Source of the DNA: a virus
IMG/VR virus record: IMGVR_UViG_3300025771_000004
Coordinates: 1 to 40,371 of that record
Length of the DNA: 40,371 nt
Direction: 5' to 3' (one strand)
Position numbers and translations under genes: made by a program. The notes under the pieces were generated by a model. It was given only the letters and a program-made list of their open reading frames with translations. It had not been told where the DNA came from and made no database searches. Shown one piece after another: positions 1 through 40,371 of this stretch (positions are counted from its first letter, which is position 1; every line of letters starts with the position of its first letter).

Positions 1-40
1 AGCGTAACGGAAGCCAACTGCATTGCATGGGCGCAAGCCG
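1..40. repeat. Left copy of 40-base terminal overlap
   Basis: These 40 bases are identical to the last 40 of the window (40332..40371). One gene reads continuously across the join in a single frame, so this is the overlap of a circular assembly. It is probably not a physical terminal repeat of the virion DNA, although a short direct repeat cannot be excluded from sequence alone. Confidence 0.95.
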
Positions 41-138
41 AAGCAAACCAAGCGGATGTTGAGGCGGCGATTGCTGCTAAGATTGAAGCTGACAAAACTC
101 CAACCAGCGCAGCGGGAGTACCGTGGGCGGCTGAATAA
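1..138 (+). CDS. C-terminal part of wrap-around tail-region protein
   Basis: This is the final 45 codons and stop of a gene that starts at 40158 and runs off the right end. Joined across the 40-base overlap it encodes 103 residues, beginning MAIQYTWSVPM and ending VPWAAE. The C-terminal part is alanine- and glutamate-rich and probably helical. It follows the long tail fibre gene with an 8-base gap behind a good AGGAG ribosome site, so it may be a small fibre-associated or assembly protein; that role is inferred from position only. Similar small proteins starting with MAIQYTW-like sequence follow fibre genes in other marine phages. No catalytic motif is visible. Confidence 0.85.
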   Translation, partial: SVTEANCIAWAQAEANQADVEAAIAAKIEADKTPTSAAGVPWAAE

Positions 139-158
139 CACACAGAAAGGAAATCAAA

Positions 159-377
159 GTGACTGAAGAAAAAAAGGTCATCACGATTGACGATGTAGAA
201 TATACGGAAGATCAACTATCAGACGAAGCTAAGGCTTGCATAAATCACATTGGTTCTCTGGATCAAAAGATCGCAAGCACACAGTTTAACTTGATTCAGT
301 TACAAGTGGGGCGTGAGGCTTTTGTAAGTAAGCTAAAGAGTTCACTAGATCAACTACAAGAGGTAGCAGCGGAGTAA
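159..377 (+). CDS. Small conserved phage protein, DUF6447-like
   Basis: A 72-residue acidic protein starting at GTG with an AAAGGA ribosome site about 8 bases upstream. The N-terminal half contains the stretch VITIDDVEYTEDQLSDEAKA, and the C-terminal half is a predicted amphipathic helix with regular leucines and valines. I recognise the overall pattern as the DUF6447 family common in marine tailed phages; its function is unknown. It sits 20 bases after the wrap-around gene and 6 bases before the next gene, so it is probably co-transcribed with the fibre genes. No signal peptide or membrane segment is seen. Confidence 0.8.
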   Translation: MTEEKKVITIDDVEYTEDQLSDEAKACINHIGSLDQKIASTQFNLIQLQVGREAFVSKLKSSLDQLQEVAAE

Positions 378-383
378 ACACTG

Positions 384-671
384 ATGCAACAGACAGACAG
401 TTGGCACCTGTCCAAGTCCGTGCCAATTACGCTAATCTTTGGTCTCCTCGTTCAAGCGGGGGCCATAGTATGGACCGTCAGTATGATGATGTCAGACATC
501 GAGAAGAACATGCGCGACATCATGGTCCTAGAGATAACCGTCAGTGAACTTGAAGATGTCGTACAGTCACAGCAAGTCTCACTCGCGCGCATCGACGAGA
601 ACATTAAGGCGATCCGAGACGCTGTCGAATACATGATGGACCGCCAAAGAGAAGAACACACACAACAATAG
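384..671 (+). CDS. Small single-span membrane protein with coiled coil
   Basis: A 95-residue protein. Residues about 14-36 form one hydrophobic span (ITLIFGLLVQAGAIVWTVSMMM), followed by about 55 charged heptad-like residues typical of a coiled coil. A GGAG ribosome site lies about 8 bases before the ATG. Its place at the head of the lysis cassette, ahead of a holin-like gene, spanin and amidase, suggests a lysis or membrane role, but it lacks the usual holin pattern of two or three spans. It could equally be a membrane-anchored accessory protein. Function not recognised. Confidence 0.75.
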   Translation: MQQTDSWHLSKSVPITLIFGLLVQAGAIVWTVSMMMSDIEKNMRDIMVLEITVSELEDVVQSQQVSLARIDENIKAIRDAVEYMMDRQREEHTQQ

Positions 672-679
672 TTTCGTAA

Positions 680-701
680 CCTAAGGAGAGCAGACCTTAG
701 G
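680..701 (+). promoter_or_regulatory. Hairpin overlapping the ribosome site of the 709 gene
   Basis: CCTAAGG (680..686) pairs perfectly with CCTTAGG (695..701) around an 8-base loop. The 3' arm overlaps the AGGAG ribosome site just upstream of the ATG at 709, and a second AAGGAG lies in the 5' arm. The hairpin could limit translation of the downstream gene. No U tract follows, so a terminator is unlikely. Confidence 0.35.
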
Positions 702-708
702 AGTTACT

Positions 709-1152
709 ATGGATCCGCTGACAGCATTAGCGGCGATCAAGACAGGTGTGGCTGCGGGTAAGCAACTGCACAACCTGTCTAAAGAGATCGCTGGTTTCTT
801 CGATGCCACTGACAGCGCCAAGAAGGCCCACGCAAAGAAGAAGAACAGTGTGTTCGCCAGTGCCAATGAAGAAGCTATGGCAACCTGGACGCAAGCTCAG
901 AACGCCAAGACAGCTGAGGCTGAACTACGAGAGTTCATTGTCAACACCAAAGGCTTCAGTGCTTACCAGGATCTACTAAAGGTAAGACGTGAGGTCATTG
1001 CACAGCGTAAAGAGGCAGAACGCCAGGCGGCTATAGAAGCTGAGGAACAGCGGGAGCTTGTGATGACCATTGCTGCGATCTTACTGATCATCATCACAGT
1101 GGTTGGCGGCTTTGGCTTCTGGTTACAAATGAAAGGATACATCGAGATATGA
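709..1152 (+). CDS. Membrane-anchored coiled-coil protein
   Basis: A 147-residue protein. It starts with a short helical region, then a lysine- and alanine-rich middle (about residues 35-110) likely to form a coiled coil, and ends with a C-terminal membrane segment near residues 118-140 (VMTIAAILLIIITVVGGFGF). The last codons overlap the ATG of the next gene (ATGA), indicating translational coupling with the holin-like protein. Placement in the lysis cassette suggests a membrane role at the end of infection. The sequence type is common in marine podoviruses but has no assigned function that I know. Confidence 0.75.
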   Translation: MDPLTALAAIKTGVAAGKQLHNLSKEIAGFFDATDSAKKAHAKKKNSVFASANEEAMATWTQAQNAKTAEAELREFIVNTKGFSAYQDLLKVRREVIAQRKEAERQAAIEAEEQRELVMTIAAILLIIITVVGGFGFWLQMKGYIEI

Positions 1153-1397
1153 ACGAGATGATCCCCGACAAGAAAACCTATCAGACAAACAAAAGACGCA
1201 TGGCCTGGACTGCACTGGCTATGATGATTGTGTCTACCGTCGCAGTACTTATAGATCCCGCCAGGATGGCTGAGGCCGACGCTGTACTCATGATGATGTA
1301 TGGATCCCTCAGTGCCCTAGTCGGCGCATACTTTGGCTTTTCGTCAACTCAGGTCACCAAGTCATCAGCTGTGGCAACGCGGAAGGATGACTATTAG
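1149..1397 (+). CDS. Putative holin (two membrane spans)
   Basis: An 82-residue protein with two hydrophobic segments, about residues 18-36 (MAWTALAMMIVSTVAVLID) and 46-65 (VLMMMYGSLSALVGAYFGF), a short loop between, a basic N-terminus and a charged C-terminus. Size, topology and position immediately before the spanin and amidase fit a class II-type holin that permeabilises the inner membrane. The start overlaps the preceding stop (ATGA). There is no sequence signature proving holin function, so the call rests on topology and context. Confidence 0.7.
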   Translation: MNEMIPDKKTYQTNKRRMAWTALAMMIVSTVAVLIDPARMAEADAVLMMMYGSLSALVGAYFGFSSTQVTKSSAVATRKDDY

Positions 1398-1767
1398 GGC
1401 CCTAGTCCTGGTCGTCCTGAGTTTCACCCTTGCATCCTGTTCTGGCATCCCTGGCTGGCTCATGCCTGGCGGTGGTGGTCCGTCTGTGACCGCTGTCGGC
1501 ACTCAGTTAGCCAAGGAAGCCAACCAGCAAGTGGTGAACGACCAGTCGAACATAAGAACAGAAGACGGCGACATCGAGGTCACTGAGCTGACAGACACAG
1601 TGCAAACCCGAGACGTCGAAAGCATCAACATCAAGAACACTGACATACCGCCCTGGGTCATCATTGCGCTGATCCTTGGTTGGCTGCTGCCTTCACCAGG
1701 TGAGATGGGCAGGGGTCTGATGTCAGCACTTTCAAGTCTGCGAAGGAGACCCAATGAGACCAGTTAA
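1387..1767 (+). CDS. Unimolecular spanin (u-spanin), outer-membrane lipoprotein
   Basis: The ATG at 1387 gives 126 residues with a lipoprotein signal: a hydrophobic stretch then lipobox L15-A16-S17-C18. Near the C-terminus is a membrane segment (WVIIALILGWLL, roughly residues 89-101) followed by an arginine-rich tail. A lipid-anchored N-terminus plus a C-terminal inner-membrane span is the defining layout of u-spanins such as T1 gp11, which is of similar length and fuses inner and outer membranes in the last lysis step. The gene overlaps the holin-like gene by 11 bases and the amidase by 14, as lysis genes often do. A longer reading with a start at 1333 would bury the signal sequence and is rejected. 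Confidence 0.8.
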   Translation: MTIRALVLVVLSFTLASCSGIPGWLMPGGGGPSVTAVGTQLAKEANQQVVNDQSNIRTEDGDIEVTELTDTVQTRDVESINIKNTDIPPWVIIALILGWLLPSPGEMGRGLMSALSSLRRRPNETS

Positions 1768-2182
1768 CGAGATTATCATCCACTGCACAGCCACACGCCC
1801 AGGCTGGTGGAAAGACAAGAGCGCTGCCGAGAAGACAGCGGAACTACGACGGTGGCACGTTGAGGATCGTAACTGGAGCGACATAGGCTACCACTATACT
1901 ATCGACAGAGACGGGACGATCACCAAAGGTCGATCTATGGAACGCAACGGTGCCCACACTAAGGGACGCAATAAGAACACTTGCGGTATCGCTCTGTTTG
2001 GGGGCTTCGGTTCAACATCCAATGATCGCTTCAGTGAGAACTTTACGCCCGAGCAGATGGCGTCATTGCAGCAACTGGTTGCGGATCTGACGAATACCTA
2101 CCCGATCAACAAGGTCTCAGGCCACAACCAGTATGCACCAAAGGCATGTCCTGGGTTCAACGTCTCGAACTACTTCAAGTAA
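1754..2182 (+). CDS. N-acetylmuramoyl-L-alanine amidase (T7 lysozyme-like endolysin)
   Basis: 142 residues, a single Amidase_2 domain of nearly the same length as T7 lysozyme. Zinc ligands H10 (IIHCTAT), H124 (GHNQYAP) and C132 (KACPGF) are present, as are catalytic Y46 and K130, equivalent to T7 H17, H122, C130, Y46 and K128. It should cut the amide bond between muramic acid and the peptide stem. There is no signal peptide, so export depends on the holin. In T7 the same protein also binds and inhibits the phage RNA polymerase; whether this one does so with the polymerase encoded at 3976 is open. Confidence 0.95.
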   Translation: MRPVNEIIIHCTATRPGWWKDKSAAEKTAELRRWHVEDRNWSDIGYHYTIDRDGTITKGRSMERNGAHTKGRNKNTCGIALFGGFGSTSNDRFSENFTPEQMASLQQLVADLTNTYPINKVSGHNQYAPKACPGFNVSNYFK

Positions 2183-2211
2183 TTCCCCTCAGCAGAAAGG
2201 AAGGTGATCCA

Positions 2212-2298
2212 ATGTCTATCATGGCTGGATTTCCTGTGTCAGTCCCAGAGCTGATCATCATAGGAATGCTGGCTGTGGTCATCTATAAACTTAGGTAA
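2212..2298 (+). CDS. 28-residue membrane micropeptide
   Basis: A short ORF with a strong ribosome site (AAAGGAAGGTG) 6-8 bases before ATG. The product is almost entirely one hydrophobic span (VPELIIIGMLAVVIYKL) with a basic C-terminus. It closes the lysis operon just before the terminator at 2316. Its size and position suggest an accessory holin or antiholin-like peptide, but no homologous family is recognised. Confidence 0.6.
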   Translation: MSIMAGFPVSVPELIIIGMLAVVIYKLR

Positions 2299-2315
2299 TC
2301 AACAGCCCACTAAAT

Positions 2316-2374
2316 AACATCGGTCCGACATCAGCATGGCTTTTAGCCAGCATCGGTTTGGATCGGTGTTTTTT
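2316..2374 (+). terminator. Rho-independent terminator after lysis cassette
   Basis: AACATCGGTCC (2316..2326) pairs with GGATCGGTGTT (2360..2370) using a few G.U pairs. An inner TGGCT/AGCCA hairpin lies within, and a run of six T follows. It separates the late lysis operon from the attachment/integrase region. Confidence 0.75.
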
Positions 2375-2413
2375 GCTCCTCTTCAGTAAACAAAAGTATT
2401 GTAAAACCAGAGA

Positions 2414-2463
2414 GGAATCATTATCTATTGATTACGGACGATGAGATCGGGAGTTCAATCGTC
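2414..2463. repeat. Repeat elements flanking the attachment core
   Basis: GGAATCATTATC at 2414..2425 matches 11 of 12 bases of the start of the tRNA-like core (2481..2492). GACGAT (2437..2442) and ATCGTC (2458..2463) form a 6-bp inverted repeat around 15 bases. These could be integrase-binding sites beside attP; this is suggestive only. Confidence 0.4.
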
Positions 2464-2480
2464 GGTAGTGACAGCGGAAA

Positions 2481-2528
2481 GGAATCATAATCCGCGTGTC
2501 GGGGGTTCAAGTCCCTCCTCCGCTACCA
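2481..2528 (+). other. attP: Candidate attP core: 3' half of a tRNA(CAT) gene
   Basis: These 48 bases match the 3' half of a canonical class I tRNA: the end of an anticodon stem GGA/TCC around loop ATCATAA with anticodon CAT (2486..2488), a 5-base variable loop, T arm GGGGG-TTCAAGT-CCCTC, acceptor strand CTCCGCT, discriminator A and encoded CCA. There is no normal D arm or 5' half upstream, so it is not an ordinary intact tRNA gene. A 3' tRNA fragment about 500 bases from a tyrosine integrase is the classic attP arrangement; integration would restore the host tRNA-Met (or tRNA-Ile2) gene. Upstream AGCGGA (2473..2478) can pair with TCCGCT of the acceptor strand, so a D-armless tRNA-like fold is also possible. 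Confidence 0.8.
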
Positions 2529-2581
2529 ACCAAGAACTCATCGGTATTCATCAGTCCTTAACCATAAGGAGACTGATTACG

Positions 2582-2815
2582 ATGACTAAAGTTACCCCAT
2601 ATTACACACTGTTTGTTCGCTCACCTGAAACTGGTGAATGGGAAGACGTCTATGGCTCATACAGCGCCAAAGATTGCCGTGACAAGTGGCTATACGACTA
2701 CAACGGCTACGGCGAGTACACCAAAGACGACGTACAGGTCTATAAGACCGACGGATCCCACGAAGCACTACTTCGCGTCCACCGCAAGCTAAACCCTGAC
2801 GAGGTGTCAGCATGA
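2582..2815 (+). CDS. Hypothetical small protein
   Basis: A 77-residue protein beginning MTKVTPYYTLFVRSPE, with an AAGGAG ribosome site 10 bases upstream of the ATG. An upstream start at 2441 would translate through the tRNA-like attachment core and is rejected. The sequence is rich in aromatic and charged residues with no membrane segment or catalytic motif. It overlaps the next gene by ATGA, so it is part of a small operon leading to the integrase. Function unknown. Confidence 0.7.
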   Translation: MTKVTPYYTLFVRSPETGEWEDVYGSYSAKDCRDKWLYDYNGYGEYTKDDVQVYKTDGSHEALLRVHRKLNPDEVSA

Positions 2816-2898
2816 ACTGGCTCGGAGACCTCATCGGATGCCTGGCACTGTTTGTCATGCTCTACGTCGGTCTGGGTGCGGCACATGTATTCGGATGA
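2812..2898 (+). CDS. 28-residue membrane peptide
   Basis: Starts in the stop of the previous gene (ATGA overlap). The product MNWLGDLIGCLALFVMLYVG plus GLGAAHVFG is essentially one membrane span. Coupled translation makes expression plausible. The role is unknown; it could be an accessory to lysogeny or host-membrane modification. Confidence 0.5.
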   Translation: MNWLGDLIGCLALFVMLYVGLGAAHVFG

Positions 2899-3028
2899 CA
2901 CGGACTTAGACGACTTCCTTAGGCAGCTGTTTCCACCGTTGCCTAAGCCATCCACCAGGGAAGCACCTGACTACCGAGATCATACACCCTGGACACCAAC
3001 ATATGACGGCGAAGAGCCACCGTTCTAA
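2885..3028 (+). CDS. Hypothetical acidic proline-rich micropeptide
   Basis: A 47-residue ORF overlapping the preceding one by 14 bases: acidic N-terminus, several prolines, ending YDGEEPPF. The acidic tail with terminal phenylalanine superficially resembles protein-interaction tails of ssDNA-binding proteins, but nothing else supports that. There is no strong ribosome site, so it would rely on coupling. It lies 16 bases before the integrase gene. Confidence 0.45.
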   Translation: MYSDDTDLDDFLRQLFPPLPKPSTREAPDYRDHTPWTPTYDGEEPPF

Positions 3029-3044
3029 CTGGGAGTAAGAACAC

Positions 3045-3866
3045 ATGAACTTGATTGACTTTGTAAACACAGAAGCACCTAACATTTGGCACGGACGTCA
3101 CCTAAAGCAGAGCCAGGCGAAGATGCACCGCTTCGGCGCACACAATGGTGTTGGCTTTAAGGATCTTAAAGATGTCACAGCAATGGACGTACACCAGTTT
3201 GGCCTACACCTAAGGTCGTTAGGTCTAACCGAGAATACAGTTGACCACTACAAGGCGGCTATTAGTGCTATCCTAAGTCATGCATTAGATCTCGAATTAG
3301 TCGACAAGATGCCAAACATTAAGTTTGCGCAGAAGAAGCCTGGTCGTGTACGTTTCTTGTCTGAGGCCGAACAGGAGAAGCTATTAGACTTCTTCAGCGG
3401 TCACAAGCACTGGTGGATGAAACACTGGTGTCAGATCGCACTCAGCACTGGTATGCGTCACGACGAGATCCACAGTATCAACCCTAGCATCGTGGAGATG
3501 CGTGGGAAGGACATGTGTGTCGTGCGCCTAACCAAAACAAAGAACGGCGATGACCGCACGGTGTTTTTATCTGGTAAAGCCTACAAGGCATTGGCTGATC
3601 TAGAGTTCACCCCAGGTGCGCTGTACACAAAGAACAAGTTCTATGACAGCTGGGCTGATGCACGTTCTAAGATTGCACCAGGTGACAAAGAGTTTGTCTT
3701 TCACACACTGAGACATACCGCAGCTACCACAATGGTCAATGACCACAAGCTGCCCACAGTAACCGTGGCAATGCAGTTAGGCCATCGGACGCTACAAACG
3801 ACACAAAAGTACGTGCACCAGAAAGAGGACGCAGCGATGGAAATAGCAAGACTAATGGGGGCCTAA
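3045..3866 (+). CDS. int: Tyrosine site-specific integrase
   Basis: 273 residues with an N-terminal SAM-like DNA-binding domain (about 1-95) and a C-terminal catalytic domain. All signature residues are visible: R138 (STGMRHDEI), a beta-hairpin lysine near 164-166, H220-x-x-R223 (HTLRHT), H247 (LGHRT) and the nucleophile Y256. It should recombine attP with the matching host tRNA gene, making the phage temperate. A GGGAG ribosome site precedes the ATG and a strong terminator begins within the last codons, isolating it from the RNA polymerase gene. An integrase just upstream of a T7-type polymerase is also the order in integrase-bearing cyanophage and SAR11 podoviruses. Confidence 0.95.
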   Translation: MNLIDFVNTEAPNIWHGRHLKQSQAKMHRFGAHNGVGFKDLKDVTAMDVHQFGLHLRSLGLTENTVDHYKAAISAILSHALDLELVDKMPNIKFAQKKPGRVRFLSEAEQEKLLDFFSGHKHWWMKHWCQIALSTGMRHDEIHSINPSIVEMRGKDMCVVRLTKTKNGDDRTVFLSGKAYKALADLEFTPGALYTKNKFYDSWADARSKIAPGDKEFVFHTLRHTAATTMVNDHKLPTVTVAMQLGHRTLQTTQKYVHQKEDAAMEIARLMGA

Positions 3867-3878
3867 AGGCTCCCTTTT
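3857..3878 (+). terminator. Terminator after integrase
   Basis: GGGGGCC (3857..3863), loop TAAA, GGCTCCC (3868..3874) with one G.U pair, then TTTT. It overlaps the integrase stop region and insulates the RNA polymerase gene from integrase transcription. Confidence 0.85.
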
Positions 3879-3935
3879 ACGTTCCAATGCTGAGAAAACA
3901 GACGCCAATAAAAACAATGGCTTACAGAAAAGGGT

Positions 3936-3960
3936 ACTAAGAGACCCCTTTAGAAGCCAA
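3936..3960 (+). promoter_or_regulatory. Phage RNA polymerase promoter 1 (upstream of polymerase gene)
   Basis: The element ACTAAGAGACCCCTTTA followed by GAAGCC occurs here and is repeated exactly for 25 bases at 6667. Aligned at TAGAAG it matches 13 of 21 positions of the SP6 promoter, putting +1 at G3953 on the + strand. It lies 23 bases before the RNA polymerase ATG, so the polymerase probably drives its own gene once made. The first round must come from a host promoter that I could not identify. Confidence 0.8.
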
Positions 3961-3975
3961 GGGAGTAACTTAAGA

Positions 3976-6435
3976 ATGACGAATGTCGTAGAACTACAGG
4001 CACAATTAGAACAAGAGATGATCCAACGAGGTCAGGAGAGATACCAGAAACGTCAAGAGAAACTAGCACCCAGTCAACGTGAGATACCACATCAGATTAT
4101 AACTGAAGTGTTACCTAAAGTATCTTCCACCATTGTCAGATATCTTAAAGAAGATGAACACAGGTTTGACAGTGGTAGAGGACGCAAGTCTGAATGGTAT
4201 GAACCACTGGTTGACCTGGATCCTGACACCCTAGCCTATATAGGTCTTAACTGTTGTTATGAGACTGTCTTAAAGCAGAACTCACTGGCAGGGTGTTACT
4301 CTATGATTGGCAATAGGGTTGAACTAGAGATTTGGGCTGACGATCTCAAACAGTATGACAACAGTCTGTTCCAACGTCTTAAACATCAGGTGACCAGAGA
4401 TCACTCAAGTGAACGCTACAGGATCAAGGCTGCACGTATCATAGCCTCAAAAGCTGGCTTTGAGTTTCAAAAGTGGGGACGTGCGATGAAGGTCAAGGTG
4501 GCATCTCCAATACTTAATGCCATCCTAGAGTCTTCAGACATCTTCGAGGTCGCAACACACGAAGAAAACCTCAAGACACATAGGAACCTAACGCTGACTG
4601 ATGAGGCTACAGATCTCATTAACCAGAGGGTCTTTGATGCATCCTGGGCAGAACCTATGTTTGGACCCTTGGTTGTACCACCTAAGCCTTGGACGTCTTT
4701 TGAAACTGGGGCATACCAGGACAGCATGTTGTCAGCCTTGGTACCTATGGTGCGTAAGGCTACCTCAGAGCAACGCAGGGCACTTGTGAGAGACTTTGAG
4801 AAGAACCCTGAGCCTTTGTATGTCAAATCTATTAACGCACTCCAGGCCACCCCTCTTAGGATCAACAAGCGTGTCTTGGATGTCTTAGACTATTGCGTCA
4901 AAGAGAAACTAAGGTTTTCTAAGTTTCCTGACCTAGAGCCACCAGAGTTTCCTAAGTTACCTGACGACTTCGACAGTCTACCTGAGAAGACCCAGCGTCA
5001 GCTAAAGCGAGACCAAAAGGACTGGCATCTAAAGCGTAGGGAGTCTGTAGCTAACCTAGTTGTCATGGATGATGACTTACGTCAGGCACACAGGATGTCT
5101 GAGGTACCTCAGTTCTATCTACCGTGGTCCTTTGACTTTAGAGGGCGCATGTATCCTGTGTCTCACTTTAACTATCACAGGGATGACCATGTAAAGGCAC
5201 TCTTTGAGTTTGCTAGAGGTAAACCTGTGGCTGAAGAGGACAGAGGATGGCTTGCGATACACCTGGCTAACGTAGGTGACTTCGAAAAGATCTCGAAGAA
5301 AAGCCTAGACGACAGGATTCAGTGGGTCATAGACAACGATCAGTGGTTACGTCTCGTCAATGACAACCCTATTAGAACCTTTGATCTCTGGACCCAAGCT
5401 GACAAACCGTTCCAGTTCCTGGCAGCTATCTTTGCTTACTACAGTGATGACCCAGTGTGTCACCTTCCGATCTCTTTAGATGGAACTAACAGTGGCGTAC
5501 AGCACTATGCCCTGGCACTACGGTCATCTGAGGATGGGCACATGGTAAACCTATTGCCTGATAACAAGTGTCAGGATGTCTATCAGACTGTGGCTGACCG
5601 GGTGATCCAGGATCTGACTGAAGATGGATCTGACGAGGCAGTCAAATGGCTCGACTTCGGTATCACCAGGTCAACCGTAAAACGCAATGTCATGACCTAC
5701 GGCTACTCTAGCGTGGAACGCGGGTTTGGCGATCAGATCATTGAGGATCTCATGCAGCCACTACAAAAGGATGTGAACTATGGAACTATAGATGAGCATC
5801 CGTTTGGTGACCCAAGAGAACAAGAGCACTACGCGCGGTTCCTCGCTAAGTTTAACTATCAGGCAGTACAAAAGGTCATCTCTAGTGTTGCCCAGGGTAT
5901 GGCGTTCTTACAGTCATATGCTGACGCATTAGCACGTGAAGGTAGGTCAGTTCGTTGGACAACCCCTAGCGGCTTCCCAGCCATCCAGAGGTACACCAAG
6001 CCTGATGTCAAACGTGTGCGGATCTTCTTGTATGACCGAGAAGCTAAGATGCCAAAGCCATCACGTCTTACCTTGCACGGCATAGGTCCTAAATATGACA
6101 CCAGGAAAGCACGGGCTGGCGTCGCGCCTAACTTCGTGCACTCGCTCGATGCTGCCCACATGCAGCTGGCGATCTGCCACGGTTTAGACCAGGGCATCGA
6201 GGACTTCTTCATGATCCACGACAGCTTCGGAACTAACGCAGCAGATACCTGGGCATTCTACCACAACATACGTCATGCAATCGTCGACATGTACGAAGAC
6301 AACTGTGTCTTAGGTAACTTCGAGATTGAGTGTCGTAACCGCCTGGCTAATCCAGACATGGATTTAGCACCAGTACCAGAGAAGGGAGATCTAGACGTTA
6401 GAGCAGTCTTAGAGAGCGAATATTGCTTTAGCTAA
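3976..6435 (+). CDS. T7-type single-subunit DNA-directed RNA polymerase
   Basis: 819 residues, slightly shorter than T7 (883) and SP6 (874). Visible motifs in order: the region DFRGRMYPVSHFN (T7 WRGRVYAVSMFN), motif A with catalytic D502 (SLDGTNSGVQH), motif B R-x3-K569 ... Y577 (RSTVKRNVMTYGY), motif C with catalytic D749 (MIHDSFG), and a C-terminal foot ending LESEYCFS, comparable to the T7 FAFA end. All catalytic residues are intact. It should transcribe replication and late genes from the three related promoters in this genome. The ATG at 3976 follows AGGGAG. Its preceding promoter suggests positive autoregulation. Confidence 0.97.
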   Translation: MTNVVELQAQLEQEMIQRGQERYQKRQEKLAPSQREIPHQIITEVLPKVSSTIVRYLKEDEHRFDSGRGRKSEWYEPLVDLDPDTLAYIGLNCCYETVLKQNSLAGCYSMIGNRVELEIWADDLKQYDNSLFQRLKHQVTRDHSSERYRIKAARIIASKAGFEFQKWGRAMKVKVASPILNAILESSDIFEVATHEENLKTHRNLTLTDEATDLINQRVFDASWAEPMFGPLVVPPKPWTSFETGAYQDSMLSALVPMVRKATSEQRRALVRDFEKNPEPLYVKSINALQATPLRINKRVLDVLDYCVKEKLRFSKFPDLEPPEFPKLPDDFDSLPEKTQRQLKRDQKDWHLKRRESVANLVVMDDDLRQAHRMSEVPQFYLPWSFDFRGRMYPVSHFNYHRDDHVKALFEFARGKPVAEEDRGWLAIHLANVGDFEKISKKSLDDRIQWVIDNDQWLRLVNDNPIRTFDLWTQADKPFQFLAAIFAYYSDDPVCHLPISLDGTNSGVQHYALALRSSEDGHMVNLLPDNKCQDVYQTVADRVIQDLTEDGSDEAVKWLDFGITRSTVKRNVMTYGYSSVERGFGDQIIEDLMQPLQKDVNYGTIDEHPFGDPREQEHYARFLAKFNYQAVQKVISSVAQGMAFLQSYADALAREGRSVRWTTPSGFPAIQRYTKPDVKRVRIFLYDREAKMPKPSRLTLHGIGPKYDTRKARAGVAPNFVHSLDAAHMQLAICHGLDQGIEDFFMIHDSFGTNAADTWAFYHNIRHAIVDMYEDNCVLGNFEIECRNRLANPDMDLAPVPEKGDLDVRAVLESEYCFS

Positions 6436-6449
6436 AACAGGAGAAACAA

Positions 6450-6653
6450 ATGAAGGCGTATTATGAATTATCAGGTTACAGGTATGTGACCGACGGATAC
6501 TGGGATTGGGAACTACTCGTGTCCAGGGTTAAAACAATCGAAGAGATTATGATGTACCGTGCAAAGTCTAAAGCAGAAGACACAGAGTATGCTGGTCATA
6601 GGGTCTGTTTAGTAGTCGAAATTGATACCGATCCTTGTGAAGACATGCATTAA
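6450..6653 (+). CDS. Hypothetical protein after RNA polymerase
   Basis: A 67-residue protein with a clear AGGAG ribosome site 14 bases after the polymerase stop. It begins MKAYYELSGYRYVTDGYWDW and ends with an acidic tail; it is rich in tyrosine and tryptophan with a predicted beta-rich fold. It has no membrane segment or known motif. It lies just before promoter 2, so it is transcribed with the polymerase. In T7 this neighbourhood contains host-takeover genes, a possible but unproven role. Confidence 0.7.
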   Translation: MKAYYELSGYRYVTDGYWDWELLVSRVKTIEEIMMYRAKSKAEDTEYAGHRVCLVVEIDTDPCEDMH

Positions 6654-6666
6654 AACAACAGAGCAG

Positions 6667-6691
6667 ACTAAGAGACCCCTTTAGAAGCCAA
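6667..6691 (+). promoter_or_regulatory. Phage RNA polymerase promoter 2 (replication operon)
   Basis: An exact 25-base copy of the element at 3936, with -17 at A6667 and the predicted start at G6684. It sits 71 bases before the ssDNA-binding protein gene and so heads the replication block. Confidence 0.8.
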
Positions 6692-6737
6692 CAAGAGCTT
6701 CACGTAGGAAACTATCAAATACAGGAGACTCATCCAT

Positions 6738-7280
6738 ATGAGTAAAGCTAAGTTTGTATCACCAGCTGGAACAGCACAATACCCGTGGTTACAGCCTGGT
6801 CGACCAGACACTGCCTTCGATGCTGAAGGTAAATACAAGTTGTCATTACGTCTTGCACCTAAAGACGCGAAACACATGACTAACCTAATCGATGGTGTCA
6901 AAAGCGAGAACTTCGGTGCAAAGGACAACGTCCATACACCGTTCGACGTCGACGAAGAGACTGGTGAATATGTCTTTAAGATCCAGTCTAAGTATCAACC
7001 AAAGTACTTTGATGCTAAGGGCAACCCGATCCCAATAGATCAGGTTCCGACGATGTACTCAGGCACTGAGCTTCGTGCATCGGGTCAGATCGATGCTTAC
7101 ACCGCTGGTGGTAAGAAGGGCATCAGTCTACGCCTAGCAGCTGTCCAGGTGATTAACCCAGTCTCGGGTGGATCTGGAGACGGTGCTGGTGACTTTGATG
7201 CTGTCGATGGTTACGAAGTAGGATCGTCAGGTGGCTTTGAGCCAGCTGGAGACTTCGACGACGAACTTGAGGACTTCTAA
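6738..7280 (+). CDS. Single-stranded DNA-binding protein (T7 gp2.5-like)
   Basis: 180 residues with the usual gp2.5 layout: an OB-fold body (about 1-140) followed by a glycine/serine-rich linker and a strongly acidic tail ending FDDELEDF with terminal phenylalanine. In T7 that tail contacts the polymerase and primase-helicase. It should coat ssDNA during replication and recombination. AGGAG precedes the ATG by about 9 bases. It is the first gene after promoter 2 and is followed directly by endonuclease I, the same order as T7 genes 2.5 and 3. Confidence 0.9.
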   Translation: MSKAKFVSPAGTAQYPWLQPGRPDTAFDAEGKYKLSLRLAPKDAKHMTNLIDGVKSENFGAKDNVHTPFDVDEETGEYVFKIQSKYQPKYFDAKGNPIPIDQVPTMYSGTELRASGQIDAYTAGGKKGISLRLAAVQVINPVSGGSGDGAGDFDAVDGYEVGSSGGFEPAGDFDDELEDF

Positions 7281-7701
7281 AGCCGCCTATCGACTTGGTT
7301 TTAGATCGGGACTTGAGAAGCGAGTAGGCGACCAAATCATTGAGGCAGGGATCAAACTACAGTTCGAAACTGACAAGATCCAATACACAGTCCCAGCACG
7401 ACAGGCAAAATACACGCCTGACTTTAAGCTCCCGAAGCTCGGGGGCTTTTTCTTTGTCGAGACCAAAGGGATCTGGGCGGTCCAAGACCGTCAGAAACAC
7501 CTGTTGATAAAACAACAGTTCCCAGACATCGACATCCGCTTTGTCTTCTCAAACCAGAACGCGCGTTTGTACAAGGGATCTCCCACGACATACGCGATGT
7601 ACTGCGAGAAGCACGGCTTCAGGTATGCAGCAAAGTTGATACCTGATGACTGGCTTGAAGAAGCTAGGAAAGGCTCAGAATACGAAAGCCCCTCTGAATA
7701 A
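7231..7701 (+). CDS. Endonuclease I, Holliday-junction resolvase (T7 gp3-like)
   Basis: 156 residues from the GTG at 7231, chosen because AGGA lies 7 bases upstream; a TTG at 7267 is an alternative. The T7 gp3 pattern is complete: E29 (FRSGLEKR), D64 (YTPDFKLP), E77 and K79 (FVETKG), equivalent to T7 E20, D55, E65 and K67, followed by the LYKGSPTTY and CEKHGF blocks. It resolves branched DNA and degrades host DNA to nucleotides for phage synthesis. It overlaps the ssDNA-binding gene by 50 bases and is followed by a strong terminator. Confidence 0.93.
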   Translation: MALSQLETSTTNLRTSKAAYRLGFRSGLEKRVGDQIIEAGIKLQFETDKIQYTVPARQAKYTPDFKLPKLGGFFFVETKGIWAVQDRQKHLLIKQQFPDIDIRFVFSNQNARLYKGSPTTYAMYCEKHGFRYAAKLIPDDWLEEARKGSEYESPSE

Positions 7702-7739
7702 AAGAGGCATTAGTATTTTGACACCAAGGAGAGAGCGAG

Positions 7740-7764
7740 GGGGCGGCTTAGGTCGCCCCTTTTT
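7740..7764 (+). terminator. Terminator after endonuclease I
   Basis: An 8-bp stem GGGGCGGC/GGTCGCCCC-type (7740..7747 with 7752..7759, one G.U) around loop TTAG, followed by TTTTT. It splits the replication operon, so downstream genes may depend on read-through. Confidence 0.85.
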
Positions 7765-7783
7765 GATTCCAAGGAGTAGACAA

Positions 7784-8164
7784 ATGGCTAACAAGAGCAC
7801 CAACCTACCAGAGGTAGTAAAACCAACACCTAAGCAATCATATGAGATCTTTGAGATGCTTCAGGTGGCATATGATCGTAAGAACCAGCGTTACACGAAG
7901 GCAGAGACTGATCAGTCTGTAGCTAAAGAGCTAGGCATAGAGCGCTGGGGTTGGGTCACACAGGTACGTGAGCAGTTCTTTGGCCCCGCTGGTAACGAAG
8001 AGGACCAGGTATGGGTCAAAGGTCTAGAAGACTGGCTAAAGAAGACTGACCGTCAGGTAGAAGAGATTCAGATTGCCCTAGCAAGTCTTGAGACCTCACG
8101 CAAAGAGGCCAAAACCTTACTGTTGAAGGTCAAGAATTACGTCAACGCAAAAGCGGCGGCGTAA
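7784..8164 (+). CDS. Hypothetical protein upstream of primase-helicase
   Basis: 126 residues from the ATG at 7784, which has an AAGGAG ribosome site; longer readings run through the terminator and are rejected. The protein is charged, with a conserved-looking W/G-rich middle (IERWGWVTQVREQFFGPAG) and a C-terminal coiled-coil region of about 45 residues. There is no enzyme motif. Its position directly before the primase-helicase suggests a replication accessory, but I do not recognise the family. Confidence 0.75.
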   Translation: MANKSTNLPEVVKPTPKQSYEIFEMLQVAYDRKNQRYTKAETDQSVAKELGIERWGWVTQVREQFFGPAGNEEDQVWVKGLEDWLKKTDRQVEEIQIALASLETSRKEAKTLLLKVKNYVNAKAAA

Positions 8165-8168
8165 CGCC

Positions 8169-9788
8169 ATGGAAGCAGTCGAACAAGTTGAGAGCGAGTT
8201 CGTACAGCACGTCCCGTGTGACCAATGTGGATCACGGGACAATGGTGCACAGTACAGTGACGGTCACGTCTATTGCTTTGGATGCGGAGCGTGGGTTGCT
8301 GGCGATGGAGAGGCTCCTACATACGTCCCAGAGCGGCCTAATGACCCCAACCTAATCAACGGCACTTTCCAGGCTCTACGGACGCGCAAGCTGACCGAGG
8401 AGACCTGTCGTAAGTTTGGATACACGGTTGGTAAGTACAAAGGTCAGACTGTCCAACTTGCGACCTATCGCGACAAAAAGGGTCGTCCAGTCGCACAAAA
8501 GGTCAGAACCAAAGATAAAGACTTTTCCGTTGTAGGTAACGGACGAGATATGACACTGTTTGGGTCACACTTGTGGTCCAACGGTAAGATCCTGGTGATC
8601 TGCGAAGGCGAGATAGATGCAATGAGCGTCAGTCAAATGCAGAACCACAAGTGGCCTACTGTCAGTCTCCCCAATGGGGCTAAGGCTGCAAAGAAGGCTC
8701 TACTAAGTAACTACGATTACGTGACCAGCTTTGAATCAGTTGTCCTCATGTTCGACAATGATGAACCTGGTCGTGAAGCTGCCATTGAATGTGCAGAGGC
8801 TTTACCCATCGGTTTGTGCAAGATCGCAAACCTCGGGGAACACAAGGACGCCAATGAGGCACTTGTGAAAGGAGATGCCCAGACAGTCATACAAGCGATC
8901 TTCCAGGCCAAGCTCCATCGGCCTGATGGGATCGTGGCAGCTGCCGATCTCCGAGAGGTCATTGGTGTGGGGGATGCTGTCTCTCCCATTAGTTACCCTT
9001 ACAGCAAGCTCAACGATATTACGAAGGGCTTACGGCTGGGGTCACTGGTCACCATTGCCGCTGGCTCGGGGGTCGGCAAGTCTACCTTTGTCAGAGAGCT
9101 TATGTACCACGTGCAGCAGTCAGGGTTCCCAATTGGCATGATGATGCTCGAAGAGAGTACCAAGCGCACTGCTCAGGGCCTTGTAGGGCTTCACATGAAC
9201 AAGAACATAAGTGTGTCTGTCGATGGTACCTGTGAAGAAGACATCATCAGTTCATTTGATGACATGCGAAAGGCTGGTGAGTTCTACCTGTTCGATCACT
9301 TTGGATCTACGGATCTAGATGTCATCGTTAATCGAATCAGGTACATGAACAAGGCTCTAGGGTGTCAGGTGATATGCCTGGACCACATTAGCATTCTGAT
9401 TTCGGGCTTAACCTCGGGTGTCAACGATGAGCGTAGGCTCGTTGATGACATCATGACCAGGCTACGTGTCGAAGTTCAAGCGCTGGGCATCTGCCTAATA
9501 CTAGTGTCTCACCTACGTCGCCCACAAGGGGACAAGGGACACGAAGGGGGTGCCCAGGTCAGCCTCAGTCAGCTGCGTGGGTCACACGCGATAGCGCAGC
9601 TGGCAGACACCTGTATCGGCCTAAACGTCGATGCTGAAGATCCAACCTCAGGCAAGCGCAACATCGTGGTCTTAAAGAATAGACACACGGGCGAGGTCGG
9701 GCCAGCTGGCATCTTAAAGTACGACCTGGAGACAGGACGTCTGACTGAGACCAACGAGTTTAGTGACCTAGACGACGTGCCGTTCTAG
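8169..9788 (+). CDS. Bifunctional DNA primase-helicase (T7 gp4-like)
   Basis: 539 residues. The N-terminal zinc-binding domain has C17, C20, C36 and C39, the same spacing as T7 gp4. The TOPRIM primase domain follows with E146 (ICEGEIDA) and a DND motif near residue 195 (FDNDEPGREA). The C-terminal RecA-like DnaB-type helicase has Walker A GSGVGKST near 299-306, Walker B-like CQVICLDHI near 407-415 and an arginine-finger region around SQLRGSHAIAQLAD. It unwinds DNA and makes primers at the fork with the polymerase at 10603. All key residues appear intact. Confidence 0.95.
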   Translation: MEAVEQVESEFVQHVPCDQCGSRDNGAQYSDGHVYCFGCGAWVAGDGEAPTYVPERPNDPNLINGTFQALRTRKLTEETCRKFGYTVGKYKGQTVQLATYRDKKGRPVAQKVRTKDKDFSVVGNGRDMTLFGSHLWSNGKILVICEGEIDAMSVSQMQNHKWPTVSLPNGAKAAKKALLSNYDYVTSFESVVLMFDNDEPGREAAIECAEALPIGLCKIANLGEHKDANEALVKGDAQTVIQAIFQAKLHRPDGIVAAADLREVIGVGDAVSPISYPYSKLNDITKGLRLGSLVTIAAGSGVGKSTFVRELMYHVQQSGFPIGMMMLEESTKRTAQGLVGLHMNKNISVSVDGTCEEDIISSFDDMRKAGEFYLFDHFGSTDLDVIVNRIRYMNKALGCQVICLDHISILISGLTSGVNDERRLVDDIMTRLRVEVQALGICLILVSHLRRPQGDKGHEGGAQVSLSQLRGSHAIAQLADTCIGLNVDAEDPTSGKRNIVVLKNRHTGEVGPAGILKYDLETGRLTETNEFSDLDDVPF

Positions 9789-9790
9789 TC

Positions 9791-10015
9791 ATGCAGTGGT
9801 TTACAGTCTTACTAATTGAGTACACCAGTGCTCAATACGGACCCATGTCAGCACGGGTTCTATTCCCCACCTACAAGCAATGTGAACAGGCTATGGAGAT
9901 CCATGAGCCTCTTTACGAGACCTATCAAGACGCGGCGGTCTACTGTCAGCGCATCAAACTAAGCAAATCAATCAGACCAAAACTAAGACCAGAGGAGAGC
10001 ACCCATGGTTTCTGA
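9791..10015 (+). CDS. Hypothetical protein
   Basis: A 74-residue protein starting 2 bases after the primase-helicase stop. It has a hydrophobic N-terminal strand (MQWFTVLLIEYTSAQYG), two cysteines (C37 and C58 by spacing) and a basic C-terminus. The arrangement FPTYKQCEQAM ... YCQRI resembles small marine-phage proteins of unknown role that may form a disulphide. It overlaps the MazG start by 11 bases. No function assigned. Confidence 0.65.
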   Translation: MQWFTVLLIEYTSAQYGPMSARVLFPTYKQCEQAMEIHEPLYETYQDAAVYCQRIKLSKSIRPKLRPEESTHGF

Positions 10016-10370
10016 ACGCTATTTACAACCGTTAACTATGAACGACTACCAGGCCGACATGGCACAGTATGCCATATATAAGTGGAAGGTAATCTACCCA
10101 GCGCTGGCACTTAATGAGGAAGCTGGAGAGGTCGCTGGTAAGATCTCGAAGCTGATCCGTGACAAGGGTCTGAAGTTCGACGGCACAGAGAAGCTGACAG
10201 ACGCACAACGTGCAGACATCATCTTCGAGTTAGGTGACTGCCTATGGCAAATTGCTGCCCTATCACGTGACCTTGGTGTCAGTCTGAACGAGGTTGCACA
10301 CATGAACCTGGAGAAGCTGAGGCTACGTGCCAAGCGTAACACGCTCAGTGGGTCTGGAGATCACAGATGA
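10005..10370 (+). CDS. mazG: MazG-like nucleotide pyrophosphohydrolase
   Basis: 121 residues, a single MazG domain. The metal-binding signature is visible as E-E-x-x-E (LNEEAGEVAGK) and E-x2-D (FELGDCLWQI). Such enzymes hydrolyse nucleoside triphosphates, or ppGpp-like alarmones, to monophosphates; many marine phages carry one, presumably to tune nucleotide pools or starvation signalling. A GAGGAG ribosome site precedes the ATG. It overlaps its downstream neighbour by ATGA. Confidence 0.88.
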   Translation: MVSERYLQPLTMNDYQADMAQYAIYKWKVIYPALALNEEAGEVAGKISKLIRDKGLKFDGTEKLTDAQRADIIFELGDCLWQIAALSRDLGVSLNEVAHMNLEKLRLRAKRNTLSGSGDHR

Positions 10371-10606
10371 CTGAAGCTGGTATCATTGGTGTAGAAACAC
10401 TCGAAGAACATGAGGATGGTAGTGCAACCTACCAGTTCCACATGGATGCACACTGTCGCCGACTACTGGCAGAGGAAGGGCTAAAGCTAGTCCTATATTG
10501 TGCAGCTGCAAAGATGGACCTTCAGTTAGTCTATGACTTCATTGAAGACCACATTAAATACGAGAAAGACGAACTCACTGAGTACGAGTTTGGAGATCCC
10601 AAGTGA
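10367..10606 (+). CDS. Hypothetical acidic protein
   Basis: 79 residues, start overlapping the MazG stop (ATGA) and end overlapping the GTG start of the DNA polymerase. It begins MTEAGIIGVETLEEHEDGSA and has the pattern DGSATYQFHMD ... CRRLLAEEGLKLVLYCAA, common in small phage proteins located between nucleotide-metabolism and polymerase genes. It is acidic and soluble with no catalytic motif. Function unknown. Confidence 0.75.
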   Translation: MTEAGIIGVETLEEHEDGSATYQFHMDAHCRRLLAEEGLKLVLYCAAAKMDLQLVYDFIEDHIKYEKDELTEYEFGDPK

Positions 10607-12372
10607 CCCGCTGGGTCTGGGACCTGGAGAGTGACGGACTACTAGATACTGTCAGCAAGATTCACTGCATTGTGCTTAGACACGTTGAGACCGACGAGGT
10701 GCAAACCTACGGCCCCGACGAGATCAAGGCTGCAATGTTTACACTGATGAACGCTGAAGAGGTCATTGGTCATAACATCATTGCTTATGACATCCCCGCA
10801 CTCCAGAAGGTGTATCCAGGATTTGAGATCTTAGGTAAGATCACGGATACACTCGTACTGTCACGTCTGGTCGAGGCCAACCTGGCAGAGAAAGACAGCA
10901 TACGTCACGCCAAGGATCCTGAGAGCTTCTCGAAGAGGATGACTGGGTCTTACAGCCTGAAGGCTTGGGGTATACGCCTAGGTGACTTCAAGGATGACTA
11001 TGATGGCGGCTGGGAGAACTACAGCCAAGAGATGCTGGACTACTGTGTTCAGGACACTCAGGTGACTAAGGTTCTCTATGAGCACTGTATGTCACGCGGC
11101 TTTAGTGAACAGTCTATTGAGTTAGAACATTCGTTAGCACAGATCTGCAACGAGATTGGTAACAATGGATGGACTTTCGACAAGAGTAAGGCAACTGAGC
11201 TTTATGCATTACTTGCGCAGAAACGTGAGCAATTGCGTCAAGGCTTAGACGAACTGTTCCCGCCCTGGGAGACAACTGAAGAGTTTATCCCTAAGCGGAA
11301 CAACAAGACCCTAGGCTACGAAGAGGGTGTACCCTTTACCAAACGCAAGATGGTAGAGTTCAACCCGAGCAGCCGACGTCACATAGAGTTCTGCCTACGT
11401 CAGAAGTATGCTTGGAAGCCCACTAAGTTTACAGGCACTGGTCACGCTCAGATTGACGAGACAGTCCTAGGTAAACTTCCGTATCCTGAAGCCAAAAAGC
11501 TGGCTGAGTACTTTATGATCGACAAGCGTGTCGGTCAGCTGGCTGAGGGTCCACAGGCGTGGCTCAAGAAGGTCGACAGCTTCGGTAAGATCAGACACAC
11601 GATTGTGTCTGGTGGTACTGTCAGTGGTCGAGCGAGTCACAGGGGTCCAAACCTGGCCCAGGTGCCTAAAACCAGTCTTCCGTATGGCAAAGAGTGTCGT
11701 GAGCTATTCACGGTGCCAGACGGATGGTTCTTGACTGGTAGTGACCTTAGTGGTCTGGAGTTACGTTGTCTTGCCCACTACTTGAATGACGGTGGTGAGT
11801 ACGCCAGTCAGATCCTCGAAGGTGACATCCATACGCACAATCAAAAGGCGGCTGGGTTGGCTACCAGAGACCAGGCCAAGACCTTTATCTACGCAACCAT
11901 GTACGGCGGCGGTGACATGCTCATCGGCAAGATCGCTGGCAAGGGTGCAAAGCACGGCAAGCAGCTGAAGGAGAACTTCAACAAGAACATCCCAGCGTTT
12001 GGAACACTGCTCCGAAGACTTAAAGCAGCACACGAAAAGAGGGGCCACTTAATCGGTCTCGATGGTAGGAAACTATTCATCAGGTCAGAACACAAGCTAC
12101 TCAGTCAGCTTCTACAGAGCGCTGGGGCAATCATTTGCAAGAAGTGGGTGGAACTGACTTATCAAGAAATCATCAGGCAACATCACGACGATGCATACAT
12201 TGTCGGCTGGATACACGACGAGATCCAGGTTGCCTGTAGAACACAGGAGATCGCTGAGGATGTCGGTGATATCGCTAGACGAATGGCGCAAGAAACAGGC
12301 AGCTATTTCGAAACTAAAATCCCCATTACCGCAGAACATACCGTGGGACGAACTTGGGCTGACACCCACTGA
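10603..12372 (+). CDS. DNA polymerase A with 3'-5' exonuclease (T7 gp5-like)
   Basis: 589 residues from GTG, coupled to the previous stop. The exonuclease domain has D7 and E9 (WDLESDG) and a C-terminal Exo III-like YCVQDTQV. Polymerase motifs: A with D381 (GSDLSGLELR), B (RDQAKTFIYATMYGG) and C with D539-E540 (WIHDEIQ). It is 115 residues shorter than T7 gp5. Most of the loss lies just before FNPSSRRH, where T7 carries its thioredoxin-binding loop; only about 30 residues are here. Thioredoxin-dependent processivity is therefore unlikely. The next gene starts inside its 3' end. Confidence 0.95.
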   Translation: MTRWVWDLESDGLLDTVSKIHCIVLRHVETDEVQTYGPDEIKAAMFTLMNAEEVIGHNIIAYDIPALQKVYPGFEILGKITDTLVLSRLVEANLAEKDSIRHAKDPESFSKRMTGSYSLKAWGIRLGDFKDDYDGGWENYSQEMLDYCVQDTQVTKVLYEHCMSRGFSEQSIELEHSLAQICNEIGNNGWTFDKSKATELYALLAQKREQLRQGLDELFPPWETTEEFIPKRNNKTLGYEEGVPFTKRKMVEFNPSSRRHIEFCLRQKYAWKPTKFTGTGHAQIDETVLGKLPYPEAKKLAEYFMIDKRVGQLAEGPQAWLKKVDSFGKIRHTIVSGGTVSGRASHRGPNLAQVPKTSLPYGKECRELFTVPDGWFLTGSDLSGLELRCLAHYLNDGGEYASQILEGDIHTHNQKAAGLATRDQAKTFIYATMYGGGDMLIGKIAGKGAKHGKQLKENFNKNIPAFGTLLRRLKAAHEKRGHLIGLDGRKLFIRSEHKLLSQLLQSAGAIICKKWVELTYQEIIRQHHDDAYIVGWIHDEIQVACRTQEIAEDVGDIARRMAQETGSYFETKIPITAEHTVGRTWADTH

Positions 12373-12649
12373 GGTCACGGATCACTTAGCTGCAATTGTC
12401 ACACTTTATGTCGTCCTCGACAGGGCGTGGCGTCGTCCCTTCACAGTATCCAGTCAGTTTGCCCGTCAGGGCGCCTTCTACGTCGCCATAGCGGCCTCTG
12501 AGGGCATGATCACAACGAACTGTGGAGAGGACACATGGGGTAACCGCTGGCTCATTACAGAGCACGGCATGGAGACCAAAGGAGAGTTAGATGGGTTACT
12601 TCAAGACATTCTTGCAAAAGCCCGAGGAGAACACAGTCCTACTCATTGA
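12260..12649 (+). CDS. Hypothetical protein overlapping polymerase 3' end
   Basis: 129 residues from ATG at 12260, beginning MSVISLDEWRKKQ, a start typical of small phage proteins; a longer ORF begins at 12191 but has no better start. It overlaps the polymerase gene by 113 bases in another frame and the exonuclease gene by 59. The middle resembles a small helical or winged-helix fold (VAIAASEGMITTNCG ... WGNRWLITEHG). The pattern of start-of-helix plus compact body suggests a soluble accessory protein. Function not recognised. Confidence 0.7.
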   Translation: MSVISLDEWRKKQAAISKLKSPLPQNIPWDELGLTPTEVTDHLAAIVTLYVVLDRAWRRPFTVSSQFARQGAFYVAIAASEGMITTNCGEDTWGNRWLITEHGMETKGELDGLLQDILAKARGEHSPTH

Positions 12650-13355
12650 TGGCGACCTGTATGCGTATCGAGCGTGTGCAGCTGCTGAAGAGGAGATCGA
12701 CTGGGGTGACGACATATGGTCACTGTCCTCGGATCTCAAGCAAGCCAAAGAGATCTTCCGAGAGTTTATAGACAACGCATGTGAGACCCTGGAGACAGGG
12801 TCTTTTGTTGTCTGCTTGTCCGACAAGGACAACTTCAGGAAGACAATCGACCCGATGTACAAAGGTGGTCGAAAGAAGGTCAGGAAGCCTGTGGGTTACC
12901 CAGCCTTCATCAAGTGGATCCAGGAGACCTACAGGTGGTATCGTGAGCCGCTCTTAGAAGCTGATGACATCCTAGGTATCTTAGGTACAGCCCCGGGCCA
13001 CAACACGATCATGGTGTCTGATGACAAGGACATGAAGTCGATACCTGGAAAGCTCTACCGACCTATGTCTGGTGAGTTCCACACAATCAGTCAAGCAGAT
13101 GCTGACCTGTGGTTTTACACACAGACACTGACTGGTGATGTCACAGATGGATACTCAGGGTGTCCGTCAGTCGGTGCCAAGACAGCTGAGAAGCTACTGG
13201 CTCGGTCAGCTACCTGGAACACTGTCGTCCAGGCATATCAAAAGCAGAAACTAAACGCAGACTATGCGCTGACACAGGCACGTCTCGCTCGGATCCTGAG
13301 GTTCGAAGACTGGGACGTCGACAAGGGCGCGATCAAACTATGGGAGCCAAGCTAA
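12591..13355 (+). CDS. 5'-3' exonuclease (T7 gp6-like, FEN family)
   Basis: 254 residues. The N-terminal acidic motif LLIDGDLYAYRACAA and the central acidic cluster LLEADDILG plus VSDDKDM are the metal-binding sites of FEN/gp6-type nucleases. A helix-hairpin-helix-like region (GYSGCPSVGAKTAEKLL) binds DNA. It removes primers and, with endonuclease I, recycles host DNA. The ATG at 12591 has a GGAGAG ribosome site. It is followed by a gene that starts in its stop codon (TAATG). Confidence 0.92.
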   Translation: MGYFKTFLQKPEENTVLLIDGDLYAYRACAAAEEEIDWGDDIWSLSSDLKQAKEIFREFIDNACETLETGSFVVCLSDKDNFRKTIDPMYKGGRKKVRKPVGYPAFIKWIQETYRWYREPLLEADDILGILGTAPGHNTIMVSDDKDMKSIPGKLYRPMSGEFHTISQADADLWFYTQTLTGDVTDGYSGCPSVGAKTAEKLLARSATWNTVVQAYQKQKLNADYALTQARLARILRFEDWDVDKGAIKLWEPS

Positions 13356-13552
13356 TGGCAATGAACGAGGACACAATCTTAGAAGACTTTAAGAGATATC
13401 AAGAGGTCTGTGAACGGGAGAACAAGATCCTAATCGCAAGTCTCAACCGTGAGACCTGGGACGCTATCAATAAGAACACAGAACGCGCCAAGTTAGGCGG
13501 CAGACCAAAGGGGATACCAGCGTGGAACAAGGGCCAAGGGAAGAAGTCATAA
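13355..13552 (+). CDS. Small basic protein with AT-hook/NUMOD3-like tail
   Basis: 65 residues from the ATG at 13355, which overlaps the exonuclease stop (TAATG) and has GGGAG 8 bases upstream; an ATG at 13340 is less well supported. The N-terminal 45 residues are an acidic/charged helix. The C-terminus is basic, GGRPKGIPAWNKGQGKKS, resembling AT-hook (GRPKG) and the NUMOD3-type PAWNKG motif found in DNA-binding tails of homing endonucleases. No nuclease domain is attached. A DNA-binding role is plausible. Confidence 0.65.
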   Translation: MAMNEDTILEDFKRYQEVCERENKILIASLNRETWDAINKNTERAKLGGRPKGIPAWNKGQGKKS

Positions 13553-13782
13553 GACGACCAAGCCACTACGCTAAGTGGCCTATTGAGCCGATAGTGTTCA
13601 TCATGCAGAACGGCATGGAGTTCTGGCGTGGCAATGTCATCAAGTATGTCAGCCGCGCTGGGTCCAAGCTGTATGATGGACAAGACAAAGTACAATCTGA
13701 AATCACTGATCTAAAGAAGGCCATGCGCTACTGCGAGATGCGCATCAACCTTCTCGAAGGAAAACAACCAAATGACATTTAG
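13522..13782 (+). CDS. DUF3310 family protein
   Basis: 86 residues from GTG at 13522, overlapping the previous gene by 31 bases. The body RPSHYAKWPIEPIVFI ... FWRGNVIKYVSRAGSK ... DLKKAMRYCEMRI is a clear DUF3310 pattern (HY..G/W-x-E-P-I-x-F-I then KYV.R). These small proteins are widespread next to phage replication and nucleotide-metabolism genes; they are sometimes described as nucleotide-kinase-like, without biochemical proof that I know. Its overlap with the ribonucleotide reductase start supports a shared operon. Confidence 0.85.
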   Translation: MEQGPREEVIRRPSHYAKWPIEPIVFIMQNGMEFWRGNVIKYVSRAGSKLYDGQDKVQSEITDLKKAMRYCEMRINLLEGKQPNDI

Positions 13783-15556
13783 TAACCACAAGGGCCACTT
13801 CGGCCCATCACTACCTATTTCCGAAGAGATTCACCGCAAGAAGTACCGTGCAGAGGGAGAAGACTTCAAGCAAGCTATGGCACGTGTAGCACACGCCTTG
13901 AAGGACAATGAGCCACACTACCGTGCCTTCAAAGACATACTGTATAACCAGAGGTTCCTACCAGCTGGTCGCGTACAGTCAGCTATGGGATCCCCACGTC
14001 GTGTGACACCATACAACTGCTTTGTGTCTATGACCATTGAGGACAGCATGGAAGGCATCATGGATGCAGCCAAGCAAGCAGCAAAGACAATGCAACTAGG
14101 TGGTGGCATTGGTTATGACTTCAGTACCCTGCGCCCACGTGGTGACCTAATCAAGTCCCTAGACAGTAAGTCATCAGGACCGCTGTCGTTCATGGGTATC
14201 TTTGATGCAGTGTGTCAGACCATCGCATCCGCTGGTCACCGTCGTGGTGCACAGATGGGTGTCCTACGTGTTGATCACCCAAACATCGAAGAGTTCGTCA
14301 CAGCGAAGAACAACAGCACCACACTGACAGGGTTTAACATCAGTGTCGGTGTCACTGACAAGTTCATGGAAGCAGTGAAGACGGGTGGTGACTTCGATCT
14401 GACCTTTGAGGGACGAGTGTATAAAACTGTCAGTGCACAAGCTCTTTGGGATCAGATCATGCGATCCACCTGGGACTGGGCAGAACCAGGCATCCTGTTC
14501 ATCGACAGGATTAACCAAAAGAACAACCTGTGGTACTGTGAGAAGATCGCAGCGACTAACCCATGTGGTGAGCAGCCACTACCACCGAACGGCGCATGTC
14601 TCTTAGGTTCTTTCAACCTGGTCAAGTACGTCAGTCACAATGGTGTCCACAGTGGTGAACCAGCGTCCTTCGACTACGTGCAGCTGAATGATGACATCAG
14701 ACACGTTGTGAGGGCTATGGACAACGTAGTTGACCGCGCTGTGTACCCACTACCAGCACAACAGTTAGAGGCACAGAGCAAGCGTAGGATGGGCCTGGGT
14801 GTCACTGGTGTCGCCAATGCCATCGAGGGCATGGGTCATGACTATGGATCACCAGGGTTCCTACACGTCTTCAAGACAATCATGCAGATCATACGTGATG
14901 GTGCTTACCGTGCATCCATTGACCTAGCTATCGAGAAAGGACCGTTCCCTCTGTATGACCCACTGATGTTAGACAGTGCGTTTGCTCGTTCACTGCCTGA
15001 GGACATCCGTGACAGCATAAAGACACATGGGATCCGCAATAGTCACTTACTGTCAGTTGCGCCCACTGGGACCATCAGTCTATCAGCTGACAATGTGTCA
15101 TCAGGTATCGAGCCAGTCTTTAGTCACTTCTATGACCGCACAATCCAAGACTTCGATGGTGCACAGGTAGAGCGTGTGGAAGACTATGCGTTCCGAGAGT
15201 GGGGCATCAAGGGCAAGACAGCTAACGAACTGTCAGTGTTCGACCATGTGAAGGTACTCAACGTGGCATCACAGTATGTCGACAGTGCTTGCTCAAAGAC
15301 ATGTAACGTCGGTGATGACGTCAGTTGGGAAGACTTCAAGAAGGTCTACATGGATGCATACGACGGTGGTGCATCAGGGTGCACGACGTTCCGTGCATCT
15401 GGTAAACGCTACGGTATCCTGAACGCTGCATCATCAGAAGACGTAGCCACCGAAGAGGCACCTGAGGTGTCGTCAGTGGTCACTGAACATGATGAGGCTG
15501 AAGTTGGTGGCGCTTGCTACTATGACCCACTGACAGGTAAAAAGCAGTGCGAGTGA
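13772..15556 (+). CDS. nrdJ: Class II (B12-dependent) ribonucleoside-diphosphate reductase
   Basis: 594 residues. The catalytic triad N263-x-C265-x-E267 is visible in NPCGEQPLPPNGACLLGS, a form typical of adenosylcobalamin-dependent NrdJ, and the phosphate-binding PTGTISLSADNVSSGIEP block lies near 430. No radical-generating small subunit (NrdB) or activase (NrdG) gene is present, which also fits class II. The C-terminus carries cysteines (GGACYYDP ... KKQCE) that could take part in re-reduction. It makes deoxynucleotides for phage replication and needs host or scavenged B12. It ends the replication block before a 457-base gap. Confidence 0.93.
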   Translation: MTFSNHKGHFGPSLPISEEIHRKKYRAEGEDFKQAMARVAHALKDNEPHYRAFKDILYNQRFLPAGRVQSAMGSPRRVTPYNCFVSMTIEDSMEGIMDAAKQAAKTMQLGGGIGYDFSTLRPRGDLIKSLDSKSSGPLSFMGIFDAVCQTIASAGHRRGAQMGVLRVDHPNIEEFVTAKNNSTTLTGFNISVGVTDKFMEAVKTGGDFDLTFEGRVYKTVSAQALWDQIMRSTWDWAEPGILFIDRINQKNNLWYCEKIAATNPCGEQPLPPNGACLLGSFNLVKYVSHNGVHSGEPASFDYVQLNDDIRHVVRAMDNVVDRAVYPLPAQQLEAQSKRRMGLGVTGVANAIEGMGHDYGSPGFLHVFKTIMQIIRDGAYRASIDLAIEKGPFPLYDPLMLDSAFARSLPEDIRDSIKTHGIRNSHLLSVAPTGTISLSADNVSSGIEPVFSHFYDRTIQDFDGAQVERVEDYAFREWGIKGKTANELSVFDHVKVLNVASQYVDSACSKTCNVGDDVSWEDFKKVYMDAYDGGASGCTTFRASGKRYGILNAASSEDVATEEAPEVSSVVTEHDEAEVGGACYYDPLTGKKQCE

Positions 15557-15566
15557 TTGACTATCG

Positions 15567-15742
15567 GTATCATCATGATACTTATAGTGTATTGAAGACG
15601 AAGCCAGGGGCGACCAATGTGGTTATTATGGTCTGCTACCTGGCTTCATAGTTACTCGCAAAAGCAACCAATAGTGTACATATGGTATGACACGTGTATC
15701 ATGCAATAGGCTTGCATATGTGTTCCCCTTATGGACACTATT
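15567..15742 (+). other. Cluster of inverted repeats after nrdJ
   Basis: No gene is visible here. Perfect or near-perfect inverted repeats include GTATCA-TCA-TGATAC (15567..15581); GAAGCCAGG/CCTGGCTTC (15600..15608 with 15639..15647) with inner GACCA/TGGTC; AATAGTGT/ACACTATT (15670..15677 with 15735..15742) enclosing ACATATG/CATATGT and ATGCAA/TTGCAT (15701..15717); and CACGTG at 15691. None is followed by a U tract, so simple terminators are unlikely. The density and AT-richness suggest a replication origin or structured RNA. Confidence 0.6.
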
Positions 15743-15811
15743 AGTTCATGCTTTAGACCAAGCAAAGTGTCGCCCTATATACACAGGATACACAGGTTTA
15801 CCCTACGTTAT

Positions 15812-15830
15812 ACTAAGAGACCCCCTTACG
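15812..15830 (+). promoter_or_regulatory. Phage RNA polymerase promoter 3 (late region)
   Basis: ACTAAGAGACCCCCTTA matches promoters 1 and 2 at 16 of 17 bases (T to C at -4); the initiation region reads CGAAGGG instead of GAAGCC. It points toward the structured leader and the virion genes from 16759 onward, so it probably serves late transcription, and possibly origin priming as T7 promoters do. Confidence 0.72.
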
Positions 15831-15907
15831 AAGGGATAGACCTGTGAGGACATCCTTAGAACTATAGACTGACAGCGTTGTACTCCCGACATACGACTTT
15901 CAGTCCT

Positions 15908-15990
15908 TACATCACAGGTAACCGAACCAGAGTGTCGAATAGTGGCCTACTCCCAGCCCAAGAAAACACAGGATCGGTACCTGTGATGTA
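15908..15990 (+). ncRNA. Candidate structured RNA in late leader
   Basis: TACATCACAGGTA (15908..15920) and TACCTGTGATGTA (15978..15990) pair perfectly over 13 bp. After one bulged A the stem continues CCGA (15922..15925)/TCGG (15974..15977), then CC/GG and GTGT (15932..15935)/ACAC (15966..15969) across internal loops. It begins about 79 bases after the predicted start of promoter 3, so it would lie in the late 5' leader. I recognise no riboswitch or ribozyme family. A 62-codon ORF through this segment has no ribosome site and is not called. Confidence 0.55.
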
Positions 15991-16013
15991 CCTTATGAGA
16001 GAGAACATGAGAC

Positions 16014-16226
16014 ATGCTTACAGTGACACAGAGACTGATGTCTGGCTTGGGTCAGGCTGGAAGTGATTGGGCATGGAGTGTGTCAATCAATGACATAACC
16101 TATAGTCCACTACAGACACAGGTGACCGAGGAACTAGTGTCAGAACCAAAGACAACTCATGATCACTCAAGCAGTACATCAGACCTAGAGGATCTGTATG
16201 ACTACTATAGTGAAAACCTGAGATGA
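16014..16226 (+). CDS. Hypothetical small acidic protein
   Basis: 70 residues. A GAGAG stretch lies about 10 bases before the ATG, and the stop overlaps the next ATG (ATGA), a pattern otherwise seen only between real genes in this genome. The N-terminal half is neutral, and the C-terminal half is acidic and serine-rich, ending DLEDLYDYYSENLR. No family recognised. It stands alone in a gene-poor region just downstream of promoter 3 and the structured leader, so it would be the first gene on the late transcript. Confidence 0.4.
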   Translation: MLTVTQRLMSGLGQAGSDWAWSVSINDITYSPLQTQVTEELVSEPKTTHDHSSSTSDLEDLYDYYSENLR

Positions 16227-16339
16227 CATCAGTTATCCTATGTGTCTGGTTGTCATCTATGGTCACACTAGTGATCAGGATGCAGTGGTTAGACTGGGGT
16301 CAATACTCAGGTCAATACTCAGGTCTAACACCAGTGTGA
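16223..16339 (+). CDS. 38-residue membrane peptide with GQYS repeat
   Basis: Translationally coupled to the preceding ORF by an ATGA overlap. The first half is one hydrophobic span (SVILCVWLSSMVTLVIRM). The second half includes an in-frame 12-base tandem duplication (16298..16309 and 16310..16321) encoding GQYSGQYSG. It might be a holin-like or regulatory membrane peptide. Function unknown; expression is inferred from coupling only. Confidence 0.4.
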   Translation: MTSVILCVWLSSMVTLVIRMQWLDWGQYSGQYSGLTPV

Positions 16340-16758
16340 CTATAGGTCCCGATTTGTACTTAAAAGAAACAAGGGTCATCCAGACAAGGATCGCCTAATG
16401 TCTGACATTTGAGCCACAGACTACGATAGGCTCACCTCAGGCCCGAAACCAGAGCAGACTAAATATCCTCTCTGGTAAATAATCCAATGTAATCAATGGA
16501 TCACTATTGATTGACCTAAGATCCACCAGGATTTCTGGTACCATAGTCAGACTTTGGACCCCCCAGTGCCTCAGTCAATCAATCGATTTCAAAAGACAGT
16601 TAAAGGTTGTGCTTGTTGTTGTTGTTGTCAGACCCTTCGAAAGAGAGACCCAAGTTCTCCACCAAGGTCCGACCCAAGTCCAACATAAGCTCCCCCACCC
16701 ACCGCCCCACAACAGTCCGACCTAAGTCAGACCCTAGTCCCCCAAAGAGGAACACAAG
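16340..16758 (+). other. Non-coding, C-rich region before late virion genes
   Basis: 419 bases without a convincing gene. It holds ACCAGAG/CTCTGGT (16448..16454 with 16470..16476), ATCAAT/ATTGAT near 16493..16510, a run of TTG repeats near 16614, and from about 16630 a C-rich, G-poor stretch with several copies of GTCCGACC- and AAGTC-like units. CAGAGCAGACTAA at 16450..16462 also occurs just upstream of and into promoter 2 (6659..6671), suggesting a decayed promoter copy. The segment would be an unusually long leader for the gene at 16759. Confidence 0.5.
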
Positions 16759-17820
16759 ATGGCCCTAGAGTCAGGAACCTATATCAACAGTTTGAACGCA
16801 AGTAACCCTGCGTCTACCGATGGCCTAGGTCAGGCTGATGACCACCTACGTCTAATCAAGAGTACTCTACTTGCGACCCTACCCAACGTAACTGGTGCGG
16901 TGACTGCCGACCAGTCAGAGCTTAATGCCCTAGACGGCTACACAGGCAACACTGCGGATCTAAACATCTTGTCAGGAGCCGCAGCGGCTGGTGTCACAGC
17001 TACAGAGTTCCAGTACCTCAATGGTGTCACCAGTGGCATTCAGGCGCAGATAAATGCCATCACCAGTTCTGGATCCACAGTCAACGATGGTACCGTGACG
17101 ATCCAAGCTGGGACCCTGTTGTCAACTGGTGGCAGCTTCACGACCAACCAGGCATCCGCAAGCACCATCACCATAGATCACGCCACGGTATCCCGTAGTA
17201 ACACCACGACCTCTGTGGCCCCCGCAGCTGGCACTACGTTCACTGCTATCGACCAGGTCACCTCAGACAGCTATGGTCACATCACGGGTGTCCGTACCAA
17301 GACTGTCACTATGCCATCCTCGGCATCTGGTGGTATCGCGTTGACGGATCTGTCAGTAGGCGCAGAGGGTACCGCCAGTGGCAATGGATCCCTCAGCTAC
17401 AACAGTGCCAATGGTGTCTTCACCTATAGTCCCCCCACGGCGGCTGGCTTAGGTGCCCTGACGGCTCACCCGAACATCAGTGCGGCCTCTAGTAGTAACA
17501 ACAGTGGTAGTACGTTCATCCAGGACATCACCCTAGACAGCAATGGTCACGTCACAGGTATAGCCACTGCTACTGCAACCGCGTCTGTTACGACATCACA
17601 AGTCGCCACTGCGACTGCTGGTCTACAAGCGGATGACGTTGGTAGTTATGCCTTCTTGAAGGGGTCAATTGGTAGTGAAAACTCAACAGTCAGTGGGTCT
17701 GTCATGCGTTTCTCAAACTATACAGCGGTTGCTGGGAACTTTACTTCTTCGTCTGGCACATGGCGGCGTATGGGGTCTACTCTTGATAGTGGACCGACAG
17801 TCTATCTAAGGATTTCATAA
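16759..17820 (+). CDS. Fibre-like virion protein
   Basis: 353 residues, low in charge and rich in threonine, serine, alanine and glycine. It carries fibre-type repeats of the form ADQSELNALDGYTGNTADLN and ATEFQYLNGVTSGIQAQI, followed by beta-rich stretches with SNGHVTG-like units (SYGHITG, SNGHVTG). These are typical of trimeric tail fibre or appendage proteins that touch the host. The AGAGG ribosome site is clear. Together with its following chaperone gene it is a second, separate fibre module from the long fibre at 37064. Its exact place on the particle is unknown. Confidence 0.75.
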   Translation: MALESGTYINSLNASNPASTDGLGQADDHLRLIKSTLLATLPNVTGAVTADQSELNALDGYTGNTADLNILSGAAAAGVTATEFQYLNGVTSGIQAQINAITSSGSTVNDGTVTIQAGTLLSTGGSFTTNQASASTITIDHATVSRSNTTTSVAPAAGTTFTAIDQVTSDSYGHITGVRTKTVTMPSSASGGIALTDLSVGAEGTASGNGSLSYNSANGVFTYSPPTAAGLGALTAHPNISAASSSNNSGSTFIQDITLDSNGHVTGIATATATASVTTSQVATATAGLQADDVGSYAFLKGSIGSENSTVSGSVMRFSNYTAVAGNFTSSSGTWRRMGSTLDSGPTVYLRIS

Positions 17821-17821
17821 G

Positions 17822-18238
17822 ATGACAACTATAGAGATCACCGAAGTACGAAACGCTCAGTCAATGAACCCTGAGAACACCCAGTTTGACGTAGAGATTA
17901 ACCACCCAGACTACGGGTGGATCCCCTACGCACTAACACCTTGGGACACCGATATGACCATAGACAACACAGCCCTGTTGTCTCTCATCGGTACAGACTT
18001 TGCGCCATTCTCTCAGGCAGACCATGATGTACGAGTTGCCGCTTTTGTCAGAGACCAGCGTGACTCAAAATTAACCAACGAGGTAGACCCAGTCGTCAGT
18101 AACCCCCTGCGCTGGGCCGACCTAAGCGAACAAGAGCAAGCTGACGTCTCAGCCTACCGACTAGCGTTACTCGATGTACCTCAGCAACAAGGGTTCCCGC
18201 ACACAGTCTCCTGGCCTACACCACCAGCTTGTCTCTAA
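17822..18238 (+). CDS. Tail fibre assembly chaperone-like protein
   Basis: 138 residues starting 1 base after the fibre gene stop. The C-terminal region RWADLSEQEQADVSAYRLAL ... FPHTVSWPTPP fits the phage tail assembly chaperone pattern (W..L..eq...w..YR..LlD ... WP.PP). The N-terminal part (INHPDYGWIPYALTP) is the short domain often fused ahead of it. Such proteins help the adjacent fibre fold and trimerise. The position immediately downstream of the fibre supports this. Confidence 0.78.
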   Translation: MTTIEITEVRNAQSMNPENTQFDVEINHPDYGWIPYALTPWDTDMTIDNTALLSLIGTDFAPFSQADHDVRVAAFVRDQRDSKLTNEVDPVVSNPLRWADLSEQEQADVSAYRLALLDVPQQQGFPHTVSWPTPPACL

Positions 18239-18256
18239 CACGAAGGACACCAGTCC

Positions 18257-19870
18257 ATGCCAAACCTACCGATCCGCGACCTAGGTTCCGTAGGCGTAAT
18301 CACTGATGTCGACCCCTTCAACCTACCGATCAATGCGTTCACCCGCGCTAAGAACGTCAGGTTTGACCAAGGCAACATCCGTAGATCCCCAGGGTTCCGT
18401 GATGTCTCCACAGTCACGGGCTTCACCCCAGTGTTCATCCACGGTGTCTATAACGCCACTGGATATGACACAGTGACCGTGGTTTCCGATGACTTTGATG
18501 TCTACAACTTCAGTAACGGTACCATTGCCCTAGATTACAACTCCAGTGCATCTGCCAGTCCCGCCCAAGTCACAGCGACGTCCCTAGCGAACGTCCAGTA
18601 CTTGAACCGAGAGGACATCGCGCCCCTCTACAAGACCCCAGCGATGAACAACTATGCCCCCCTAGTCAACTGGCCCTCAGGCTACACCTGTGAATCATTA
18701 AGATCCTATGGTGACTTCCTGATTGCTATGAACATGGACGAGGGTGGTCAGAGCTTTCCAACCCGCGTTAGGTTCTCAGATATTGCTCTAGCTAACCAGG
18801 CTCCCACTAGTTGGGACGAGACAGACACCACCAAGAGTGCTGGGTTTAACGACCTAGCTCAGATGAACACCCCGATCATCGATGGTCAGACCCTGGGCTC
18901 TAACTTCCTGATCTACTCTAGTGACCAGGTTTGGCTCATGGAGTTCGTCGGTGGCACCTTCATATTCAACTTCCGTAAGCTCTTCAGTGACGTTGGTGTC
19001 ATCAACCAGAACTGCATAGTGGAAGTCCAAGGGCGACACTACGTCTTCGACCAAGACGACATCTACATGACAGATGGTGTCAGTACCCAAAGTATCTGTG
19101 ATGGTCGCGTGAAAGACTACATCTTCTCAGGTATCGACACGAGTTCCCTAGATCGCTGTTTCGTTCAGTATGACCCAGCGCGTGAAGAGATATACTTCTG
19201 CTACAAGAGCAGCGACGACATGGCTGAGTTCACCAATGGTGACGGGTGTAATCGTGCAGCTGTCTTTAACTATGCAAGCAACACCTGGTCCTTCCTAGAT
19301 CTACCTAATGTCTACGCAGGGGCCAGTGCCAACGTCGACACAGTAGAGACCTACGACACAGCCAGCGTTACTTACAACCAAGCTGGTTCTACATACGCAT
19401 CTCAGGACGCTGGTTTCACCCGTAACATCCTTATGCTCTCCCAGGCATCCTCAAGCGATGGTTTGTCTGGTAGCAACATCCTGGGTCTAGATGGTATTGA
19501 CGAGGGGTCAACCCTAGCTGGCGCATTGAACACCAGTGCAACCAAACCCATGAGACTAGAGCGAACAGGGATTGACCTTGACACGGAAGCACAGCTACCC
19601 CTGACTGGCTACAAGAACATCCGTAAGATGGTCCCCCAGTTCAACACTGTGGCAACCAACAAAGTCTTCAATGTGTCTATGGGTGCATCAGACCTAGCAA
19701 CCTCGGCCCCCACCTACGAGACCTCTGTGTCTCTAGATACGTCATCGGCCTACAAGGTCGACTCTAGATCATCAGGTCGCTACCTGAGTTACAAGATTGA
19801 GACCCCAGACACCAAAGACTTCACGATCTCTGGATTTGACTTTGACATCGTAGCAACTGGGAGACGTTAG
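18257..19870 (+). CDS. Tail nozzle / tail tubular B-like protein
   Basis: 537 residues with a GAAGGA ribosome site. The start RDLGSVGVITDVDPFNLPINAFTRAKNVRF resembles the conserved N-terminus of podovirus nozzle proteins, with repeated beta blades afterwards (for example SDQVWLMEFVGG, GRHYVFDQDDIYMTDG, AAVFNYASNTWSFLDLP) that suggest a beta-propeller. By analogy to T7 gp12 and P22 gp10 it forms the distal tail tube below the adaptor. It is far from the adaptor gene (36444), unlike T7 where gp11 and gp12 are adjacent. Confidence 0.8.
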   Translation: MPNLPIRDLGSVGVITDVDPFNLPINAFTRAKNVRFDQGNIRRSPGFRDVSTVTGFTPVFIHGVYNATGYDTVTVVSDDFDVYNFSNGTIALDYNSSASASPAQVTATSLANVQYLNREDIAPLYKTPAMNNYAPLVNWPSGYTCESLRSYGDFLIAMNMDEGGQSFPTRVRFSDIALANQAPTSWDETDTTKSAGFNDLAQMNTPIIDGQTLGSNFLIYSSDQVWLMEFVGGTFIFNFRKLFSDVGVINQNCIVEVQGRHYVFDQDDIYMTDGVSTQSICDGRVKDYIFSGIDTSSLDRCFVQYDPAREEIYFCYKSSDDMAEFTNGDGCNRAAVFNYASNTWSFLDLPNVYAGASANVDTVETYDTASVTYNQAGSTYASQDAGFTRNILMLSQASSSDGLSGSNILGLDGIDEGSTLAGALNTSATKPMRLERTGIDLDTEAQLPLTGYKNIRKMVPQFNTVATNKVFNVSMGASDLATSAPTYETSVSLDTSSAYKVDSRSSGRYLSYKIETPDTKDFTISGFDFDIVATGRR

Positions 19871-19872
19871 AC

Positions 19873-20181
19873 ATGGCGACGAACTCAGTAACTGACGTCA
19901 CCATCACGACATATGTCAGACGTCCGACCCCCAACCTAGATGAGAGCTTTCGTCTCTACATAGGACAAGAGTTCCAAGCTATCGAGAACGCAATCAATAG
20001 TATCATCCAAGGTACCATCCAGGTGACCGACAATCCCCCAGAGAAACCAAAGAAGGGCATGGTTCGCTATGCCTTGTCACCTTGGGATCCACTGGGGTCT
20101 GGCTACACTGGCCTGGTTGTCTATGACGGGACATCTTGGTCATCCTTTAGTCCATCAACTTATGACGACTTCCCCAACTAA
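19873..20181 (+). CDS. Hypothetical virion-associated protein
   Basis: 102 residues starting 2 bases after the nozzle gene stop. The sequence has a short helical segment (FRLYIGQEFQAIENAINSII) followed by a beta-rich C-terminus ending with GYTGLVVYDGTSWSSFS, a pattern often seen in small proteins that attach to tail or fibre modules. It has no enzyme motif. Genes of this length between nozzle and internal virion proteins are common in marine podoviruses. Function is inferred from position only. Confidence 0.7.
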   Translation: MATNSVTDVTITTYVRRPTPNLDESFRLYIGQEFQAIENAINSIIQGTIQVTDNPPEKPKKGMVRYALSPWDPLGSGYTGLVVYDGTSWSSFSPSTYDDFPN

Positions 20182-20186
20182 AGATC

Positions 20187-20705
20187 ATGAAACAGGATTT
20201 ACAGATACGCACGTCTATCATGACGCTACAGGCGTTATTGATGCACGGTGCAGAACACGGTGAAATTGAAGACAACACTGATGACACTGAGCTTCAACAT
20301 TTCTTTACACCACTTGATGATGACTATGGGTGCTCAACCTATGCACGTCAGTTGTTTATGCCTAAGGGTATGGTCGTCGTCGGTAAGCTACACAAGAAGC
20401 CCCACCTAACATTCTTGATGAAAGGTACCATCCTTGTTGTCTCAGAGAATGGCGGCAAACAGCGTCTCAAAGGTCCCCTAACGTTTGTGTCACCAGCTGG
20501 GGTAAAGCGCGTGTTTTACATTGAGGAAGACACAATACTGACAACAGTCCACCTGACTAAAGAGACTGAAGAAGAATACTTAGACAAGGTAGAAGAAGAG
20601 GTCATTAGCCCAACATACGAGGCTATGGGTCTAGAAGAGCCTGACTTAACCAAGCTCAATCATTTCTTAGAGAACCTTGATCAGGATACCAAAAAGGAAA
20701 ACTAA
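20187..20705 (+). CDS. Cupin-like protein in the virion block
   Basis: 172 residues. The central part reads MPKGMVVVGKLHKKPHLTFL then MKGTILVVSE and GPLTFVSPAGVKRVFYIEED, the double-stranded beta-helix pattern of a small cupin, with two histidines (HKKPH) at the usual metal site. The C-terminus is acidic and helical. A metal-binding or sugar-binding role is possible, but no substrate can be inferred. Its place among tail and internal virion genes suggests a particle or assembly component rather than metabolism. An ATG at 20220 is an alternative start. Confidence 0.65.
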   Translation: MKQDLQIRTSIMTLQALLMHGAEHGEIEDNTDDTELQHFFTPLDDDYGCSTYARQLFMPKGMVVVGKLHKKPHLTFLMKGTILVVSENGGKQRLKGPLTFVSPAGVKRVFYIEEDTILTTVHLTKETEEEYLDKVEEEVISPTYEAMGLEEPDLTKLNHFLENLDQDTKKEN

Positions 20706-20706
20706 T

Positions 20707-22140
20707 ATGGCATGGGTCGTAATAGGATCAGCGGTTGTCGGCGGTATAGCCGCGAACTCGGCTGCTAAAAAGAACGCAGCTGCAATGGATCGCGCAAACG
20801 AGCAGAACAACCAGTATCTGAACGCAGCGATGCCTTACATCAACACAAACCTAGGCAACGTCTCTGGTTACTACGACGACATGATCGCCAAAGGTCCCTA
20901 CCAAGGTGACTTCTACGCACAGCCAAACACCATGCAAACTGGTGCAAACACCCAGCTGTACAACCTAGGTAACAACCTGGTCGACCGTGGCAACTCTATG
21001 TATCAAGATGGTATCAACTACGCTGCCCCAGGTATGAACTTCGGTAATAACGCCAACAGCCTGTACAACAAGTTCACAGGTATGGCTGGCGACTTCACCA
21101 ACCGTGTTGGTCAATTTGATGCCTTAGCTAACAACCAGATGAACCTGGCGAATGACTACAGCAACATCCGCGATGGCATTGGTAACTACCGCTCCAACTT
21201 TAATGACCTAGCAACCAACAGTCAGGGTGTCACTGATCGCTTCGGTAACCTAGCCGACAAGGCGTTAAACGATGATCGCATAGGAACTGCATCCCAGTAT
21301 GCCTTAGATAACATGAACCCCATCGTCGACGCCATGATGCGTGACGACAGGCGCACACTGACTGAACAAACGCTCCCAGGTATCAACTTGGCAGCATCGG
21401 CCTCAGGTAATCCTAACTCCAGCCGCGCTGGTGTTGCTGATGCATTGGCTAACCGTGCATTTGATGACCGCCGCGCAGACGTCAGTTCTGATGTTTACAA
21501 CAGTCTCAAAGACGCAAGCCTGGCCCAACAGAACACCCAGTTCAACCAAGGCATGACTGGCACAGTCAACATGGCGAACAACATGTCTAACACTGGTGGT
21601 TTCTATGGTGACGCCATGAACACCTACGTCAACCAGGGTAACATGACGGGTAACATGGGAACTGCCTACGGTAACGCTGGTAGTGCCCTGACAGCTGGTA
21701 ACAACACCATGACGTCAGCTGGTAACATGTTGTCAAACGCTGGCACTGCGAACAACCAGCTAAACACAGCGACAACCACTGGTATGAACATGGCTAACCA
21801 GGGTAACAACACAAGTGTGTCTGGCGCTAATACCGCATTGAGTGCAGGTAACAATCAGAACACATGGGACCAAGGCAAACTTGATGCAGACCGCTCACAG
21901 TTCGACTACCTGACTGGCTATAATTACAACCTAGGTAAAGACTACGGTGGCTTCTTAGCTAGCGGTTCTCCAGGATCGGGAAATTACCAAGCAAACATGG
22001 TTAATCCAGGGCAATCCTTCCTCGGCGGTGCTATGTCGGGAGCGGGTATGGCAAACCAACTTGGCTTTAGTATTAATGGCAACTCTTCGTTCTTTAATCC
22101 TTTGTTTGGCGGTGGCCCTGGCCTCGGCGGCTTTGTGTAG
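20707..22140 (+). CDS. Internal virion / DNA ejection protein
   Basis: 477 residues from the ATG at 20707, preceded by AAAGGA; an upstream start at 20677 is weaker. The N-terminus is a glycine-zipper membrane helix (VVIGSAVVGGIAANSAAKKN). The remainder is extremely asparagine-, glycine-, methionine- and alanine-rich with irregular repeats (NMANNMSNTGG, GNMTGNMGTAYGN). This composition is typical of small ejection proteins that enter the cell envelope with the DNA. It is followed by two more likely ejected proteins. Confidence 0.7.
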   Translation: MAWVVIGSAVVGGIAANSAAKKNAAAMDRANEQNNQYLNAAMPYINTNLGNVSGYYDDMIAKGPYQGDFYAQPNTMQTGANTQLYNLGNNLVDRGNSMYQDGINYAAPGMNFGNNANSLYNKFTGMAGDFTNRVGQFDALANNQMNLANDYSNIRDGIGNYRSNFNDLATNSQGVTDRFGNLADKALNDDRIGTASQYALDNMNPIVDAMMRDDRRTLTEQTLPGINLAASASGNPNSSRAGVADALANRAFDDRRADVSSDVYNSLKDASLAQQNTQFNQGMTGTVNMANNMSNTGGFYGDAMNTYVNQGNMTGNMGTAYGNAGSALTAGNNTMTSAGNMLSNAGTANNQLNTATTTGMNMANQGNNTSVSGANTALSAGNNQNTWDQGKLDADRSQFDYLTGYNYNLGKDYGGFLASGSPGSGNYQANMVNPGQSFLGGAMSGAGMANQLGFSINGNSSFFNPLFGGGPGLGGFV

Positions 22141-22153
22141 GAGAAACTGACAA

Positions 22154-23035
22154 ATGGTTAACTTTTCGTATCCCCCAGGTGTTTTAAACCAAAACCCTAA
22201 TGGTCAGCCCCCAATGAGTATGGGATCACCTTTACTGATGCAAAACCCAGCACCAGCGAAACCACCAGCACTCCAGGGTGCAACTGGTAACGCACGTGGG
22301 TCTTCCCGTATGCCTATGATCCCTGACAACCGCATTGGTTTAGGTGAAGGACTACTACGTGTTGGTGGTGCAATGATGCAAGGTGCTAACACTGGTCAAG
22401 GTTATTCATCGGCAATCGATGCCTATGGTAACATCATGGACTACAACCGCCAGGCTGACATGGAGCGTATGCAGATCGAGGAAGCGCGGATGCTGGAAGA
22501 CCAGCGTCGTAAAGATCTGATGCGTAAGATGAACTCAGGCGGTGCTGGTGGTAATAACCCTGGTGATCCAGAGGCCATTGGTGAGGTCCGTTCAGCTATT
22601 GCTAAACTACAGTCTGCCCGTGATATGTTTACACAGGACCCTGACAGTAGTCTAACGGGTTTTAATTGGGCAGCTATCGCAAGTCGTCTTACAGGACGCG
22701 CTGTTGGCAACGAGGACGAGGCAAAACGCCTGTTCCTACAGGAAGTCCGTCTAGACAGTGTTATGCAGCGTGTAGCTCAGACCAAAGGTGCAATCTCTAA
22801 CGCCGAAATGCAACTATTTGCGTCACAAGCTCCAACCCTAGACAGTAACGACGTTGTCTGGAAAGCATGGCTTGATCGTCAGCTTCTACTACAGAAGAAG
22901 ATCCTCAATCGACTTCAGAATGGCATCCAGGTTGATCCTAATGCGCCTCTCGATGATGATCTAGCTGACCCAAATACAAGTACAGTCGACCAGTCAGTGA
23001 TTGATGAAGCTAACGCTGTCATTAACGGCGGTTAA
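22154..23035 (+). CDS. Internal virion protein, middle-sized
   Basis: 293 residues with an AGGAG ribosome site. A proline- and glycine-rich N-terminus (residues 1-55) leads to a methionine-rich coiled coil (about 100-130, RQADMERMQIEEARMLEDQR) and then a helical domain with conserved-looking TQDPDSSLTGFNWAAIASRLTG. This is the usual shape of the middle ejection protein in T7- and P22-like phages. Its position between the 477-residue and 1901-residue proteins supports a three-protein ejection complex. Confidence 0.7.
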   Translation: MVNFSYPPGVLNQNPNGQPPMSMGSPLLMQNPAPAKPPALQGATGNARGSSRMPMIPDNRIGLGEGLLRVGGAMMQGANTGQGYSSAIDAYGNIMDYNRQADMERMQIEEARMLEDQRRKDLMRKMNSGGAGGNNPGDPEAIGEVRSAIAKLQSARDMFTQDPDSSLTGFNWAAIASRLTGRAVGNEDEAKRLFLQEVRLDSVMQRVAQTKGAISNAEMQLFASQAPTLDSNDVVWKAWLDRQLLLQKKILNRLQNGIQVDPNAPLDDDLADPNTSTVDQSVIDEANAVINGG

Positions 23036-23061
23036 TACTCCCTTACATTTAGAGGTTCTCT

Positions 23062-26000
23062 ATGGCTCAAGACAACTTGACAGCCTACGCGCAGTGGCTT
23101 GTCCAAAACAAGGACAAGAAGGGGACCCCAGAGTTTGACAAAGTCGCTCGGGCGTTCCAGATGCTACAAGCCGCAGGGCCTCGCCAAGCTGAAGCACCAG
23201 TAAACCCACCAGGCACTGGTGTTGGACGCTCGTGGCAGCGAGGTGTCATTGGTACAAAGCAGGGTATTTACTCTGGTATTGCAACTAACGCTGCAAACAC
23301 CTTGGAAAGCATGGATGTCGACAGGCTAACGACAATCAGACGTGCTTTAGATATTGTTGTTCCTGAAGATGCTTTGGCAATGATGGAGGCCGATGGTACA
23401 CTCCAGGCTCTTGGTAGTGTAAGAAACGAAGAAGAGCTAAATCGTTGGTTTGACTCTTTAGACCGTGACTTTGACCTAGGACCACAGAACGTCGCAAAGT
23501 TGAAAGCGATGGTCGGTGGTGCAGAGGCTGCAAAGTCTGACTACCGTGCCCCAGGTGGTAAGTTTGAGACTGTACGTGAGACAGGACAAGACGCTCTAAC
23601 ACGTGCGTCTGAGCTTGAAGCTGACCGAGCGGCACTTCCCATGTCTCCAGTGGCCCAGCGCGGCGCACAGGACTTCCAGGATGCCGAAGGAGTCATGGAT
23701 TGGGCGCGTAAGTCATTCAAAGATCCTATGGCTGCACTTGCCTTCATCGGTGAGACCGCAGCTGAGACTGGTCCAGCAATGGCAGCTGGTATTGGTACAT
23801 CTGTCGTAACAGGCAACCCACTGCTCGGCGCGGGTATCATGATCGCTGCGTCAACACCCCGTGAATACGGTGGTGAGGTCATGAGTTTCCTGCGTGAACA
23901 AGACATCAATGTGTCAGACCCACAAGCCATCCGTGAAGCCATCGACAATGGCAACATTATGGCTGAAGCTCAGAAACGTGGCCTAACCAAAGCAGCCATC
24001 ATTAGTGCCTTTGAGGCTATCGGTATGAAAGGTGGCGGTGGTATACTACTGCAAGGTGGTAAACAGGCGTTCACAGGTGGTGCGGGTGAGGCAACATCAC
24101 AAGTTGCTTTAGATGGTGAAATCACGTCTGCCAAAGAAGTCGCACTTGAAGCAGTAGCAGAACTTGCAACAACACCAGGCGAAGCCGCGATCCTATATAC
24201 AAAGAATGGCACACTAAAAGATCCAGACAGCCTAGACGATACCCAAAGACAGGCAGCTGGTGACCTAGCGCGTACATTTAAGGCTATCACAGACGCAAAC
24301 CCTGACTTTAATCTAAAAGACGTCGACAAAACGTCAGCTAAAGGTGCCCGTGCCGTCGTTGACCAGGCTCACATTCAACTAACCGAGGCACTAAAGCAGC
24401 GATTTGCTGACATGAAGTCCCGCGTGAAGCCGAATCAGACAGATACATTCGAAAGTGTGTCCGAGAAGATCCTAGCGGCAGCTGCATACCGTGAAGGACG
24501 CAACAAAACTAAGTCAATCGTCGGTAATCAAGAATTAGACGCCCTAAAACGCCTCGCTGGGGACACCAGAGAAGGCCAAGAGGCAGTCAACCTGATCCTA
24601 CAGCTAAACCAGCTAACAGAATTGCATAATAGCGGCTACCAGGGCGGTCTATCGTCCTTCACTGATCAGTTTTCTGTCTTTGGAAGCAAGGTTGGTTACG
24701 ATAAAGGTGCTGTCGCTACAGAACGTCTACTGCGTCCCCTAATTAGTGGTGGTGCAGCTGTTCAAACTGGTGGTCTGAGCATTCCAGCCCAGATGGCTGT
24801 ATCTGGCGGTGGTCGAGCAATCGATAAACTAACAGGCAACTATAGTCAGATCGACAAGTTCGTCCGTCGAAACGCTGAAACACCTGGTCTACAGCAACCT
24901 ACAGCACCATCACTACGTGACGCAGCCGCAGCACAGCTACAGGCCGACGAAGACGCAAAGCAGCGTGAAGAGGCATTACGCACTGCACGTGAGGCAGAAC
25001 AGCGTCAGTTGAACCTACAGCTGGCACAACAAGACGCCCCCGCAACCCCAGGCAGTCCACAGTTCACTATGGAAGATGCCACGGGTCTGTCACGTGATGG
25101 TGTCGCTCGTATCTTGCGTGTTCTAAAAGGACGTAATGACAACCCTGCGCTAACACGTGCAATTCAAGAGTATGAGCAGAGTGTTGCCACAGGTGGTCGC
25201 ATTGAGGACCTAAGCCCACTGATCCGTGCGGTACGTCAGTTCCAACAAGATAACCCAGAGTACGTGCCAATGGTTCGCCCACCGAACTCATTGAGCAACC
25301 CGATGCTGGCAAACCCAGCCGCACCTGGTCAGCCGCCAGCTGTTGGTACGACTGAACCTAACCCAGTGCAAGCACAGACGTTTGGCCCACAGTTCACAAC
25401 TCAAGAGAACTACAACCGTGGCATCGAGGCTAACAAGGCGATGAACGCTGAGTTGGTTGAGGGTGTCACTACAGATCCAGAGTTGAACCGCGTACAGAAG
25501 GGACGTCTGATTACGTCTCTGGATGTCCTAGCAAATAACCTAGGTTCAGACCCAGTAGCAGCCGCACAGGAACAAGTGCAGAAGCTGGAAGAGGCTGGTG
25601 TACCAGCTGAGGCAGTCGAGAAGTATATACAACCGTATGTGGACCGTGTGGCGCGTCAACAGGCGGCACGTGATGTAGGCCCACGTATGGCTATGGCACC
25701 ACAGGAAGATGCCCCAGCAAACGCAGACCTATGGTCAGTGCCACCCCAGGCGTTCAACTCAGCTGACACGTCGATCAACAGTGGTAAACTACCAGCTGGC
25801 TTTACTGAGCTAAAGAAACAGGGCGTGTTTGAAGAAGGTCAGACCGTTGTCGACATCGGCGGTGGTCGTTTTGATAACGCTGTCGAAGACCTGGCAAAGC
25901 AGGGCGTGACACTGAAAGTATACGACCCGTTCAACCGTTCAGCGATGCACAACGAGACTGTCGTGTCCGAAATTGCAAACGGTGGTGCTGATGCCGCTGT

Positions 26001-28767
26001 GTCAAACAACGTGCTAAACGTGATTCAAGAGCCTGAGAACATCAACCGTGTTGTACGCCAGGCACACAACGCTATCCCTGATGGCGGCAAGGCATACTTT
26101 ACTGTCTACGAAGGTAAAGGCGACGGTGTTGGTACTGAGACATCAAAAGGCTGGCAGCGTAACGAGAAGACACAAGACTACGTTGCACGTATCGAGGAAG
26201 TCTTTGGACCAGGTAACGTCACCCGTAAAGGCAAAGTCATTACTGCAACCAAAGCTACTAGTGCGTCACCAATTGCATCCGCAATTCAAACTGCACCAGG
26301 GCAATCATACGTCAACCCGCTACAGGTCCCAGATAATGAGATTGATGCAACACGCCTAAATGATTCACCAAGCGAAGCAGACATCCAGAAGATGCGTGAG
26401 GGCACATACAAGCCAAAGACAAAACGTAATCTGGTCGAAGCAGCTGACTACATGTACCAGAAGTGGAAAGCAGCCACAGGACGTGACGAACCGTTTGAGT
26501 ACACACCTGAGAACGTCGACATCATCTCCACCTACATGGCGACAGAAGCTGTCAACGCTCTACAGAGTGATGCTAACGCCATCGGATGGTATGACCGAAA
26601 GTTGAAAGCCGCGAAGCGCGTGGTGTCTCTTGTGGACCCACGTGTGACGCAATCCGCAGATGCAGAGGCTGCATTTGACTTTGCTCTAGCAGTTACTTCT
26701 AATGGTCAGGCCGTTGCCGATAACTTTGCGTATGCGCATGAGGTGTTTGGTTACTTCATGGATAATGGTGTGATGCCTACGACTACCTGGAAGAAGGGTG
26801 GTGAGCGCAATGCATCTATGGTCGAGGCATTCGACTTCTTTAATGCTTACCAGGCGTCAGGCACTAACATGCCTATCCAAGACTTCCTAGACAGCGACTT
26901 CACTGTAAATGAACTCAATATGTACATTGCACGTTTTAACGAGCAGTATGGTACAGAGATCAAAGTACCTTCGTCTGAAGGTGCAAACGCTGAGGTCAAA
27001 GGCTCCTACGTCATCGGCCCGAAGATTGGTCAGGGCTTCTACCAAAACATCCGTGGCAACTATGATCCACTAACGATGGACATCTGGTGGATGCGCATGT
27101 GGAACCGCTTGGTCGGTCGTCCGTTTGTAGCAGACCCAGATCTCGACAAAGGTCGTGTTAACGTCAGGGATGCTATGAAAGGCGCGGGTAAACTTGAACA
27201 GAAGATGATCAATCAGACGCTGAAAGAAATGGGCGTCGGTAAACGTGAGATCAACAAAGACTCTGCACTGTTCGACGACTTTGTTACTAACGTAGAGAAG
27301 AAGTATCAGAAGTTCTACAAGCAGTATAAGATCGATAACGGTGTTAACCATAACAAGCCTAACTTCTTCAAGAAGACTGGCACACACGTCAAGAACCTGA
27401 AGCCACAGCTACAGGCACAACCTAAAGGGCCAAATGAACGCGCGTACATGCGTGAGGTCACAAAGGCCGCAATTGCTAAACTAGCTGATCTTGGCTATGA
27501 TATCGAAACAGCTGATTTCCAGGCACTTATGTGGTACCCTGAGAAGCAACTGTTCAGACATTTAGGTGTTGCCCCTGGAAGAGGCGCAGATAATGACTAT
27601 CTAGATGCTGCAATCATGCTTGCGGAAAGCGAAGGAATAACAAATGACCAAATCCAAGAAGCACTCCCCGATGCAGACGGAGACGGAGCCGTCAATAATC
27701 AGTCAGGTGCCCAAGGAGTCAATGAAAGACTTTATCGAGGGCCTAGTGGCGATGGCGAAGGCCAAACGCGAGCAGCAATTGCCCCAGTCACAGATGGAGT
27801 CGCAGGGATCCTCGCGTCCAGGCTTGCGGGTGGACCCACCCAACGGTCTTCTGTCCCAAGTACCCAAGAGGTAAAGCAAGCAGCTGAACCTGTCCGTGCA
27901 ATCATCGAGGTTGGTAAGAAGGGCAGCAAGTACGAAGACGGGATCAAAGACATCAACCAGGTACGTGAGTTGGCAGATGCTATAAACGTAGCCCTGAAGA
28001 TGTATAGCGATCAGCGTAAAATGCGCTTTGATGCTAATGCTCCAAACTCTACAGATGCTATGGGTCTCTATGAAGCTGGTAATGCCTATGCATTGGATCC
28101 ACAGGCGGCTGGCTCAGAGTTTCAATCTTACATCACTGCACTTCATGAAGTAGCGCACGGTCTAAACGATCAGCGTTACAACCCAGCCTTGTTGAGTAGT
28201 TTTGATGAGGATGTACAACAAGAGTTGATGGGTAAATTAGCTGGTTACCCTGGACCAATGACAAACAAACTTACAGGACGGAAAGAATATATCCGACGCG
28301 GTTCGTTTGATGAGTTCATCGGCGCGATGTTGTCTGGTGGAAGTAAGGTTCCTAAAGATTTACAAAAGATGGTTTTGAAGGAAATGAAAGATCTTCAGGA
28401 CCAAGGTCAGTACCGTGATGGAACTGATGTCAGATACAAAGGCGGTACTAAACGCACATTGGCACAACGCAAGTCTACCCCTTACTACAAATACATCAGA
28501 AGCACACCTGAAATGGCAGTTGATCCTGTCATCTACTACTTGCACGATCCGAAAGGCATGAAGAAGAATTACCCAGCGACAGCTGAGATGATTAAATCTT
28601 TCTTTAGCAAAAGCCCAAAGATCCAGTTCTACAGTCACCCACTTGCAATGGCGTTTGCCGTCGCATTGGCGATACTGATGAAAGCAGAACAGGAAGACGA
28701 GCAAGAGAAGCAAATGCCACCAGGCGCATTGAACCAACCAATGATGCCTGGAGCACTGTCTGCATAA
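23062..28767 (+). CDS. Giant virion protein: methyltransferase-like and HEVAH metallopeptidase-like domains
   Basis: 1901 residues in one frame. The N-terminal repeat-like start (QWLVQNKDKKGTPEFDKVA) is a common lead of large ejected podovirus proteins, followed by alanine-rich helical domains. Residues about 905-1060 hold a class I SAM-methyltransferase pattern: VVDIGGG with D931, then LKVYDPF and SNNVLNVI. Residues 1695-1699 are HEVAH, a gluzincin-type zinc motif in a compact domain, followed near 1858-1876 by a membrane segment (HPLAMAFAVALAILM). It is probably ejected into the cell with the genome. Activity of either enzyme domain is inferred, and no lytic transglycosylase signature like T7 gp16 was found. 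Confidence 0.8.
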   Translation: MAQDNLTAYAQWLVQNKDKKGTPEFDKVARAFQMLQAAGPRQAEAPVNPPGTGVGRSWQRGVIGTKQGIYSGIATNAANTLESMDVDRLTTIRRALDIVVPEDALAMMEADGTLQALGSVRNEEELNRWFDSLDRDFDLGPQNVAKLKAMVGGAEAAKSDYRAPGGKFETVRETGQDALTRASELEADRAALPMSPVAQRGAQDFQDAEGVMDWARKSFKDPMAALAFIGETAAETGPAMAAGIGTSVVTGNPLLGAGIMIAASTPREYGGEVMSFLREQDINVSDPQAIREAIDNGNIMAEAQKRGLTKAAIISAFEAIGMKGGGGILLQGGKQAFTGGAGEATSQVALDGEITSAKEVALEAVAELATTPGEAAILYTKNGTLKDPDSLDDTQRQAAGDLARTFKAITDANPDFNLKDVDKTSAKGARAVVDQAHIQLTEALKQRFADMKSRVKPNQTDTFESVSEKILAAAAYREGRNKTKSIVGNQELDALKRLAGDTREGQEAVNLILQLNQLTELHNSGYQGGLSSFTDQFSVFGSKVGYDKGAVATERLLRPLISGGAAVQTGGLSIPAQMAVSGGGRAIDKLTGNYSQIDKFVRRNAETPGLQQPTAPSLRDAAAAQLQADEDAKQREEALRTAREAEQRQLNLQLAQQDAPATPGSPQFTMEDATGLSRDGVARILRVLKGRNDNPALTRAIQEYEQSVATGGRIEDLSPLIRAVRQFQQDNPEYVPMVRPPNSLSNPMLANPAAPGQPPAVGTTEPNPVQAQTFGPQFTTQENYNRGIEANKAMNAELVEGVTTDPELNRVQKGRLITSLDVLANNLGSDPVAAAQEQVQKLEEAGVPAEAVEKYIQPYVDRVARQQAARDVGPRMAMAPQEDAPANADLWSVPPQAFNSADTSINSGKLPAGFTELKKQGVFEEGQTVVDIGGGRFDNAVEDLAKQGVTLKVYDPFNRSAMHNETVVSEIANGGADAAVSNNVLNVIQEPENINRVVRQAHNAIPDGGKAYFTVYEGKGDGVGTETSKGWQRNEKTQDYVARIEEVFGPGNVTRKGKVITATKATSASPIASAIQTAPGQSYVNPLQVPDNEIDATRLNDSPSEADIQKMREGTYKPKTKRNLVEAADYMYQKWKAATGRDEPFEYTPENVDIISTYMATEAVNALQSDANAIGWYDRKLKAAKRVVSLVDPRVTQSADAEAAFDFALAVTSNGQAVADNFAYAHEVFGYFMDNGVMPTTTWKKGGERNASMVEAFDFFNAYQASGTNMPIQDFLDSDFTVNELNMYIARFNEQYGTEIKVPSSEGANAEVKGSYVIGPKIGQGFYQNIRGNYDPLTMDIWWMRMWNRLVGRPFVADPDLDKGRVNVRDAMKGAGKLEQKMINQTLKEMGVGKREINKDSALFDDFVTNVEKKYQKFYKQYKIDNGVNHNKPNFFKKTGTHVKNLKPQLQAQPKGPNERAYMREVTKAAIAKLADLGYDIETADFQALMWYPEKQLFRHLGVAPGRGADNDYLDAAIMLAESEGITNDQIQEALPDADGDGAVNNQSGAQGVNERLYRGPSGDGEGQTRAAIAPVTDGVAGILASRLAGGPTQRSSVPSTQEVKQAAEPVRAIIEVGKKGSKYEDGIKDINQVRELADAINVALKMYSDQRKMRFDANAPNSTDAMGLYEAGNAYALDPQAAGSEFQSYITALHEVAHGLNDQRYNPALLSSFDEDVQQELMGKLAGYPGPMTNKLTGRKEYIRRGSFDEFIGAMLSGGSKVPKDLQKMVLKEMKDLQDQGQYRDGTDVRYKGGTKRTLAQRKSTPYYKYIRSTPEMAVDPVIYYLHDPKGMKKNYPATAEMIKSFFSKSPKIQFYSHPLAMAFAVALAILMKAEQEDEQEKQMPPGALNQPMMPGALSA

Positions 28768-28786
28768 GACCCCCAAGGAGAGCGAA

Positions 28787-29176
28787 ATGTTAAAGACTGC
28801 ATTGGACCTGGTTCCAATCCTAGAGGCTATTGATGTCGTCAAGTCATCAAAGCTCCTAACCAAAGCACAACAGGACACTGTGTTGCGTGAGGTTGCATCA
28901 GCGATCCCAGCACCAGTGTTCTGCAAACAATGTCCAGAGACACTGTCTATCATAAACAAACTAGTGGAGACGACAGATGGGTCACCCGCCAAAAGAACCT
29001 CGAAAGAAGAAACCAGCAAAGCCAAAGTTAATGCCAGGTCGAGCCAGACCAGCACACAAGAACCCTCTGGCACTGCAACATCAGACACCCGAGGGACGGG
29101 CAAAGTTCCGCGAAATGCTAAAGAACCGAAAGAACAAGGGGGGAAGACCCCTCGGAGTTCCCGACGGTCACAGTAA
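28787..29176 (+). CDS. Hypothetical protein overlapping terminase small subunit
   Basis: 129 residues with a strong AAGGAG ribosome site. The first 64 residues look protein-like (MLKTALDLVPILEAIDVVKS, a CKQC pair, helices). The last 65 are serine-, threonine- and lysine-rich and overlap the next gene by 200 bases in another frame. The N-terminal part is probably genuine; the low-complexity C-terminus may just be the shadow of the overlapping gene. Function unknown. Confidence 0.5.
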   Translation: MLKTALDLVPILEAIDVVKSSKLLTKAQQDTVLREVASAIPAPVFCKQCPETLSIINKLVETTDGSPAKRTSKEETSKAKVNARSSQTSTQEPSGTATSDTRGTGKVPRNAKEPKEQGGKTPRSSRRSQ

Positions 29177-29465
29177 GGAAACCATCAAGCCAGTCGTCGA
29201 CCAGGCAAAAGAGGACGCCAAAAGGGCGGTAAGTATCATGAAGAAAGAGTATGACATCGAAGACCCACGCGCTGAGGAAGCACTCGAAACCGCAGTGGAG
29301 ATCATGCGTACACCAGTACACAACCGTGATCGTCTTCAAGCAGCCAAGTTGATCCTGGACTTCACCAAGGTCAAACCTGTCGCCAAGTCTGAGATCACTG
29401 TCGGTAAAGCTGAGGAGTTCCTAAGCTCACTGCTAGATACCAATGACGGTGACGACCAAGACTAA
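28977..29465 (+). CDS. Putative terminase small subunit
   Basis: 162 residues immediately upstream of the large terminase, which it overlaps by 23 bases. The N-terminal third is very basic (KEPRKKKPAKPKLMPGRARP), fitting DNA binding. The middle is helical (AVSIMKKEYDIEDPRAEEAL) with a block RDRLQAAKLILDFTKVKPV seen in small terminases, and the C-terminus is acidic. A GGAG lies before the ATG. No sequence motif is diagnostic, so the assignment depends on gene order, size and charge. Confidence 0.65.
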   Translation: MGHPPKEPRKKKPAKPKLMPGRARPAHKNPLALQHQTPEGRAKFREMLKNRKNKGGRPLGVPDGHSKETIKPVVDQAKEDAKRAVSIMKKEYDIEDPRAEEALETAVEIMRTPVHNRDRLQAAKLILDFTKVKPVAKSEITVGKAEEFLSSLLDTNDGDDQD

Positions 29466-31050
29466 GCCGACGATGGCTACTAAGGAGCAGCTGGCTGAGG
29501 TCCGTAAGCGACTGTATACTGACTTTAGCTTCTACGCGAAGGGTGCACTAAAGATCCGCACTAAGTCAGGTGACATTGCGCCCCTCAAATTGAAACCAGC
29601 CCAGAAGATCCTCAACGACGCTGTCACTAAGCAAATGGAGACAGAAGGCAAAGTCCGAGTGATCATTCTGAAGGCGCGTCAGCAAGGTCTATCGACCTAC
29701 GTTGGCGGCTACCTGTACTTCAGTGTCTCCCAGCGCAAAGCTGCGAAAGCCCTAGTGATTACCCACCACAGTGACTCAACACGCGCCCTGTTCGATATGA
29801 CCAAGCGTTACCATGAGAACTGCCCTGAGATCCTGAAGCCACACACAAAGTATTCATCCCGCCGAGAGTTGTCTTTTGACGTTCTAGATAGTTCCTATGT
29901 CGTTGCGACAGCTGGCGGTGAAGCTATTGGTCGGGGTGAGACCCTGACCCACGTTCATGCGTCGGAGCTTGCGTTCTGGTCCAAGACCACCGCTGCCGAC
30001 AACTGGAACTCGCTGACCCAAGCTGTCCCCAATACTAAAGGCACCGCTATATTTGTCGAGAGTACAGCCAATGGTGTCAGCGGGATCTTCTATGATCTCT
30101 GGAAAGGTGCAGTCGAGGGAACCAACGGCTACGTGCCTGTGTTCATCCCTTGGTTTGCAGACCCAGAGTATCGTGAGACGGTCCCAGAGAACTTTGAGCG
30201 TACCCCAGACGAGGAAGAGCTTGCGTCCAAGTATGACCTCGATGACGAGCAGCTAATGTTCCGTCGCCGTAAGATCGCACAGAACGGTCTCGACCTGTTC
30301 AAACAGGAGTACCCCTCAGAGCCTGAGGAAGCCTTCCTGACGACAGGTAGACCCGTGTTTAACCCAGAACAGCTACAATCGTCTATGGGTACTACACAGG
30401 ACGTACAGGAGCGCCTAGCACTCGAAGGTGAAGACTGGCTGAATAACGTCCGAGGTGAACTGACGATGTACCGTCGTCATGACCCTGGTGAACAGTATGT
30501 CATCGGTGCCGACGTCGCTATGGGCGTCCGTGGTGGTGACTACAGTGTTGCCCAGGTCCTCGACAGTAAGAAGCGACAAGTGGCAACCTGGAGAGGCCAT
30601 GTGCACCCAGACTACTACGCGACTGTGTTGTATCACTTAGGTCAGTTCTTCAACACTGCGTTCATCATTGTCGAGAACAACGGTCACGGCCTTTTGACGT
30701 GTACCAGGTTGGCTAAAGACATGGCCTACCCGAACTTCTTTACTGAGGTTCAAGTCGACAAGCTGACGGACAAAGAGACCATTAAGTTGGGCTTCAGTAC
30801 GACAGCAAAAACCAAGCCTCTGATCATTGACGAGCTACGAGCGTCTGTCCGTGAGAACGAGATAGAACTCAATGACAAAACAACGATCCGCGAAATGCTC
30901 ACCTACGTCGTGACTGAGAGCGGATCTATGGAAGCTGAACCAGGATGCTACGACGACTGTGTCATGTCGTTGGCATTAGCCAATCACGTGCACGAAGGTG
31001 CCTGGGAGCCGATAGAGAGTGCAGATGACTATTACATTGAAATGGTATGA
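29443..31050 (+). CDS. Terminase large subunit
   Basis: 535 residues. The ATPase domain has a deviant Walker A, K77-ARQQGLST85, and a Walker B-like HVHASELAFW. The nuclease domain has D357 (IGADVAMG), E411 (VENNGHG) and D504-D505 (CYDDCVMSLAL), the RNase H-like acidic set. It cuts concatemers and pumps DNA into the prohead. The type resembles headful-packaging terminases more than T7 gp19, agreeing with the circular map. The start may be 29473 (MATKEQLAEVRKRLY); neither start has an obvious ribosome site. The stop overlaps the portal start (ATGA). Confidence 0.92.
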   Translation: MTVTTKTKPTMATKEQLAEVRKRLYTDFSFYAKGALKIRTKSGDIAPLKLKPAQKILNDAVTKQMETEGKVRVIILKARQQGLSTYVGGYLYFSVSQRKAAKALVITHHSDSTRALFDMTKRYHENCPEILKPHTKYSSRRELSFDVLDSSYVVATAGGEAIGRGETLTHVHASELAFWSKTTAADNWNSLTQAVPNTKGTAIFVESTANGVSGIFYDLWKGAVEGTNGYVPVFIPWFADPEYRETVPENFERTPDEEELASKYDLDDEQLMFRRRKIAQNGLDLFKQEYPSEPEEAFLTTGRPVFNPEQLQSSMGTTQDVQERLALEGEDWLNNVRGELTMYRRHDPGEQYVIGADVAMGVRGGDYSVAQVLDSKKRQVATWRGHVHPDYYATVLYHLGQFFNTAFIIVENNGHGLLTCTRLAKDMAYPNFFTEVQVDKLTDKETIKLGFSTTAKTKPLIIDELRASVRENEIELNDKTTIREMLTYVVTESGSMEAEPGCYDDCVMSLALANHVHEGAWEPIESADDYYIEMV

Positions 31051-33086
31051 TCACTATGGATAAAAAAGACTACAAAGCGGTGGACGACGATAAACTCGTT
31101 ACGATCCTCGATGATAACATCCGTAGATCTATCGGGTATTATGATTCACAGATATCCAGAGAACGCCGCAAGGTCATAGACTTTTATAACGCTACGCTCC
31201 CACGCCCAGCGCACGACGGTAACAGTAAGTATGTCTCTATGGACGTCTATGATGCTGTCGAGAGCATGAAGGCTGCGCTGCTAGAAACTTTCAGTACTGG
31301 CTACAAGACCGTGCGTTTTGCTGCACAGACTGGAGAGGACGTGCGTATCGCTGAGATCGCTACAGCCTACTGTGACTACGTTGCAAACCGTCAGAACAAC
31401 CTGTTCGAGGTTATGCAGTCTGTTATCCACGACGGTCTCATTGCACGTGCTGGTCTCTGTAAGGTTTACTGGGACGAGCGCGAAGACAGCTACCTAGAGC
31501 CTATCCAGGATCTGACTGAGGAAGAGTTTGACGCTATTGTTGCCCAGGACAACGTAGAGATCGAGGAAGTCGAGCAAGACGAACTTGGTCTGTACTCTGG
31601 TGACCTTCGCGTCTTCCAGGACACCAGTCAGGTGGTCATTGAGGCCATTGCACCTGAACAGTTTGTCATTGAGCCACAAGCTAAGTCTTTAGACGACGTT
31701 GGCTTCTTGGGTCATCGCACGACTATGACAATCTCAGAACTACGTGAGGCAGGGTATGACGAAAAGCTCATTGCTAAGATCGGCGATCACGAAGACGTCG
31801 AAATGGAAACCGATCCAGAGGTCCTGGCACGTCACGAAGAGATTGGTCAAGACCGTGGCTTCAACGCTAAAGGTTTCCAGGATCAAGTTAGAAGCATCAC
31901 TGTTTATGAACTATATATCGACATCGATCTCGATGGCTCTGGAATCGCTGAGACGTACAAAGTAATCAAAGCTGGCAACGTAGTGTTGCACAAAGAGAAG
32001 TGCACCTACAAACCGTTCTGCGCCTTTGTACCACTACCGATCCCACACTCGTTCTTTGGTTCCAACTTCGGGTCCAAGGTTGTCCCTATCCAGACTGCAC
32101 GTACAGTTCTGACACGCTCGATCCTAGATCACGCGATGATCACGAACAACCCACGTTACACTGTGGTCAAAGGTGGTCTAACGAACCCACGTGAACTGAT
32201 AGACAACCGTGTCGGTGGTATCGTCAATGTGTCACGACCTGACGCCATCAGTCCGATGGTACAGGCACCGTTGAACCCGTTCATCTTCCAGACAATTCAG
32301 ATGTTGGACGAGGACAAAGAGGACACCACAGGCGTCTCACGTCTTTCCCAGGGCCTCAACAAGGATGCCATCAGTAAGCAAAACTCAGCGGCTATGGTTG
32401 AACAGCTGGCGACTATGTCACAACAGCGTCAGAAGATCATTGCACGTAACTTTGCGAACAACTTCTTGAAACCTCTGTATCAGCTGATTTACCAGCTGGT
32501 TGTCGAGAATGAACCACAAGCCAAGATCGTTGAGATCGCTGGTGATTACGTGGCGGTCAACCCAGGTGACTGGGGATCTAAACGTGATGTCACTGTCGAG
32601 ATGCACCTAGGCTACGGTGAACAGGAAGCTGAAGCACAGAAGTACCTAGTGCTGCACGGTCTGATGTCTCAGGATCCAACATTGTCAACAATGTATACAC
32701 CTGAGAACCAGTACAACCTCATGACACACGTCATGGAACAGAACGGCATCAAGAACGTCAAAGACTACCTAACGCCACCACAAGAGCAACCACCAGAGCA
32801 GCCAGATCCAGCACAGGAGATGGCAATGCAGATGCAACAGAAGCAAATGGAGCTTCAAGAGCGTCAGACAGCGGTTGCTGAGATGAAGGCACAGATGGAT
32901 GCCCAAGTTGCCCAGATGAAACTACAGCTGGAGCAAATGAAGGCACAACAAGGCTTTGCGATCCAGTCAGACAATATGGATCTGAAAGAGGCACAACTGG
33001 AACACAAGCAGTTTGTCGACAAAGCCGAACTAGAGATTGCGAGAAACGCAGACGACGTCCGCGCTATCGCTTCACCAACTGGATAA
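31047..33086 (+). CDS. Portal protein (P22-type)
   Basis: 679 residues, coupled to the terminase by ATGA. The N-terminal SMDVYDAVESMKAALLETF block, a beta-rich wing region with many acidic residues, the stem-crown part with TTGVSRLSQGL and a long glutamine- and methionine-rich C-terminal coiled coil (about 590-670) together resemble P22-like podovirus portals and not the 536-residue T7 gp8. It forms the dodecameric channel at the packaging vertex. An alternative start lies at 31056. Confidence 0.85.
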   Translation: MITMDKKDYKAVDDDKLVTILDDNIRRSIGYYDSQISRERRKVIDFYNATLPRPAHDGNSKYVSMDVYDAVESMKAALLETFSTGYKTVRFAAQTGEDVRIAEIATAYCDYVANRQNNLFEVMQSVIHDGLIARAGLCKVYWDEREDSYLEPIQDLTEEEFDAIVAQDNVEIEEVEQDELGLYSGDLRVFQDTSQVVIEAIAPEQFVIEPQAKSLDDVGFLGHRTTMTISELREAGYDEKLIAKIGDHEDVEMETDPEVLARHEEIGQDRGFNAKGFQDQVRSITVYELYIDIDLDGSGIAETYKVIKAGNVVLHKEKCTYKPFCAFVPLPIPHSFFGSNFGSKVVPIQTARTVLTRSILDHAMITNNPRYTVVKGGLTNPRELIDNRVGGIVNVSRPDAISPMVQAPLNPFIFQTIQMLDEDKEDTTGVSRLSQGLNKDAISKQNSAAMVEQLATMSQQRQKIIARNFANNFLKPLYQLIYQLVVENEPQAKIVEIAGDYVAVNPGDWGSKRDVTVEMHLGYGEQEAEAQKYLVLHGLMSQDPTLSTMYTPENQYNLMTHVMEQNGIKNVKDYLTPPQEQPPEQPDPAQEMAMQMQQKQMELQERQTAVAEMKAQMDAQVAQMKLQLEQMKAQQGFAIQSDNMDLKEAQLEHKQFVDKAELEIARNADDVRAIASPTG

Positions 33087-33091
33087 ATCCC

Positions 33092-33217
33092 ATGAGACGT
33101 CGAAACCCAGTAGCCCAACAAGTGAGGACTGCTAGGTTTCGGCCTCGGATTGTCCAGGTCAAAACCAAACAGCTTCCACGTAAAGCGAAGCATAAGAAAA
33201 GAGAGCAGCATGACTGA
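33092..33217 (+). CDS. Small basic phage protein
   Basis: 41 residues, strongly basic: MRRRNPVAQQVRTARFRPRI then a lysine-rich tail. The opening RNPVA-x2-VRT-x2-FRPR-IV is a pattern I recognise in short proteins located between portal and scaffold genes of many tailed phages. It overlaps the next gene by 8 bases. Possibly binds DNA or an assembly partner; function unknown. No strong ribosome site, so it may be coupled to the portal. Confidence 0.6.
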   Translation: MRRRNPVAQQVRTARFRPRIVQVKTKQLPRKAKHKKREQHD

Positions 33218-33470
33218 AGAAGAACTCATTCAGCACGGTGAGGACGCAGAGGTATTACTCAAGTCCCCAGCGTTTAACAACGTGGTCAACAAGCTAGTGG
33301 AACAGACGTTCCAGAACTTTGTGAACTCGAAACCAGAAGAGAACAAAGAACGCTCGATCACTTATTACCACTATCGCGCCCTAGTCGACGTGGTGAACAC
33401 ATTGAAGCAACAAGTCGCCATCCGCGACGAGGTGCTGGCAAAGCGCGACAATAGCGAAGAGGAAGCATAA
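33210..33470 (+). CDS. Hypothetical head-region protein
   Basis: 86 residues from the ATG at 33210 with GAGAG upstream; an in-frame start at 33150 is less likely. It is mostly helical: acidic start (MTEEELIQHGEDAEVLLKSP), central FNNVVNKLVEQTFQNFVNSK and a final coiled-coil (LVDVVNTLKQQVAIRDEVLA). Placed between portal and scaffold, it may assist head assembly. No known family recognised. Confidence 0.72.
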   Translation: MTEEELIQHGEDAEVLLKSPAFNNVVNKLVEQTFQNFVNSKPEENKERSITYYHYRALVDVVNTLKQQVAIRDEVLAKRDNSEEEA

Positions 33471-33475
33471 GGACC

Positions 33476-34546
33476 ATGGATAACGTCCAAGACAACGCTA
33501 CTCAACCACGGGCATTAGACGACATGTTTGATGCCTCCGAAGCCATTCTAGATCGTTGGTCAGACGGTGAGAACCTATCTGAAGAGGACGAGAAGCTAGA
33601 GGCGACTGACGACTCACTTGTCGGCGAGACAGACGAAGAGACGTCAGATACCTTAGATGACGATGAAGACCTTGAAGAAGTAGAAGATACAGAAGAGGAC
33701 CCTGACACGGATGACACTGAAGACGAGGATGAACCAGAGACAGATCAAGAAGATGATGAAACGGAAGTTGAGTTGTCTGACGATACTCTGGTTGAAATAC
33801 AAGTCGACGGTGAAGCCAAACAGGCATCCTTAAAGGATCTAAAGCGACTATACGGTCAAGAGGCGTCATTAACACGTAAGTCTCAAGAAACAGCTGCCAA
33901 ACGTAAAGAAGCCGAAGAGGCTTTGGCAAAGGCAGACATCAGCTATCGAAAGCTCCTGGAACGTGCTGAAGCGCGTATGAAGCCATATGCCGAGGTAGAC
34001 ATGCTGGTCGCAAGTCGACAGATGTCCACTGAGGATTTCGCTGCATTACGTCGTGAAGCCCAGGAAGCCGAGAAAGATCTCAAGTTCCTACGAGAGGAAG
34101 CTGACGCATTCTACAGGGACGCTCAAGCACAACAACAAAAGCAAGTGCAAGAAGCTGCCCAGAATTGCGTTAAGGTCCTAAGTGAGCAACTGCCCGACTG
34201 GGGTGATGAACTATACAACAACATCCGTTCATACGCAGTCAGCCAGGGCTTACCCCAGGAACAAGTCGATCAATATGTTGACCCTGCGGTCATCATGATC
34301 CTCAACAAGGCACGTCTTTATGATCAGACAAAAGCCACAGCGGAAACAAAGAAAGCGAAGGCCAAAGTGATCAAGACAAAAGAAGGCACCCGTAAAGTAC
34401 TGAAGACGAAGAAAGCACCTCGCTCAGATGCCGACCTAAAGGTCCAGCGTCAGAAGAGTGCACAAGACCGTCTAAGGTCAAACACGAGCCGTTCTGGTGA
34501 CCTAGAGGATATCGCTGATGCTCTGATGTCACGTTGGGAGCGATAG
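33476..34546 (+). CDS. Capsid scaffold protein
   Basis: 356 residues located directly before the major capsid gene. The first 115 residues are extremely acidic (runs of D and E). Then a long helical, alanine- and glutamate-rich coiled coil follows (about 130-240), and the C-terminus is basic with the tail DLEDIADALMSRWER. That order of acidic domain, coiled coil and positively charged capsid-binding end is usual for scaffolding proteins of podoviruses. No protease motif seen. The start at 33476 overlaps CCATGG. Confidence 0.85.
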   Translation: MDNVQDNATQPRALDDMFDASEAILDRWSDGENLSEEDEKLEATDDSLVGETDEETSDTLDDDEDLEEVEDTEEDPDTDDTEDEDEPETDQEDDETEVELSDDTLVEIQVDGEAKQASLKDLKRLYGQEASLTRKSQETAAKRKEAEEALAKADISYRKLLERAEARMKPYAEVDMLVASRQMSTEDFAALRREAQEAEKDLKFLREEADAFYRDAQAQQQKQVQEAAQNCVKVLSEQLPDWGDELYNNIRSYAVSQGLPQEQVDQYVDPAVIMILNKARLYDQTKATAETKKAKAKVIKTKEGTRKVLKTKKAPRSDADLKVQRQKSAQDRLRSNTSRSGDLEDIADALMSRWER

Positions 34547-34581
34547 CACTCAACTCTTAAAATCAGAAGGATGTAACCAAA

Positions 34582-34637
34582 ATGGCTACATATACAACTT
34601 ACGACCAGGTCGGTAAGAAAGAAGATGTATCGGACAT
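34582..34637 (+). CDS. Major capsid protein, exon 1
   Basis: The first 18 codons plus two bases (MATYTTYDQVGKKEDVSD) of the capsid gene, behind an AGAAGGA ribosome site. Reading on without splicing meets TAG only six bases after codon 19, so the unspliced message gives a 20-residue fragment. The last base is T, forming the U.G wobble with G34650 required at a group I 5' splice site. Joined to 34893 the frame reads D-I-I-S-D-I-T-P-T-D-T-P, the usual N-terminal motif in this capsid family. Confidence 0.9.
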
Positions 34638-34892
34638 TAAGTAGAAATGGTGTCCTTTCAGCGTAAGCTGTCAAAATAAACCGTGTGAACTCAGGGAACA
34701 TCCTACGGGACAATCCTGAGCCAAGCCTTGAAGTTTCAAGGAAGGTGCAACGACCATCCAGAAATGGAGTAGGGCCAAGTGGTCCGAAGCGCACGGCCCC
34801 TGTAAAGGGTGATGATATGGTCTGATCTATATGGCATAACATATAGCTGTCGAAAGACGGTCTGGTATTAACGACACCAGGCGAACAACAAG
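34638..34892 (+). ncRNA. Group I self-splicing intron (subgroup IA-like) in the capsid gene
   Basis: 255 bases ending in G. P1: exon GGACAT (34632..34637) pairs with 34650..34655, with U.G at the splice site. P10: GAAATG (34644..34649) pairs with exon-2 CATTTC (34893..34898). P2: CAGC-GTAA-GCTG (34659..34670). P3: CCGTGTG (34681..34687)/CGCACGG (34790..34796). P4: CTCAGG (34690..34695)/CCTGAG (34715..34720), in P and Q strings like AACTCAGGGAAC and AATCCTGAGCC. P6a: 34726..34741. P7: GACCAT (34752..34757)/ATGGTC (34817..34822). P7.1 (CCA-GAAA-TGG) and P7.2 (GGGCC-AAGT-GGTCC) are subgroup IA hallmarks. P8: 34798..34809. P9: CTATATG/CATATAG (34827..34846). No homing endonuclease ORF is inside. 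Confidence 0.95.
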
Positions 34893-35721
34893 CATTTCCG
34901 ATATTACACCAACAGATACGCCCATGTTCACAATGATGCGTTCAGAGAAAGTCTCTGCTCGTACATTTAGTTGGCTTGAAGACTCACTTGCAGCTGCCGC
35001 GGATAACGCACAGGTGGAAGGGGCCGACGCAACTATGGCAACTCTAACAGATGCTGTAGAGCGTACAAACAACACACAGATCCTACATAAGGCATTCCAG
35101 GTGTCTGCAACTGCTGATGCGATTGCAACATATGGTCGTGCGAAGGAAACTGCGTACCAACTTGGTAAGGCACTTAAAGAGATCAAGCGCGACCTAGAGC
35201 GTGCTTATGTCGGTGTCGACAACGCAGCGGCTTCTGGCTCAAGCTCAGTAGCACGTGAGATGGACTCAGCGACACAGCAGATCACAACATCTGTCGACGC
35301 TGGTGCCAACGCAACTGACGCTCTAACAGAGGCGAAAGTCCTAGAGCTTGGTGAAGACTGCTTCAACAACGGTTCTGACCCAACAGTTCTAATGATCAAA
35401 CCAGCTGACGCTCAGATCGTTGCAAACTTTGCAGCGGCATCTGGACGTAACCGTGAGATCGCCCAAGGACGCAACTTGGTCAACGTGATTGACCTGTACG
35501 TGTCTCCATACGGCGAATACAAAGTGGTTCTAAACCGCCACCAGTTGACTACACATGCATTCCTAATTGATCCGTCAATGTGGCGTTCATGCGTACTACG
35601 TCCGTTCTCACGCACACTGTTGGCGAAAAACGGTGACTCCGACAAACACTTTATCGTCGGCGAATACTCATTGAAGCATATGAACTATGCTGACGGTGGT
35701 ATGATCACAGGTCTTTCATAA
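34893..35721 (+). CDS. Major capsid protein, exon 2
   Basis: Exon 2 completes a 294-residue protein (56 + 829 coding bases, 295 codons with stop). Features of the DUF5309/SU10-like HK97-fold capsid family are visible: SDITPTDTPMFTMM near the N-terminus, the E-loop region SARTFSWLEDSLAAAADNA and the block PTVLMIKPADAQIVANFA. The HK97-fold shell protein is the most abundant virion component, so every copy would depend on intron splicing. A start at the ATG 34924 would make a 265-residue protein lacking the N-arm and with no ribosome site in front, so it is not preferred. A long hairpin terminator follows. Confidence 0.92.
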
Positions 35722-35747
35722 GATCTAACACACACACACACGACATA

Positions 35748-35773
35748 CCTAGGTCCCACCCACGGGGCCTAGG
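35748..35773 (+). other. Strong hairpin after capsid gene
   Basis: CCTAGGTCCC (35748..35757) pairs with GGGGCCTAGG (35764..35773), ten pairs with one G.U, around loop ACCCAC. It is not followed by T's, so it probably protects or processes the capsid mRNA 3' end and does not terminate by itself. It overlaps the first arm of the next structure by two bases. Confidence 0.6.
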
Positions 35774-35856
35774 ACACAGATGAGGGGCATCCTCGTCGTC
35801 CTGGGGTTTCCGCTCTCCTTACCCTGGACGACTTGGGTGTCCCTCTTTTTGTTTTT
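35772..35856 (+). terminator. Compound terminator downstream of the capsid gene
   Basis: GGACAC (35772..35777) closes with GTGTCC (35837..35842), followed at once by CTCTTTTTGTTTTT. Inside are GATGAGG/CCTCGTC and GTCGTCC/GGACGAC (35795..35801 with 35826..35832). The position after the capsid gene is the same as the main T7 late terminator. Genes for adaptor and fibre downstream would then be read at a lower level. Confidence 0.75.
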
Positions 35857-35869
35857 CTAAGGGGAACCC

Positions 35870-36181
35870 ATGAGCACTAAGAAAACAGGCGTCGATCTAT
35901 TAGGCGTCAATACGGACTTCATACAGCAAGGCGATGACGTCGTCCGTAAGCACACACAAGAGATATCACAGTCATTCCTAGACGATCTTAAAGACAGTCG
36001 GAATGCATCTAAAGACCAGCGCGAGGGTGAGTTCATGCGCGTGGCCTCAATACCAACCGTCGTCGTCGAGCAATGGCTCCGCGAGGGTTTCAACATATGG
36101 GAAGCTACAGGCCCTGAGATTGTCAAACGTCTCAGAGATCAGAACCTGGATGGCTTCATGGCAACTGAGAAAAGGATCTGA
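35870..36181 (+). CDS. Hypothetical head-tail region protein
   Basis: 103 residues with an AGGGGA ribosome site. It is mostly helical and soluble, with the block VASIPTVVVEQWLREGFNIWE followed by ATGPEIVKRLRDQNLDGFMAT, a pattern I recognise from small proteins following capsid genes in marine podoviruses. The role is unknown; a head-completion or assembly factor would fit its position between capsid and adaptor genes. Confidence 0.75.
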   Translation: MSTKKTGVDLLGVNTDFIQQGDDVVRKHTQEISQSFLDDLKDSRNASKDQREGEFMRVASIPTVVVEQWLREGFNIWEATGPEIVKRLRDQNLDGFMATEKRI

Positions 36182-36184
36182 CTT

Positions 36185-36280
36185 ATGTACAGCGACAAAG
36201 GTAAATTTAGTCCCTGCCCAGGGTGCAAGACACCAGGCACATGCCGTTTAGCTGGTGAGTGCAAAAAGGGATCCAAGTAA
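36185..36280 (+). CDS. Four-cysteine micropeptide
   Basis: 31 residues, starting 3 bases after the previous stop: MYSDKGKFSPCPGCKTPGTC followed by RLAGECKKGSK. Four cysteines (C-x2-C-x5-C-x5-C) could bind one zinc ion like a small zinc knuckle. The gene ends 1 base before the next ATG. Too short for the usual gene callers; I support it on spacing and cysteine pattern. Function unknown. Confidence 0.55.
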   Translation: MYSDKGKFSPCPGCKTPGTCRLAGECKKGSK

Positions 36281-36281
36281 C

Positions 36282-36440
36282 ATGTCTAAGACACCTTGGA
36301 ACCAAGCTAACCCTAAGCCCAAAGCAAAACGCAAGAAGATGACAGACGCTCAGAAAGCCAAAGCCAGAGCAAAGGCTAAGAAGGCTGGTCGTCCGTATCC
36401 CAACTTAATCGACAATATGGCGATCATGAGAAGGTCATAA
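36282..36440 (+). CDS. Small lysine-rich protein
   Basis: 52 residues from the ATG at 36282; an in-frame GTG at 36255 would overlap the cysteine peptide. It is very basic, with runs of KAKRKK and AKARAKAKKAGRPYPN, then NLIDNMAIMRRS. Short proteins with a lysine-rich body and a GRPYPNLIDN-type end are common just upstream of the adaptor gene in marine podoviruses. It may bind DNA in the head, but no evidence goes beyond charge and place. Confidence 0.65.
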   Translation: MSKTPWNQANPKPKAKRKKMTDAQKAKARAKAKKAGRPYPNLIDNMAIMRRS

Positions 36441-36443
36441 GAA

Positions 36444-37052
36444 ATGAACAAAGGTCAAATCAGGGCGCACTTTAAGGCCCTACTTAATCGCACGGACTGT
36501 GATGACGCCCTGGCTGACACCTTTATTGACCAGGCCATCACACGCATCCAGCGTACACTGCGGATCCCGAGCATGGAGAAAACGCAGAACTACGCGATCA
36601 CGTCTCAGGTCACAAACATCGTTGTACCCAACGACCTCATTGAGATCATGAGTATATACAACAGTGAATACGCCCTGTCGCGCGTGTCACTGCGGGAGAT
36701 GAAGCAGTTCCAGGCAATTGGTGAGGCTGGGACACCCAAGCACTTCTGTCGTCAGGGCGAGTTGATACTCTTGTATCCTTACCCTGCCAACCTAACGGTA
36801 TCGATAGATTACTACAGTCAGTTCACTGATCTGACCACAGACACCTCAAGCAACTCCCTGACGAACATTGCTTCGGACCTAGTAACATACACTGCCCTGT
36901 CTTATGCGGCTGATTACTTCCTAGACGAGCGTGGGCCACTGTTCGAACAGAAGGCTGGTGTCTTCATCACTGAAATCCAAGAGATGGCTAATGAGGCAGA
37001 GCAAGCAGGGTCTCTCCAAAGTATTCGTCCATCAAGCATTCTCGAAGAGTAA
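36444..37052 (+). CDS. Head-tail adaptor (tail tubular A / P22 gp4-like)
   Basis: 202 residues with a GAAGG ribosome site. The helical N-terminus (FIDQAITRIQRTLRIPSME), the ITSQVTNIVVPNDLIEIMSI block and LLYPYPANLTVSIDYYSQF followed by SDLVTYTALSYAADYFLDER are typical of T7 gp11-like adaptors that join the portal to the nozzle. It is separated from the nozzle gene (18257) by most of the genome, although on the circular map they belong to the same late half. Confidence 0.85.
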   Translation: MNKGQIRAHFKALLNRTDCDDALADTFIDQAITRIQRTLRIPSMEKTQNYAITSQVTNIVVPNDLIEIMSIYNSEYALSRVSLREMKQFQAIGEAGTPKHFCRQGELILLYPYPANLTVSIDYYSQFTDLTTDTSSNSLTNIASDLVTYTALSYAADYFLDERGPLFEQKAGVFITEIQEMANEAEQAGSLQSIRPSSILEE

Positions 37053-37063
37053 GGCATTAGAAT

Positions 37064-40000
37064 ATGGCAAATTCAAGTTTCTATAGCGGCACTGGTACTA
37101 ATCCAACTGACGTTGACTCCATCACAAGCTCGAAGACGGCAGCTGAGACCGCAGCAACAAACGCCGCAACCAGTGAGGCAAATGCTGCCACTAGCGCAAC
37201 TAACGCAGCCGCCAGTGCAACAGATGCCTCTAACAGTGCATCGAGCATCAGTGGGTCTGTAGCCGCAGCTGCGTCCTCAGCAACTGACAGTGCCAACTCA
37301 GCCACCTCATCGAGCACCAGTGCCACTCAAGCTGCCACAAGCGCATCCAATGCTGCTGCCAGTGCAACCTCAGCATCCACCTCGGCAGCTAGTGCAACCT
37401 CAAGCGCCTCTAGTTCAGCTGACAGTGCCCTAGATGCAAGTGGATCCGCTACTGCGGCAGCATCCTCAGCGACTAGTGCAAGTACGTCAGCATCTAATGC
37501 AGCAACAAGTGAAGCTAATGCAGCAACCAGTGCATCCCAGGCTGCTACAAGTGCATCTACAGCACAGGCCGCTGCGACAAACACTGACGTGGCTACCGTC
37601 TCATCTAATGTGTCTTACGTCCAAACCGTGGCTGACAACATCAGTGACGTGGAGACTGTCAGTAACAACGTCCTAAAGATTAATACCGTAGCTGATAACA
37701 TCAGTGATGTCTTAGGTGCTAACACCGCTTCTACCCAAGCAATCTCAAGTGCGGCAGACGCTGCTTCTAGTGCCACTCAGGCTGCTTCAAGTGCAACCTC
37801 GGCTGCTACCAGTGCATCTACTGCTACGGCTGCTAAGGACGCTGCTCTGGAGGCTCTAGACAACTTCGACGATAGATACTTAGGTCAGAAGGCATCAGAT
37901 CCTACTGTTGATAACGACGGTGATGCTTTAGTTGCTGGTGCTCTGTACTTCGATACGACCACAGACACCATGAAGGTGTACGATGGGTCTATCTGGGTGG
38001 CAGCTTATGCATCACTGTCTGGTGCACTTATTGCGGCTAACAACTTGTCTGACGTTGCTAACGTAACAACTGCAAGAACAAACCTAGGTCTAGGAACTGC
38101 GGCAACTACAGCTTCCACAGATTATGCTACAGCTGCCCAGGGCACCCTGGCTGATACGTCAGTTCAACCTAACGATAGCCCAACCTTTGGTTCTATCACC
38201 GTCACTGGCACTGTAGATGGGCGTGACGTTGCCGCTGATGGTGCTACACTAGACGCTGTATCCACGACATATCTGCCGTTTTCTGGCGGCACTCTAACAG
38301 GCGATCTGAACATCACGGGTACTTTGACCAGCGATGGGCTGACTGTGGATGGTGATATTACATTACAAAAGAATAACCCTGTTATAACTATTGCAGATAC
38401 TGGGACTACAAATCAGCAATCTTTTATACGCCAGCTTAGTGGTACGCTGTATTTTGATGGTCAGTCTGGCGCAACTACAGATGGTTCCTTCTTATTTAGG
38501 GGTTATGATGGGTCTACAAATAAGATGCTCATCTCTTACAACGGCGACATCAGCTTCTACGAGGACACAGGCACCACGCCAAAGTTCTTCTGGGATGCGA
38601 GTGCTGAGAGTTTGGGCATTGGGACAACCACACCGAATGGTGAACTTCAAGTATTGGACAATTCATCAAATTGTGTAGTGAACTTCACTTCAGCGGCTGG
38701 TTCGATTACTGCCTTAGGACTTGGCGATGTAGACGATTTAGATAACGGGGCAATTTGGTATTCTAACGCAGATAACTCTATGCGTTTTTATGCTAATGCT
38801 GGAGAACGCATGCGCATCGACGGCAGCGGTAAAGTTGGCATTGGGGTAACAAGCATCAATTCAAACGTGCAACTACATGTTTCTGGTAACATTGCTGCTG
38901 CATCTTCTTCTGTATATGCTGACGCTTATAAGAATTGGGGAACAAACCTAATACTGGACAGTGAGTCAAACCTCCCTATGCTGTTCAAAATAAGCGGCAC
39001 AGAACGCATGCGCATCGACAGCAGCGGTCGGGTTGGCATTGGGACGAGTTCGCCAGCTGAAGACCTAGATATTAATGCGGCTAATGCAACGCTTAGACTA
39101 GATGCCGCTTCAAATTCACAATTTGGAAATCCTACTCTTCAGTTTCTAACCAACGCGGGAAATAATGATTACATAAACTTTGGCGACATTGATGATGCGG
39201 ATGTAGGTCAAATAGGGTATGTCCATTCTGCGGATTACATGCTATTTCAAACCAACGCCTCAGAACGCATGCGCATCGACAGCAGCGGTAATGTTGGAGT
39301 AACTGGGGGTGCAAAAGTTCATTTTGGTTCGACAACAGATAGCAGTTCCCATTACATAAAATACAATTCTGGTGCCAACGGCCTAGAGGTTCATGGTTAT
39401 GGTAGCACAATATTTACCAATTATACTGGCACAGAACGCATGCGCATCGACAGCAGCGGTAACTTGCTGGTGAACCAAACTGCCACAGGTGATTACACAA
39501 CAACAGTAGGTTCATCTTTTAGAGCTTCTGGATTTAGCACCCATACTGCTGATGAAAATGCAGCCCTTCTTTTGAACCGCCTAACATCAGATGGCGACAT
39601 TGCAATATTCCGCAAAGACAACAGCACTGTGGGGAGTATTGGGAGTTACTTTACGAATTCTGTTAGATACCTTTACATCGCTGGTGCATCACCTCAGGAA
39701 TGCGGAATTGGCTTCTATGCTAATGGCATTTACCCTTCAACTGCTACTGGTAGTTTCGCTGATAACTCCAAGGATTTGGGTGTCTCTTCTATTCGTTGGG
39801 ATGACATCTACGCCACCAACGGCACAATCAACACATCTGACCAAAACGAAAAGCAAGACATTGCGGAGCTAACAGATGCAGAGCAACGTGTGGCTGTGGC
39901 TGCCAAAGGCTTACTGCGCAAGTTCCGTTGGCGTGATGCTGTAGAAGAAAAAGGCGATGAAGCCAGAACGCACTTTGGTATCATTGCACAAGACCTACAA

Positions 40001-40147
40001 GCTGCATTTGAGGCTGAAGGATTAGACGCTGGTGACTACGCTATGTTCATTCACTCAACGTGGACTGACGAAGAAACTGGCGAAGAAAGATCACGCATGG
40101 GTGTTCGCTACAGCGAATTACTAGCGTTCATCATTGCTGCAATATAG
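37064..40147 (+). CDS. Long tail fibre with Peptidase_S74 chaperone domain
   Basis: 1027 residues. Residues about 20-270 are a threonine-, serine- and alanine-rich repeat (TAAETAATNAATSEANAATS), probably a coiled shaft. The middle holds short domains (YFDTTTDTMKVYDGSIWV) and then repeated ERMRIDSSG-type units. The C-terminus from about 920 is an intramolecular chaperone of the S74 type: S925-D926 in SDQNEKQDI is the expected self-cleavage site, followed by FGIIAQDLQAAFEAEG and a terminal helix. The 3' half has visibly more A/T and four copies of a 27-base repeat, indicating domain exchange. It recognises the host cell. Confidence 0.9.
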   Translation: MANSSFYSGTGTNPTDVDSITSSKTAAETAATNAATSEANAATSATNAAASATDASNSASSISGSVAAAASSATDSANSATSSSTSATQAATSASNAAASATSASTSAASATSSASSSADSALDASGSATAAASSATSASTSASNAATSEANAATSASQAATSASTAQAAATNTDVATVSSNVSYVQTVADNISDVETVSNNVLKINTVADNISDVLGANTASTQAISSAADAASSATQAASSATSAATSASTATAAKDAALEALDNFDDRYLGQKASDPTVDNDGDALVAGALYFDTTTDTMKVYDGSIWVAAYASLSGALIAANNLSDVANVTTARTNLGLGTAATTASTDYATAAQGTLADTSVQPNDSPTFGSITVTGTVDGRDVAADGATLDAVSTTYLPFSGGTLTGDLNITGTLTSDGLTVDGDITLQKNNPVITIADTGTTNQQSFIRQLSGTLYFDGQSGATTDGSFLFRGYDGSTNKMLISYNGDISFYEDTGTTPKFFWDASAESLGIGTTTPNGELQVLDNSSNCVVNFTSAAGSITALGLGDVDDLDNGAIWYSNADNSMRFYANAGERMRIDGSGKVGIGVTSINSNVQLHVSGNIAAASSSVYADAYKNWGTNLILDSESNLPMLFKISGTERMRIDSSGRVGIGTSSPAEDLDINAANATLRLDAASNSQFGNPTLQFLTNAGNNDYINFGDIDDADVGQIGYVHSADYMLFQTNASERMRIDSSGNVGVTGGAKVHFGSTTDSSSHYIKYNSGANGLEVHGYGSTIFTNYTGTERMRIDSSGNLLVNQTATGDYTTTVGSSFRASGFSTHTADENAALLLNRLTSDGDIAIFRKDNSTVGSIGSYFTNSVRYLYIAGASPQECGIGFYANGIYPSTATGSFADNSKDLGVSSIRWDDIYATNGTINTSDQNEKQDIAELTDAEQRVAVAAKGLLRKFRWRDAVEEKGDEARTHFGIIAQDLQAAFEAEGLDAGDYAMFIHSTWTDEETGEERSRMGVRYSELLAFIIAAI
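38804..39460 (+). repeat. Four 27-base direct repeats inside the tail fibre gene
   Basis: Near-identical copies beginning GAACGCATGCGCATCGAC and encoding ERMRIDSSG (one has G for S) start at 38804, 39002, 39263 and 39434. Between them the sequence is unrelated and AT-rich. DNA identity well above what the protein needs suggests recent duplication or recombination, giving anchor points for domain swapping. Confidence 0.9.
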
Positions 40148-40157
40148 GAGAAACATT

Positions 40158-40371
40158 ATGGCAATCCAATACACATGGTCAGTACCAATGACAGAACGTA
40201 ACTTGGCAGACGGTGGCATTACTGTAATCCACTGGCGTTGCACAGGCGTAGACGGTGATTACTCTGCGTCTAGCTATGGCACAACTAGCCACACACCAGA
40301 TGCGGATGCGGATGGTTTCATTGCTTACGATAGCGTAACGGAAGCCAACTGCATTGCATGGGCGCAAGCCG
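40158..40371 (+). CDS. N-terminal part of wrap-around tail-region protein
   Basis: The first 71 codons of a gene that continues at position 1 of the window (the last 40 bases repeat the first 40). The ATG has an AGGAG ribosome site 10 bases before it and follows the fibre gene after 10 bases. The protein starts MAIQYTWSVPMTERNLADGG and contains IHWRCTGVDGDYSASSYGT, a beta-rich domain with several tyrosines and tryptophans that resembles small accessory proteins downstream of marine phage fibre genes. Total length across the join is 103 residues. Confidence 0.85.
   Translation, partial: MAIQYTWSVPMTERNLADGGITVIHWRCTGVDGDYSASSYGTTSHTPDADADGFIAYDSVTEANCIAWAQA
40332..40371. repeat. Right copy of 40-base terminal overlap
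   Basis: Exact repeat of 1..40; see the left copy. Removing one copy closes a circle of 40331 bases. Confidence 0.95.

Follow-up and report, generated by a model that had tools for sequence, protein, structure and literature searches.

The window, i.e., the whole 40,371-nt stretch of phage DNA analyzed here, contains a major capsid gene whose 5' part is interrupted by 255 nt. With a probability of about 95%, this segment is a self-splicing, ORF-less intron of subgroup IA in an SU10-type capsid gene and a member of a mobile intron family specialised for capsid genes. Judging from its sequence, the element appears to belong to a known kind, namely group I introns, and the assignment to subgroup IA is suggested by the P7.1 and P7.2 hairpins located between P7 and P3.

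The window belongs to a T7-like aquatic phage with an SU10-type head module, in which the capsid gene follows the terminase, portal and scaffold genes. The SU10-type portal and capsid module (29443–36181) occurs alongside T7-like replication genes, so the genome is a mosaic. A tyrosine integrase gene (3045–3866) directly precedes a gene for a T7-type RNA polymerase (3976–6435), and the phage is apparently a temperate T7-like one. Its DNA polymerase is nearest to those of Roseobacter and Pelagibacter phages (46% identity), and the nearest cultured relatives of the capsid protein are only about 39% identical. A large protein (1901 aa) encoded in the virion region (23062–28767) has almost no family match (phrog_14016, about 100 residues only).

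The capsid frame starts at ATG 34582 and runs through MATYTTYDQVGKKEDVSDIK to an in-frame TAG, which occupies intron bases 5–7, upstream of the ribozyme core (Table 1); translation of this open frame gives 20 residues. When the two exons are joined and the 255 nt are removed, a stop-free frame of 294 aa is restored, and the product of exon 2 alone matches PF17236 (SU10_MCP) and phrog_1328 (major head protein). Both the translation and the PF17236 match bear out the original prediction that the frame stops after 20 residues and resumes 255 nt later. The intron had been placed 19 codons into the gene; its location in the capsid gene was confirmed, and the exact insertion point was found to split codon 19, following 56 nt of coding sequence (phase 2). 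The longest ORF of the interrupted gene begins at 34924, which is 30 codons late. One consequence of such introns is that, in many aquatic phages, gene callers shorten or overlook the capsid gene, which is a common marker.

A covariance-model search, proposed as a check of the prediction, revealed a match with Rfam family RF00028 over the full model length (34628–34846; 74.2 bits, E 3.6e-17; curated cut-off 50 bits), which was the sole Rfam match anywhere in the window. Together with the restored 294-aa frame, this match supports the predicted group I intron without an ORF in the major capsid gene. P1 is formed by 6 bp between GGACAU at the end of exon 1 and GUGUCC, with U34637·G34650 at the 5' junction, and P10 by a perfect 6-bp pairing of GAAAUG with CAUUUC at the start of exon 2. 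Both helices point to identical splice sites, and the last base of the intron is G34892 (omega-G).

Table 1. Features of the interrupted capsid gene and its predicted intron in the window.
Feature	Position	Strand	Basis
Head scaffolding protein gene, directly upstream of capsid gene (late operon context)	33476–34546	+	phrog_3927, E 1.1e-25
Likely ribosome-binding site of capsid gene, AGAAGG	34565–34570	+	Sequence; inferred from spacing to ATG 34582
Capsid exon 1 (18 codons + 2 nt, 3' end GGACAT)	34582–34637	+	Sequence; L002 empty-site alignment
ORF-less group I intron, 255 nt, starts TAAG, ends G	34638–34892	+	RF00028; identical copy in L012–L014; covariation
In-frame TAG ending translation of unspliced mRNA	34642–34644	+	Translation
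P10 strand GAAATG (with exon-2 CATTTC, 34893–34898)	34644–34649	+	Sequence; site-19 P10 test
Internal guide sequence GTGTCC (P1 with exon 34632–34637)	34650–34655	+	Rfam match; folding; P1 test
P2 hairpin	34659–34670	+	Folding; covariation model
P3 (34681–34687 with 34790–34796), encloses P4 to P7.2	34681–34796	+	Covariation
P4 (34691–34696/34714–34719), P5 (34701–34703/34708–34710)	34691–34719	+	Covariation model
P6 (34720–34721/34745–34746), P6a (34726–34731/34736–34741)	34720–34746	+	Rfam match; covariation model
P7 (GACCA 34752–34756/TGGTC 34818–34822), pseudoknotted guanosine-binding helix	34752–34822	+	Covariation
P7.1 (34757–34760/34765–34768), P7.2 (34772–34776/34781–34785), subgroup IA hairpins	34757–34785	+	Covariation
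P8 (34798–34801/34806–34809)	34798–34809	+	Rfam match; covariation model
P9 (34827–34833/34840–34846), P9.1 (34848–34851/34856–34859), P9.2-like (34860–34866/34876–34882)	34827–34882	+	Folding; covariation model
Capsid exon 2	34893–35721	+	PF17236, E 3.7e-72; phrog_1328, E 4.5e-71

The proposed splicing would proceed in the usual two steps: the transcript would bind guanosine in P7, the G would attack after U34637, and the 3'-OH of exon 1 would then attack after G34892, with P1 and P10 as guides. The spliced mRNA would encode the 294-residue capsid protein; unspliced mRNA would give a 20-residue peptide only, because the in-frame TAG precedes the core. A second intact capsid gene was not seen within the window, and it would follow that particle yield depends on splicing.

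In IMG/VR, 323 loci code for relatives of the spliced 294-aa capsid protein. Most of the 80 closest ones are uninterrupted, including capsids 97–99% identical to that of the window, which answers the proposed comparison with intron-free homologues; 9 of the 80 carry an interrupted gene. Alignment with the intronless locus L002 (99% identical capsid) gave two blocks that abut exactly at 34637/34893, with the 255 nt absent. Since this empty site meets at the junction predicted from both P1 and P10, the ends of the intron are fixed independently. The same alignment ruled out read-through, a frameshift or a pseudogene as causes of the interruption. An intron identical to that of the window is present in L012, L013 and L014 (the same virus in other assemblies), related introns occupy the same site in L038, L040, L064 and L071, and in L069 and L039 two different positions of the capsid gene are occupied by related introns.

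All the helices named in the original prediction could be placed, and nearly all of them contain pairs with two-sided changes. Among 44 related introns, 46 of the 64 modelled pairs, including the P7 pseudoknot, showed two-sided changes that keep the pairing, and the covariation score was 0.425 vs. 0.158 (sd 0.007) for shuffled and at most 0.136 for slid controls. P7 is paired in 100% of cells, and at one of its pairs 33 sequences have UA and 11 have CG. P3 (98.7% of cells paired) has two-sided changes in 4 of 7 pairs, P4 (97.7%) has them as well, and in P7.1 and P7.2 they were found in all nine pairs (94–98% paired). The single-strand RNA folding z-score of the window intron was −4.1. P1 suits its own exon better than those of other introns (0 of 2000 permutations were as good), with the qualification that the choice of boundaries itself used P1. 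Among 20 site-19 introns, P10 changes in step with exon 2 of the respective virus (5.5 pairs on average; 1 of 5000 shuffles did as well).

To evaluate the distribution of such introns, IMG/VR was scanned for the intron core pattern and searched with the capsid-family profile. At least 123 exon–intron–exon junctions, corresponding to at least 87 distinct introns, were found in SU10-type capsid genes, and RF00028 confirmed 44 group I introns in 20 related capsid loci. The introns have a median length of 257 nt. With the few unresolved junctions set aside, they span 235–308 nt, and the capsid introns with settled boundaries (235–310 nt) have no homing ORF. The capsid family contains at least about 20 insertion sites; the main ones by codon are 19 (at least 20 distinct introns), 107 (at least 14), 222 (at least 13), 26 (at least 8) and 225 (at least 5–6). 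Codon 19 is the site of the window intron, and many rarer sites exist besides these five. The call of 'site 16' in L179 is probably an error for site 19. Splice sites are uncertain in the distant multi-intron loci L118, L140, L146 and L148 and in gap three of L177, all of which were kept out of the analyses of P1, P10 and cross-site pairs.

The number of introns per capsid gene ranges from 0 to 5, with two to four in many phages (e.g., four in L084 and three each in L104, L210 and L233). The SU10-type capsid gene of L292 (9136–11330) consists of six exons and five introns, and removal of the latter yields a continuous 309-residue capsid protein (164.9 bits against the family profile). Another contig, L036, contains two capsid-family genes (111–992 and 3004–3873; 570 and 141 bits), which may point to a capsid paralogue or a minor capsid protein.

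The core pattern was derived from capsid introns, so the rate of host genes is biased and the following counts apply among the matches listed. SU10-type capsid exons adjoin 82 of at least 251 core matches in IMG/VR. In 96 downstream flanks of the remaining distinct introns, the most frequent matches are to major head families, namely phrog_267 (23), phrog_3437 (16) and phrog_283 (11), whose counts overlap, and phrog_1357 and phrog_9953 (4 each); by Pfam, they are Phage_capsid_2 (14), Phage_capsid_4 (13) and P22 coat (4). The remaining flanks include anaerobic ribonucleotide reductase, DNA polymerase, RNA polymerase, ssDNA-binding and annealing proteins and endonucleases. Thus, among the matches listed, roughly half of the introns interrupt a capsid gene, and in the contigs sampled this intron subfamily resides in capsid genes more often than in any other. 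A related core was also found in the DNA polymerase gene of the Acinetobacter phage vB_Ab_1137_KEN_02 (PP841130.1, 27619–32791), whose annotation is split into three pieces, with HNH genes separating and following them.

The introns cluster by site on their tree (82 introns; 25 site changes vs. 55.5 in shuffles). In site-19 comparisons, introns were 97–98% identical where the exons were only 73–77% identical. For L217 and L243, the identity was 97.7% in the intron vs. 74.5% in exon 2 and 73% in the upstream 900 nt; for L038 and L240, it was 92.3% vs. 64.5% and 61.7%, respectively. Because the site-19 introns are far more alike than the surrounding genes, horizontal transfer into the same site is indicated. 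Same-site introns therefore appear to move between diverged viruses, with structural constraint on the intron also widening the contrast.

Both the clustering by site and this contrast are predicted by DNA homing, in which the endonuclease is supplied in trans by a free-standing gene of the same or a co-infecting phage and the mini-intron has lost its own endonuclease gene. We regard this explanation as a serious one, at slightly less than even odds. In agreement with it, genes of the endonuclease VII, HNH and GIY-YIG types lie next to some other IMG/VR introns sharing the core. However, HNH, HNH_3, GIY-YIG, LAGLIDADG_1 and phrog_3339 had no match in 11 intron-bearing records including the window, which are mostly fragments, and a homing endonuclease was found neither among the window ORFs scanned nor within the 255-nt intron, which is thus not of the endonuclease-encoding mobile type. 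Sister introns also occupy different sites that appear to share only the 4–5 bases paired by the guide sequence and no sequence on the 3' side, whereas endonuclease sites straddle the insertion, and recurrence in unrelated capsid families is left unexplained by homing. A 61-locus cluster considered as endonuclease evidence was rejected, as it had been chained via chance ORFs inside the introns themselves.

New sites nest within or beside clades of older sites: 56 within 225, 59 beside 26, and 23 (L174) within 19. At site 23, the capsid motif S-D-I recurs four codons downstream of site 19. In 10 such cross-site pairs, the five positions upstream of the insertion (−2 to −6) gave 32 matches vs. 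12.7 expected (0 of 20000 draws), and the six positions downstream of it gave 12 vs. 15.3 expected. Such a pattern would be demanded by guide-sequence pairing and seems unlike the trace of a site-straddling endonuclease. The upstream-only matching is partly circular, since the boundaries required a P1 of at least 4 bp, and survival alone could yield it, as ectopic insertions that can be spliced need a matching P1. Exon co-conversion is not claimed from the shared TCGGACAT before site 19; P1 alone can account for it, given that no serine codon other than TCG has G in third position.

A mobile, capsid-specialised family, as preferred here, would enter new sites in which 4–6 bases match the guide sequence. 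The pattern fits an IGS-guided, reverse-splicing-like spread into abundant capsid mRNA. We tentatively suggest, as a possibility well short of the likely one, that capsid genes may be a sink for ORF-less introns: excised introns would reverse-splice into the most abundant late mRNA at 4–6 guide-matching bases, and the product would be fixed through reverse transcription and recombination. If true, movement at the RNA level would explain the many sites per gene, the presence of up to five introns, the target likeness limited to the guide and the recurrence in several unrelated capsid families.

It seems improbable that the intron serves as a regulator, with the rate of splicing controlling when or how much capsid protein is made. 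The structural gene is interrupted near its start, in 80 of 80 introns tested an in-frame stop follows the 5' splice site by no more than 38 nt, and the idea that introns are co-opted for regulation has been put forward (PMC3984707); against this, a near-identical virus (99% identical capsid) lacks the intron, and genes differ freely in where such introns sit and how many there are (0 to 5). The early stops as such were rejected as a special adaptation, since the other frames stop equally early. A decaying or mis-assembled capsid gene with an unspliced insert, to which the stop after 20 residues in a single environmental assembly might point, is very improbable given the identical intron in three further contigs, the preserved exon frame and splice sites and the about 20 distinct introns at the same site; a dead intron would match RF00028 too, yet would leave no capsid protein and lack the 98% conservation.

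The self-splicing intron proposed here shares its P7.1 and P7.2 core with T4-type subgroup IA2 introns (td, nrdB, nrdD) and with phage DNA polymerase introns. These reside in nucleotide or replication genes and usually carry an endonuclease ORF. Among the best GenBank matches of the window intron, several fall in DNA polymerase genes (67–77% identity). The preference of phage group I introns for genes of nucleotide and DNA metabolism was called mysterious in 2025 (PMC12350094); a large set of gene-less introns concentrated in capsid genes, at about 20 or more sites and with up to five per gene, runs counter to both this preference and the view of spread by endonuclease homing. The proposal that group I introns reverse-splice into sites with 4–6 complementary bases is an existing one (PMC3984707), and a passage of the same source cites their spread by this route in fungal rDNA. 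As there, new sites appear to share only a 4–6 nt guide match with old ones; however, the fungal spread is known from rRNA genes and not from phage structural genes, for which it is inferred here from sequence alone.

The original prediction treated the capsid location as exceptional, which does not hold, since capsid introns are on record in LittleE and crAss-like phages and the capsid gene is the commonest home in the sampled contigs. In mycobacteriophage LittleE, RT-PCR and N-terminal protein sequencing demonstrated a capsid-gene intron that is efficiently spliced late in infection (Pope et al. 2013, PMC3706429); Tuc2009 is cited in a passage of that paper on capsid-gene introns. Both LittleE and the window phage have a group I-type intron in the major capsid gene, but that of LittleE is 819 bp long with a predicted opposite-strand LAGLIDADG gene, whereas the window intron has 255 nt and no ORF. 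Moreover, LittleE has one intron, and its capsid gene and host are unrelated to those of the window. In crAss-like phages (Delta and Zeta), four introns are found in one capsid gene (five fragments, Zeta group) (PMC7886860). The likeness consists in a capsid gene split by several introns in metagenomic phages; however, the crAss-like introns were found via intron-encoded endonucleases in large gut phages, whereas those described here are ORF-less, 235–310 nt long and occur in small aquatic phages. In the open literature, no account was found of introns lacking an ORF that occupy many positions in a single phage capsid family. A capsid intron by itself is not new; what is new is the scale, i.e., a compact, gene-less, capsid-centred, multi-site set, which is a natural system for testing RNA-level mobility.
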